Part shown: one piece after another, positions 1 through 64,000 of the stretch
Layout of the letters: every line of letters begins with the position of its first letter
Position numbering within the stretch: the stretch's first letter is position 1
From: Cantharellus purpuraceus
Lineage: Eukaryota > Basidiomycota > Agaricomycetes > Cantharellales > Hydnaceae
Assembly: GCA_025174535.1 (NCBI GenBank)
Contig: JALBUN010000004.1
Coordinates: 868,001 to 932,000 of the forward strand
Length of the DNA: 64,000 nucleotides
Direction of reading: 5' to 3'
Position numbers and translations under genes: made by a program
The notes under the pieces: generated by a model
What the model was told of the DNA's origin: nothing
Seen by the model: the letters and a program-made list of their open reading frames with translations, nothing else
Database searches by the model: none

Positions 1-3000
1 AGGCACGCAAAAATGACAGGGCATCTGGTGTGCGTATCGCCTTTGTGGAAGCATGCCAAGGTATCATCGCCTTTCATCCAGAATTACGGCAATCTATCGA
101 AGGTGGGTATTTTCTATAGCTCCAGCACGTCTCTGAACATTTGCAGAGGCACTTCGTGTAAAGCTACTTGATCCGGACGATAAGGTTCGCGCCGCGACTT
201 GCAAATTGTATTCGCAACTTGACTACGAGACGACACTACACTACGTCACCGAAGAACATTTACGACATATAGCCGGACGATCCCTAGATAAGAAGGTGTG
301 TCACGACCCAGGTATATCTATTGACATTTAATAATGCTTTGAAGCCCACCGTCCGGTTCGAAGCCATGCGGACGCTTGGAACGCTTTTTAACCTTGCACG
401 ACCTGAAATGTAAGCGGCATGCCAAGAAAATGGGTGCCACTAGCCTGATTGTCGAGTTAAAGCGAGAACAACGACCCAGCAGCGATTGCGCAGTTCTCCT
501 GGATCCCAGAGAAAATCCTTCATGCCGCTCATGTAAGCATGGACAGCAGGTTTGTCTGCACGTCTTGCCTGCAACTCTATGGTTCATATGGGACTTTATG
601 ACAGGGTACTGGCGGAATTGATCATATCGCAGTACATTCTGCCTTTGCCGTCTAAGGGAGAGGACGAGGCAGCATGGACAGAGCAACTTTTAACTGTGAT
701 GAAGTATCTCGATGACCGTGCCACGATCATGCTCCTTACTATCAGTGGTCTCAAACAAAGGTAAGTCTTGCTCCATCACATGAATGAGTAAAACGAATAC
801 GCTTTCAGTCGACCAACCATCTTCGAACGGTTCATTCAATGTTGCGAAGAGAACAATGTAAGCTCCCATGTCCAGTATATACAGTGTTCCTCAAAACTGA
901 AACTGCCCAGGGTGGTGTGATTGACGAGAATGAGGCAATTATTACACGTAGACTCAATGTGGTTGTGCAGCATATTGCAAGTACGTGTCTGTTGTCGCTC
1001 AATGCGACCCTGACTTACCAGCAAGCATGCAGGTCTTTTCATGGACCGCGCAAAAGCCTCAGAAGATCTGTATGCTTTTGCTAAGCTAAATGAAAGTAGA
1101 TTATACAAACTGCTCAAATCAAGTATGGACACACAAACAGATCTTAAGGCTCTCGTCAAAAATACAGTCCGTGTTCCCGCCCCTTTCTCTGCATGTATAC
1201 ACTCATCTTTTGCGCAGAACGAATTTCTTCGGCGTGTAGAACAGTCTTCAGCATCCATTGTTGAGACAATGTCGGTCATACATCGCAAGGCTAGCCTTTG
1301 GATCATCAATACATCGTCCATCCCGTCACTTATGAAGCGTATTCAACGTGCACCAACGGAGGAAGGTGATGATTCAGCTCCCAGCGATGGGGATCGAATC
1401 GCTCGTGCGGCTAAGGCGGCACTCATGTTTGTTTCAAAACATTGTCCAGCCATTTATAAACCCCATGTCGGAGAACTCATCAAAGCTTTGGCGGATGAAA
1501 GGAACACGCGGCTGGGTGAGGTGGCATTACAGGCACTGGCGGCTGTACGGTGGGAAGCGAATGAAAGGTAGGATGCGACGTGTTCTTTGATGTACAGAAG
1601 CTTATAGGCATTCTTTTAGGCGAACGAGGGATCGTGTGGTAAAATACGCGCTTGGGGCGAACGTGCGGCATGCAAAATTTGCAGGGCGATTGATTGGACA
1701 TATGAAAGATGATGAGCTCGCACTCAAGGTCATCGGTGTAGGTCTCCGGTCTGCATCCAACTGGTTTGTCAGTTGACTTTGGGTTGTTAGACAATCAGCA
1801 AGGAACTACCCACTATTGATGAGGAGCGACTCGTTGGACATCTCAGTGCACTCGCTGAAATTGTGAAGGCTGCACCCAACGCTTTTGAGCAGCAAAGCGA
1901 TGTTATCATAGGCTTTTTAGTGAAAGATATTATCATGCGACCTGCGCTATTCGATGACGTACGTGCCGTCCTTTGGGCTCTCCTTACCATCTAAGATTAT
2001 TCTAGGGTGCCATGGACACGGATGACGTGGAAGAATGGGCTCCAAATGCCGATGTATCGTGGTTGACCAGAGCAAAGCTCTTGAGTATGAAAATATGCAG
2101 AAATCGTTGCATAGCGCACGGCGGCTCTAAGTCTGCGCTAGATCTGGGGACCCCCGTGATCACTATGCTCCTTACTGTCTTGGCACATGGAGGCTCAATG
2201 ACTGAAGAGGCTCATGACGAGTGTGTTTTCTTTTCCATGGTCACCGTGATCGCACGCTGATCCCGGCATTCTTAGCCCCAAAGTCAAATCTCGGATGCGT
2301 CTTCAGGCAGCAACGGTCCTCGTCCAATTAGCTGCTCTATCAGTGTATTGCGATGCTATCATACCAAATTTTGCTTTGTTGGCGGTGACCATGCAGGTTA
2401 GATATTATCTTCCCCATTTTAGAAGTTGCTCAAATGTTGTGCAGGATCCGTGTTTTCAAGTCCGTATGGGGTTCCTCGTCAAGGTGATAGCATATTTAAC
2501 AAAGAGCACTACTGATTCTCGTTTCAACACTGTTGTGTTTCTCACGGCTCATGATCCCGAGCGTGAGGTGCGAGATAAGGTACGTTTGTTTTATGATGCA
2601 CATTCATATTCATACACTCATGACTGATAATCCTTAGGCTCGAAGCTATATCACTTTTGCACTAGCTAGGGCAACACCAGGTATGCGTCATTTCGACAGT
2701 GGTTTGTCATTTGTCTAACACGTAGTGTCTATTAGAAACACGAGTTACATCCTTTGAGATGATCTTCCTACGACTACTACATCTGCTGGCACGTCACCCT
2801 GATTTCTCGCTTGCGACACAAAGTCTCCAGGACACCGCCAAGTCAGTTTCAACTTCCTGCCGTATTGTCCCTTCATTCTGACATTCATGCATGCCACTCA
2901 GGTACATCGAATTTTTTCTAGACCTCATTGGAACAGTGGACAACATACCGCTGTTATACCATTTGGCTCTGAAATGCAAGACGGTCCGCGATGCATCATC

Positions 3001-3850
3001 AGAGACATACAGCGAGGTATGTTGTAACCTGCTCCACTCTCGGCTAGTGCTGATTGACCTCTAGAATTTATACTGCATCAGCGAGCTCGCTCAAGAGATC
3101 ATCAAAGTTCGTGCCAAACTAAACGGGTGGCAACTTACAAGCTACCCTGGCAAAGTGAAGTTGCCCGCCGACATCTTTAAGGGTCTTGCAAGTGCTGAGG
3201 TTGCCAACAAAGTGGGTTCTATATGTCCTTGGGAAGATATAACGAGTGCTGATGCACTCTCTATTGACCCAGATCATAAAGCGAGTGTATCTACCAGAGG
3301 AATCGTCATCCTGGTTGGGAGAGCTAGGGAAGACTGCCCGTTCACCTAATGCAAAGGTTTGTTCTTAGGTCAACTATTGCTTACCTATCTTCCAATGGTG
3401 ATCCAGGGCAAGGGCCGCGCGACTGGAGAGACAAGAGCCTCTAGGAAACGCAAATCACCCGCAAAATCTCGGTTAGTCCCGTCTGATTTTTCGTTACCCA
3501 AGCTTTTATCATGATCCTGTGAACTGTTTAGAAATGTGCAAAGAAGAAAACGGAAGAAAGACTTTGACGATGATGACGATGATGACACAGGCAACAATGA
3601 CGACGACGACGGTTCGACTGATTCTAATGACGAGGCTGCGTCAAAGTCGGGATCGAATGATGTCTCCGAGGAGGACCATGATGGATCTGATGGTCAGGAG
3701 GAGGACAGACTTGGGCGAGGTGCCCGGGGACGTGCGAAGGTGCTTACATACCATCCAGTCTGTTTCCACGGTCAGCCATACTGATCTGGGATATAGAAAC
3801 GAGCGAGAAAGGAAGCAAAAAGGCAAAAGAGACAGGAAAATGGGAAATAG
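1..3850 (+). CDS. PDS5: PDS5, sister chromatid cohesion regulator (5' partial)
   Basis: Pds5 is a HEAT-repeat protein that binds cohesin on chromosomes and controls its maintenance and release. The window opens inside the gene: the frame starting at base 3 reads ARKNDRASGVRIAFVEACQG, followed by an exon with the Pds5-type segment around LRHIAGRSLDKK (spliced at 102/165 and 295). Later exons keep the family order: FSWIPEKILHA (about 490-530), a long HEAT region at 1041-1571, further helical repeats to about 3330, then a low-complexity tail with basic patches, an Asp run (about 3555-3585) and a Lys/Arg-rich end. More than ten short introns interrupt it. I place the stop at 3848-3850, after an intron at 3740-3796 and a KRARKEAKRQKRQ tail. 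The first exons lie outside the window. Identity is secure; the last exon is less certain because an open stretch follows (see next entry). Confidence 0.9.
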
Positions 3851-4170
3851 ACGTATCCTCACTTGCTTTCATCTGTTGCGTATTGGATTTACCGTCCTGT
3901 ATTTTCTCTGTTGTATCAACACCTGTGATTCGTCTCGCTGGGAAGCGGATCCATTGAAACCCCCATGGTACCACTCACTGAACTTTCAATGGGTGAGTCC
4001 CTGTGGGAATCGCCTCGTATGCGCAGAAAGACCCGGTGGCTGGAAGAATGTCCTCGGACCGATCCGTGGACATGGCCCATTGTAAAGCGCTGTAAAGTGG
4101 AGCCTAAAGTACTTGCAGCAAATATGTAAGGAGCTGGCCAAGACCAGATATAGTGGTATACTACTGTCTC
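3851..4170. other. PDS5 3' flank with a short open stretch
   Basis: No recognised gene. On the + strand about 3937-4129 is open for some 60 codons with a protein-like composition (Trp/Arg/Pro rich, containing MGESLWESPRMRRK) and ends at a TAA at 4127-4129. It could be an alternative last exon of PDS5 or 3' UTR. LTR A1 begins at 4171. Confidence 0.4.
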
Positions 4171-5580
4171 TGTATGGGAACCACCTTTTCCCTATCAAAT
4201 TCTATTTATGCAGCACCAATGTGCTATTCTTTGCTTTTCCATTCCTAAATATCAGCATATATTTGATGCTTGTACCTGGAATGGACTTATTCAAATATTT
4301 GAATATTCCATGCAGAACTCAGCCCAGAATCATTTATTTCTGCTGTGCTACAGTTGTGCACCCATAGGCACCCACAAACCTTCACACAGCTGGCTCTCCA
4401 CCTTTGGACCAGGCATTCAGCCTGAATTCAAGCTCAGATGTCTCTGATCAATAAATATTCTCTAACTTGACAACCACAGCCTCTCAGGGCACTATTTTCC
4501 ATGGAGATCATCACCTGAGATCTGGCTATCCATGGCTGTCCAAACCAGTGCAGAAAACAGGGTGGACACCCTTCTTTTTGCCTGATCAGTGCCTAGCTCA
4601 GGGATCAGATCAGCTGATGGGTGATCAGATCAGGTGATTGCCTTGGAATATTCTACCCCTTTCCATAACATTCTAGCTGTTTCCTTCTATTATTAGATAG
4701 AACTTTCCAGAACCATTATTCAGCTCCTGATCAGTGTTAGTCCAGTGATCAGAACCTGTGATTGGCTTGGAATATTCTACCCCTTTCTTCCACCTTCCAC
4801 AACCTTCCAGTAGTTTCCATCTATTAATAGGTAGAATATTCCAGAACCATTAGTCAGCCCCTGTAAATACAATATATAAGGAGGTCATTCTGCCTCTGAA
4901 ATAGTAACATATTCAACCTATTCTACCCATCTTCTGCACACCAGTGTGACTAGAGTGACATACAGTGTCATCCTCTATCTCAGTAACTGTTGATTACCAG
5001 TTCAAGGATCTTTTACAGTTGTGTAACTATACTTGATTGCACTCAAAGTAGTGATATTCCTGCTTTGGGCGTGAGTGTAGTATCTGCCTCACGTGACTAC
5101 AAATCTACAGGGTGAGATTGTCTGTTGATAGTCCTGCCATTACTGCTCTTGTTTAAGTAAATAGTGTTTACTGCCTTTGCAGAGCATTAGAAGCTTGAAC
5201 TCGTGTGAAGCAGTTGCTAGACTACTTCACACATTGCTGTTACCCGCTTCTGAGTGCCACTGGTTGGACAGTTGGATTCATCCACCTACTTCCTTTAGCC
5301 TCTAAGTGCATTCCCCTCTTTTTGGAATATCTGGACCCCTAAGCGTCCGTGAACTCTAGACTCTGGAAGTCTTATTCATTTCTTGCTGCTAAGAAACATA
5401 TTACTTTTCTGCATATAGTCTGCATTGACCAATACAAAGGATTGTAACCAAAGTACAAATGTTAAATTGTTTCTGGAGTTGTGCTGCAGCAGGGTTTGAT
5501 ATTCTTCTCAGCTGTTCATTCACGGAATTGTGGTGATTTAGAGTTTGCCCTAACACCATAATTTTGCGGGTTCCAAAACA
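4171..5580 (+). repeat. LTR family A, copy A1 (5' LTR of element 1)
   Basis: A 1410-bp long terminal repeat with TG...CA ends (TGTATGGGAACC to GGTTCCAAAACA), nearly identical to 39483-40885 and, reversed, to 37788-39189 and 55276-56704. A gag frame follows directly, so it acts as a 5' LTR and not a solo LTR. The 5 bp before it are GTCTC. The same 5 bp do not follow it, nor do they follow the LTR that ends this element at 15484. Confidence 0.85.
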
Positions 5581-5723
5581 ACACTTGAAGCACTATCTAT
5601 AGCTGCTCCCAAGATTCCAACATTGCCTGAAGAATGGTCTAGTGATTCCATATGGTGCTTACAAGACCTTGAAATGCTCTTCATTGTCCTACATGAAGAT
5701 ACGGAAAATTTTCTAGCATTTTA

Positions 5724-7700
5724 TTGGGACATTGTTGCAAGGAAAAAGGGACTTACAAGCCTGCTGCTAAGGATAATATCCCATCGTCAGCCTTTCCAGT
5801 CCTTCCTGACAATCCTGATGGTATGGAATTATTTTCTAAAAAATACGTGGCAGCACATGAAGCATATACAAGGACAAGTCTAGCTGATCAATTATTTGAA
5901 GGAGCCAAATTACACTCAAATGTGAGTGAAGACTCTCTTCAACAAGACATACCTCCATATGTCATAATGCCAGAAAACACTACTCATGAGCAGTTGAATG
6001 TTCAAACTGTGGCCCAACCTTATGTTCCAAAATTGGAATATGGACAGGATAGCCCAATAGATCATCAACAACTCAGCCGTAGACAGTCTACAGCATATAA
6101 CAGAGGTCCACATCTTTCTTTAATAAGCACCTCTCCTTATAACCAAGACCCTACAAGGCTCACTAGTGCTGAGGGGCTTGAAGATGTGCTTAATCCCATT
6201 AGACATGCAAGAAGAAAAACACTCTTCAGCATACCCAAGACTCCAAAACCAGACATTGCCATCCATGATTATTCTGTCTCTAATATAGGAGCTCCTCCTA
6301 AAGGCAAAAAGCCTCCAGATGATGATGATAGCTCATCAGATTTGGATTTGCCATTTGCACCTAGACTACCCAGAACTGGGAAAGGCCCTCCACATGAAGG
6401 AGGAAGAATGCCCTTAGGTAAGAAAGGTGGAGGACCACCTGGAGATGATGGAGATGATAGTGATGATGGAGACCCTGGTCCAGGCAGGGGGGATAGTCAC
6501 AGAAGAAGACAGCTCGGATCAGATGCTAGCATGTTATGGAGCAAAATGGAAGCTTACTTTGATAATAAATTGTGACCAGAAATTGTCCCGGGATGGGATG
6601 GTAATCCAGATACACTGGTGCAGTGGCTATTAAAAGTAAACCATCTTGCCTCCAGATCGGAAATAGTATTTCAGCAATTGGGAGAAATAATTCCATTATG
6701 ATTGTGTAAAGGGGCAGAAATGTGGTTTTTCTCACTCCCTTTAACATATCGTCAGGATGCTACCAGGAACTGGGATACTCTCAAAAGTGTAATAGCAGCC
6801 TATTACATGAATTGTGCATGGTTAGACAGACAGAAGGCTAGAGCCAATCGTGCATCCTTCAGAGAGCCAGGTCACTCATATGAAACTTCAAGTGAGTACT
6901 ATATGAGAAAGGCAGAATTGCTGCAATTAGTCAGCAAATTGTCAGACTCAGAGCTTATCATGGAAGTAATGAATGGTGCACCTGCATTCTGGCATACTGT
7001 CATTGATTCACACAGATGCAGATCAGCTGTGGAATTCCAATCTGCTATCAAATATCATGAGGAATCATTGTCTAGTACCCCATTCTCATCAGGAGAAGGA
7101 CTAGAACGTTGACTGAGAAGTTTGGAGAGTGCCATCCAATCCAAAGGACCTAGACCAAATACAACAGGATCCTTTAATCCATTCTGTGATGCAAGAGCAC
7201 ACTTGGTTGGTTGGTCACCTAAACTAGAGTCACCAAAATTCCCTTGTGATGATTCCAATGTCTCTCAGAGATCTACACCTGAACAGAAGGGTGCTAGGGC
7301 CTGTAGACATTGTGGTAGCATGAAGCATTGGGATAATGAGTGCAAGCATTCCAAAATGGGGACACGTAGAGCATGCTCTAATTACATAGCCCTCACTACA
7401 GAAGGAATGGAAGCACAACAAGCCTATGATGCCCTGTATTATGATATGGACAGTGAGACTGAAGAAGAAAGCACTGAAAATGCTCGTGCCAATTTTATGA
7501 CAGCCTCTGCTGAACCTAATAATACAACTGAACAAGAATTGCCTGAAGACTCAGCAACTAAATCAACTGAAGATGCTCATTGCAGCTTAGCAAAACCAGT
7601 GACTAGTCCTTCAGAAGATATATCTTGTCAGGGGGATCCAAAAACATTGAGGGAAATAGCATTTCAGAAATTTCATCAGAGAACAAAGGAAATGTTATAG
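5724..7700 (+). pseudogene. Element 1 gag, Ty3/gypsy, with stops
   Basis: This is a retrotransposon capsid/nucleocapsid protein. One frame runs from 5724 to 7700 with three internal TGA stops (6573, 6699, 7110). It has an acidic, Pro/Gly-rich region (about 6300-6500), a capsid-like helical domain (about 6576-7100), and a CCHC zinc knuckle, CRHCGSMKHWDNEC, near 7309-7350 (C-x2-C-x4-H-x4-C), which binds template RNA in this family. An acidic C-terminal region follows. The stop at 6573 sits where Arg would fit (TGA before CCA), consistent with CGA to TGA change. The frame opens upstream of 5724, directly after LTR A1. Confidence 0.8.
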
Positions 7701-10700
7701 CCAATTCAACAGGACAAAAGGAACGTTGTAGACTCATGCAAGAGGCTAAGCATGTTGCTGCATTCCTTGGTGGCTCTAAATTATCCAATTGGGCTCCTAA
7801 TTCTCTTCTGAAATTAAAGAGATACATGTCATGTCCAGCTGGATGTGCTTTCTTGGGATCTAATGCCACTACGACTCAAGTATGGCTTAATGAATATGGG
7901 AAAAATCAACAAACCTTAGTTGCAGACTCAGGCTCAGACATTACACTCATATCCCAGAATGCATTATCTGCTATGACAAATCCTCCTAAAGTCAAGATGG
8001 GTCATAAGGTCAACCTTATACAGGTTACGGGCACATCTAAAATCTCAGGCTTTGTCACTCTGCCCATAATCTTTATATGGATTCTGGCCCTGTCCAGATT
8101 GAAGTTGAAGCCTATGTAGTTAAAGGAATGACTATGCCAGTTATCCTGGGAAATGACTTTGCAGATCAATATTCAATCTCTATCGTGAGAGAAAGTAAAG
8201 AAAACTACCTTTCATTTGGAACATCAGGACATCAGACCAAAATCCAAAATTCAGTGGGAACCTCCTTACAAGATAAGAATGGGCATTCATTCAAAATTAG
8301 GACATTGCCTGATCTCCCTTCTCTCCTTGTGAAGTTCAAGGCTCACAGACGTCTTAAGAAAGCAAGGAAACAAACTAGAGCATGGATAGCAGATTCAAGT
8401 GTGTGTGCTCTAGAAACTGTTACAATTCCATCTGAAAGTGCTGCTATAGTGCCAGTAGCTGTTTACTTCCCTGGAAATTCCAATGAAGTTTACATAGAAA
8501 AAGTCTGACACTCCAATAAAGGTGTAGAAGATTTTTATGGAATTCCAGATGCAGTTATTACATGTCAACAACCCCAGTTATATGTGAATAACTTTTCAAA
8601 GAGCCCTGTTACAATTCATCAAGGGCAGCTACTTGGACATGCTAGAAACCCTAACTCATGGTTAGACAGGCCTTCCAAATTGAATTCAGATCAGTTGACT
8701 CTACTTAATCAGCATTCAAACCTGATCAAAGCAGTAGCTCAACAGATTTCTGAGACTAAACCTGGATTCTCTCCAGAGGCAGGCAGTCTCTCAGAAGATA
8801 GTTCAATAGAAGGCGGGCCTAAAACACAAGAACTTCCTGCGGAAGACATATCCAAGTCTAGACTTCTGCAAGAAGTTGACTTTGCACCTGACCTTAGTCC
8901 AACACAGCTTCTTGCCTTGCAGAACATAGTCAAAAAGCATCATACTGCGTTTGGCTTAGATGGAAGGTTAGAAAATTATGATGCAAAGGTGGAAATACAA
9001 TTACGACCAGAAGCCAAGGAAGTTTCTCTTCCTCCATACAATGCCTCACCTGCAAAACAGGGAGTCGTTGACAAGCAGATGGATGTGTGGCTTGAATTGG
9101 AAGTCATTGAACCATCCAAAAGCCCATGGGGATTTCCCGTGCTTATTGTCTATAGAAATGGCAAGGCTTGGATGTGCATTGACTATAGGAAACTCAATGA
9201 GAGAGCAGTACCAGATGAGTTTCCCTTACCAAGGCAGGATGCCATCCTACAAGCCCTTACAGGATCACAATGGTTGACCACATTAGATGCCCTAGCAGGT
9301 TTTACCCAGCTAAGCATGGCAGATGATGCCAAGGAAAAAACTGCATTCAGAACACAGAGGACTTTACCAATTCAGGCGTATGCCCTTTGGTTACAGAAAT
9401 GGTCCAAGTGTATTCCAACATGTAATGCAAAATGTTCTTGCTCCTTTCCTTTGGATTTTTGCACTAGTATACATTGACGATATCGTAATCTACTCCAAAA
9501 CATTCCAGGACCATCTATCACATTTGGACCAGGTGTTCGGAGTGATTGCTAAGTCAGGCCTCACCCAAATGTCACCTAGCATTTCAATCTCTAATGCTAT
9601 TAGGACAGAAGGTTTCATGGTTAGGACTTTCCACTCACAAAGAAAAGGTGGATGCTATACTAGAACTTGCAGAACCAAGAAACCTGCATGAATTGCAAGT
9701 TTTCCTTGGAATGCTAGTATACTTCTCTGCTTATATCCCATTTTATGCATGGCTCATAGCACCTCTATTTGAGTTACTCAAAAAGGAAGCTCATTGGGAA
9801 TGGATGGAAACTCAACAAGTGTTATGACTATATTCATTAACGCCCAGATCCCCGTCCGATCCACTCAGATCCCCACACATATGAAATCTATACTCCATTT
9901 GGAAACCGCTACGTCTCCATTTACCTGTCCGATTGTCACCGCCGATTCCGCCCATCCGCCTCCGGTTCCGATTGATGCATCAGCATCACCATAGGAACCT
10001 GGACATCCGTCCCCGTCGGACTCGGACATACTCATGTAAGGCCGTCGGCCTCGGAGACCCATCACTGGAGTAATTATTATTAGATTTCAAATATGTATTT
10101 AAGTTGCCCGACTGGGGACTTCATTCCCCAGTTCGAATATCGAATCACGCCTAGCTCCTACGTCCAATCCTAACTCTCTAAGTCGTACTCCGTCTCCGAA
10201 ATCTCGGACACCGGTATTAGTGAGGGCGCAGCACATAAGCTGAAGCCAAGTCTGTTCCGACCCCCACGATGTACTCCAACTCCAACCCAACCTCCGATCC
10301 AAACTCCGACCCCCAATCGGACCAAGTGCGTAACAACAAGAGGCATTCCAGCTAGCTAAGCAAGCCTTAGTGAGTTCACCAGTCAGGGCTCATGCAATTC
10401 CTGGACTAGGCTACAGAGTATATTCAGATGCATGTGATGTCAGAATCGCTGCCATCTTACAACAAGTTCAACCAATTAAAATTTGTGATCTGAAAGGAAC
10501 TAAGGCCTATTACAAGTTGCAGGCGGATTACAAGGCAAAGCAACCAGTCCCACAACTTGTCATTCCTATTTCTAAAAATGAAGAACCCTTCATCAATAAA
10601 GAATGGGATCAAGAATTTGAGGAAACAGTTGTTCATGTGGAATGAGTAATAGCCTACTGGTCAAGAACCTTGAAACCAGCAGAAAAGAATTACTCTCCTA

Positions 10701-12724
10701 CTGAAAGAGAGGCCTTAGCTTTATGTGACGGATTAGTCAAGTTCCAACCTTATATTGAAGGAGAAAAGATTACTGCGGTTACCGACCATGCAGCACTAGT
10801 CTAGAGCAGAACATTTCAGAATGTCAACAGAAGATTGCTCACATGGGGAACTGTATTTGCTGCCTATCCAGATCTTCAGATTGTACATCATGTGGGAAGA
10901 GTCCATTCAAATGTGGATCCTATTTCCAGATTGAGAAGGAATATCCCTTTCCAAACCAGACCTGTTACGGATGAATCTGCACATACAGTTCTTACTATGG
11001 AACAAGACTCCCTCACAGATCTATACATGGAGATTGCACCTGACTTTGAAGCAAGAGTTCTCCTTACTGTGGCAGCATTTGAGGAAGAAAACTCCAAGAT
11101 ATTGCCATCCACATTTCAAACGGAAATTTCTCATCAGTTGGATGCAGCCATCAAAAAAGGATTTACCACCAACTATCAAACAGCTTGTTCATATCATCTT
11201 CAGGTTGCATTAGCTCCAGAAGAGATTGAAAAATTCATGAACAGATATGACTCGGATCCATACTTCCAGAGGATCAGGAAGGAAATTCATGAAGAAACCA
11301 ATTGGAGCACATCAAGCCAGCCACTATTCTCAGAAGATGATAATGGTCTTCTCTTTTTTGAAGACTGGAATGGTAATCTCAGGCTATGCATACCAAAAAA
11401 TCAACAGGTTCAAATCATGAGTGAAATGCATGATAAATTGACTGAAGCTGCTCACACAGGTTACCACAAGACCTACAATCAGATTGCAAGCATCTACTAC
11501 TGGCCTTGGATGAGCAGACATGTCAAACAATTTGCCACTAGCTGCGACATCTGTCAGAAAGCAAAACCGAGACGACATGCTCCTGTAGGACTGTTACAAC
11601 CCTTGCCCATTCCAGAAAGACCATTTGAGGTCATATCTATGGATTTCATCCCAGAACTCCCCATCAGTCAAGGCTATGACAATATTCTCGTAGTAGTGGA
11701 TAAACTCACCAAGTATGCTATATTCATCCCTACAACAAGTACTGTCAATGAGGAACAGACTGCGTAATTATTTTTCACACATGTAGCAACTACATTTGGA
11801 TTGCCTCGTCAAATCAGTACAGATCGAGACTCCAAATGGACTGGATCATTCTGGAAGGTCCTTTGTGATAAATTTGAAATGAGACAAGCTCTTACTATGG
11901 CCCATCACCCTCAAGCAGATGGCCAGACAGAAGTAATGAATCAAACTTTAGAAACAGGTCTTAGAACTTATGTCAATCCGGCATTAGATAACTGGGCTAG
12001 TATTCTAAAGGAGTTTGCACTATCCTACAATACAAATCCGCATTCTGCAACAGGATTCTCTCTGGCCTTTTTACTGTACGGATTCCAGCCAAGAACTAGC
12101 GCTGATTTGTTCCACCAAGGAATTGATCTGGTTCTGAGACCAGAGCACAGTGATCAGGGCCTAGGTGACACAGGAACCAAAATATTAGAAAGCGACAAGG
12201 CCAAGGATTTTTTAGAAGGCTTTGAGACTTACCAGTCCCAAGCGAGAGAGGCCCTACAGTTCTCTCAAGTGGTGCAGAAGAAGAACTATAATCGGAACCG
12301 GTTAGTACAAGAGTTTGAAGAAGGAGACCAAGTGGTAATAAATCCACACACCTTAGAATTGCTCAAGAATTGACACGGTCTTGGATGGAAGCTTCAAATG
12401 AGGTATGACAGCCCATTTGAAATCCTAGAAAAGCTTGGCCCGCTCACATACTGATTGAGAATGCCAGCCTCATACGGGCTGCACCCAGTGCTAAACATAG
12501 CACATTTAGAATCCTACCAAAAGTCCCCTGCTTTGTTCGGTGACTGGCCACAAAAGCATTTGGATCGCACAGACTTCACAGAGGAACCAGAATATGAAGT
12601 AGAAGCAATCATCAAGTTGCACTGGAGACCCGCAAGAAATGGGAGATGTACCGAAGAGCTCCTTACAAAATTCACGGGCTATGGACCACAGTTCAATGAA
12701 TGGTTGACGTGGAGGCAATTGTGA
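7625..12724 (+). pseudogene. Element 1 pol: protease, RT, RNase H, integrase, chromodomain
   Basis: This is a Ty3/gypsy polyprotein broken by frameshifts and stops. In order: an aspartic protease with VADSGSDITLIS (about 7918) and PVILGNDFADQ (about 8140); reverse transcriptase with CIDYRKLNERAVPDEFPLPR (about 9175) and the catalytic YIDD (9470-9481, in LVYIDDIVIYSK); a tether region to about 9827; RNase H resuming after an inserted LTR (YSDACD near 10418, TEREALAL near 10705); integrase with an HHCC zinc finger (CDICQKAK, about 11543), a DDE core (MDFIPELP, STDRDSKW) and NQTLE; and a C-terminal chromo-like domain (about 12590-12720), marking it as a chromovirus-type element. Stops at 10643, 10801, 11765, 12371 and 12451 and several frame changes make it dead. 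LTR D1 interrupts it at 9820-10335. Confidence 0.9.
9820..10335 (+). repeat. Solo LTR D1 inside pol, TSD ACAAG
   Basis: 516 bp, TGTTATGAC...GTGCGTAACA, flanked by the 5-bp duplication ACAAG (9815-9819 and 10336-10340). It splits the RT/RNase H region of element 1; removing it and one duplication rejoins the reading frame region. It contains a TATTTAAG box and is one of the least CpG-decayed D copies here. Confidence 0.92.
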
Positions 12725-12988
12725 AACACCCCTGAGATCGTTTGGACTTGGGATGAGAAACAAGGGTGCCAGCGGGACTTTCAAAGGTTGTAGATGTTAA
12801 GCGAAGCCTCTAGAATGAAGAACATACTAGGATGTATCAGTATCAGCAGGAATAACCTCTAGAAAAACCATAAAAAAGTGAAAAAGATAGCTAGAGGCCT
12901 AGCATCCCAAAAAACAGTGAAAATCACAAAATCAATCACTCACTACTCATTTCTCCACCTCTCCACTTGAAATTTCACTCACATCCTC

Positions 12989-14064
12989 ATGGCCCTATTC
13001 CCTCCTATTATTGCCAACAATTACCAGGTTGCACGCATCGGCAAAAAAATCAAGCAGTCGACGGTGACGGTGCTGGAGTTCGAATTCCAGTACAGCAACA
13101 ACTTTGAATATTATAAGCCCTGCTTTCAAGACTGGAATCACACATATATATTTGGAAAGGAACTTGCCTCTCTCCATCCAGAACTTGCAGCTGGCATTTG
13201 GGAGATGGTGCGCATGAAGTGCAGATATATTCTTGTGGCCACATCTGGCTGGAAGGGTGATGCGGAAGATCACATACTGCCATTAGACATTAAGGAGGCT
13301 CATTTTCAAAAAATAGATATGATACGACCACCCTTCCCTCCTGAGGATTACCTTGCTTACAACTTTCTAAAGATCCCTGGAGATAAAAAGGAGATGGAGG
13401 GCTGGATTGAGAGTTGGCAGCAAACCGGCCACCAGCTCAGCGCCTGGATCGCTAAAGCCAAAAACAATTGTATTATCTATGGAGATACAACATGGAAGTG
13501 GCCTTTGGACCCAAGGGAACATGCCTACAACCCCGTCCGTGAAAACAAATGCATATACAGAGACCTTGAGGACAAACACTCGCTTATAGATGCATGCAGA
13601 GAGTTCTACAATGGGGATCTCAAAGAGGACTCATGTATGCATGCTATAACCATTAGTCCTGATAGTTCTAACATAAAACTGCCAGTGGAGACCCCAGCTT
13701 ATGCTCTAGGAGCCAGAGTTGAGTGCAGAACAAAAGGAGGATCCATGACCACTCCCCAGTTGATTCCACTAGGGATGGCATGGCCTCCAGCAAGGCTAGT
13801 CGTAGCCTCACTTATCCTGAACCTTATGATGTCGAAAAGCCACAAAACACACAAGTTATCAAGTGGCAACCCTCCATTGCTCAGCTGCTGCAAGAGTAGA
13901 TCAAGAATGGATTTCCCTTCTTCATTCCACCTTCTAAGGTACACTACAACTCTCCAGAAAGTTCCCCCTGCGACGCTAGCACCAAAAGGCCCAAGCAGGC
14001 CATAACTCCCAGCTCTTCCACTGCTTCTACCAAGATTTATGAGGAGGAGAACATGTACTTCTGA
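12989..14064 (+). pseudogene. Accessory sense ORF between integrase and 3' LTR, unknown function
   Basis: An open frame from the ATG at 12989 (MALFPPIIANN...) runs about 250 codons before a frame change near 13740-13780. The second frame continues to a TGA at 14062-14064 with one internal TAG at about 13898. I do not recognise the protein. It is rich in Trp and aromatic residues, has no signal peptide or membrane segment, and its last 60 residues are Ser/Thr/Pro rich. It sits after the chromodomain and directly before the polypurine tract, so it is part of the element. An envelope gene would normally show a signal peptide and transmembrane helix, and neither is seen. Confidence 0.6.
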
Positions 14065-14074
14065 AGCGAACATT

Positions 14075-14089
14075 TAAAAGGGGGGATAG
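14075..14089 (+). other. Polypurine tract of element 1
   Basis: A purine-rich run (AAAAGGGGGGATAG) directly abuts the TG of LTR B1. This is where plus-strand DNA synthesis is primed in LTR retrotransposons, so B1 is a true 3' LTR. Confidence 0.75.
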
Positions 14090-15484
14090 TGTTGGGGTAT
14101 ATGCAGTTCTAAACTACTTCAAATAAGGACTATTATTTAGTGGTTTAAAGGTATTTCAAATGTTCTATTGAATGTACTTATATTTTGCTTTTTTGTGTAT
14201 TTGAGCCCACAAGTGTACACAAGGAGTCGGTTGCTGATATAATCTGTCATTCAACTCCAACAAGCACTCATGTGTGAGCGAACGACATGCGAATTACATA
14301 ATCATTGGAGTTCACACACTTCAGCCAAAAGCGGCCACAGAAGGTTCTGACACCTTCCTGGACCCTCCACAAGGTTCCCTGGCCTTCTCTTTCCTTCCAG
14401 GGGCTTCCCTAAGCGCCAGGAATGTTCTCTGATTAGTTACATAAGCTAGATAGTCCATGTATATAAAAAGGGCTGCAACAGCAGTGCAAAAATGAGATCT
14501 TTTTACCACACACACAGAGCAGTGTCTACTCAAGCATTGAGTAATCATCACATAAGCATCACACTTATATCAGCTACTCTTAGTGTATATTAACTTTGAT
14601 TGACTCTTGGAGAAGCCAGAAGTTATTATATTACAAGTGTAGCAGGCTCTAATATTAATCAAACTCAGAGAAGAGGTTAATACGGAGTAACTGATAAGTA
14701 ATTAACACACTACAAGCCTACTTGGAGCAGTAACTTGAAGTGTATTAATTGTTATTCATTGATCAAGAACCTTACACGTGTAATTGAGACTCTGAGGTTA
14801 GTCAAATTATCATGTATCAGGCTATTGGTTATAATCAAGAATCTTGCACGTTTAATTGAGACTCTGAGGTTAGTCAGGTTAATATGTACTAGGCTATTGA
14901 TTGGTCAAGAATACTGCACGTTTAATTGAGACTCTGAGGTTAGTCAGGTTAACACGTAGTTTGCTATTGATTGGTTGGTTCAATTATGGGCATTTCAATA
15001 AATCAACAACACAGTCTATTAACTCACCTCTTTGAGATGAGATTAATATCCTTTGACTGTTGATTCTATCACGGATAAACACATACAGTGAATACGCTTG
15101 TTCAGAAGGAAGTGTTCAAGTGTGTATCTATCTTTTTACGTTGAAGGGATTATTGTTAGCTTTAATCCACTCAACCCGTGGCACTAAGGCACTAGGTTAC
15201 TTCCCCCTTTGAAGTATCTGAACCCTTGAACACCTGTCAATCTTTGACTTTACATTGCATCAGCAGTAAAGCGTGAACTACACATGACAAGCATAGATCT
15301 CTATTGCTTCACTTCCTGTGGCAACATTGATTGTGTTTGTTCACCGGAGTATAATTTCTTAATTGGGTTCTCTGTTAAAATAGTTTCAAGCTTATTGCTT
15401 ACCTTGAAAGGTCATACATCCTCGGGCTAAACTTAGATTGTGATTAACACCACAGTTTAGGTTGAAGTTCACGGTTCCAAAACA
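14090..15484 (+). repeat. LTR family B, copy B1 (3' LTR)
   Basis: 1395 bp, TGTTGGGGTATATG...GGTTCCAAAACA, matching 59440-60764. It carries a TATAAAAAGG box near 14460 and an internal set of ~65-bp imperfect tandem repeats (AATTGAGACTCTGAGGTTAGTC, three to four times in 14770-14950). Right flank TTCCA. It belongs to a different family from the 5' LTR A1, sharing only its last bases and general layout. Confidence 0.85.
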
Positions 15485-16110
15485 TTCCATCATCATTCAC
15501 ATGACTTCCAATTCTATTCATCTCTCTGACATCTCTTCTAATAATATGTCACACTGGTCTCTGAACATGGAGGACTATCAAAAATATGCTGAGTTCTATG
15601 GGCATGTAAAGCCTCCTCCATGTGTCAAAATACTTCCAAAACTCTTTTAATATCCAAGATCCCCACCATATCTCTTTTATACCATTGGCAATCACATATT
15701 CTTCTATGAGTCTGTTGAACCATAACATTCCTCAGCATTTTGCCTCTATATCATAACATAGATAAAAGAGTTGAACATCAGGTAGAGTTTCAATTGCCAT
15801 TGCTGACCTATCCTCCCACTTCAATCTAACTCACGTTACATTATATCAGGCAAAGGGACCAAATACCCTTGGAACAGGATACTATAGGGAGACAGAGCAT
15901 AAAGACAATAAGGAGTATTTGTTGTTATTGCTGACTAAAGTCCTCATGTGACTCAGGGTCAACTCATCTTTGAAGCTATAAGGAAGATAGTATTGGTGGA
16001 CATCTTGGTTATTCTTTTATATGACTCATCTCTGTTTCATCTTTTAATTTATTCATACACACTTTACTCATCCTTGTTCTATTTTTGATTCTTTTCTTAC
16101 TCATCATCTC
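15485..16110 (+). repeat. LTR family F fragment F1
   Basis: Similar over several hundred bases to 24264-24900 and, reversed, to 21130-21440 (shared ATCTCTTCTAATAATATGTC, CTCATGTGACTCAGGGTCAA). LTR B1 was inserted into it, so its 5' part is not here. The match is lost near 16110. Confidence 0.65.
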
Positions 16111-17356
16111 TCACTCATTTTCCAGCCATGACTTCACATTCCTCATAGGATTCACTACTCCAGACCTCCTCTCCAGTCATGTAATCCTCCCCCTCATCTC
16201 TGCCATCAAATTGATCTACTGTGAGGACATCAATCTCCTGGATGCAGTACAGAAGGCTTTGGGAGGTGCCAGTAAGACCCTTCACCATAGTGGTATCATC
16301 ATTGCCCAGAAAACTCCAGGGAGTATCAAGTCCCAAGAGTTTGTGCATGGCTCTCCCAGCACCAAGCTATATATAGGTCTGGGTCTACCACTCTGTCCTA
16401 CATGCATCCAACAAGGCATTTTTAGCCATTTCTTGCCTATGCATGTCAAGGCCAACCCTTAGATAAGATCAAATTCCAGTGCCTTCATTGTCATAAGAGA
16501 CCAAGGGCTACATGAAAAGACCAGTCTGGGTAAAGAACAGTACAATCAATGCCCTTAACCACCTTTACATACTCCCCTGCTCTAGACCACCCTTGCTACC
16601 AGCTGATTCTGAGATAGAATGGGATTATTCTGTGAGGAGATATGAGTGTTTTATGTGTTACAATTTTGCTTTTTTGCTGAGTTTGTATTTTGGCTTATCT
16701 AATAAGACACATCTTCACTTTTGAGCCCTACAAACTTGGACCTGTTTGCGCAAGTCCGAGAACTTGAAGGACTTCTTGACAATGAAAAGTCCAAAGTAAC
16801 TTGTCTTGAATGCTTGAGTACACTAGGGTGCATTGTGGGGATTGGGGTGGGTTGTGGGGATCAGGGTGTTATGAAGTTGGGTTGTATTTCCCAACCACCA
16901 CAGCAGTTTAATCCAGACATACCTTGTGGAGCTCAGTCTAAGAAGGGAGGTAGTGTCAGAGCATGGGTCAGAGTACAGGCTATGCACAGGCCATATGATG
17001 AGTAAGGAGGTCTCATATGTTATAGGGGCTCTATTTGTATATATATTAGTAGGGCATTGCCCCAATGCCAGTGAAAAAACCATTTATTGTATTTGTTCTT
17101 ATTAGCTATCACAGATAGCCTGAAATTATAACCCTTTTCCCCCCTTTAACTTGAGCAGAACCTGGTAATCACCTGATTACAAGGTTACTGGCTCAATATT
17201 TAATCAACAATTAATCAGCACACATCCCATGTCCTTCTTTGGTCTGTGGATATCAGAGTGAAAGGCAGAACTGATATTATTGTCAAAGAATATAATTATG
17301 TGATTGCAACACAACACTCGGAGCATTGGTAACCACCTATGGTGCCCATGGAGGTT
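16111..17356. other. Degenerate repeat debris without a clear gene
   Basis: Only fragmentary open frames. The stretch 16637-16735 recurs at 22552-22652 (GATATGAGTGTTTTATGTG), so it is repetitive. A GGGGATTGGGGTGGGTTGTGGGGAT purine-rich patch is at 16838. Nothing else recognised. Confidence 0.5.
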
Positions 17357-17676
17357 AAGGCCTAAATATAATTCACAAGTGATATTCATAAGTGATATGT
17401 CAAATGTGAATATGTAAAAAGTCAGATTACTCAGCATAATAAGTGTATGGTTTATTTACATGGAAGTCGTGGAAGATGTGGGAGCCATCATGCTCAGGTA
17501 TGCTGATGCAGAGTGTTGAAAGGAGCCAGGAGCTGACAAGCTGGATGAGGTGTCTAAATGGATTTGAGGTGGGGCGCCCAGGCAAAACGCTTATTATGCT
17601 GAGTAATCTGACTTTTTACATATTCACATTTGACATATCACTTATGGATATCACTTGTGAATTGTATTTAGGCCTT
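17357..17676. repeat. 87-bp near-perfect inverted repeat (foldback)
   Basis: Arm 1 is 17357-17443 and arm 2 is 17590-17676. The arms are reverse complements with two mismatches by eye and are separated by a 146-bp spacer. Outer ends read AAGGCC...GGCCTT. No clear target duplication. It could be a small foldback/MITE or a hairpin-forming transcript. Confidence 0.85.
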
Positions 17677-17749
17677 GGCACTGTACCACTGCCATCCCCT
17701 CTTCATATAATACACCACTGTAAGGAGAATCCCTAAATTGTGCTTCTTT

Positions 17750-19328
17750 GAACTTGAGCACTCTTCTTGTCACCGGGACAGCCAGACACCGTAAAGAAAA
17801 TATTGTTTCATCAGAGACAAGTTAAAAACACTGAAGGAGGCTGCTAATAGAGTACCTCCTACATTCAAGACCAAGCTCACGATGGTGTGCTTGGCCTCAG
17901 TATCATCGATATCACATGCTACGGCAGGCAAATCATTGCCTGCCATTATGCCATCACAGCCCATGGCATCATCATCACAGGAAACGATCGATCTCACCAA
18001 AGAGGACAATTGCCCAAGCAAATTGCCTTGGATTGATCCTTGAGGGTTTGAGGGTCAAGATTGGGATGACACTGACCCAATCTGGGAGGGATACAACAAC
18101 CATGATCGTGGCCTCCTCCTGGCTAGCATCCCCAAGGGTGCTAAGCAACTGGGCAAACCCAAAGAGTTTGCCCTATCAGAAATCAAAGCTGAGATTGATC
18201 AGCTTTGAAAGGAATATATGGCTGGTGATGCCAGTCGTACCTTAAAAGACCCAGCATTGAACACACTGGAGGAAGCCCAGCATACAAATTATTGCAAACA
18301 CTGGGATGATTTTGGGCATGCTCTCAAGCATGCCAATGTGGGGAAATCATTCCCCAAATGGACACCATGGTTCATGACTGCAGCTGACCCCCCCAGAGGA
18401 GTCACTGGCCACCTGCCACAACCTCTGGACAAGTCCGCCCCTATCAGGGCAGACTGGTTTGACATCTGCAATACAGACACTCCGGAGTTTGTATTGCTCC
18501 ATAAAAAGGCATTGGCCATGCCGTTTGTGGAACGGACTGTACCAATGTGCAGAGTCATCAAGAGAATGACTCTGCTGGCTCGCGCTGATAACGTGAGTCT
18601 TATTGTCACTCTACCAACCACACCAGTAGACACACTTGCCCTCGTACAGGGGTGGCAAGTAAACCCTAATGGGGTCCCCCCACCATCTGACAGGAGTCAG
18701 ATGGTACTATGAACTTGTCCAATGTGGACATCTGGATGTGGCTACAAAAGGCCACTCCCAAGAAGGGTTCTTCTGTATTTAAGAAGAACCTCTGGACTAT
18801 GTTCCAGAATCCCAGCCACTGGGGATTATTGACCAGTGGTCAAAAGTTCTTACCAACTCTTGGTGACACCTTTCACACTTCAGTCACTGGAGTGTATGAT
18901 TGGGGGAATTGCTCCCCAAAAAACATACTGAATTAGAGCTTGCACTCTGGTTTGGACGATCGGGAGGCATCACCCCCAATTGCACTGCTATATTAGAGGA
19001 GTTTGCTAAACGCATTGCCTCTGGAGCAGCATTTAACCAGCCCGCCAGGGTTGGTAAGTGAAAGCAGGAGACTCAGGGAGTCTCCCAAGCAGCTCATAAA
19101 GCTGCTAAACACTCTCTTGCTGAGCGTTTAGGTCACAATCAACTTAATTGTGAACTCAATCAGGATGCTGCAGTAGCAATTGCATCCTCCTCATCCATTC
19201 AAGTGGATGAGAATACCACAACCATGTTGGGGACAACTGAGAGCTGTCCCCCTCCAGAGCCATATGAACAAGATGACCATATGGACACCAACTCATCAGA
19301 ACAGCTTCATAAGGAGCTGTATGATTAA
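17750..19328 (+). pseudogene. Unknown protein gene of the LTR-E element (K region)
   Basis: The best open segment is 18218-18712, starting MAGDASRTLKDPALN and containing HWDDFGHALKHANVG and VGKSFPKWTPWF. After a frame change in a C-run near 18675 it continues (GVRWYYELVQCGHLD; then KKHTELELALWFGRSGGITP near 18925) to a TAA at 19326-19328, with several stops, most of them TGA where Arg would fit. I do not recognise the family. A polypurine tract and LTR E1 follow at once, so it is the 3' sense gene of an LTR element. A second, reversed copy is at 37365-37787. Confidence 0.55.
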
Positions 19329-19354
19329 AAGGTACTGAATGAGATTGTGCCTCA

Positions 19355-19370
19355 TTCAAAAAGGGGAGGG
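19355..19370 (+). other. Polypurine tract before LTR E1
   Basis: AAAAAGGGGAGGGTG directly precedes TGTAAGTACC, the start of LTR E, which supports E1 as a 3' LTR. Confidence 0.65.
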
Positions 19371-19640
19371 TGTAAGTACCCAAGGTTTTTACTTACTATA
19401 GTATATAGCTAGATAGTTATAATTAATGTATGCAGCATTCCATTAAGGAATGCTGTCTTCTTGATAGATATATGCACCCATAGGGTGCATATGTATAGTT
19501 ATTATGTAAGCCAGTGGACCCAAGTACATGTGTGGGTCCATATATAGAACTTAGTAACTACCACACTGTACAGCACATCGCCCAACCAATACACTTGGTT
19601 GAGTTCTGTGCAACAGTGTGAACTAAGACACCCATTAACA
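19371..19640 (+). repeat. LTR family E, copy E1 (truncated)
   Basis: Begins TGTAAGTACC and matches the reversed copies at 23098-23338 and 25480-25974 and the direct copy at 51399. It stops at CCCATTAACA, where D-type antisense-gene sequence begins, so the rest was lost in a rearrangement. Confidence 0.75.
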
Positions 19641-19974
19641 TCTGGAGACATATAAAAGGAGGGGCATGTTGAGGTCTTATTCTCTTGCAAACATGAGCAT
19701 GGTCAAGCTTGAGCAGTTGCTTCTGGCCTGATGGAAAGAAGAGGAGGAATGGAAATGGAAGGAGAAGGAGCAGGAGCAGAAATAGAAGGAGCAGGAGCAG
19801 GAGCAGAGATGGAAGGAGGAGTAGGAGGAGCAGAGATGTAAGGAGAAGGCAGAGGCAGAATGGAAGTGGGAGAGAAGGCAGAGGCAGAGTGGAAATGGGA
19901 AGAGGAGGTGAAGGTGGTATCAGTTCACTTATGGAATAAATCCTATATCTGGTGAGGGTGAGCAAAGAGTGCAC
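19641..19974 (+). pseudogene. Copy 3 of the D-type coiled-coil gene, 5' part only
   Basis: The leader has the same TATAAAAGGAGG box (about 19650) as the copies at 53559 and near 57890. The frame begins at ATG 19693 (MSMVKLEQLLLA), meets the same TGA as the other copies, and continues as a short EEEEWKWKEKEQEQ array with further stops. No zinc cluster is left. It lies directly behind truncated LTR E1. Confidence 0.65.
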
Positions 19975-20639
19975 TGTTGAGATGATTGATTGTGCTCTGT
20001 GACTGGAGGATGATGGGTGGATGTGAATTGGAAGTATGTGTTGTTCCAGCTGCTGGACATCTAGCTGCCGGACTTCTGGGGAGAAAGGAGAGGAGAGAGG
20101 GATTAGAGGGGACAGGGGAGGAACAGGAGCATATAGGAGGCTCAGGAGGTTTGGAGGGGTGAAGGGGGTAAAGGAGGATGGTTACAGGAATGGAATAGGG
20201 AACAGGAGAAGCCCCTGTGAGTTCTAGAACTTCCTGGACATTATTTCACTTTTATTTTCATCATTTCATCATCATGGACACTTCCCCTCATTATCATCTC
20301 ATCATCCATCCCATCATTGACTCAGGACATTCACGAATGACTTCATTCATTCATAGGACTTAGTATCATATATAAATCACGTCTGTAATGCACTTGAAAA
20401 GAGAGAGTAATTATCTCTCACATATTCTGTCTGTGTCTGAATCTATTCGTATCTGGAATATCTCCAGAACGAACGCATATTTCTATTAGCTTTTGCATAT
20501 TCTATTAGAATATTGCATATCCCACTAGAATCTTGAATTATGAAGCCATACAATCACTGGCTACATTTTTATTAAGCATTTACTTCAAATCGAATCACCT
20601 ACTCCTGCTACCTGCTGAATTAGCTTGTATCTTGGTGTA
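19975..20639. other. LTR-like fragment (G1) and purine-rich spacer
   Basis: Bases 20060-20220 are G/A-rich without a supportable frame. Bases 20340-20640 look like part of an LTR: a TATATAAATC box near 20369, then a stretch (GAATATTGCATAT...GAAGCCATAC) that recurs at 27608-27780. Confidence 0.45.
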
Positions 20640-22135
20640 GAGCTGATGGATTTAGAACATAGAGTGTAGAGCATAGACTTAGAGCATGCTCTTTGACTTT
20701 AGAGTGTTAATGTGAGGGCTATGCTGAATGATGAGATAATGTCAGCTGGTACAGTGGATATCCTCAGAGATCAAGCTGAGAAACATGTGCTGCACCAGGC
20801 AAGGTCTTTATACTAGATGATGCAAGGAATAGGGAAACCAAGATAGGGGAACAATAGGGGAGAGATAGGAGAGCACACCCTGACAGGCTGTGCTGATAGG
20901 GGTGATAAGAAAGGTACTAAAAATAGAAACTGAGTCATATGAACCCTGACAGTTAACTGAAAACTTGTTGATTGACTCCAAAGATAAAAACTGGCACCCT
21001 TTTATATACAAATCCCCAGGGCACAATGACTCAATATGAGAAGCAAATGATGTGATATGATGCAAGAAATGCTGATCAAGCCTGCTGATAAAGCATGTGA
21101 AGTTGAACTACTAATGGGGAAATCATGGAGAAATAGATAGAGGTAATCTTTGTAAGAATAGAAGATGATGAGTAATAAAAGAACCAAAAAACAAGGATGA
21201 GTAAAGCATGTATGAATGAATTAAAAGATGAAACAGGGGTGAGTCATATAAAAGAACAATAGAAACATCCACTAAGACCATCTTTCCTGTGGCTTCAAAG
21301 GTGAGTCACATGAGGACTTCAGTCAGCAACAACAATAAATACTCCTTATTGTTTTGGTGATCCATCTCCAGTGCAATGTATTATTAGAAGTGATGTTGGA
21401 GAGAGGAATAGAATTGGAAGCCATGTGAATGATGATAGAAGGATTAGTGTGAATATGTTATGACTATATTCATTAATGTCCAGATCCCCATCTGATCCAC
21501 TCAGATCCCCGTGTGTATGAAATCTATACTCCATTTGGAAACCACCCCGTCTCCATCTACCTGTCCGATTGTCACCACCGATTCTGCCCATCCGTCTCTG
21601 GTTCCGATTGATGCATCAGCATCACCATAGGAACCCAGACATCCGTCCCCGTCGGACTCAGACATACTCATGTAAGACTGTCGGCCTCGGAGACCCATCA
21701 CCAGAGTAATCATTATTAGATTTCAAAATATGTATTTAAGTTGCCTGACTGGGGATTTCATTCCCCAGTTCAAATATTGAATCACGCCTAGTTCCTAAGT
21801 CCAATCCTAACTCTCTAAGTCGTACTCCGTCTCGGACACCGGTATTAGTGAGGGTGCAGCACATAAGCTGAAGCCAAGTCTGTTCCGACCCCCACGACGT
21901 ACTCCGACTCTGACCCGACCTCTGACCCAATCTCTGACCCCCAATCAGACCTAGTGCATAACAGAATAGAAACTGATAATAATTGATGGCAATGAAACAT
22001 GAGTGACAATCAATGGCTGGAAATAGAGAATGAGACTGAGAGGGAGTTGCAGTGCTAATAAATGTTTGATACAAAAGATACTGGTGGAGTTCAACTGTCA
22101 AGGTGGTTCAATATATGTCCTTGATGTGTCCTGGC
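20640..22135 (-). repeat. LTR family F, copy F3, split by LTR D2
   Basis: Reverse-complement match to 24090-25200, including a TATATAAAAGG box (reverse strand, near 21005), the CCTCATGTGACTC block and the 5' end near 22130. LTR D2 sits in its middle with a GAATA duplication. Confidence 0.65.
21456..21963 (+). repeat. Solo LTR D2, TSD GAATA
   Basis: 508 bp, TGTTATGACT...GTGCATAACA, flanked by GAATA on both sides (21451-21455 and 21964-21968). Inserted into LTR F3. Confidence 0.9.
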
Positions 22136-23097
22136 TTGTCCGCAGAGTGAGTCCACAAAGTCAAATAGCTAGAGGCACACAGTACTACAGGAAGACTTCC
22201 AAACCCTTGTAATACTCCCCTGACATCAAGTCCTCTTAGCTGGCCCACTTGGAAAAGTGGGTGTCGGTGACTTCCTCCTCAAGGCCAAAGTGAGAGATGA
22301 TGTCATGTTTTGCAGGGTATATGTTCCAGAGGGTCCAGACCACTATGAAACAAAACTCAGCCCAGGGACACCTCCTTCTATCTACAATGCTATGGTGAGT
22401 TTCAGGAGCCTCCCTCTGGCCAGCATGGTCTTGAGGGAAGCCACAGAAATAGCAGTAAGTGAACTTCTCAAACCAGAAGTTCCTCTTGAAAGCTGGCCAT
22501 GTTGGAATGCACTGAAGGTCCCTACAAAGTTTGGTATGGATTGGGTTATTGTGTGAAGAGATATGAGTGTTTTATGTGCTTCAATTTTGCTTTTTTGCTG
22601 AGTTTGTAGTTTAGCTTATCTAATATCATCCAACTTTGCTTTTGAGCTCTACAGACTGCACGCCATGCATGGGGATGGTTCCACCACTCAATGTATGTAT
22701 AATTAGGACAAAGTGAAGAGTACAATGCAGATACCACACTTAGTCTATTTTGTCATGTATGTTGAAATATAAGACTTTCTGGGTGTTCTATACACTACTT
22801 TAGCTATGTTTCAATAATCTTAAAAGCTAACAGACTGCAGTGATATGTTGAATAATGCAGAAAACAGTTCATAAAAATTTGTATTTCCAGAAAAAGTGAA
22901 GTTTACTAAGGAGGTTTTAGAGGAAAAAATCACAAAATAACACTACACTAGGGATTGTAGGTTATGGAACATTTTATTTCATTTTATTTCATTCTGAAAT
23001 GAGCTAGATACTGTGTTTGCAAGTTTGAGGCCTCGCTCACACTTCAAATGGGCGCTGGCCTTACGTAATGCAAACCACTGTAATGAATATAGTCATA
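22136..23097. other. AT-rich repeat debris, no gene seen
   Basis: A weak open frame at 22257-22556 (MGVGDFLLKAKVRDDVMFCR) is unrecognised and lacks support. Bases 22552-22652 repeat 16637-16735. Bases 22740-23000 are AT-rich with nothing recognisable. The last 17 bp of an LTR D (ATATAGTCATAACA) sit at about 23080-23097. Confidence 0.4.
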
Positions 23098-23338
23098 ACA
23101 GTTACACAGAACTCAACCAAGTATATTGGTTGTGTGATGTGCTGTACAGTGTGGTTGTTTACTAAGGTCTGTCTACTATATATGGACCCACATGTACTTG
23201 GGTCCACTGGCTTACATAATAACTGTACCTATGCACTCTATGGGTGCATATATCTACCAAGAAGACAGCATTTCTTAATGGAATGCTGCATACATTATAA
23301 TTATATACTATAGTAAGTAAGTACCTTGAGTACTTACA
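23098..23338 (-). repeat. LTR family E, copy E4 (fragment)
   Basis: Reverse match to E1. The LTR start (TGTAAGTACTCAAGG on the minus strand) is at 23338. It joins an LTR-D end on its left. Confidence 0.7.
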
Positions 23339-23344
23339 AGAACT

Positions 23345-24062
23345 GCTTCAACATTATGGAATTCCACAGATTTGGATATTGCCATACAATTCACAAGCCA
23401 ATGGAGTTGTTGAAAGGGGACATTTCATGATATGAGAAGCCATAGTCAAAGCATGTGAAGGAAACATATCTAAATGGCCAGACCTAGTCCATCATGCATT
23501 CTTTGCTGATTGTGTTACAATCAGGAAGGCCACTGGATTTTCACCATATTATCTTCTCTAGGGAATTGACCCTGTTCTTCCCCTTGATCTTTTCAAACCC
23601 ACTTATCTAGTATCAGGGTTTAAGAAGAATCTTTCCACTTGTGAACTCCTTGTCCTTTAAATTTATCAGCTAGTCAAGCATGATACCGATGTCTAGCAAG
23701 CAGCCAACACTTTGCACCAGTCAGGATTAAAGAGCAAACTCAAATTCGAGCAACATTACCAGCATTGATTATGAAAGAGAGAGCACAAGCCAGGAGATTT
23801 GGTATTAGTTCGGAACTCCAGAGTTGAGAAGGAATTGGATTGGAAGACAAAACCACGTTATCTCAGACCATTTGAAGTTATGTGACATACTGCAGGAGGA
23901 TCATATGTCTTGAAGGAACTAGATGGAATGATTTCAAAAAGAGGAGTTGCATCATTCCGCCTCTTACCTTACCACTCTCAAGATGGAAAACCCCTCTCTC
24001 CTGACAAGCTTCCTTTGGATGAACCTGATGATGATTCTGATGAAGAATTAGTTGACTGAGGA
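23345..24062 (+). pseudogene. Gypsy integrase C-terminal fragment
   Basis: The frame gives YGIPQIWILPYNSQANGVVE, the end of the DDE core with its catalytic Glu, then ATGFSPYYLL and ILP-type motifs and a GPY-like C-terminal region (LRPFEVM...GGSYVLKELDG), ending at TGA near 24057-24059 after an acidic tail. Several in-frame stops are present, for example TGA in the IREAIVKA segment. It is a different gypsy lineage from elements 1 and C. LTR E4 cuts off its 5' part; LTR F2 follows, probably its 3' LTR. Confidence 0.8.
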
Positions 24063-24089
24063 CAGTCAAATTTCAAGAGAAGGGTGGAT

Positions 24090-25479
24090 GACAAGCTAGG
24101 ATGCATCAAGGATGTATATCAAACCACTTTGACAGTCAAACTCTGCCAGCATCTTTTTGTATCAAACTTTCAAATAGCACCACAACTCCTTCTCTGCCTC
24201 AGTCTCTATTTCTAGCCATTGATCATCACTCATGTTCCATCACCATCGATCATTATTGGCCTTCTATTCACCAATCCTTTCATCATCATTCACATGGCTT
24301 TCAATTCTATTCCTCTCTCCAACATCTCTTCTAATAATATGTCACACTGGTCTCTGGACACAGAGGACTATCAAAAATATGCCGAGCTCTACAGGCATGT
24401 TAAGCCACCTCCACATGCCAAAATACTTCCAAAACTCTTTCAACATCCAAGATCCCCACCATGTCTCTCTTATGCCATTGGCAATTCTATATTCTTTCAC
24501 AATTCCATTGAACCATATGAATTCCTTGGCATTTCTCCTATATCATAACACAGATAGAAGAGTCAAACATGAGGTAGAATTTCAGTTGCCATTGCCAACC
24601 TATCCTCCCACTTCAATCTGACTCAGGTTACATCATGTCAGGCAAAGGGACTGAATACCCTTGGAATGGGATACCATGGATCACTAAGACAATAAGGAGT
24701 ATTTGTTGTGGTTGCTGACTGAAGTCCTCATGTGACTCAGGGTCAACTTACCTTCAGAGCCATAGGGAAGATGGTATTGGTGGACATTTCTATTGTTCTT
24801 TTATATGACTCACCCCTGTTTCATCTTTAATTCATTCATACATGGTTTACTCATCCTTGTTCTATTTTTGGTTCTTTTATTACTCATTGTCTCCTATTCT
24901 TACAAAGATTACCCCTATCTGTCACTTCATTTCTCCATGATTTCCCCATTAGTAGTTCAACTTCACATGCTTCATCAGCTGGCTTGATCAGCATTTCTTG
25001 CATCATATCATATCATCTGCTCCTCATATTGTGTCATTGTGCCCTGGGGATTTGTATATAAAAGGGCACTAGTTTTTGCCTTTTGAATCAATCAACAAGT
25101 TTTCAGCCAACACTCTAAAGTCAAAGTCCACACTCTAAGTCTATGCTCTATGCTCTACATCCCAATCTATCAGCTTTACACTGAGGTAAAGCACCTTGGT
25201 TCAATGATCAGATTTCCCTCCTCCACCAAGAGGTCATATCTCCTGAAACCAGCTTTTGCATACCTCCCAACCATGCTCCCCATTATCTTCCAGTCACAGA
25301 GCATGATCAACCATCTTGCCAGAAAGCCCAGAGCATGATCTACCATCTTAACCATCCCTCTTGCTTACCCTCATCTTTCAACCACAGAGCACTATACAGG
25401 TCTAGCTCCCCTTCCTGGGAGCTTCTGCTGCTGGCTACGTGCCACTGTTCATCATTTGTGATGTCCTGGGCACTGCCAG
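24090..25479 (+). repeat. LTR family F, copy F2 (boundaries approximate)
   Basis: Begins near TGACAAGCTAGG just after the integrase end and carries a TTTGTATATAAAAGGG box at about 25045, typical of an LTR promoter. Parts recur at 15485-16110 and, reversed, at 20640-22135. The 3' boundary before LTR E2 is not resolved. Confidence 0.6.
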
Positions 25480-25974
25480 CATGACTCACTCTACTGCAAG
25501 TCATTATTATGATGACTCCTTTCTTTCTTCTGTCTTTGTAGACTAACTAAGTTAGTCTACTAGTTGCTCACTTATATGAGCAACTGGGGGGGTTAGTATA
25601 TGTCTGTACACCAGCAACAGCTGGTTTTCTAGTGTTGACTAGAAAACTTCAATAATGAGGAAGAATCAATTGATTCTTCCTTTGGAAGTTCAAAAAGTGT
25701 TAATGGGTGTCTTAGTTCACACCGTTGCACAGAACTCAACCAAGTGTATTGGTTGGACGATGTGCTGTACAGTGTGGTAGTTACTAAGTTCTGTCTACTA
25801 TATGTGGACCCACACGTGTACTTGGGTCCACTGGCTTACATAATAACTATACATATGCACCCTATGGGCACATATATCTATCAAGAAGACAGCATTCCTT
25901 AATGGAATGCTGCATACATTAATTATAACTATCTAGCTATATACTGTAGTAAGTAAGTACCTTGGATACTTACA
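25480..25974 (-). repeat. LTR family E, copy E2
   Basis: Its minus-strand start, TGTAAGTATCC, is at 25974. It runs through the same blocks as E3 (GACTAACTTAGTTAGTCTAC palindrome near 25541, GAGTCATGC near 25485). It interrupts the protease of the minus-strand D-type element. The far boundary is approximate. Confidence 0.7.
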
Positions 25975-27345
25975 GTTATGGTGTATGTATGGAGTTTATG
26001 TAAATCAGGAAAAGAGGAATCAAGGAAACAGTGAGTAGAACCAGAGTCAATTAATGCTTGGATAGCAGTATTGGGAATGGAGTTGGAGTGGACAAGGAGG
26101 GAGGGTAAGAGAGTCAGAGTGAGAAAGAGTGGATGTGTTCAGGCAGAGCTTGTTTGTCGCATGGGGAGCACCAATGCAGCCCTCAGCCCATATGGAGGCT
26201 AGAGGACTGCTTACTATTTTTTTTGGTCTGTTGCCTTGGTGTTGGACTTGTCTGTTGTAGCATTGGCTGCACAGCCCTTTGCTTTTGTGGCAGACGAGGT
26301 TGCCTTGTTGCAATCCTTGGCTTGGTGACCAGGCTTTCCACAGAACAGACAGAGATTGTTATCCATGCAGCACTGGCATTCCTGTAGGATAAGTTTGCCA
26401 TCCTTTCTCAGCTTGGTGGAGAGGTTTGGAGTACTCTTGCAAGCTCTGGAGTTGTTCTGACCAGAACCAGAAGCAGTGGCTTTACCAGTTTGACTTCTGG
26501 CCAGAGTTGGGGGTGGTCTTCTTATTGGATCCCTTGTTGGACTTGAGGGTCTTGTCTGACAATTTGTCTGACTTGTTGTTAGCCAAATTTTCGCAGGAGA
26601 CCTCAGATTGATGTTCCCAATAATGGGCATCAATGGATTGGGTGAGCTTGCAAAGGTTAACCAGAATATCTGACTTACCAACATGTGATATCTCATCCTT
26701 GATGTGGGATGGGAGGCCAATGTAAAATTGGTGTCAGAGTGCAGCATTGCCCCATTGGACCTTCAGAGCTAGCTGCTGGAAACTCACAATATATTTTGCA
26801 ATCTTGTGATTTTCCTTCATCTGAAGTCAATCAAGTTCATTCTTGGCCTCAGCCTTAGGGTTGTAAGGACCAAAATTAGTCCAGAGTTCTGAGATGAAGT
26901 CAGAGTAGTCCTCTGACCATATCAGGTCATTGGAGTTGTCCATGAGTGCTGGCTTGAAGTAGTCCAGTGCAGTGCCCTTGAGATAGGACATGGTGAAGGC
27001 CACCTTTGCCTGATCAGATGTGAATGCATTGAGGCAGTCATGGAAGTTCAACCAGCATTGCACCAGGGATTGCAGCCATCAAAAGGGTTGGGTTCTCAGA
27101 CCTTGGTCTGGGACTTGGGAGCTTGTGGGGTACAGATGCTATTGGTGAGCAGGGAGATGACTTGCACCAGATTCAGGGAGGGTGGAGTATCATCCTCTTT
27201 GTTAACAGCCTCTATATGGCTCATTGGTTCTTTGATAACCTTGGGGATAGTGTTGATGCTGGGAGCAGGCAACTTGATGGTTTGTGCATGTTTGGAATTG
27301 GCAGTGGATCATGGCATTGGGGTAGAAGTGAGTACGGTAGTTCAA
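25975..27345 (-). pseudogene. D-family gypsy gag and start of protease
   Basis: Reading on the minus strand from LTR D3: a capsid region with FTMSYLKGTALDYFKPAL (about 27000-26940), very close to element C's ALSYLKGTALDWFEP; a zinc knuckle CLFCGKPGHQAKDC (about 26355-26314); a KK-rich end near 26214; then a protease start with the active-site ALIDSGSTHCFLDSSF (about 26060-26000). Frame changes and stops make it inactive, and LTR E2 cuts it at 25974. With LTR D3 directly upstream, it shows that D LTRs belong to a C-related gypsy element. Confidence 0.8.
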
Positions 27346-27351
27346 ATATAC

Positions 27352-27607
27352 TGTTATGCACTAGGTCTGATTGGAGGTTGGAACTTGGATTGGAGTTGGG
27401 GGTTGGAGTCAGAGTGGGATCAGGGTGTGTCATGGGGGTCAGAATGGACTTGGCTTCAGCTTATGTGCTGTGCCCTCACTAATACCAGTGTCTGAGATTT
27501 TGGAGATGGAGTATGACTTAGATAGTTCAGATCGGACTTAGGAGCTAGGCATGATTCGATATTCAAGCTGGGGAATGAAGTCCCCAGTTGCACAACTTAA
27601 ATACATA
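27352..27607 (-). repeat. LTR D3, partial 5' LTR of the minus-strand D element
   Basis: Reverse of the D consensus from its terminal TGTTATGCACTAGG (plus-strand reading) to ACTTAAATACATA, then broken. The sequence next to it on the minus strand (GTATATTTGAAC) resembles the start of element C's interior (GTATATACGAAC), so it is the 5' LTR. Confidence 0.8.
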
Positions 27608-27924
27608 GAATATGCAAAATATGCAATATTCTACTAGAATATTACATACTCTACCTGAATCCTGAAGTATAAAGCTGTATGGCCACTGGCTATTTTCCTA
27701 TTGAGCATATACTTGCATTTGAGTCATCTGCTCTTGATCCCTACTAAAATTGTCAATATCTAGACGAGGACCATACCAAATCCCATCATACTTCATATGA
27801 AGATACTCCCAAGGCATATCTTCAATTTGATTACACATACATCCAGTTTCCATCACTTCCTCAATTGTTATTCAAATTCTACTCCCCCTAGCAAGGCAAA
27901 TCACCCATAATATATTACAACATG
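27608..27924. other. LTR-like fragment G2 and unassigned sequence
   Basis: Bases 27608-27780 recur at about 20505-20640. The rest up to the LTR-A fragment shows no gene or repeat I can name. Confidence 0.45.
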
Positions 27925-27982
27925 TAAGTGACCCTTGAACTGGAAAATCAACAGTTACTGAGATATAGAGGATGACACTGTA
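27925..27982 (-). repeat. LTR A5, left fragment
   Basis: Reversed LTR-A sequence (CCTTGAACTGG...GATGACACTGTA) that resumes at 36690. The TA at 27981-27982 is the Tc1 target. Confidence 0.85.
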
Positions 27983-28194
27983 CAGTGACTCAAAAAACTG
28001 TTTCAATGTTTGCTTGTTTTGACTTTACAGTGCCATAACCTAACAAATAAATTTGTTAAAATATCCAAAGTATTACTGTATATAGTAATTCATCTTATCT
28101 TCAAGACATTTGTTGAATCATGTTGATTGGGTGTGATCTGATAGAGATATGGAAACATTAATCTGGTCATATCATTGAAACAGTTTTTTGGCCA
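27983..28194 (+). repeat. Tc1 left terminal inverted repeat
   Basis: 212 bp starting CAGTGACTCAAAAAACTG, matching the reverse complement of 36478-36689 with roughly a dozen differences. Its inner end carries an inverted copy of the outer motif (CATTGAAACAGTTTTTTGG). Confidence 0.92.
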
Positions 28195-28211
28195 ACAGAT
28201 TATAGATACTA

Positions 28212-29195
28212 TTAGTACTTTGTATGGCCTCCTTTGGCTTCTATTACAGCAGAAATTCTTCTAGGCATATTCTCAATTAGTCCTTGACACACCTCTACCC
28301 CTATTTTTCCCCATTCCTCTTGTACTCTCTCCCAAGTTCCAAAATTCCCTGAGGGGGTGTCTCATACTCTGCTAGCCTTCTCTTCAGGTGATTTCACAGG
28401 TGTTCAATGGGGTTAAGGTCTGGTGATTGTGCAGGCCATGGGAGGACTTGGAAACCATGGTCTTTGAACCAGTCTTGAGCCTTTTTACAGGTGTGTTTTG
28501 GATCATTGTCCTGTTGAAAGATGGTACTACATGGAGTCTTGCCATAATATGAAAGGCTGCTTTGGAGTTCATCCTCCAGAATCTTGATGTAAAGGTCTCC
28601 ATCCATCCTCCCATCTATCTTGCATGCATCCCAACTCCCTTCCACAGCATACAGCCCCATATCATCAAGGATTCTCCTCCAAACTTCAGGGTTCCCTCCA
28701 CTAATTGGTCACTCAATTCCTCTCCTGCATTTTTCCACACCCATTTCTTGCCATCTGACCCCAAGCAATTAATTTTGGTCTCATCTGACTAAACAACCTT
28801 CTTCTGGTCCTCCAAAGTCCAGTGCTGGTGACTTATGGCAAAGTCTAGTCTTGGCCTTTTCTTTTTCACCACAGCCTTCATTTCAACTCTCTTCAAGCCA
28901 TTCCTCATTGCTTGTGTTGAGAGAGGTTGGTTGATGACATCCTGAAATGCTTTAGTGACCTGGACAGCATTTTCAGCTCTGTCAGAGCCAATAAGACAAA
29001 GAGCATGGCAAATATTAGTATCTGAAAGTTTGTTTGGATGACCACCAGGAGACTTTGGAAGGTGGGATGAGTGTTTAGAGCATAGTCTGGAGATAGTAGC
29101 ATTGGATACACCAGTCTGGGATGAGATTTGATAGCTTGAGATGCCTGAATCAAGGAGGGAAAGGATATGAGTCTGTAGAGAGACAGAGGCTTCAT
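28212..29195 (-). pseudogene. Tc1-like transposase (inactive)
   Basis: This is a cut-and-paste DDE transposase that integrates at TA. On the minus strand: a helix-turn-helix N-terminus (ILSLLDSGISSYQISSQTGV, about 29160-29100) and a GGHPNKLS linker; then the catalytic motifs SDETK (first Asp, about 28785), DNDPKHT (second Asp, about 28505) and PQSP-type SPDLNPIEHL (third acidic residue, Glu); ending with IEAKGGHTKY and TAA at 28212-28214. Damage: TAG in place of Trp just before SDETK, TGA in place of Trp right after NPIEHL, and frame changes near 28655, near 28330 and close to the start. All three catalytic acids are still encoded. Confidence 0.88.
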
Positions 29196-29333
29196 GATGA
29201 TGTAGAGTAGATCAACAAGTTGTTATGGTCTATTTGTTCAAGAATCATGTGACATAAAGGAATCATTATATGCCAAATATGTCACAACAGGTACTGTCTG
29301 GAGGTTCACAAAAGCAGATTTTCAGTCACAGAT

Positions 29334-29943
29334 TGTTACATCCTGTAACACTGAGTTCCAATCTCTGGATTCCATCTCCACCTCCGTCAACTCCACCTCC
29401 GTCAACTCCACCTCCGTCAACTCCACCTCCATCAACTCCGGACCCTGCCATTGTTCTCCTCATTAGTAGTCTTCTTCTTATGGGTTACAACAACTGTTAT
29501 ACTTTCTAATTGTTTAGTATTAGTTCAGACATGAGTCTGAACTCTGAACTCCTTTCCATGTTGTATTCCATATTAGTCTTATTGTCTTATCGCTTTTAGT
29601 TTTACCATTCAATTCTCTACATACTTATATGGGCTACTTCTTGTATGTTACAGTAGTTCGTATATCGACTAAGATTCCCCATCAGCTTCTTGGTTACTAG
29701 CTTCTTGACAAGTCGAACTCTGGATCTTTGATCCAACTCTGTACTCCAAACTCTGAAATATTGGACCGACAATTTTGAGGGGGCACAACACATAAGTTGA
29801 AGCCAAGTCCACTCGATCTGACTCAATAGTTATTTGTCCCCATCTGTCTCCGGTTGAGCTGGAACAGTAAAATCCCCTCCCCTTCCTCACTAGTATCTGA
29901 ACACCAGCTACTCCTTTAAACTCCGAGTTTTCAGCACTTAACA
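29334..29943 (+). repeat. Element C 5' LTR (610 bp)
   Basis: TGTTACATCCTG...CACTTAACA. It contains an imperfect 15-bp tandem repeat (CCACCTCCGTCAACT) at about 29378-29440, two units longer than in the 3' LTR. Confidence 0.95.
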
Positions 29944-29973
29944 GTATATACGAACCAATACCCTCAAATCGTC

Positions 29974-31108
29974 ATGCCACCCCGAAGCACCCAGACCTCC
30001 ATCTGAGCGGGAGTACCACCTGCTACCATTGAGGAAGTCCCTGGAGAAGCACCATCATCCAACCAGGAGCTCAAGGCTAACCTCCAGGAAGGCACTCCCC
30101 CAGCCAATCCATCATCCATCCCAATCCCTAACCTTGCAGAAGCCCTCAGTATGTTGGCTAACTCCATATCATCTCCGAAGAAGTCTTCTGCTCGGACCAA
30201 GGTCCGAGAACCAGATACCTTCGACGGATCTGATTCCCACAAACTCCAGCCTTTCTTCACACAATGTACCCTCAATTTCCGTGACTGTCCTGATGCATTC
30301 TCCGATGATAGTGCTAAAGTTACTTATGCTCTATCCTATTTGAAGGGAACTGCACTTGACTGGTTCGAACCCACCCTAACCTCCAATTCCGAAGCCTCTT
30401 GGCTAGACGACTACTCCGAGTTCGTGTCCGAGTTGAAAACCAACTTCGGACCTCATGACCCAGAGGCTGAAGCCGAGGCCAAACTCAAGAATCTCCGAAT
30501 GCATGATAACCAGAGGATCACTAAGTATCTAGTTGATTTCAATCGACTAGCTGCTCGTGTCCAATGGAAACGCTGCACTCCGACGCCAGTTATACAATGG
30601 TCTCCCATCCTGGATTAAGGACGAGGTCGCCAGAGTAGGCAAACCCGTCACCCTAGCCGAACTCCGGACTCTAGCACAGTCCATCGATGCTCGGTACTGG
30701 GAACGACGCTCCGAGGTAGCTCGTGAGACCGCCTCAGGCAAGAACCAGGACAAGTCCAACGACAAGGGCAAGTCCACCTCATCCTCTAACACCCAGGGCA
30801 GCGACAACAAGAAGCAGCCCAACTCTGGTAAATCCGGAAACCCCAGATCCACCCCCACAGCCTCTACCTCTGGAACTCCAAAGCAGATCCCCAACCTCTC
30901 TACCAAGCTTGGTAAAGACAGTAAACTTACTCTACAGGAACGACAATGTCGTATAGAGCAGAATCTCTGCCTCTTCTGTGGACGAATAGGTCACATTGCC
31001 AAGGATTGTCCGAAGACCACCTCTGCAGCCATGAAAGCCCATGCTGCCTCGACAGACAACAAGTCCAACAAGAGCTCTGAAGCCAAGGCTACGGAGCCAA
31101 AAAAATAA
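29974..31108 (+). pseudogene. Element C gag
   Basis: Starts at ATG 29974 (MPPRSTQTSI) and hits TGA at 30004 where Arg fits. The capsid region contains TFDGSDSHKLQPFF and SYLKGTALDWFEPTL (about 30210-30370). A one-base frame change near 30565 leads into LYNGLPSWIKDEV and the zinc knuckle CLFCGRIGHIAKDC (30969-31010). It ends at TAA after a Lys-rich tail, 31106-31108. Confidence 0.88.
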
Positions 31109-31129
31109 TAAGCAACCCTCTGACTCCAG

Positions 31130-34100
31130 CACCGAACAAGGGTTGCATTGAACTCATCGGTGTTTTCACAGAGCTACATCTCAACGCATCCGCTCTTTCT
31201 GATCCTAACTCCTTGACACTCCGACTTACCTCCAATCTCATTCCCTTAACTCTGATCCCAACCTTAGTGGACTCCTGTTCCACTCACTGTTTCCTCGACA
31301 CTTTGTTTGTCTCCGGACATCATCTCCGGTCTAAAGACATCACTCCGATTCCGTTATGGCTTTTCGACGGATCCTCTAACTCTGTTATCAATTCCACAAT
31401 CGAATTGCCACTCCGTTTTCCTATGGGAGAAACCCACTCCGTTACTTTCTATGTAACTCCGTTGGATGTTAGTTGCTTGGCAGTTCTGGGACACAACTGG
31501 CTCACCCGCTACAATCCGTTGATTGACTGGGTATTGGGCAGTATCTCGTTCCGAACTCTGATAGAGACTAAATCCTTGGCGCCACCCGAGTCGGTAGCAT
31601 TAGCTCCACTCAACTCCATAACTCCGTCTCTGCCTGTTGCTCCAAAAATAGCTTTCATCAACGCGGCAGCCTTCACCTGTGACTCTTTCCAAGCCGACAC
31701 GCAAACATTCAAGTTGTTCATCTCCTCAACAGTTCCAAAGAACTCCGAGGACCCTCTGGTTGACATGAAAAACGTTCCAACCGAATATCACAAATTCACG
31801 GACATCTTTAGCAAAACCTGTGCTGACACACTACCTGCTCACAAGCCGTACGATTTGAAGATTGAAATGGAAGATGGAACATCTCCTTTCAGTCCGATCT
31901 ACTCCTTGTCCCAGAGAGAACTCCAGGCTCTTCAAGAATTCATCAATGAGCACCTATCTTATGGTTTCATCCGGCCGACCCGATCTCCGGGCGGTGCTCC
32001 AGTCCTTTTCATTCAGAAAAAAGACGGATCCCTCCGACTTTGCGTTGATTTCAGGGGTCTCAATAAAATCACCAAAAAAGACCATTATCCACTTCCTCGC
32101 ATCTCCGATTTGCTCAACAGTCCTCAAAAGGCTTGATTCTTCACCAAAATCGATCTCCGGCATGCTTACCACCTTGTCCAGATTCATGAAGGTGACGAAT
32201 GGAAGACCACATTTCACACTCGGTACGGCTCGTTCAAGTGGTGCATTATGCCCTTTGGACTTACCAACACTCCGGCAGCATTCCAGCGTCTTATGAACAA
32301 CATCTTCTCCAACCTCCTGGATATATGCGTCCTCGTGTACTTGGACGATATCCTGATATACTCCAACAACTCTGATGAACACAGCAACCATGTCCGTGAA
32401 GTCCTTCTCCGACTCCGGAAGCACAAGCTGTATGCTCGAGCTGACAAATGTTCTTTCCACAAGAGCACGGTTGAGTGCCTCGGATATATATTGTCTCCAA
32501 ACGGACTTACTATGGACTCCAGCAAAGTCCAGGTAATACAGGATTGGCCAGAACCTCGCAAAGTCAAGGATGTGCAATCCTTCTTAGGATTTGCCAATTT
32601 CTATAGGTGTTTCATATTCAATTACTCCGATCTCACAGTTCCACTGACTTGTTTAACTCGTAAAGGAACTCCATGGGAGTTCTCAGACTCCTGTTGGACA
32701 TCCTTTGAAACGTTAAAGAGAGCTTTCATCACAGCTCCAGTCTTATCCCAATGGAACCCTGGATCCCCGATCATTGTAGAAACCGACGCCTCCGACTATG
32801 CACTAGCAGCCATCCTATCAACTGTCTCTCCAACAGATAATGAGGTCCACCCAATAGCTTTCCACTCCTGGACTTTCACTCCAGCGGAACTCAACTACGA
32901 TGTCCATGATAAAGAACTACTCGCAATCTTTGAAGCTTTCAAGTCCTGGTGACATTACCTCGAAGGATCCCCAACTCCGGTTGATGTCATCACAGACCAC
33001 AAGAACCTCGAATACTTTTCAACTACCAAACTCCTTACACGGTGGCAAGCCTGCTGGTCCAAATTCCTGTCCCAGTTCAATCTGGTAATCTGATTCTGTC
33101 CTGGCAAACTCGGTACAAAACCAGACTCGTTAACTAGATGATGGGACATCTATCCTAAAGAGGGAGAAATAATTATGCAGCAGTAAATCCGCATAATTTT
33201 AGGCCTGTGTTCACTAATGAACAGTTAACGGCATCCCTCCAAGCTATGACGTTCTACTCCCCAGTCCTCCGAGCAGCCATCACTATGGATGTTGACACAC
33301 TCCACTCCGATATCCAATCCGATCATCTCAATAAACCGACCAATCGCTGGTCCATTGACTCAGAAGGCTTACTCCGTCTAGACAACCGCATCTACGTTCC
33401 TGATGTGAACAATCTCTGACTCTGTGTACTCCAGAATAAACATGACCATCTGATCTCCAGTCATTTTGGACAAAACCGAACTATAGACCTAATCAGGTGA
33501 GACTACATCTGGCCTGAACTATGTGGTTCCGTTAAGTCCTACATCAAATCATGTACCACTTGTATGCACTCAAAGTCACAGAGACATTGTCCTTATGGAC
33601 TACTCAAGCAACTCCCCATTCCAGAGAGGCCGTGGAACTCCATATCCATGGACTTCATCGAGAAGCTTCCAGCTTGCTCTGGTTACGACACCATCCTAGT
33701 TATTGTGGATCGCCTCACCAAGCAGTCCATTTTCATTCCTACAGTCGACACCATCACAGCTCCTATGCTTGCAAAATTATTCGTGCTCCATGTCTTCTCC
33801 AAGCATGGAGTTCCATCACACATTACCTCCGACCGAGGTATGGAGTTCGTGTCCTCTTTCTTCTGAACCCTCGGAAAGGCCTTGGACATTAAACTCCACT
33901 TCACCTCTGGATACCATCCGGAAGCCGATGGACAAACCGAACAAATGAACCAGACTTTGGAACAGTACCTCTGGGTCTATTGCAACTACCAACAGGACAA
34001 CTGGTCCGACTTACTCCCACTCACAGAATTTGCATATAATAATGCTCTGAACGCCACTACTGGCTTATCTCCATTCTTTGCCAACAAGGGTTACCACCCA

Positions 34101-34724
34101 AACATCTCTGTACATCTGGAATGAGACCTCGCTTCTTCAAGAGCTCGAGACTTCACTGTGGATCTCCATGAACTCCACCAGCATCTCCGAAAGACCATCT
34201 CCGATGCCCAACTCTGTTACTCCACCTCCGCTGACCGCCGTCAATCTCCGGCTCCAGACTTCAAGGTTGGAGACAAGGTTTTCATCAAATCTAACAGCAT
34301 ACATACTATGAGACCTTCCAAGAAACTATCGGAGAAATATCTTGGTCCTTTCGAAATCATCGCTCAAGCAGGCTCTAACTCCTTTACCCTCCATCTTCAA
34401 GAAAGCATGCGCTCCATACACCCCGTCTTCCATGTCTCCATGCTCAAACCATCAACTCCAGATCCGTTCTCCGGTCGAGAACCAACTCCAGTTCCTCCTG
34501 TCATCATAGACGGAGAACCAGAGTATGAATTATCAGCGATTCTGGACTCCAAGATCGACAAGAGACGAAAATGTAAACTGCAATACCTTGTCAGGTGGGC
34601 AGGATACAAAGGAACAGACGAAGAAACTTCCTGGCTACCAGCTTTGGAATTAGGACATGTGACAGAGATCATCTCCGATTTCCACACAGCCTATCCTCAT
34701 AAACCTGGTCCCATTTTGCCTTAA
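31130..34724 (+). pseudogene. Element C pol: protease, RT, RNase H, integrase, chromodomain
   Basis: The protease active site reads [11 protein letters not shown] (about 31264), so the usual Asp-Ser-Gly is Asp-Ser-Cys. RT has [20 protein letters not shown] (about 32041-32100), MPFGLTNTPAAFQ and catalytic YLDD (32338-32349). RNase H has ETDASDYALAAIL (about 32780). Integrase has HHCC residues (SCTTCMHSK, about 33550), DDE motifs (MDFIEKLP, TSDRGMEF) and NQTLEQYL. The chromodomain is near 34510-34680 (PEYELSAILDSK...LVRWAGY). TGA stops at 32134, 32950, 33091, 33139, 33417, 33498, 33864 and 34122 all fall where Arg is expected. One frame change lies between 33141 and 33207. The final TAA is at 34722-34724. 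Confidence 0.92.
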
Positions 34725-34782
34725 TTCACTCCATTTTCTCCAAGAAACTCCAATCAATCATTCATCACATTCTCCAAGTACA

Positions 34783-35746
34783 TCAAGACTCCATGATCTC
34801 TGACTCCCCTACATCCAATTGCTCAGAACCCCCATCCACTGTCCCCCCCTTCTCTGAAATCTCCGACTCCAGTCTCTGATCCTCAAGCATCCTGTCAATC
34901 TCCTCCCATGGCCTCCACTCCTCGTCATCCAACCCATTGAAGTTATCCGTGGTATCCCAAGACCTGGAGGAGTTTGAGTCCGTGTCGTATATGGCACCCA
35001 GGAATTCCAGCTTCAACGAGTCCAACTCCCCTTGGAGTGGACCCCATCTCGGTCCGTCATGTAGTGATGGAACATTCCCGCGAGCTCACCCAAATGAGCC
35101 TTGATGCCCTGAAGGGCTGCGATTGTTCCTTCACCATGATCGGACACATTGATCAAACGACGAGCCACCGCGGCCGAGTTGAGGCTGACGTCCTGCATGG
35201 CCTCTACCAATGCTGGCGGTATTGACTCGACCCCAGGACCTGAGGACATGGTCCATGTCCTATGACGTTTGGGAGACGGATCCGCTGCACTTACACCCTC
35301 CTCGCGATCACGTTTGCGTCGCGGAGGAGTGCTGCCTTTCACCTCGCATTTCAGCTGGTTACTCTGGCACGTGAGACAGGAGTGAGATTTTCCAGCCTAA
35401 AAACAAAAAGAGAAAATCAGTATAAAAAAAAAAAAAAATCTGCATTCACTGATCCACTTACCATGGTCCATTCACATACATCCTCGCACTTAATGCACGT
35501 ATCACAGATGAGGTCCAGCTCGGACTCCTCATCGAGGTCTCGGACGACCTCCTTGCCTTTGATGGCTACTTGCGATGCGGCCCTCCTCTTCACGGCCTCC
35601 ACTCTGACTCGTGCGGCCTCAGTGACCCTTGCGCGAGCCGCCTCTTTCTTCTTCTCCTCCTCCACCTTCTTCTCCACGGCATCAGCCTCAGCGATCGACT
35701 GGTCCAATTCGGCGCGTTGTTGGTGAAGTTCCTCAGCGGAAGGCAT
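34783..35746 (-). CDS. Antisense gene in element C: coiled coil plus Zn2Cys6-like cluster
   Basis: It lies between pol and the 3' LTR, on the opposite strand. Exon 1 (ATG 35746 to 35462) starts MPSAEELHQQRAELDQ, has a Lys/Glu/Arg/Ala-rich coiled coil (residues about 5-65), then LICDTCIKCEDVCEW. A GTAAGT donor at 35461 and a TAG acceptor at 35397 bound a T-rich intron. Exon 2 begins AGKSHSCLTCQSNQLKCEVK. Together these give C-x2-C-x6-C, about 13 residues, then C-x2-C-x6-C, the fungal Zn(II)2Cys6 pattern, followed by a basic stretch (PPRRKRDREE) typical beside such clusters. Exon 2 continues through ALVEAMQDVSLNSAAVARRL to a stop after VHSKGSWTR. One base out of frame, an open stretch (ELDSLKLEFLGAIYDTD, to 34783) looks like its true C-terminus. 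Likely role: DNA-binding or regulatory protein of the element (inference). Confidence 0.7.
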
Positions 35747-35871
35747 AGTAGATGGTGGTAAGAGATAAGGAATGAGGTAACACACGTTTTAATAAGGGCC
35801 TCACCTCATGCGCCAATTCAACTGCATATACCTGCAACGTTCCCATGGTACTGACTAAGCTTGTGGGCTCG

Positions 35872-35888
35872 ATCTAGAAGGGAGATAT
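35872..35888 (+). other. Polypurine tract of element C
   Basis: TAGAAGGGAGATAT directly precedes the 3' LTR. The corresponding place next to D7 and D8 has AAATGGAGAGATAC, which supports calling those 3' LTRs. Confidence 0.6.
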
Positions 35889-36468
35889 TGTTACATCCTG
35901 TAACACCGAGTTCTGATCTCTAGATTCCATCTCCACCTCTGTCAACTCCACCTCCGTCAACTCCGGACCCTGCCATTGTTCTCCTCATTAGTAGTCTTCT
36001 TCTTATGGGTTACAACAACTGTTATACTTTCTAATTGTTTAGTATTAGTTCAGACATGAGTCTGAACTCTGAACTCCTTTCCATGTTGTATTCCATATTA
36101 GTCTTATTGTCTTATCACTTTTAGTTTTACCATTCAATTCTCTACATACTTATATGGGCTACTTCTTGTATGTTACAGTAGTTCGTATATCGACTAAGAT
36201 TCCCCATCAGCTTCTTGGTTACTAGCTTCTTGACAAGTCGAACTCTGGATCTTTGATCCAACTCTGTACTCCAAACTCTGAAATATTGGACCGACAATTT
36301 TGAGGGGGCACAACACATAAGTTGAAGCCAAGTCCACTCGATCTGACTCAATAGTTATTTGTCCCCATCTGTCTCCGGTTGAGCTGGAACAGTAAAATCC
36401 CCTCCCCTTCCTCACTAGTATCTGAACACCAGCTACTCCTTTAAACTCCAAGTTTTCAGCACTTAACA
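35889..36468 (+). repeat. Element C 3' LTR (580 bp)
   Basis: Same ends as the 5' LTR, but with two fewer 15-bp units. Mismatches to the 5' LTR are transitions, several at CpG. Confidence 0.95.
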
Positions 36469-36477
36469 CAGATCAGC

Positions 36478-36689
36478 TGGCCAAAAAACTGTTTCAATGA
36501 TATGACCAGATTAATGTTTCCATATCTCTATCAGATCACACCCAATCAACATGATTCAACAAATGTCTTGAATATAAGATGCATTAATATACACAGTAAT
36601 ATTTTGGATATTTTACCAAATTTATTTGTTGAGTTATGGCACTGTAAAGTCAAAACAAGCAAACATTGAAATGGTTTTTTGAGTCACTG
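36478..36689 (-). repeat. Tc1 right terminal inverted repeat
   Basis: Reverse complement of 27983-28194, ending GAGTCACTG next to the TA duplication. Confidence 0.92.
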
Positions 36690-37364
36690 TATGTCACTCT
36701 AGTCACACTGGTGTGCAGAAGATGGGGTAGAATTGGTTGAATTGGTTGCTATTTCAGAGGCAAAATAGCCTCCTTATATATTGTATCTACAGGGGCTGAA
36801 TAATGCTTCTGGAATCTTCTATCTAATAATAGAGGGAAACTACTGGAAGGTTATGGAAGGTGGAAGAAAGGGGTAGAGGATTCCAAGCTAATCACCTGCT
36901 CTGATCACTGGACTAGGCACTGATCAGGCAAAAAAGAGGGTATCTGCCCTGTTTTTTGCACTGGTTCACACAGCCATGCATAGCCACATCTTAGATGGTA
37001 ATCTCCATAGAAAATGGTGTTCTGAGAGGCTGTGGTTATCAAGTTACAGAATATTTATTGATCAGAGACATCTAAGCTTGAATTTGGGCCAAATATGCCT
37101 GGTTCTGAGGCAGATTGCTGACTGTGCAAAGGTTTGTAGGTGTCAGTGGGTCCACAGCTGTAGCACAGCAGAATCAGCACATTCTGGGCAAAGTTCTGCA
37201 TGGAAAATCCCCCGAGAAAATAGGGAAAAATATAGAATATTTGAATAAGTCCACTCCAGGTAAAGGCATTGTGTATATGCTCACATTTAGAAATGGAAAA
37301 GCAAAATAAAGCACATTGGTGCTGCATAAATAGAATTTGATAGGGAAAAGGTGGTTCCCATACA
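36690..37364 (-). repeat. LTR A5, right fragment
   Basis: Continues the LTR A sequence broken by Tc1 and ends GGTTCCCATACA at 37364. More diverged from A1 than A2-A4 are, so it is an older copy. Its right neighbour is K-region sequence. Confidence 0.88.
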
Positions 37365-37787
37365 CTTATCATTTATACAGATTCTTATGAAGCTGTTCAG
37401 AGGAATCTGTGTCTATATGATTGTCCTGATCATATGGCTCTGGAGGGGGGCAACTCTCAGTTGTCCCCAACATTGTCATGACATCCTCATCCAATGGGAT
37501 GGATGAGGAGGAGGCAACTGCTAATGTGGTGTCTCACTCAAGGTCACAATCTAGCTTATCATGACCCAAACACTCCACTAGGGAGCATTTAGCAGCCTTT
37601 TGTGGAGCTTAAGGGGCTCCTATGAGTCCCTGTTTTCATTTACCAACCTTGGCAGGTTGGTTGAACACTTCTCCAGAGATGATATGTCTGGAGAACACCT
37701 CTAGGAGTACAGTGCAAATGGGGGTGATGCCTCCCATTTGTCCAAGCCAGATAGCTAATTCCAGCTCAATATGCTCTTTGGGGGGAT
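37365..37787 (-). pseudogene. Second copy of the K-region unknown gene (fragment)
   Basis: Reverse-complement match to about 18890-19330: the Gln/Leu-rich end near 37395, the GGGACAACTGAGAG block and the CATCACCCCCA block. LTR A3 inserted at 37788 interrupts it. Confidence 0.6.
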
Positions 37788-39189
37788 TGTTTTGGAACCT
37801 GCAAAATTATGGTGTTAGGGAAAACTCTAAATCACCACAATTCCATGAATGAACAGCTGAGAAACCCTGCTGCAGCACAACTCCAGAAACAATTTAATGT
37901 TTGTACTTTGGTTACAATCCTTTGTATTGGTCAATGCAGACTATACGCAGAAAAGTAATACATTTCTTAGCAGCAAGAAATGAATAAGACTTCCAGAGTC
38001 TAGAGTTCACGGACGCTTAGGGGTCCAGATATTCCAAAAAGAGGGGAATGCACTTAGAGGCTAAAGGAAGTAGGTGGATGAATCCAACCATCCAACCAGT
38101 GGCACTCTGAAGCAGGTAACAACAATGTGTGAAGTAGTCTAGCAACTGCTTCACACAAGTTCAAGCTTCTAATGCTCTGCAAAGGCAGTAAACACTAGTA
38201 ACTTAAACAAGAGCATTAATGGCAGGACTATCAACAGACAATCTCACCCTGTAGATTCGTAGTCACGTGAGGCAGATACTACACTCACGCCCAAAGCAGG
38301 AATATCACTACTTTGAGTGCAATCAAGTATAGTTACACAACTGTAAAAGATCCTTGAACTGGTAATCAACAGTTACTGAGATAGAGGATGACACTGTATG
38401 TCACTCTAGTCACACTGGTGTGCAGAAGATGGGTAGGATATGTTTAATATGTTACTATTTCAGAGGCAGAATGGCCTTCTTATATATTGTATTTACAGGG
38501 GCTGACTAATGGTTCTGGAATATTCTACCTATTAATAGATGGAAACTACTGGAAGGTTGTGGAAGGTGGAAGAAAGGGGTAGAATATTCCAAGCCAATCA
38601 CAGGTTCTGATCACTGGACTAACACTGATCAGGAGCTGAATAATGGTTCTGGAAAGTTCTATCTAATAATAGAAGGAAACAGCTAGAATGTTATGGAAAG
38701 GGGTAGAATATTCCAAGGCAATCACCTGATTTGATCCCTGAACTAGGCACTGATCAGGCAAAAAGAAGGGTGTCCACCCTGTTTTCTGCACTGGTTTGGA
38801 CAGTCATGGATAGCCAGATCTCAGGTGATGATCTGCATGGAAAATAGTGCCCTGAGAGGCTGTGGTTGTCAAGTTAGAGAATATTTATTGATCAGAGACA
38901 TCTGAGCTTGAATTCAGGCCGAATGCCTGGTCCAAAGGGGGAGAGCTGGCTGTGGGAAGGTTTGTGGGCACCTATGGGTCCACAACTGTAGCACAGCAGA
39001 AATAAATCATTCTGGGCCGAGTTCTGCATGGAATATTCCTGAAAAAATATCAAAAATTAGAGAATATTTGAATAAGTCCATTCCAGGTACAAGCATCAAA
39101 TATGCTGATATTTAGGAATGGAAAAGCAAAGAATAGCACATTGGTGCTGCATAAATGGAATTTGATAGGGAATAGGTGGTTCCCATACA
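37788..39189 (-). repeat. Solo LTR A3, TSD GGGAT/GTGAT
   Basis: 1402 bp, reversed LTR A. Flanking pentamers GGGAT (37783-37787) and GTGAT (39190-39194) match 4 of 5. No internal region adjoins it. Confidence 0.85.
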
Positions 39190-41960
39190 GTGATGGTAGC
39201 TTCTCACTGCTTTCTGCCAGGAGCTACTGTTATTCTTGGTAGCTCCAATTCTCCTCCTTGAGCCCTATTAAACTTTGGGGCTCTTCACCTCTGAGAACTG
39301 CTGTTTATGAGGTAGTTCTCACGCTCAAGTCACCTCTTGAAGCTCTAAGTAATCATCTAGAGCTTCTATATCCTTACATGAAGTGTAAGGTTCCCAGGTG
39401 ATGTCTCCCAATGTCTATAGAATCTGAAACTCAAGTTCTTTATCACTCATCCATTGGTGAGCAATGATCTCATTGATGAGCCTGTATGGGAACCACCTAT
39501 TCCCTATCAAATTCCATTTATGCAGCACCAATGTGCTATTCTTTGCTTTTCCATTCCTACATATTTGATGCTTGTACCTGGAATGGACTTATTCAAATAT
39601 TCTCTAATTTTTGATATTTTTTCAGGAATATTCCATGCAGAACTCGGCCCAGAATGATTTATTTCTGCTGTGCTACAGTTGTGGACCCATAGGTGCCCAC
39701 AAACCTTCCCACAGCCAGCTCTCCCCCTTTGGACCAGGCATTCGGCCTGAATTCAAGCTCAGATGTCTCTGATCAATAAATATTCTCTAACTTGACAACC
39801 ACAGCCTCTCAGGGCACTATTTTCCATGCAGATCATCACCTGAGATCTGGCTATCCATGACTGTCCAAACCAGTGCAGAAAACAGGGTGGACACCCTTCT
39901 TTTTGCCTGATCAGTGCCTAGTTCAGGGATCAAATCAGGTGATTGCCTTGGAATATTCTACCCCTTTCCATAACATTCTAGCTGTTTCCTTCTATTATTA
40001 GATAGAACTTTCCAGAACCATTATTCAGCTCCTGATCAGTGTTAGTCCAGTGATCAGAACCTGTGATTGGCTTGGAATATTCTACCCCTTTCTTCCACCT
40101 TCCACAACCTTCCAGTAGTTTCCATCTATTAATAGGTAGAATATTCCAGAACCATTAGTCAGCCCCTGTAAATACAATATATAAGAAGGCCATTCTGCCT
40201 CTGAAATAGTAACATATTAAACATATCCTACCCATCTTCTGCACACCAGTGTGACTAGAGTGACATACAGTGTCATCCTCTATCTCAGTAACTGTTGATT
40301 ACCAGTTCAAGGATCTTTTACAGTTGTGTAACTATACTTGATTGCACTCAAAGTAGTGATATTCCTGCTTTGGGCGTGAGTGTAGTATCTGCCTCACGTG
40401 ACTACGAATCTACAGGGTGAGATTGTCTGTTGATAGTCCTGCCATTAATGCTCTTGTTTAAGTTACTAGTGTTTACTGCCTTTGCAGAGCATTAGAAGCT
40501 TGAACTTGTGTGAAGCAGTTGCTAGACTACTTCACACATTGTTGTTACCTGCTTCAGAGTGCCACTGGTTGGATGGTTGGATTCATCCACCTACTTCCTT
40601 TAGCCTCTAAGTGCATTCCCCTCTTTTTGGAATATCTGGACCCCTAAGCGTCCGTGAACTCTAGACTCTGGAAGTCTTATTCATTTCTTGCTGCTAAGAA
40701 ATGTATTACTTTTCTGCGTATAGTCTGCATTGACCAATACAAAGGATTGTAACCAAAGTACAAACATTAAATTGTTTCTGGAGTTGTGCTGCAGCAGGGT
40801 TTGATATTCTTCTCAGCTGTTCATTCACGGAATTGTGGTGATTTAGAGTTTGCCCTAACACCATAATTTTGTGGGTTCCAAAACAGAGCCATTCCTGCTC
40901 ATTGTTATTTCCAAAGTCATAAAATGACTTTGCTTCCCATTTTGGGAACCTAGTCTCATAATTCAATACATACAGTCAAATGAGACTAGTGTGGAATGTA
41001 GGTGTAATACACCTACTAGTTAATTCCAGTGGCAGCTCCAGCATCACTGTTGAGGCCTTATTATGGGCTTCAAGTATTTTATAGGGCAACAATAAATTTG
41101 GGCACTAATTTACTGGCTCTACCCAAGGGTAGAATTAGATTCTTCATTGAGAGGTAGACCTTGTCACCTCTCTGGAAGGTTGGACCCTCCCAACATTTCT
41201 TGTTGGAATGGAACATCTGGCTGATGTGACTCTTGATGATCATGTCATGTGCCACTAGCAGGTTCAATTGAGCCTGTTGTGTGAACTGCTTGACACCCTT
41301 GAATTTGGTGTCATTATTCATGGGGATACCTATTCTAGGCATATATATACCCATGATTAAGCTCAAATGGAGTAAATCCTGTTGTCCAGCTTATATTGGA
41401 ATTCAGTGTAAACTCCACCATTGGACACTTATGTGCCCAATCCTTTTGATTGCTTTGTACCACTGTATGAAGTATTTGATCAATGGAGTGATTCACTCAC
41501 TCCATTGCTCCATCCATTTGTGGATGGAACACTGTGGACATGAGGAGTTTTACCCCATGATCCATTGCAGTTCACACCAAAAGATCAATGTGAATTTTGA
41601 GTCTTGATCAGATGTGATTGAGTCTGGTACACTGTGAAGGCATACAACTTCTCTAAGGAATAGCCATGCTACTCCTTTCACTGTTACATGCATATTCATA
41701 GGTATTATATGTACCTGCAATCTATGACTACCAGTAGGTCATTCAATTTCAGTAATGGACCCATAAAGTCCATTCCTATTGATTGCCAAGGCTGCTCTGG
41801 CACTGGCAGACTGTGAAGAAGTCTAGGGGTAAGTAGCATTACAACTGTAACTAAGCAGATATGATGCACCATAAGTGCAAAGTGCTTCAAGCACCCTAAT
41901 TGAACTTCTCTCTTTCTCTCTCTCTCCCTGTGTGTGTGCACTTTAAAATAATTATTGTGC
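39190..41960 (-). pseudogene. Gypsy integrase and chromodomain, split by LTR A2
   Basis: On the minus strand: VPEQPWQSIGMDFMGPL (start of the integrase core, about 41810-41760), VPDSITSDQDSKF (about 41635), NSNISWTTGFTPFELNHGY (about 41400-41350), then a GPY-like region (RGDKVYLSMKNL) to about 41090. Beyond solo LTR A2, at 39482-39310, comes a chromodomain: EWLINEIIAHQW ... ELEFQIL ... TWEPYTSCKDIEALDDYLEL. Stops are frequent. It is a third gypsy lineage in the window; no RT is left. Confidence 0.8.
39483..40885 (+). repeat. Solo LTR A2, TSD GAGCC
   Basis: 1403 bp, TGTATGGG...CCAAAACA, flanked by perfect GAGCC duplications (39478-39482 and 40886-40890). It splits the chromodomain coding region of the minus-strand gypsy relic. 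Confidence 0.93.
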
Positions 41961-42475
41961 AATCAGAGTAGCATACTCTCCATGATCAAGATGGTCCCAC
42001 GTGTCCAGCACGGCAGACATGTATCTGACGCCAATCCTGATGAACTATCTGGATGGGTTTTTTAAGGAGTTTGATGAGCAGCTGTGGCGGGGGTCAGGGC
42101 AGAATAGGGGGAGGTGGAGGAGGGAATTCCGGAGGTGGTGCAGGAGTGGAGGATGCATCTGGGGTTGATCAACATGAAATTCATAGATACAACCATGGGA
42201 GTAATGGCGCCAATTCATTGTAATGTCAGTGATAGTCTTTTAAATCTACATGACTCTACTCCTAGAGATCACAGTGTGATTATTGAAATCCCGACCCTGC
42301 TCACTGAATCCTCATGGCCATGCCCCTGAAAGGTATGAACACTTTCATACTGAAACGGCCTCGGTGAGTTTGCCACTGAATTTCAATGTTTTTCCCACTG
42401 GATACAGTGATTCACCCATTGGAATTTCATGCCACGAGTTTTCAGTGATTCTTCTTCCCACAGTGCTTCCGCTGC
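41961..42475 (+). repeat. Repeat H, copy H1 (empty site for LTR B)
   Basis: Matches 59245-59439 plus 60765-61050, including GTATCTGACGCCAAT-like sequence, CTGGATGGGTTTTTT and ACATGAAATTCATAGATAC. H1 lacks the LTR found in H2. A CT/TG microsatellite lies at 41908-41940 on its left. Class unknown. Confidence 0.75.
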
Positions 42476-42975
42476 GCTATACTTCACGACACCGACATTC
42501 CTCACTATACGATTAAGTTTTTGAGAATTAAAGCCTACCATAATGTTGCTTTCTGCGTACTGTTTTCTGCTGTCTTGTATACTAGTGAAGAAGTTCATGA
42601 TCACATTGAATTTCCTGCACTTGACAGTCGATATCTCTTTGCTGAGATAAACCTGGACCCTGTCGACTCCGAAGCAATCAAATCATTACAGTAACCTTAC
42701 AGCAGCCGATATTGCATTCAGTTATGTTTGACAACGAGGACTCTTTGCTCAGGGATATCTCAAGATCTCAACTTAAGCTCAGTGCTGGACAGTTCTCGGG
42801 AGGCCGAGGCACTCTCACAGTATTTCTTATTTCTCTCAAAGTTGGAATCGTTACTACTGTAATACATACAACCTTTCTGACAAAATACATAGTGTAGTAA
42901 ATTAAAACAACATGCTGCTAGCAACATGAATAATTGCGATCCTGAATTATATATAGGCTACCTCCATCTCAACTT
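42476..42975 (+). other. Possible truncated gene remnant and USP 3' flank
   Basis: About 42489-42694 (+) is open for some 65 codons, including EFPALDSRYLFAEINLDP and a TAA at 42692-42694. Composition is gene-like and no other copy is seen here. It begins where repeat H ends, so it may be the tail of a gene whose front was lost. The rest is probably USP 3' UTR. Confidence 0.35.
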
Positions 42976-45900
42976 TCACTGTATTCGCTCATACATACAA
43001 AGGTATGCCTTTGCTTTGAGAACCTCTTCTAGAGATACCAGGCGGACGATCGTATCGCTGATATAGACCCATTGTCTCTGTTGCTTATTGGCCTCTGTAC
43101 CTAGCCCTTTCTCAGGTCTTGGCTGGGTTGTGGGCACTCGCTCGCTCGCTGGATCATCCTTGCTCGAAGACGCTGTGTTGTCGTTTGATGGAGGCAACGC
43201 TGCGTACGCAATATAGTGACCGCCAAGCTAGCGAAAACATGAACAGTTAAACTTGACTGAGGTCAAATAGTTCGCACCATATTCCCAATGTGCACCACAA
43301 CGCTATAAAGCCTATAGATGCACGGCTGATCCTCCACACGTCTTCCTTTTTCTACTACTTTGCCTTTGAGCTCGCCCTTTCCAAGACCGTAATCCTCTTT
43401 CTTTGGAGCAAGAAAAGGACGAATGTCCAAGTACTCCGGAAAAGGCACATAGTCGTCCAATTTTTTGAGATTTCCAAAAAGTGTAACAGGGGATTTGGAC
43501 ACCTGTTGAAACCGTTTGAGATGAACGACAAGTATGGGGGGTGGTCGGGCTATAAGATAACGCTTTAGCGCACGTCGATATATGACCTGCTTTGAACGCG
43601 GCAAGGAAGATCGGCGTGGGCGTCGCATGTTGACAGACTGTGGAGCGGATGCAGCAGACGTATCGCCATCGGAAACACCAGACATGTCGTCACGTTCGCT
43701 TTCCTCCGAGCTTACGCTGCTGTCTCCATCCCGACCATTGTCCAGACGATGACGGAAACGCACTTCTGGCAAACGTAAGGAGTCTCGCGAAGAGCCTACA
43801 GTTTCACTTAATTTATTGGGAAAACGGCCATATGGCAGGCGATTCTGAGATGCGTCTGACACATTGCTCTCTGGCGGTGGGGATATAGTGGCAATGGTGG
43901 GAATGAGAGGTTCTCGCGATCCATATTCTTTGGTAGACAAACGCGTGGACGACGAGCCTCCCTCCTGTAAAGCCAAGCCAACGATATTGTTATGAGAGCC
44001 AAAGCCATTAGTATGAGCCTTTGAACCGAGAGAAGTTGTGGAGGTTGAAGGCGACTGTCCTGCATTTAGGTCTAACGTCGAAGGACTTCGCTGTGACGAG
44101 GACCGATCGGCTGGCGAAGGAAATGGTGACGACGTGGTAGGAGTTGATAAGATCGATGCCTGATGGTCATCACCTAGTGTGGGCGGCAGATTTGGCATTG
44201 AAAGGGTCTGCGCAGGGTCCAGAACTTGTGAACTTGACGACTGCAAAACTTTCTTCTGCTCTTCCTCCGTGTGTGACGAGTCGTCACTGTCTTCATTGGA
44301 TTGTGAAGTCGTTCTCACGGCCGCCTGCCCGTTAGCGATCTTCCAGCACTAAAGGCCTCAGTCAACGACAGATCACTCTGTTACAAGAAAACGTACGTTT
44401 CGACAGCCGAACATGTTGTCACCATCCAAAGCTTCTACGGAGGTGAACATTCTCAGACAATTCTCCACGCCCTGCGTGGAGCCAATCTTAGCCCATGTGG
44501 AACTAGTGTTGGAAGCACTCGAATTCGTCAAGCGCAATAATGCAAATGGGTTTGACAGGCTGGGCGTGGTATCTTCAAGTAATCTATGGAGGTATGCAGC
44601 CTCCCGCATGTCGTGTGCGGATGGCTTCGTCTGTTTGGGTAGTCCATTCTGTTTAGGCCCAGGCGAGGGTTGCCGGGAGGTAGGTTTCGAGCCTACTGGC
44701 GGAAACGGGGATCCGTCCTCATCAGGGTCGCTACTTTTTCCATCCAGTTTGGTAGCATCGGACTTGTTGATCTTCTGGTCCTTATCCGCCCTCCCTAACC
44801 TTTTCTCCTTTAGGGGGTTCAGTGACATACCAACACTAATTCTTCTCCCAAGTCTTCCCAACCCAACATCACCGACCTTCTGCGAGAGCAGACCGGAGGG
44901 TTGGGCTGCTGCCTCCTTGGAACAATCCTCGTTATTGCCAAGCCCAGAAACAAGTTCTACCTTCTGTCTCTCAGCCATGGGTTCTGGTGATGGGTCTCGA
45001 ACCGAGCTACCATCAAAGCTGCGGCGGCGAGGTTGCTCCAGCGCTTCTTCCATCGGTTCGAGCGTGATCCTAGGGAAAGGAGGCGACGGTGGTTGTGACA
45101 CCGATTGTGGTCGTGGCTGTCCTTGGCCGCGCGAACGACTGGACTGAGACATGAATTTGGAAGCGAAGGCTCGAAGTCTGTCGCGCTATTTCGAGCATAT
45201 CATGACTTCAATTTACTATTGAAGGATACAGGAAACAAATGGCCTACCTTGCGTTCTTTGGATTCGTCATGGGAAATAGATAGCGACAAGTCATCAAAGT
45301 CTTCGTATGTGTGTGAAACCTGAGGCAGCATGTTGAATTAATTTCGGAATGTCACTGAGGCGTGAAACATACATGTTTGCACGTGGCACAAATCAAAAAA
45401 CTCGTGAATTTGCCACCCCAAAGTACGTCCACAAAAGGCACCAGCCGATCCTCCTCTGGGATGATAGCCGGTTTGGTAAGTCCAGTGACACCAGCATCAT
45501 GAGTACGTCGTTTAGATGCTTTAAGAGAAGGTCGTAGCTCGCGGTGCTTGGTGATCTGGGGAGAAGCGGGATGTTATTCAGAGACGCTGACGAGACTGAT
45601 GATGGACTACTTGCGTCAAACTCCTCCATGCGCATGCCGTCCAACAGGTGCAAAAAGAACTCGTGGGCATCTTGTTGCCGGAACTACAGAAAATATGAGA
45701 GGCATATTAACAAACGAGATCGGATGAATGCGCACGTCCAGATACTGATCATACTTTTGTCCAAGGCGAGCGAGGAGCTCTCTTTCAACCAGTATTAGCA
45801 GGAACTCCATGAATTCATCCACAATTCATATCATTTTAGCTCGATACTCACCTTGGACTCATGCTTGACCTATCTCTCGCATCGCGCATCTGCCATGCTC

Positions 45901-46323
45901 GCTCTAACGTATGAATGAAGACATCACCAATCGCCATCCCCTTGACCCATTGTTGTTGCATATCCTCCGGCCCGCGGCCATTGACAATGAGAGGGCTACG
46001 CTGGGAAGCCGAGAGTTGAACATCAGGCCGGCTGGACGGACGGAATAGTACCAGTTCCTCAAGTAGATTGGTGGCAATGAGTCCCTGCAGAACGGAATTC
46101 ATAAAGCATGTGCTTATGCATCTTCAGCTTGGGGTTATCAGGATCCAATTGCGTCCACTCACTTCCCATGGTTCACCAGGCCGGGGGGTAAGAGTGCAGT
46201 CCTTTCTGCCTCGTCCTTGTGTTTCCGCGCCCAATACAGTTCCTTTTTCGACATGTTAGGCGAAAGACATAGTTAATTCCATCAATGCTTCACCTTTGGA
46301 CTTGGCTTCTTGGGCTTGGCCAT
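42976..46323 (-). CDS. Ubiquitin carboxyl-terminal hydrolase, USP family
   Basis: A thiol protease that removes ubiquitin from proteins. Start at ATG 46323 (MAKPKKPSPK), then a 51-nt intron. The Cys box GLVNHGNTCFMNSVLQGL (Cys about residue 39) is itself split by a 50-nt intron after Asn-His-Gly. Next come QQDAHEFFLHLLDG (about 45680), a finger with CATCKH (about 45395) and, far downstream, CRNCWKIANGQ (split by an intron near 44400-44350). The His box is at about 43540-43210: HLKRFQQV ... LGGHYIAYAAL, with the His exon starting near 43228, and the end YISDTIVRLVS ... YERIQ, stop at 42976. A long Ser/Pro-rich insert (about 45140-44530, and 44300-43580) lies between the catalytic halves. It resembles the fungal Ubp16-type enzymes, which is a weak subfamily call. 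Divergent from CIA1, with 104 bp between the starts. Confidence 0.88.
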
Positions 46324-46427
46324 GAGCTGCATGCACGGGACTGCGCGCGAAGGACGGCCGTCAGCAGCAGTTTAAATCAGTCACGTGATCACGTGCTCTC
46401 GCTGGTACACGTTCATTGTTATAGTCC
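46324..46427. promoter_or_regulatory. Shared USP/CIA1 promoter with two CACGTG boxes
   Basis: Only 104 bp separate the two start codons. CACGTG occurs at 46382-46387 and again at 46390-46395, two bases apart. CACGTG is the site of bHLH factors such as Cbf1 (established knowledge); which factor binds here is unknown. Confidence 0.55.
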
Positions 46428-47712
46428 ATGTCCCATGCTTATATCATAAAGCCCTTAGCGCAGCTTGCAGGTTCGTCATGTATCGATGTCATAAATTGAA
46501 CATGTCCAAATTGTCCTTATACAGGGCATAGTGAAGTGGTATGGAACATAGCTTGGAACCCTACAAAGCCACTGCTTGCATCCTGTTCCGCTGATAAATC
46601 TGTCCAACTCTACAGCTACACTTCTTCCTTCTCCCCTAAGTTCTCCCTGGCTTCAACTATCGCGACTGAGCACTCACGTACAGTCCGTGCTGTCGCCTGG
46701 ACGCCATCTGGAGAGACTTTGGCTACTGCGTCTTTTGACTCTAATATCGGAATATGGGAGCGAGCGAGAGAGGGCAATGAGGAAGAAGGACAGAGCGCAC
46801 AGGGAGAATGGGAGTGTGTGAGTACTCTGGAAGGCCATGAGACCGAGTGCAAAAGCGTGGCCTACTCTTGCACTGGGACGCTACTCGCTTCATGTAGTCG
46901 CGACAAAACTGTGTGGATATGGGAAGGTACTCTCTCGGTGCTTGCAATGTCCATTCACCCACTTATAAAGTCGTGCAGTGCAGCCTGATGCAGAATTTGA
47001 GTGTCTAGGTGTCTTAATGCACCACTCACAGGACATCAAACACGTCGCATGGCATCCCAAGGACGAGGTCGTGTTTGTCCCTTATATTGTCAGTTTAGAT
47101 CTCGACTTATGTCTGCACTTCACAGAATAGATGCTCGCCTCCGCTTCTTACGATAACACTATAAATCTTTATCTGGATGATCCAGATGACGATTGGTATC
47201 CAGCGAGTACCCTCAAAGGTCACTCATCCACAGTTTGGTGTGTGGCGTGGAGTCCATGTGGAAACTATATTGCATCGTCGAGCGACGATCTAACTGTCAG
47301 AGTATGGGCTCGTGTGCGCGAGATTACAGGGAGTGTGCGATGGGATTGTGTAAATACACTGGTTGGACACGAGCGATCTGTGTATTCGGTGACTTGGGGA
47401 CCGGGCCAAAGTGTCGGCAGATCCCTAGGATGGATTGCGAGTACGGGAGGCGACGGGAAAATCAACGTTTGGGAACTCACAGTATGTGTTGCAAGGTTTT
47501 TCATCTTTCATTGCTAATGACTCCTTGCTCAGGCTCCTGAGGGACGTGTGGTAGAAAGCAGGCTTATTGCTCATATTTCTTCTGCACACGACGTCAATGA
47601 TGTGAACTCCATATCATGGTGTCCTAGCTCAGGCATGGAAAATATCCTTGCTACAGCGGGAGACGACTGTCTGGTACGTATATGGGAGGTGGCTTCTGCC
47701 CACACAGAGTAA
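46428..47712 (+). CDS. CIA1: CIA1/CIAO1, WD40 protein of cytosolic Fe-S assembly
   Basis: CIAO1/Cia1 is a seven-bladed WD40 propeller of the CIA targeting complex, which hands iron-sulfur clusters to cytosolic and nuclear enzymes. Start at ATG 46428 (MSHAYIIKPLAQLA). The first intron, 46471-46524, joins in frame to GHSEVVWNIAWNP. WD repeats follow: LLASCSADKSVQLY, TLATASFDSNIGIWE, LLASCSRDKTVWIWE, MLASASYDNTINLY, YIASSSDDLTVRVW, WIASTGGDGKINVWE, ILATAGDDCLVRIWE, each with the usual GH/WD-type spacing, seven in all. Introns near 46924, 47072 and 47482. Stop TAA at 47710-47712. The length suits the family (about 370 residues). Convergent with COQ8 downstream (128 bp). Confidence 0.93.
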
Positions 47713-47840
47713 ATATAGTAAAAGTTGCGTATGTGGTGCAGTATAGAGAACCTTTGACCTCGTACTTCTCGTTTTTCTTGGAAAGCTGAATGCGTGGCCG
47801 ACAAGGCCATTAGGCTGATATAACACCTTAGTTATCTAAA

Positions 47841-50001
47841 TCATTGCACTCTATTTGTTGGATGATCTTCGCCTACCACCTTTTGCCATAGATATCTACA
47901 GTCCACTTGTGCACCTAGCCTTCCTGCCAGCAAAAATGCACCACTCAATTTTCTAAGTTAAAGGATGAGTGTCGATGATTTGTTCGCGAAAAATTTGATC
48001 ATATCGGTACCTACCTGTTGAGGCTGTACGTCTCTCGGGGGGGCGGGGTCAGTCGATTATTCAACATTATGGGAATCTGGGCCCGAATGTCTTCTGTGAT
48101 ACGTGTCCAATCTGATCCCCTGGTAAACGAATATGGTTGAGTTGTTGAATCGCGGAATGGAGTCCCGAGAAGGTGCATTGAAGTCAAATGTGCGTTAATC
48201 ATGACCTAGCATCCTCGTCGGCATGCGCTTCATTGGATAAACGTCGCAAAAGGATTACCTCATTCTCGCCGCCAACCAAATATTTCAGCCTTCGGCTGTA
48301 TTCTATGCATGCTTCTCGATTCTTTTCAATTGCGGCAGTGAGGAGTTGTAACCAATCGTCAGTGAATACCTTGGAGTATTCACGAGTCGCTCCAAAGTCT
48401 ATGAGTTCTATCTTTGAGGGTGAAGTGTTATGTCAGCCCACGAGAAAGGGTAAAACTACTACAAGAATTGGACCTGACGGGTATGTGTATTCCACAAGAA
48501 ATTTGTCCAATTGGGATCAGTCTGCATCATTCGGAATTCGAAGAGCTCCCGCAAGCATAATTCAATAATTCGTGAGGCGATCTTAATAATGAACCAAGTG
48601 AAATGAAGGAAAACATGGATAAATTTGAAAGTACCTGATTTCGGTCATCTTGTGACAGCGTGTTGACAATATCGCCACCGACGCTAAGGCCATTCATTCG
48701 CTCCATCACTAACACTTGTTCTGTGCTTCTATCCCACACCCATGGTACTCTGTATCGCGAATCCGATTTTATCAAATCCATTTCGCGATACTTGCGTATG
48801 TAGTGCGCTTCCCGTCTGTAGTCGCATTCGTCCGCGAGCTCTTCTTTGAATACCTAGATGTCAAGTTAGTGACTATTAGTTTATGGAAGTATGACCATCC
48901 TGAACTTTGATCGTACTATCCAGAAAAAGACCTTTGGGTAGCAGAACCGATGCTCCGAGGACCAGTTTTAGATACCCAAGATCAGAGGAGATGGATCGTG
49001 CAATATCTGGAAATTGTATTTTTATAGCAACTTTCTCCTCTCTGCCTGTCGGTGAAGAAGAGGCTTTGAGAACTCCCAGATGTACTTGACCGATGGACGC
49101 TGAATGGGCAGGAACGGGGGTGAAGGAGCTGAAGTGTGAGCGCCACGATGGTCCTAACGAGGATGAGATTACGTGCTTGTGGGAGGAGAATGAAATGGAG
49201 ATGTGATAATGAGAAAAGAAACATTGGCACCTCCATCTGCCAGTGTGGCATGTAATGAGCAGCATCCTGCACTCTGCGAAAAACTCGCTCCAGTTCTGAA
49301 GGTAAAACATGTGTGTCTGAAAACGCATGCTTCAATGCCCCATTATTGCCAAGTGGTAAGGATCCTATATACCTTGGATACTCAGAAATTGGCCCATTTT
49401 CAGAGCTGCTCCTCGCATTCGTGAAAGTTTGGATACAAGGCGATTCAAATTAGTTTCTGTCATAAGAAGTGAACCGTTCTGTGCTTCAGTCCTGTCATTT
49501 CGAGATGAGCGACGTAGTATTTCAGAGGCAACGCCGTAGCTCAGAGATGCGGCGAGACCTAGAAGATTGAGCTGATGGTGTTGACTGGCATGAAGCTAAC
49601 TCACCCCCGTAGTGGAAGAGACGCCCCAGTCGCGAAGATGGAACTTTGGATGCTCGTAGGGGGGGTTCTACATTAGACACGGGTTTGTGTCGCTCTGCAG
49701 GACTATTCTGTTGGGCCACATGTGCACTGGGAACTTGCGACTCTATAGCATGCTTTTCCTCCATCGGTAGACCACAAGTCGTATGTGTCTCAACGTTCAC
49801 ATGAGGTGGTGTACGATTGGAACACTGTTCATCTTGTACTGACGGAGCGACTGACCTTTCGTCGATCCGTCGTTGTTTACTTGGGACAGTGCTCCATGCG
49901 CAAGCTGCAGCCTGTTGCATGCGCAACTGAGCAGCATGACAAAATATGACGGTGAGAGAGTCAAAGATGCAATAGCAGTTATAGATGTCGTTGGGTCGCA
50001 T
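47841..50001 (-). CDS. COQ8: COQ8/ADCK3, mitochondrial UbiB-family atypical kinase
   Basis: Coq8 is an ATPase/kinase-like protein of the mitochondrial inner membrane needed for ubiquinone synthesis. I start it at ATG 50001 (MRPNDIYNCYCIFDS), though the frame is open a little further. Motifs in order: SSRLGRLFHYGG (about 49630), the family-specific KxGQ motif in AALKMGQFLSIQ (about 49405-49380), the loop SASIGQVHLG (about 49095), the nucleotide-binding Lys in VAIKIQFP (about 49025), VLMERMNGLSVGGD (about 48710), the catalytic TDPNWTNFLW (about 48510), and the DFG motif in ELIDFGATREY (about 48400). The last exons give LTPPPRETYSLNR and KLSGAFLLAGRLGAQVD, stop at 47841-47843. The alanine-rich loop is less Ala-rich than usual (AHSASIGQ). 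At least seven short introns. Confidence 0.9.
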
Positions 50002-50363
50002 CCAGTGCACCTGTAAGGCGGACTCCACCTGTATAACATCAATGACTAATCCAACTAGACATACGTCATACTAAGTGGACACCCCTTCCTTCGGAAGGAC
50101 CCAATGAGGTGGACACCACATGCATAAACAACAGGGCGATAGAACCAGCTTAAGCTGAAACCCAGCCTTTGATGCTCCACCATAGTCTGAACTTAATCCG
50201 ACGTCAGCCCAAAGTGGAGCAGCGGTCCAGGCTGACATCCCTTTGTAAGGGCGACTTGTGATGGACAACCATGGCCAGTGTTCATGAAACCCTCCTGGCC
50301 ACTCCCCCCAAACACACCTCCTTGGTGTTCAGAAATTTCTGCTCTGTGCCTGACAAGGGGGTG
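50002..50363. other. COQ8 upstream flank, then unassigned repeat-like sequence
   Basis: The COQ8 promoter should lie at 50002-50070. From 50072 a stretch with AAGTGGACACC and GAGGTGGACACCAC motifs looks like the end of an unidentified element; no gene seen. Confidence 0.35.
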
Positions 50364-51398
50364 TTGGGATGGGAATTCCCAACCAGGTGTAGGGGGTCTT
50401 TATTGGGGTCTATGCAGTTCTAGACTGTTGTCAGATCATGATACTGGAGATGCAGGATAAGCAGAGAGTATGGGTGGTAGTCATCTGACTCGTCAAATCA
50501 AGGGTTCACCCTGAGCCTGGCTCTATTAGAATAGCTAACTTGTATAAAAAGGCAGGTAGATTCCCACCAAAAAAGGATGATCTGATTAAGTCCTACAAAA
50601 ACTCTCCTAGACTGATAGGTTATGGGCCCCAGCTGTAACTAAATCTATTGAAATTGTCATTTATCTAGCCCATATCAAATCCACCACCTACTAAAAGTCA
50701 CCAACAATGTCAAACACTGCAAACACATATAAAGTCAATCTGCTAAACAGTGATAACTACACTGCATAGTGATGATGCCTTGAGTGGATACTCAATGACC
50801 CAGACCTATGTGAGGTGACCATGGGTATGGAGATGGTTCTGGTCCCATGTTATGCACTAGGTCCAATGGAAGGTTGGAGTTGAGGTCAGGTTCAGGTCAG
50901 AGTCAGAGTTGTGTCAGGGTGCATCGTGGGGGTCAGAATGGACTTGGCTTCAGCTTATGTGGTGTGCCCTCACTAATACCTGTGTCTGAGATTTCAGAGA
51001 TGGAGTAGGACTTAGATAGTTTGGATTGGACTTAGGAGCTGGATGTGATTCAATATTTGAACTGGGGAATGAAGTCCCCAGTAGTATGACTTAAATACAT
51101 ATTCAGAAATCTAATAATAATTACTCTGGTGATGGGTCTCCAAGGCCAACAGCCTTATGTGAATATGTCCAAGTCTGATGGGGATGGATGTCTGGTTCCT
51201 ATGGTGATGCTGATGCATCAGCAGAACTGGAGACAGATGGGCAGAGTCGATGATGATGATCAGACAGACTAATGGAGATGTGATGGTTTCCAAATGGAGT
51301 ATAGATTTCATATGCACAGGGATCTGGGTGTTAATGAATATAGTTATAACATCCCAGCCAAACCTGGAGTGGTCACCCCAGCAGAACAACAGGCAATC
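50364..51398 (+). pseudogene. Copia-like LTR and gag start, interrupted by LTR D4
   Basis: TGTTGGGATGGGAATTCCCAA at 50364 looks like an LTR start, with a TATAAAAAGG box near 50543. At 50708 a gag frame begins MSNTANTYKVNLLNSDNYTA and, after a stop, gives WILNDPDLCEVTMGMEM. Removing LTR D4 joins it to AKPGVVTPAEQQAI, the Ty1/copia gag N-terminal pattern (LNSDNY ... W ... TAEE-like). LTR E3 cuts it at 51398. The exact LTR end is not resolved. Confidence 0.6.
50848..51351 (-). repeat. Solo LTR D4, TSD TCCCA
   Basis: 504 bp, reversed D. TCCCA at 50843-50847 and 51352-51356. Strongly CpG-decayed compared with D1. Confidence 0.9.
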
Positions 51399-51558
51399 TG
51401 TAAGTACCCTAGGTACTTACTTATGTAGTGTAGATATTGTATGTATATATCTACAGCATTCCACTAGGGAATGCTGTCATCTTGGTAGACATATGCACCC
51501 ATAGGGGGATATATAGTTATTACATAATCTGTGGATCCAAGTATACATGTGGGTCCAC

Positions 51559-52068
51559 TGTTATGCACTAGGTCCAATTGTGGGGTTGGAACTTGGATCA
51601 GAGTTGGGGGTCAGAGTCAGAGTCAGGATTGGGGTGCATCATGGGGGTTGGAATGGACTTGGCTTCAGCTTATGTGCTGCACCCTCACTAATACCAGTGT
51701 CCAAGATTTCAGAGATGGAGTATGGCTTAGATAGTTTGGATCAGACTTAGAAGCTAGGCATGATTTGATATTCAAACTGGGGAATGAAGTCCCCAGTTGC
51801 ACAACTTAAATACATATTTGAAATCTAATAATAGTTACTCCAGTGATGGGTCTCCAAGGCTGGTGGCCTTACATGAATATGTCTGAGTCCGATGGGGACA
51901 GATGTCTGGGTTCCTATGGTGATGCTGATGCATCAATCAGAACTGGAGGTGGATGAGCAAGGTCAACAGTGACAATCGGACAGACTTAATGGAGATGTGA
52001 TGGTTTCCAAATGGAGTATAGATGTCATGTGCATGGGGATCTGAGTGGGTCACAGGGATCTGGGCATT
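51559..52068 (-). repeat. LTR D5 (first of a D tandem)
   Basis: Reversed D, missing its last ~20 bp at the junction with D6. The left duplication TCCAC is at 51554-51558; its partner lies after D6. Confidence 0.85.
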
Positions 52069-52655
52069 TGTTACGCACTAGGTCCAATTGGGGGTCGGAG
52101 ATTGGGTCAGAGGTTTGGTCAGAGATTGGGTCGGAGGTTTGGTCAGAGGTTTGGTTGGAGGTTTGGTTGGAGGTTTGGTCGGGGTTGGAGAAGGAGTCAG
52201 GTACATCGTGGGGGTCAGAATGGACTTGGCTTCAACTTATGTGCTGCACCCTCACTAATACCAGTGTCCGAGGTTTCAGAGACAGAGTACGACTTAGAGA
52301 GTTAGGATCGGACTTAGGAACTAGGCGTGATTCAATATTTGAACTGGGGAATGAAGTCCCCAGTTGGGCAACTTAAATACATATTTGAAATCTAATAATA
52401 ATTACTCCGGTGATGGGTCTCCAAGGCCGACGGCCTTACATGAGTATGTCCAAGTCTGATGGGGACGGATGTCCAGGTTCCTATGGTGATGCTGATGCAT
52501 CAATCAGAACCGGAGACAGATGGGCAGAATCGGCAGTGACAATCAGACAGGTAGATGGAGATGTGGCAGTTTCCAAATGGAGTATAGATTTCATATGCAC
52601 GGGGATCTGAGTGGATCGGACGGGGATCTGGGCATTAATGAATATAGTCATAACA
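52069..52655 (-). repeat. LTR D6 (second of a D tandem), right TSD TCCAC
   Basis: Complete reversed D of 587 bp, longer because of a GAGGTTTGGT(C/T)G-type tandem at about 52100-52190. TCCAC follows at 52656-52660. Confidence 0.88.
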
Positions 52656-52942
52656 TCCACATGTAGAAGCAGAAGACTTTTAGACAAACACACTGTATAT
52701 CACATTGCCCAACCAATATATCTTGGTTGATTTCTGTGCTGGTGTGAACTTAGTCACACTCCATTGGAAGAATCAGTAGATTCTTCCTTCTAGCCAGTGC
52801 TAAAACTGGCTGTTGTTGGTGTACAGATGTATACCAACCCTCCCAGTCGCTCACATAAGTGAGCGACTAGTAGACTAACCTAGTTAGCCTACAGATGTAG
52901 AAGGAAAAAAGTCATAATGACCCAAAGTAGAATGAGTCATGC

Positions 52943-53459
52943 TGTTATGCACTAGGTCCGATTGGGGGTCGGAGGTTGGGTCAGAGTTGGAGCGGGAATC
53001 GGGGTGTGTCGTGGGGGTCAGAACGGACTTGGCTTCAGCTTATGTGCTGCGCCCTCACTAATACTGGTGTCTGAGATTTCAGAGACAGAGTACAACTTAG
53101 AGAGTTAGGATCGGACTTAGGAACTAGGCGTGATTTGATATTCAAACTGGGGAATGAAGTCCCCAGTTGGGCAACTTAAATACATATTTGAAATCTAATA
53201 ATAATTACTCCGGTGATGGGTCTCCGAGGCCGACGGCCTTACATGAATATGTCCGAGTCCAACAGGGATGGATGTCTGGGTTCCTATGGGGATGCTGATG
53301 CATCAATCAGAACTGGAGATGGATGGGCAAGATTTGGCAGTGACAATCAGACAGATAAATGGAGACATGATGGTTTCCAAATGGAGTATAGATTTCATAT
53401 GCACGGGGATCTGAGTGGATCAGATGGGGATCTGGGCATTAATGAATATAGTCATAACA
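52943..53459 (-). repeat. LTR D7, 3' LTR of a minus-strand D element
   Basis: 517 bp, reversed D. There is no matching duplication at its two ends. On its right is the element's interior: PPT-like GTATCTCTCC (reverse of GGAGAGATAC), then the antisense gene. Confidence 0.85.
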
Positions 53460-53539
53460 GTATCTCTCCATTTAAGGCTGAGCCCCTGAGGCCTCATGTC
53501 CATGGATTGAATAGGTGAGACAGTTGGGTGCAGTTGGAG

Positions 53540-55275
53540 CTATACTGGGGGTCTGGAGACATATAAAAGGAGGGCATGATTGAGGCCTTATCCTCAACAA
53601 TGTCAAACCCTTTGGCAAACATGAGTGTGGCTGAGCTTGAGCAGTTTCTCATGGCTTGACGGAAGGAAGAAGAAGAGGAGTGGAGATGGAAGGAGGAGGA
53701 GGAGGCAGAATGGAGACGGAAGGAGGAGGAGGAGGCAGAATGGAGACAGAAGGAGGAGGAGGAGGAGGCAGAATGGAGACGGAAGGAGGAGGAGGAGGCA
53801 GAATGGAGATGGAAGGAGGAGGAGGAGGCAGAATGGAGATGGAAGGAGGAGGAGGAGGCAGAATGGAGATGGAAGGAGGAGGAGGAGGCAGAATGGAGAT
53901 GGAAGGAGGAGGAGGAGGCAGAATGGAGATGGAAGGAGGAGGAGGCAGAACGGAGACGGAAGGAGGAGGAGGAGGCAGAATGGAGATGGAAGGAGGAGGA
54001 GGAGGCAGAATGGAGATGGAAGGAGGAGGAGGCAGAACGGAGACGGAAGGAGGGGGAGGAGGCAGAACGGAGATGGAAGGAGGGGGAGGAGGCAGAACGG
54101 AGACGGAAGGAGGGGGAGGAGACAGAACGGAGACAGAAGGAGGAGGAGGAGGCAGAACAGAGATGGAAGGAGGAGGCTGAGGCGGAACACAGACGGAAGG
54201 AAGAGGAGGAGGTGGAGTGGAGATGGAAGGAGGAGGTGGTGGAACAGAGACAGAAGGAGGAGGAGGCAGAATGGAGATGGAAGGAGGAAGAAGCGAAGGC
54301 TGAGTGAGCACACAGGGTCAAGGAGCTTGCAGCCACAATGGAGGCTGTGAAGCTGAAGGAAGTGGAAGAGCAGGCACACAAGCTAGAAGCCGCCATGGAG
54401 GTAGAGGAGGAGGTGACCAGGGCAGGGGCAACTAGTTACCCAGGGAGTCCAAGTGTGCCAATATGGGTGGGAATCCCTGAGGTCACCATTGTCTCGATTA
54501 CATGGACAGAGTTGACCTGTCTGACAACTGTCCCTCCAGTAGGCTCACCATTGCATCTGCAGCCATGGCTGTTATTTGCAGTGGGTGCGGCTGAAGAAGA
54601 TGATGCAGTGGAGACAGAGAGGGCAGAAGTGGAGGCAGATCCTGATGCCAACATGGAGCTCAATGCAAATGCAGAGCCTGAGGTGGGTGTGGATGTCAGG
54701 ATGGATATGGAGCTGGATCCGACCTTGAATTGCTACAAGGAGATGGCTTGGGTAGCCGCAGTTGAAGCTCACAACAGGGCGGAGCTATATGCTGCTACCA
54801 CCAAGAAAAACCTTGAGGTCACAGTCTTTTCATTGAAGGCGCACCTGAGTGCTGATACAGAGAAGTGGGAGGCAGATCGGAGGGTCATATGGTGCAAGGC
54901 GGAGAGTCGCGTATTGGTGACTTGTAAGAAGGAGCTGCATGTTGCTAGGTCAGTGATCCAGCTTCGCAAGTGCAAGATGGAGAAGGCGGCAGTGGAACAG
55001 CAGGACAAGGAGGAGGAGAGAGAGCACTTGGAGGCCACATCGAGAAGGAGTGGACCACCCAAGGCTCTGGCTCTGATGGAGCCATTCAGCAGGCCTGGCG
55101 TAATTTGCAACTTGTGTCATGATGTGGGTGTGGAGTGTGTATGGCCCACTGGTCCAACTTGCTGCCTTCGGTCCTGCAATCATTGTTGGGGTTGGAAAGG
55201 AGGGTGTAGGATCAATGGAAAGTTCAATCCCTGAAGTCAGAGTGTCAAGCCCCAACTAGTGGTACAAGGAGGTGT
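53540..55275 (+). pseudogene. D-type antisense gene copy 1: Glu-rich repeats, coiled coil, Zn2Cys6-like cluster
   Basis: TATAAAAGGAGG at about 53562 precedes ATG 53600 (MSNPLANMSVAELEQFLMA). The same frame holds to 55234 with two TGA stops (53657 and about 54306). It encodes: an array of roughly 20 units of the type EEEEAEWRxK (53660-54300); a coiled coil (KLKEVEEQAHKLEAAMEVEE, about 54350-54415); an acidic middle (GAAEEDDAVETERAEVEAD); a Lys/Glu-rich helix (about 54960-55050); and CNLCHDVGVECVW then CNHCWGWKGGC, again C-x2-C-x6-C twice. A TGA at 55233 and LTR A4 at 55276 end it. The layout parallels the antisense gene of element C. Adjoins 3' LTR D7. Confidence 0.75.
53684..54300 (+). repeat. 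Tandem repeat, ~30-bp units (GGAGGAGGAGGAGGCAGAAT...)
   Basis: About 20 units of 27, 30 or 33 bp, all multiples of three, varying at the ATGGAGAYGGAAG positions. It yields long spurious frames on both strands (Pro/Ser-rich on the minus strand); only the Glu-rich frame is continuous with conserved flanks. Confidence 0.9.
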
Positions 55276-56704
55276 TGTTTTGGAACCCGCAAAATTATGG
55301 TGTTAGGGCAAACTCTAAATCACCACAATTCCGTGAATGAACAGCTGAGAAGAATATCAAACCCTGCTGCAGCACAACTCCAGAAACAATTTAATGTTTG
55401 TACTTTGGTTACAATCCTTTGTATTGGTCAATGCAGACTATACGCAGAAAAGTAATATGTTTCTTAGCAGCAAGAAATGAATAAGACTTCCAGAGTCTAG
55501 AGTTCACGGACGATTAGGGGTCCAGATATTCCAAAAAGAGGGGAATGCACTTAGAGGCTAAAGGAAGTAGGTGGATGAATCCAACCGTCCAACCAGTGGC
55601 ACTCTGAAGCAGGTAACAGCAATGTGTGAAGTAGTCTAGCAACTGCTTCACACGAGTTCAAGATTCTAATGCTCTGCAAAGGCAGTACACACTAGTAACT
55701 TAAACAAGAGCACTAATAGCAGGACTATCAACAGACAATCTCACCCTGTAGATTCGTAGTCACGTGAGGCAGATACTACACTCACGCCCAAAGCAGGAAT
55801 ATCACTACTTTGAGTGCAATCAAGTACAGTTACACTACTGTAAAAGATCCTTGAACTGGTAATCAACAGTTACTGAGATAGAGGATGACACTGTATGTCA
55901 CTCTAGTCACACTGGTGTGCAGAAGATGGGTAGAATAGGTTGAATATGTTACTATTTCAGAGGCAGAATGGCCTCCTTATATATTGTATTTACAGGGGCT
56001 GAGTAATGCTTCTGGAATATTCTACCTATTAATAGATGGAAGCTACTGGAAGGTTGTGGAAGGTGGAAGAAAGGGGTAGAATATTCCAAGCCAATCACAG
56101 GTTCTGATCACTGGACTAACACTGATCAGGAGCTGAATAATGGTTCTGGAAAGTTCTATCTAATAATAGAGGGAAACAGCTAGAATGTTATGGAAAGGGG
56201 TAGAATATTCCAAGGCAATCACCTGATTTGATCACCCATCAGCTGATCTGATCCCTGAACTAGGCACTGATCAGGCAAAAAGAAGGGTGTCCACCCTGTT
56301 TTCTGCACTGGTTTGGACAGCCATGGATAGCCAGATCTCAGGTGATGATCTCCATGGAAAATAGTGCCCTGAGAGGCTGTGGTTGTTAAGTTAGAGAATA
56401 TTTATTGATCAGAGACATCTGAGCTTGAATTCAGGCTGAATGCCTGGTCCAAAAGGGGAGAGCCGGCTGCGCAAAGGTTTGTGGGCGCCTATGGGTCCAC
56501 AACTATAGCACAGCAGAAATAAATGATTCTGAGCCGAGTTCTGCATGGAATATTCCCGAAAAAATATGGAAAAATAGAGAATATTTGAATAAGTCCATTC
56601 CAGGTACAAGCATCAAATATATGCTGATATTTAGGAATGGAAAAGCAAAGAATAGCACATTGGTGCTGCATATTTTTTGATAGGGAAAAGGTGGTTCCCA
56701 TACA
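55276..56704 (-). repeat. LTR A4 at an inverted D-element junction
   Basis: 1429 bp, reversed LTR A (TGTTTTGGAACC...GGTTCCCATACA). The flanking pentamers GGTGT and GACAG do not match. Each side is D-element interior, in opposite orientations. Confidence 0.88.
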
Positions 56705-57854
56705 GACAGTGTGGAATGGTTCCATTAGAGCCAGAGCCTTGGGTGGTCTGCTCCTTTTTGACATGGCCTCCAAGTTTTCCCTCTCCTCCTCCTTGTCCTA
56801 CTGCTCCACTGCAGCCTTCTCCATCTCACACTTATGAAGCTTGATTGCTGACCTAGCAACATGCAACTCCTTTTTATGAATTGCTAGTAGGCAATCCTCC
56901 ACCTTACACCATATGATCCTCCAACCTGCCTCCCACTTCTCTGTATCAGTGCTTGGGTATGCCTTCAATGAGAAGACTGCAACCTTGAGATTTTTCTTGG
57001 TAGTAGCAGCATATAGCTCCATCCATTTGCAAGCTTCAACCACACCCCAAGCCATCTCCTCATAATGATTATTTGAGGTTGGGTCAGGCCCTGTATCTGT
57101 TCTGACATCCAAACCCACCTTGGGCTCCACATTCACATCAAGCTCCATGTCTGCATCAGGATCTGCCTCTACTTCTGCCTTCTCCACCTCCACTGCATCA
57201 TCTTCTTCAGCTGCACCTGCTGCAAACAACAGCCATGGTCGCCAGCACACCGGCAAGTCTACCAGTGGGGCAGGTGTTGGACAGATCAACTCCATCCGTG
57301 TAACTGAGATAATGGCAACCTTGGGAGTCTGCACCCGTACTGGCATGCTTGGACTCCCCAGTTGACTAGTTGCCCCACCCTGGTCACCTCCTCCTCTACT
57401 TCCATGGTGGCCTCTAACTCATGCACCTGTTCCTCCACTTCCTTCAGCCTCATGGCCTCCATTGTGGCCACAAGTTCCTTGACCTTGCACACTCGCTCTA
57501 CTTTTGCCTCTTCCTCCCTCTGCCTCCGCTCTGCTTCCTTCTCCTCCTTCTATCTCTCCTCCTCCTCCTCCTCCTCCTCCTCCTCCTTCTGTCTCTGTTC
57601 CATCACCTCCTCCTCCTTCTGCCTCCATTCTGCCTCCTCCTCCTCCTTCTGTCTCCATTCCACCACCTCCTCCTCCTTCCATTTCTGTTCCACCACCTCC
57701 TCCTCCTTCTGTTTCCATTCCACCACCTCCTCCTCCTTCTGTTTCCATTCCACCACCTCCTCCTCCTTCCGTTTCCATTCCTCTTCCTCTTCCTTCCATC
57801 AGGCCAGGAGCAACTGCTCAAGCTCAGCCACATATTTGCAAAAGGATTCAACAT
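56705..57854 (-). pseudogene. D-type antisense gene copy 2 (truncated, reversed)
   Basis: From ATG 57854 on the minus strand (MLNPFANM). It shows a 4-bp deletion near the start, the shared TGA, a shorter EEEE-V-EWK array (about 57800-57500), the middle region with GAAEEDDAVEVEKAEVEADP (about 57215-57160) and AATTKKNLKVAVFSLKA (about 57005-56960). LTR A4 cuts it right after ALALMEPF, so the zinc cluster is missing. Upstream (57855-57982) it has the same leader as copy 1, ending at LTR D8. Confidence 0.75.
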
Positions 57855-57982
57855 CATTGAGGATAAGACCTCAACATGCCCCTCCTTTTATATGCCTCCA
57901 GACCCCAGTATAGCTCCGACTGCACCCAACCATCTCACCTATTCAATCCATGGACATGGGCTCAGCCTTAATGGAGAGATAC

Positions 57983-58491
57983 TGTTATAACTATATTCAT
58001 TAAGGCCCAGATCCCCACACACATGAAATCTATACTCCATTTGGAAACCATCACATCTCCATTTAGTCTGTCTGATCATCACCATTGATCTTGCTCATCT
58101 GCCTCCAGTTCCAATTGATGCATCACCATCACCATAGGAACCCAGACATCTGTCCCCATCGGACTCAGACATATTCATGTAAGGCCACTGGCCTCGGAGA
58201 CCCATCACTGGAGTAACTATTATTAGATTTCAAACATGTATTTAAGTTGTACAACTGGGGACTTCATTCCCCAGTTTGAATATTGAATCATGCCTAGCTC
58301 CTAAGTCTGATCCAAACTATCTAAGTCATACTCTGTCTCCAAAATCTCAGACACAGGTACTAGTGAGGGCACAGCACATAAGCTGAAGCCAAGTCCATCC
58401 CAGCCCCCACGACACACCCCAATCCCCACTCTGACTCTGACACCAAACTCTGATCCCAGTCCTGACCCCCAATCAGACCTAGTGCATAACA
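57983..58491 (+). repeat. LTR D8, 3' LTR of a plus-strand D element
   Basis: 509 bp, TGTTATAACTATATTC...GTGCATAACA. Preceded by GGAGAGATAC (polypurine side). No duplication at its ends, as expected for one LTR of a longer element. Confidence 0.85.
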
Positions 58492-58681
58492 ACTTAAGTC
58501 CAAATTAATACTAAACAATACAAAAGGTGACAACTATTGTAACCCATATCAAGAGAATTACTTATCAAGGGAACAATAAGCAGAGTTCAGGGTTGTTGGA
58601 GATGGAGATGTCAGAGGTGGAGTAGAAGGAGATGGAGTTGGAGCCCAGAGATCAGACTTGGTGTTACAGGTTGTAACAGTT
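58492..58681 (-). repeat. Fragment of an LTR-C-like repeat
   Basis: Reverse match to the first ~190 bp of LTR C: it ends GTTACAGGTTGTAACA at 58680 and carries TACTAAACAAT and GTAACCCATA. More diverged than element C. Confidence 0.65.
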
Positions 58682-58716
58682 TGTGTAGATGATGTCCATG
58701 TCAAGTCAGCTCCTCC

Positions 58717-59239
58717 TGTTACACACTAGGTCTGATGGGGGGTTGGACCCTGGATTGGAGTTTGGAGTTGGAGTTGGAGTGGGTGTCAGGATGTCATGGG
58801 GGGTCAGAATGGACTTGGCTTCAGCTTATGTGCTGTGCCCTCACTAATACCTGTGTCCAAGATTTTGGAGACAGAGTACAACTTAGATAGTTTGGATTGG
58901 ACTTAGGAGCTAGGTGTGACTCAATATTCGAACTGGGGGATGAAGTCCCCAGTAGTACAACTTAAATGCATATTTGAAATCTAATAATAATTACTCCAGC
59001 GATGGATCTCCAAGGCCAATGGCCTTACATGAATATGTCCAAGTCCAATGGGGATGGATGTCCAGGTTCCTATGGTGATGCTGATGCATCAATTGGAACT
59101 GGAGATGGATGGGTGGAGTCGCGATGATGATCAGATGGACTATGGGAGATGTATGGTTTCCTAATGGAGTATAGATTTCATATGTGTGGGGATCTGGGAT
59201 TGAATGGGGATCTGGGCATTAATGAATATAGTCATAACA
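58717..59239 (-). repeat. Solo LTR D9, TSD CCTCC
   Basis: 523 bp, reversed D. CCTCC at 58712-58716 and 59240-59244. Confidence 0.9.
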
Positions 59240-59244
59240 CCTCC

Positions 59245-61050
59245 CTGTGATCAAGATGGTCCCACATGGTGTGTCCAGCACAGCAGACACATATCTGATG
59301 CCAATCCCAATGGATTATCTGGATGGGTTTTTTGAAGAGTTCAATGAGCAGCTGCAGCAGGGGTCAGGGCAGAATAGGGGGGAGGTGGAGGAGGGAATTC
59401 CAGAGGTGGTGCAGGAGTGGAGGCTGCATCTGGGGTCAATGTTGGGGTATATGAAGTTCTAAACTACTTCAAATAAGGACTATTATTTAGTAGTTCAAAG
59501 GTATTTCAAATGTTCTAATGAATGTACTTATATTTCACATTTTTGTGTATTTGAGCCCACATGTATACACAATGGGTCGGTTGCTGATATAACATGTCAT
59601 GTGACCTCAAAGAGCACTCATGTGCAAGTGAACAACGTGGATATTACATAAGCAGCAGAGTTCATGCACTTCAGCCAAAAGCAGCCACAGAAGGTTCTGA
59701 CACCTTCCTGGACCTTCCACAAGGTTCTCCAGCCTTCTCTTTCCTTCCAGCGGCTTCCCTAAGCATCAGGAATATTCTCTAATTAGTTACATAAGCTAGA
59801 TAGCCCATGTATATAAAAAGGGCTGCAACAGCATTGCAATAAAGAATATCTTTTTACCACACACACACAGCAGTGTCTACTCAAGCATTGAGTAATCATC
59901 ACATAAGCAGCACACTTATATCAGCTACTCTTAAGATATATTAGCTTTGATTGACTCTTGGAGAAGCCAAAAGCTTTATATTACAAGCACAGCAGGCTCT
60001 AATATTAATCAAACTCAGAGAAAAGGTTAATACAGAGTAACTGATTAGTAATTAACACACTACAAGCCCACTCAGAGCAGTAACTTGAAGTGTATTAATT
60101 GTTATTCATTTATCAAGAACCTTACATGTGTAATTGAGACTCTGAGGTTAGTCAAATTATCACATATTGGGCAATTGGTTATAATCAAGAACCTTGCATG
60201 TTTAATTGAGACTCTGAGGTTAGTCAGGTTAATATGTACTTTGCTATTGATTGGTTGGTTCAATTGTGGGCATTTCAATAAATCAACACCAGTCTATTAA
60301 TTCACCTCTTTGAGACAAGATTAATATCCCTTGACTGTTGATTCTATCACAGATAAGACACATACAGTGAATACACTTGTTCAGAAGGAAGTGTTCAAGT
60401 GCATATCTATCTTTTTATGTTGAAGGGATTTTTGTTGGCTTTAATCCACTCAACCCATGGTCCTACAGCACTAGGTTACTTCCCCCTTTGAAGTGTCTGA
60501 ACCCTTGAATGCCTGTCAATCCTGACTTTACTTTGCATTAGCAGTAAAGCATGAACTACATGTGACAAGCATAAAAATCTCTATTGCTTCACTTCCTGTG
60601 GCAACATTGATTGTGTTTGTTCACCAGAGTATAATTTCTTAATTGGGTTCTCTGTTAAGATAGTTTCAAGCTTATTGCTAGCCTTGAAAGGTCATACATC
60701 CTTGGGCTAAACTTAGATTGTGATTAACACCACAGTTTAGGTTGAAGTTCATGGTTCCCAAACAGTCAACATGAAATTCATAGATACAACCATGGGTGTA
60801 ATGGTACCATATCATTGTAATGTCAGTGGTAGTCTTTGAAATTTACATGATTCTACTCTTAGAGATCACTGTGTGATCATTGAAATCCTGACCCTGCCCA
60901 CTGAATCCTCATGGCCACACCTCTCACAGGTATGAACACTTTCATACTGAAACAGCCTCAGTGAGTTTGCCACTGAATTTCAGTGTTTCTCCCACTGGAT
61001 GCAGTGATTCACCCATCAAAATTTCAGTGGTTCCTCTCCCCACAGTGGGC
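59245..61050 (+). repeat. Repeat H, copy H2, interrupted by solo LTR B2
   Basis: H sequence at 59245-59439 and 60765-61050. In the left part, 59247-59440 is open (MDYLDGFFEEFNEQLQQGSG) and would continue into VNMKFIDTTMG beyond the LTR, so H carries a piece of an unknown coding region. Confidence 0.7.
59440..60764 (+). repeat. Solo LTR B2, TSD GTCAA
   Basis: 1325 bp, TGTTGGGG...GGTTCCCAAACA, flanked by GTCAA (59435-59439 and 60765-60769). The H1 copy at 42165-42175 shows the uninterrupted site. Confidence 0.93.
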
Positions 61051-61168
61051 AGCAGCTCACGGTAGGACTGTGGACCAACAAACGCGTTGACGCCTCTACC
61101 TCCAATAGTCGGTAGTACTCATATATCAATATGTTGAGAAGACGTCTATTTTCAGGGTCAGTCACCTT
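61051..61168. other. DES1 3' flank
   Basis: Short single-copy-looking sequence between repeat H2 and the DES1 stop; probably DES1 3' UTR and terminator. Confidence 0.4.
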
Positions 61169-62644
61169 CTAGCGTCTTCTTCTAGTGCGCTCTTTGTCCA
61201 AATCATCCCCTGCAGCGCAAACACATTCAAGCTGCTCATCTGCACAGCCACCATCAAGGGGGACAGCCGCTCTCTTTGTCTCAGTCCCTTTGGCGATACG
61301 TTTAGCTCGTGCAAATAAACCGACTTCCTTATCCCGAATAAAATTGACTATTATCATGGGCCAACTCGGATGGTATGGGATATGGGTATAGAACTCGGGT
61401 GCCAATTGATGAAGAGTTGGAAGACGTGACCAGGGTATAGACGGAAAATCGTGATGCTCATTGTGATATCCAACCTTTAAAAATGCATATCAGCACAATT
61501 TTCAGCGTAGCATGAAATATCATTACATTGTACGCCAAAATATTCAAGACGCCATAGTAGGAATATGTCTCTTGCTCCAACCCGTCCCAGAGATAATGCT
61601 CGGCAATGAAATGTCCAGCTAAGGGGTGAAGGCTTCCAGCAAAAAAGCTTGAAAGGAGGAAGTATATCAGCGGTATTGGGCCACATATAAGGTAAACAAT
61701 GTAATTGAAGGCAAGCTGGGTGGTGATATTCAGAAAGTGCCACATTGTTGGCTTCTGTGATCGTACAAATCCAGGACGGAGGGCATAAAACAGTATTTGA
61801 AACGTGCTAAAACGAAGTGAGTGTCATAGTGCTACATGTTTCTTTGTATTTGCCTACCAGAAAAACACCTTTCCAAGAACATTGTTGAGGCAGAGCAGCT
61901 CTAGCCTTGTTGGTAGGTCCGTATCTATGCCATCTTCACCCATACGTTTATGATGTTCTAGATGATATCCCTTTCAAAGGGGAAAATATGCAATATATTC
62001 ACTCGAAAAAATAAGGTCGGTTACCTTGAATGTGACAGCGTAAGGTACACCAATAGGAATATTTGCGATAATTGCCAATAACTTGTTGGCTTTGATACCC
62101 TTGAATGCCAAATTATGCGTGATTTCATGTATTGCAAGAAACAGATTATGGTTTGCTGTTCCACCAACGATATATCCGGCGAGAATAAAAGGCATAGACA
62201 GTGGTCGAGTGCGACGGAGTAAGAGAGCCGTGATCAATTGAAGGACAACCACGCCAAAGACAATATATTTGGTGAGGGGTTCATGACCCATGAGCTTGAT
62301 AACCTAGTCTTCTCCGTGAAAAAATATCCCACATGCATGCCTGGACTGGCACCCACCTCGGGATGAGCTTTCATGATCTCCATTCGTCGAGACCGATGTG
62401 GCTCTTCAGTCATTAACCACAAAAAATCCGAAGGGTCTTTTGGGGGTAAGATGTAGAGGTCTGCAGGACTAGCAGGGTCAAGGATATCCGTCCGCCGTCG
62501 TGACCGTGTTGCTTTGCCCTCTGTCAAAGACTCTGCGCCTCCGAAGAGGCTGAAATCTAGGATATGAGGACGTGTCAGACGATGTACTCGAAGAATTGTT
62601 AGACTTTCACCTAACCCAATGCTTGAGGCGTTACGCAGCGGCAT
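61169..62644 (-). CDS. DES1: Sphingolipid delta-4 desaturase (DES1/DEGS1 type)
   Basis: An ER membrane di-iron enzyme that puts the 4,5 double bond into dihydroceramide. I start at ATG 62644 (MPLRNASSIGLG); the N-terminus before KDPSDFLWLMTEEPHRSRR is longer than usual, and a later start cannot be excluded. EPHRSRRMEIMKAHPEV is the Lipid_DES N-terminal signature. Three His boxes follow: HEITHN (about 62130), HLEHHKRMG (about 61960, in an exon ending near 61863) and NEHHDFP (about 61445). Hydrophobic membrane spans surround them (LTKYIVFGVVVLQLITALLL; LAFNYIVYLICGPIPLIYFL). Introns near 62355-62306, 62030-61976, 61857-61808 and 61527-61475. Stop at 61169-61171 after an Arg-rich tail. Confidence 0.92.
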
Positions 62645-62794
62645 GTCACTGGTATGAGTGCAATGGTCGCGCCCATTGTTGTCCACAGCTGTAGTCCGGC
62701 ATCCATGGTGTAAGAATTAGATGCTTACATAACAAAGTGTAGCTGACTAATCACTTGTTTTGCAGTTGACTCGAATACTTGCAAGACTCAAGCA
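62645..62794. promoter_or_regulatory. Shared DES1/HIS5 promoter with a TGACTC site
   Basis: 150 bp between the chosen start codons. TGACTC at 62767-62772 and TGACTA near 62744 resemble Gcn4/CpcA sites, which drive amino acid biosynthesis genes in fungi (established knowledge). Placement 23 bp before the HIS5 ATG is close, so the role is uncertain. Confidence 0.4.
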
Positions 62795-64000
62795 ATGCCC
62801 ATACATGGCCTCGAAGACTATGCCAAGAAGCCGAAGCATTTCGACATTCAAGCAGTCATCCGTCCAAATATCCTCGCTCTCCAGCCGTACCGCTGTGCCA
62901 GAGACGATTATCAAACTGGAATTCTTCTAGACGCGAACGAGAACGCGCTTGGACACTCTATAGACCTTGAAAACAGCTCATGCACCCTCGACTTATCTAT
63001 GGATTTGGAACTGCACCGCTATCCTGACCCGGCTCAGACAGAGATAAAGAAACGGATCGCCGACCTGCGGCAAATACCAGGACCTGACCATGTTTTTCTG
63101 GGGGTTGGGTCGGACGAAGTCATAGACCTTCTTATTCGTGTGTGCTGCACACCGCGCGTGGATAAAATCATGACTACACCTCCTACCTATGGCATGTACG
63201 CAGTATGCGCACAGGTAAATGATGTTCCTGTTGTCAAGGTACCTTTGAACACAGAATGGGGTGCCTTTGAACTCAGAGTCGATGAGGTGTGTTTTGTTGG
63301 CTCGAGTCTAATTACAATGCAACTCAGCGCCTATCAGATCATCAAGTCGATGTCTTCCGATCCGTCCATTAAACTCATCTTTCTATGTTCACCTGGGAAT
63401 CCCACCGGAACGGTCCTGCCTCTCTCTGACATTCGTCAAATCCTTGATGATCCAAATTTTAAGGGCATTGTCGTTGTAGATGAGGCATATATAGACTTTG
63501 CCAGTCCCGACACAAGTGCTGCACAGCTCGTACACGAGTATGCCAATATTTGTGTGATGCAGACATTAAGTAAAAGCTTCGGTTTAGCCGGTATCCGGTT
63601 CGTTACGGTCGTTGATCATTGAACACTTACAGTACGTTTAATATTTGTTGTGCTCCAGACTTGGTATTGCGTTAGCTCAGCCCCCTCTCATTCAAATCCT
63701 TGCGAACACCAAAGCCCCTTACAACATCTCTACCCCTACATCTGCCTTGGCACTTCAGGCGTTATCCCCTTCGTCATTGATAGCTACTCAAAATAAGGTC
63801 ACAACTATTAATACTTCACGATCCGAGCTTGCGTCAGCTCTGGCTCCCTTGTCCAGACTAGGGCTAGCTGCTCCTCTGGGGGGAAAGGATGCCAATTTCC
63901 TTCTTGTCCCTGTTCTGGATCGAGAAGGTGGGAAACCAGACAACACGCGAGCTTTGAAGGTCTTGTACCCTTTGTTGGCTTGCGAGTATTCACCACTAAA
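62795..64000 (+). CDS. HIS5: HIS5, histidinol-phosphate aminotransferase (3' partial)
   Basis: A PLP enzyme that converts imidazole-acetol phosphate and glutamate to histidinol phosphate in histidine synthesis. Start at ATG 62795 (MPIHGLEDYAKKPKHFD). Motifs: LLDANENALG (about 62925, substrate-binding region), ELHRYPDP, FLGVGSDEVIDLLIR (about 63095), TTPPTYGMY, SPGNPTGTVLP (about 63391), VVDEAYIDF (about 63475) and the Schiff-base lysine in TLSKSFGLAGIR (about residue 240). Introns at 63287-63340 (54 nt) and about 63599-63658. The next exon (LGIALAQPPLIQILANTKAP) runs to about 63957. GTCTTG after AAG there may open another intron. The C-terminal ~40 residues are outside the window. Confidence 0.93.

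Follow-up and report, generated by a model that had tools for sequence, protein, structure and literature searches.

Two related families of chromodomain Ty3/gypsy elements in the genome of Cantharellus purpuraceus carry a gene on the strand opposite to pol, between pol and the 3' LTR. Selection on its reading frame is of about the same strength as on pol, and on the part that encodes a cysteine-rich region it is stronger than on reverse transcriptase. With about 71 places in family C and 132 scored places in family D, all in one 40-Mb genome, the coding question is decidable from sequence alone, and the gene is almost certainly a genuine element gene kept by selection in both families. As to what it does, the explanation that we favour, if only slightly, is that of a selected element gene whose protein regulates the element's own transcription; that the product is a nuclear regulator of the element is a step to which we would give even chances.

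Element C and its antisense gene

The window, a stretch of 64,000 nucleotides, corresponds to positions 868001-932000 of contig C4 in a genome of 40.15 Mb and 50 contigs. Element C (29334-36468; Table 1) is a Ty3/gypsy chromovirus, with reverse transcriptase, RNase H, integrase and a chromodomain lying between LTRs and bounded by a 5-bp target duplication, CAGAT. Its LTRs are 99.1% identical over 541 aligned bases, the 5' LTR being some 30 nt longer because of extra length in a short tandem repeat. Near the LTR start, at 29350-29440, lies a CTCCACCTCCGTCAA-like tandem repeat whose number is unequal between the two LTRs. The gag of this copy is frame-broken and its pol carries several frame breaks. 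Both LTR ends were found at five of the seven C loci looked at (the window copy, L013, L017, L020 and L023), and all five have 5-bp target duplications (CAGAT, ATGTC, AGTAG, GTGAT and CTCTG) and hold at least part of the antisense gene inside; a complete LTR pair was not found at L014 or L016, the two loci with an open C gene. The C LTR opens (window 35889-35905) with a perfect 7-3-7 palindrome, TGTTACA-TCC-TGTAACA, a candidate binding site, and these 17 bases (TGTTACATCCTGTAACA) are exact in 35 of the 45 C copies with a recognised start of the LTR after the polypurine tract (PPT).

Other repeats surround the element. A Tc1/mariner-like DDE_3 transposase fragment (28394-28660, minus strand) lies just to its left, and an inverted repeat pair belonging to another repeat family (27981-28200 and 36472-36691; 95% over 220 nt) flanks it. 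A more distant gypsy-like element at 8977-14005, with reverse transcriptase and an integrase with H2C2, contains a D LTR. No antisense cysteine gene occurs among the listed ORFs of at least 60 aa there, and a sense-strand ORF of 338 aa (12989-14005) without a Pfam match follows its pol end.

Table 1. Coordinates of the two elements' features and of the antisense genes within the window.
Feature	Position	Strand	Description
Third D remnant, leader and N-terminal part only	19641-19974	.	75-81% DNA identity to D copies
Target site duplication CAGAT, left copy	29329-29333	.	Sequence at LTR end
5' LTR, element C	29334-29943	+	TGTTAC...TTAACA; LTR comparison
gag region, element C	30151-31108	+	Retrotrans_gag in 30151-30618; CCHC knuckle farther on, by inspection
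pol region, element C	31213-34724	+	RT, RNase H, integrase, SH3_Tf2-1, chromodomain at about 34530-34685
Acidic C-terminal part, C antisense gene	35025-34783	-	Other frame in window copy (frameshift); one frame in L014 and L016
Exon 2, C antisense gene, as open in window copy	35396-35013	-	Second Cys triad, basic stretch, middle part, stop
Intron, C antisense gene	35461-35397	-	GTAAGT, branch TACTGAT, TTTAG; 65 nt
Exon 1, C antisense gene	35746-35462	-	ATG 35746, K/E/R-rich stretch, first Cys triad, C-x-W
TATA-like box TATTAAAA	35787-35794	-	41-48 nt upstream of C antisense ATG
Polypurine tract GAAGGGAGATAT	35877-35888	+	Adjoins 3' LTR of element C
3' LTR, element C	35889-36468	+	TGTTAC...TTAACA; opens with the palindrome
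Target site duplication CAGAT, right copy	36469-36473	.	Sequence at LTR end
D-family LTR (3' LTR of D remnant)	52967-53459	-	About 140 nt upstream of D antisense ATG; limits from BLAST
TATA box TATAAAAG, D antisense gene	53562-53569	+	Leader sequence
D antisense gene remnant	53600-55235	+	ATG 53600, early in-frame TGA, E/R-rich repeats, open 54338-55234
D six-cysteine domain	55106-55207	+	C-x2-C-x6-C-x12-C-x2-C-x6-C; C-x-W after first triad
Second D antisense gene remnant, decayed	56714-57857	-	Sequence match to D

The first-pass annotation had proposed an intron-containing antisense gene between the pol and 3' LTR of this element, with C-x2-C-x6-C occurring twice. The gene is present as proposed, its region ending 58 nt beyond the pol stop on the minus strand, and once spliced it has the spacing C-x2-C-x6-C-x10-C-x2-C-x6-C. 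Its proposed extent to 34783 takes in the acidic C-terminal part, which is in one frame with the rest in L014 and L016 but not in the window copy, where a frameshift near 35013-35025 makes exon 2 stop at 35013. These two loci, with products of 304 aa (L014) and 297 aa (L016), are the only ones among 51 fetched C copies that, spliced at their own sites, read open from the ATG to the end of exon 2; the other 49 are not open throughout. The protein comprises a K/E/R-rich N-terminus, the six-cysteine domain (C-x2-C-x6-C-x-W ... C-x2-C-x6-C), a basic stretch, a middle part and an acidic tail, the last 80 residues of L016 including 27 acidic and 4 basic ones.

A protein search of the genome with the C gene gave 165 matches, and those listed were grouped by hand into about 71 places, a few of which look like assembly duplicates. 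The 51 that we fetched were all picked by their match to the antisense gene, so that its presence in them is in itself no evidence. Donor, branch site and acceptor are all kept in 43 of the 51, with a branch site of TACTGAT in 41 and TAGTGAT in 2 and an intron of 49-73 nt whose inner sequence is variable; the full set was missed in eight under the rule used, mostly through deletion, and in L056 the signals are visible by eye, having been missed by the rule. Such retention suggests that the antisense strand is read and spliced as a coding mRNA. Packaged retrotransposon RNA is the sense strand, and since that RNA does not show these splice sites, the intron can outlast retrotransposition.

Among the 43 C copies that keep all three splice signals, the six cysteines are retained in 42, 41, 42, 40, 40 and 37, respectively, and 42 also retain the tryptophan. 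Of the 51 copies, 45 have a recognisable PPT like GAAGGGAGATAC that leads into the LTR start a short way upstream of the antisense ATG, and six have none. In 38 of these 45, the edge of the PPT falls 134-138 nt away from the start of the gene. The TATA-like box reported in the leader next to the LTR recurs as well: of the 43 C leaders with a recognised ATG, 36 have an exact TTATTAAA no more than 75 nt upstream of it. Deletions across the cysteine region or the intron were seen in L013, L015 and L023. L013 and L023, with deletions in the cysteine region, nevertheless each have an LTR pair and a target duplication, so that copies of this kind may have been able to spread, perhaps with the aid of others.

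The gene in family D and its place beside pol

Element D is also a Ty3/gypsy chromovirus, with a chromodomain pol end convergent with the antisense gene and an LTR upstream of the gene. The 132 scored copies are the best of 862 candidates obtained with the D protein query, and 94 of them have no stop within the match, a hand count that is biased towards open copies by this choice of the best-scoring. At L062 the gene is open, encodes 542 aa and has no intron; the protein runs from E/R/K-rich repeats through a second charged region and the six-cysteine domain, at about residues 355-388, to an acidic tail. The D gene had been thought to end at the double C-x2-C-x6-C, which is where the window copy stops, but the open L062 frame runs about 147 aa on into the acidic tail. 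The N-terminal E/R/K-rich repeat, visible at 53659-54280 of the window and in D loci, has a short unit whose number varies between copies. Two further D genes had been suspected in the window; one is a decayed D gene (56714-57857), and the other amounts to a leader and N-terminal part, all 12 D loci matching some part of 19500-20100 with a best match of 81% over 169 bases.

The leader and its surroundings resemble those of family C. About 40 nt upstream of the ATG, TATAAAAGG (six loci) or ATAAAAGG (three) was found in 9 of the 12 D loci examined for a leader, in line with the TATA-like box claimed for both families. Among the 11 loci with an ATG found (12 were looked at), nine have the D PPT/LTR junction motif at 144-146 nt upstream of it, and an opposite-strand pol end with chromodomain sequence lies beyond the gene in four of six loci examined (L061, L062, L064 and L065), being absent from L060, the window remnant, and not clearly seen in L063. 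One locus, L068, was dropped from the D profiles and codon counts as the same as L067.

To place the gene relative to pol across the genome, we used 215 pol-end places from two pol queries, only the best of about 1000 candidates being scored and D-like places overlapping between the queries being dropped by hand. A pol end lies less than 2 kb downstream on the opposite strand at 26 C and 52 D places, with other arrangements at 1 C and 3 D places; the gene is thus convergent with pol in 78 of the 82 neighbouring pairs found, and the remaining copies of the 132 D and 71 C have no pol end among the matches listed. The gene-to-pol distance is 594-642 or 738-769 nt in 51 of the 52 D cases, two groups that reflect the different end points of the two pol queries; among the 26 C cases, 19 have a distance of 295-353 nt. 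The same place and orientation in D as in C, claimed from the window remnants, is borne out by the junction motif and the pol ends. The antisense gene has the layout of an aORF-3R, an ORF between pol and the 3' LTR on the opposite strand, and shows the protein-level conservation across copies that characterises this class.

We also looked for relatives beyond this genome. In a database of 5.8 billion proteins, the spliced window C protein had none at E 0.001 among 2147 candidates and the open D protein none at E 0.01 among the best 7988 candidates, negatives that carry less weight because the search was word-based and subject to length limits and because contigs are short. With the window element's pol end, 856 relatives came up in that database, which shows that related gypsy elements are present in it. 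None was confirmed in IMG/VR with the D protein or the pol-end alignment, or among GTDB contigs with the pol-end alignment.

Codon constraint in the antisense frame

To measure constraint, we left out CpG-context transitions and compared nonsynonymous with synonymous differences against a neutral expectation of 3.52, which gives an omega-like ratio. The gene frame gave 0.260 in family C (1184 pairs, which share ancestry, so that their number is no sample size) and 0.291 in family D (55 pairs of 11 copies), and four other frames gave 1.26-1.76. The mirror frame, in which third positions coincide, gave 0.416 in C and 0.37 in D, with 23 stops per 1000 codons against 8.6 in the gene frame of C. 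Of the six frames, only the predicted one and its mirror show codon constraint. In 20 long C loci the antisense gene gave 0.212 (151 pairs), and the pol controls gave 0.271 for reverse transcriptase and RNase H (13 copies, 29 pairs) and 0.132 for the integrase end with the chromodomain (16 copies, 70 pairs). Divided by part (51 copies, pairs 5-60% apart), the C gene gave 0.232 for the coil, 0.089 for the cysteine region, 0.282 for the middle and 0.391 for the acidic tail.

Two further comparisons were made. Among disjoint nearest pairs, 19 of 23 lie below 1 and 4 do not. A one-ratio maximum-likelihood codon model of 43 of the 51 C copies, those with less than 75% of codons being left out, gave an omega of 0.519, a value that takes in dead terminal branches and CpG changes (lnL -17016.6, kappa 7.3), against a best lnL of -17152.0 over seven grid points (kappa 1-8) with omega fixed at 1. 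The first-pass annotation had proposed an element gene kept in two gypsy families and had named two outcomes that would speak for a captured fragment, a lack of codon-level constraint and homologues found only as ordinary host genes. Neither occurred: the gene is repeated with the element, convergent with pol and under purifying selection, and its copies sit beside PPT, LTR and pol end.

That the gene is a fragment captured from the host, carried as a passenger without function for the element, might be suggested by the absence of homologues outside this genome in the collections searched and by the 49 of 51 C copies that are not open. Purifying selection in two families and the fixed place and orientation beside PPT, LTR and pol end argue the other way, and this reading, rejected on codon constraint in the predicted frame, is extremely improbable.

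The antisense RNA might instead itself be functional, pairing with the sense RNA and silencing the element, a role that could coexist with one for the protein. The convergent layout and the conserved TATA-like leader would yield antisense RNA in any case, and such roles are discussed for plant elements and retroviruses in the accessible parts of two sources (PMC7264820, PMC10186651). An RNA-only role predicts neither codon constraint in one frame, with its peak at the cysteines, nor the keeping of splice sites. Since both are seen, a protein product is far likelier, and we rejected an RNA-only function on these grounds; a functional antisense RNA has at best a slim chance.

Transitions in CpG context dominate the differences between close C copies, making up 2326 of 2713 in pairs less than 10% apart, and suggest cytosine methylation of family C. 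Heavy decay of this type marks C copies L009-L059, in which many of the premature stops are TGA. With these transitions left out, the omega-like ratio is 0.84 in pairs less than 10% apart, as expected for dead copies, and 0.24-0.28 in more distant pairs. Such methylation would fit a protein that acts on the host rather than on the element, for example as an anti-silencing factor against cytosine methylation or small-RNA silencing of the element. Anti-silencing proteins encoded by transposable elements occur in plants, but the C and D proteins have no Pfam similarity to a known family, and we regard such a role as quite unlikely.

Selection similar to that on pol would also be expected of an accessory factor of integration or nuclear import, whose coil would join the integration complex and, with the integrase chromodomain, aid target choice or nuclear entry. 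The basic stretch after the cysteine domain agrees with this, as does the position of the gene beside a pol end with a chromodomain, seen in 26 copies of C and 52 of D. A promoter of its own on the opposite strand would, however, be odd for a particle or integration protein needed in fixed ratio, and we consider an integration role unlikely.

The six-cysteine domain, a proposed function and known systems

The C and D pol ends are about 55-62% identical and the cysteine domains 20-29%. Comparison of the C and D profiles with hhalign aligns the cysteine domain alone, with the six cysteines and C-x-W in register (E 4.6e-4, probability 33%); the score of 34.8 exceeds the 25.0 of the best among 200 column shuffles and the 14.3 obtained with a reversed profile. 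Outside this domain the two proteins have a common layout and no alignable sequence. They share the six-cysteine domain, although the probability that hhalign assigns to the match is low. The simplest history would start from an ancestral antisense gene whose later divergence outpaced that of pol, with exchange of the gene between the two families as a possible alternative.

Zn2Cys6 proteins have the spacing CX2CX6CX5-12CX2CX6-8C, basic residues between Cys 2 and Cys 3 and a coil after the cluster. The proposal that the antisense genes encode such a cluster holds as far as spacing goes, which fits in both C and D. The likeness to the Gal4-type domain of fungal transcription factors (PF00172) lies in the spacing CX2CX6CXnCX2CX6C and in the presence of a coil and an acidic region in the same protein. 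The proteins here differ from it in their conserved C-x-W after the first triad, in a coil that precedes the cluster and in the lack of a basic patch between Cys 2 and Cys 3, where the residues are mostly I-K-x-D-D-V in C and x-D-x-G-x-E in D, and so largely acidic. One open C and one open D protein had no match to Zn_clus in Pfam-A, and of the 19 places that a genome-wide Zn_clus search gave, none coincides with a listed C or D place (the C domain would be split there by the intron). Plain membership of Zn2Cys6 was rejected on the absent profile match; the domain is Zn2Cys6-like, a possible member of the family at most. A profile search of the PDB with the cysteine-domain alignment gave no match, and a structure prediction for the window D ORF, made from a single sequence without an alignment, had a pLDDT of 36.

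For the regulatory function that we favour, transcription of the antisense mRNA would start from the leader adjoining the 3' LTR. In family C this mRNA would be spliced, and the product would be a nuclear protein with a length of about 300 residues in C or 540 in D. The N-terminal coil may mediate dimerisation; the six-cysteine domain, judging from its spacing and composition, is a putative zinc-binding module that would interact with DNA or with another protein, and the acidic tail might engage transcription or chromatin factors. The likeliest job of such a protein would be to control the element's own transcription through binding to the LTR or the leader, with a layout and role comparable to those of HBZ of HTLV-1.

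Both plants and Botrytis are known to have LTR retrotransposons with antisense accessory genes, whose function the accessible text of PMC7264820 describes as unknown. The plant precedents on which the first-pass annotation drew do exist, as aORF-3R genes of Grande (gene23), RIRE2, Retand (with a TRP28 domain) and PvRetro13 (PMC7264820, PMC11963269, as far as these sources are accessible). The same sources describe Grande gene23 as nuclear and transcribed from its own promoter, and TRP28 as predicted to bind DNA. Their place and orientation are those of the C and D genes; the differences are that they belong to plant elements, Retand being a non-chromovirus, and that their TRP28 and SMC domains have no Pfam match here. 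A fungal case exists as well: in Botrytis cinerea, Boty-like gypsy elements have an antisense gene, brtn, credited to Zhao et al. 2011, Virology 417:248 (PMC7264820, PMC8365987, PMC4227169), and PMC7264820 places it among antisense ORFs between pol and the 3' LTR, in the portions available. Set side by side by description, Boty is likewise a fungal chromodomain gypsy element with an additional antisense gene, differing in its ascomycete host and in that the descriptions available give no six-cysteine domain, intron or selection test. The present gene is thus a variant of a known arrangement; no fungal gypsy element with an antisense cysteine-cluster gene was recognised in the literature covered, in which subscription papers are poorly represented.

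The comparison may extend to retroviruses. HBZ is a nuclear regulator that has a coil, an acidic part and a bZIP domain but no cysteine cluster, and it exists in a spliced form. Like the C and D genes, it is encoded in antisense close to the 3' LTR of its retroelement (PMC10186651, in its accessible parts), a likeness for which we claim no homology. HBZ is driven from the 3' LTR, whereas the TATA-like box of C and D lies outside the LTR, in the leader. On a broader reading, which we hold as doubtful, a fungal chromovirus clade has long encoded its own antisense zinc-cluster regulator as a convergent counterpart of HBZ; the protein would bind the LTR or leader, for example at the LTR-start palindrome TGTTACA-TCC-TGTAACA, and balance expression against silencing, and in its six-cysteine domain there would be a new family of zinc-binding domains that has the spacing of Zn2Cys6. 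If the protein does bind the LTR, these elements would offer a direct model of self-regulation by an LTR element outside the retroviruses.
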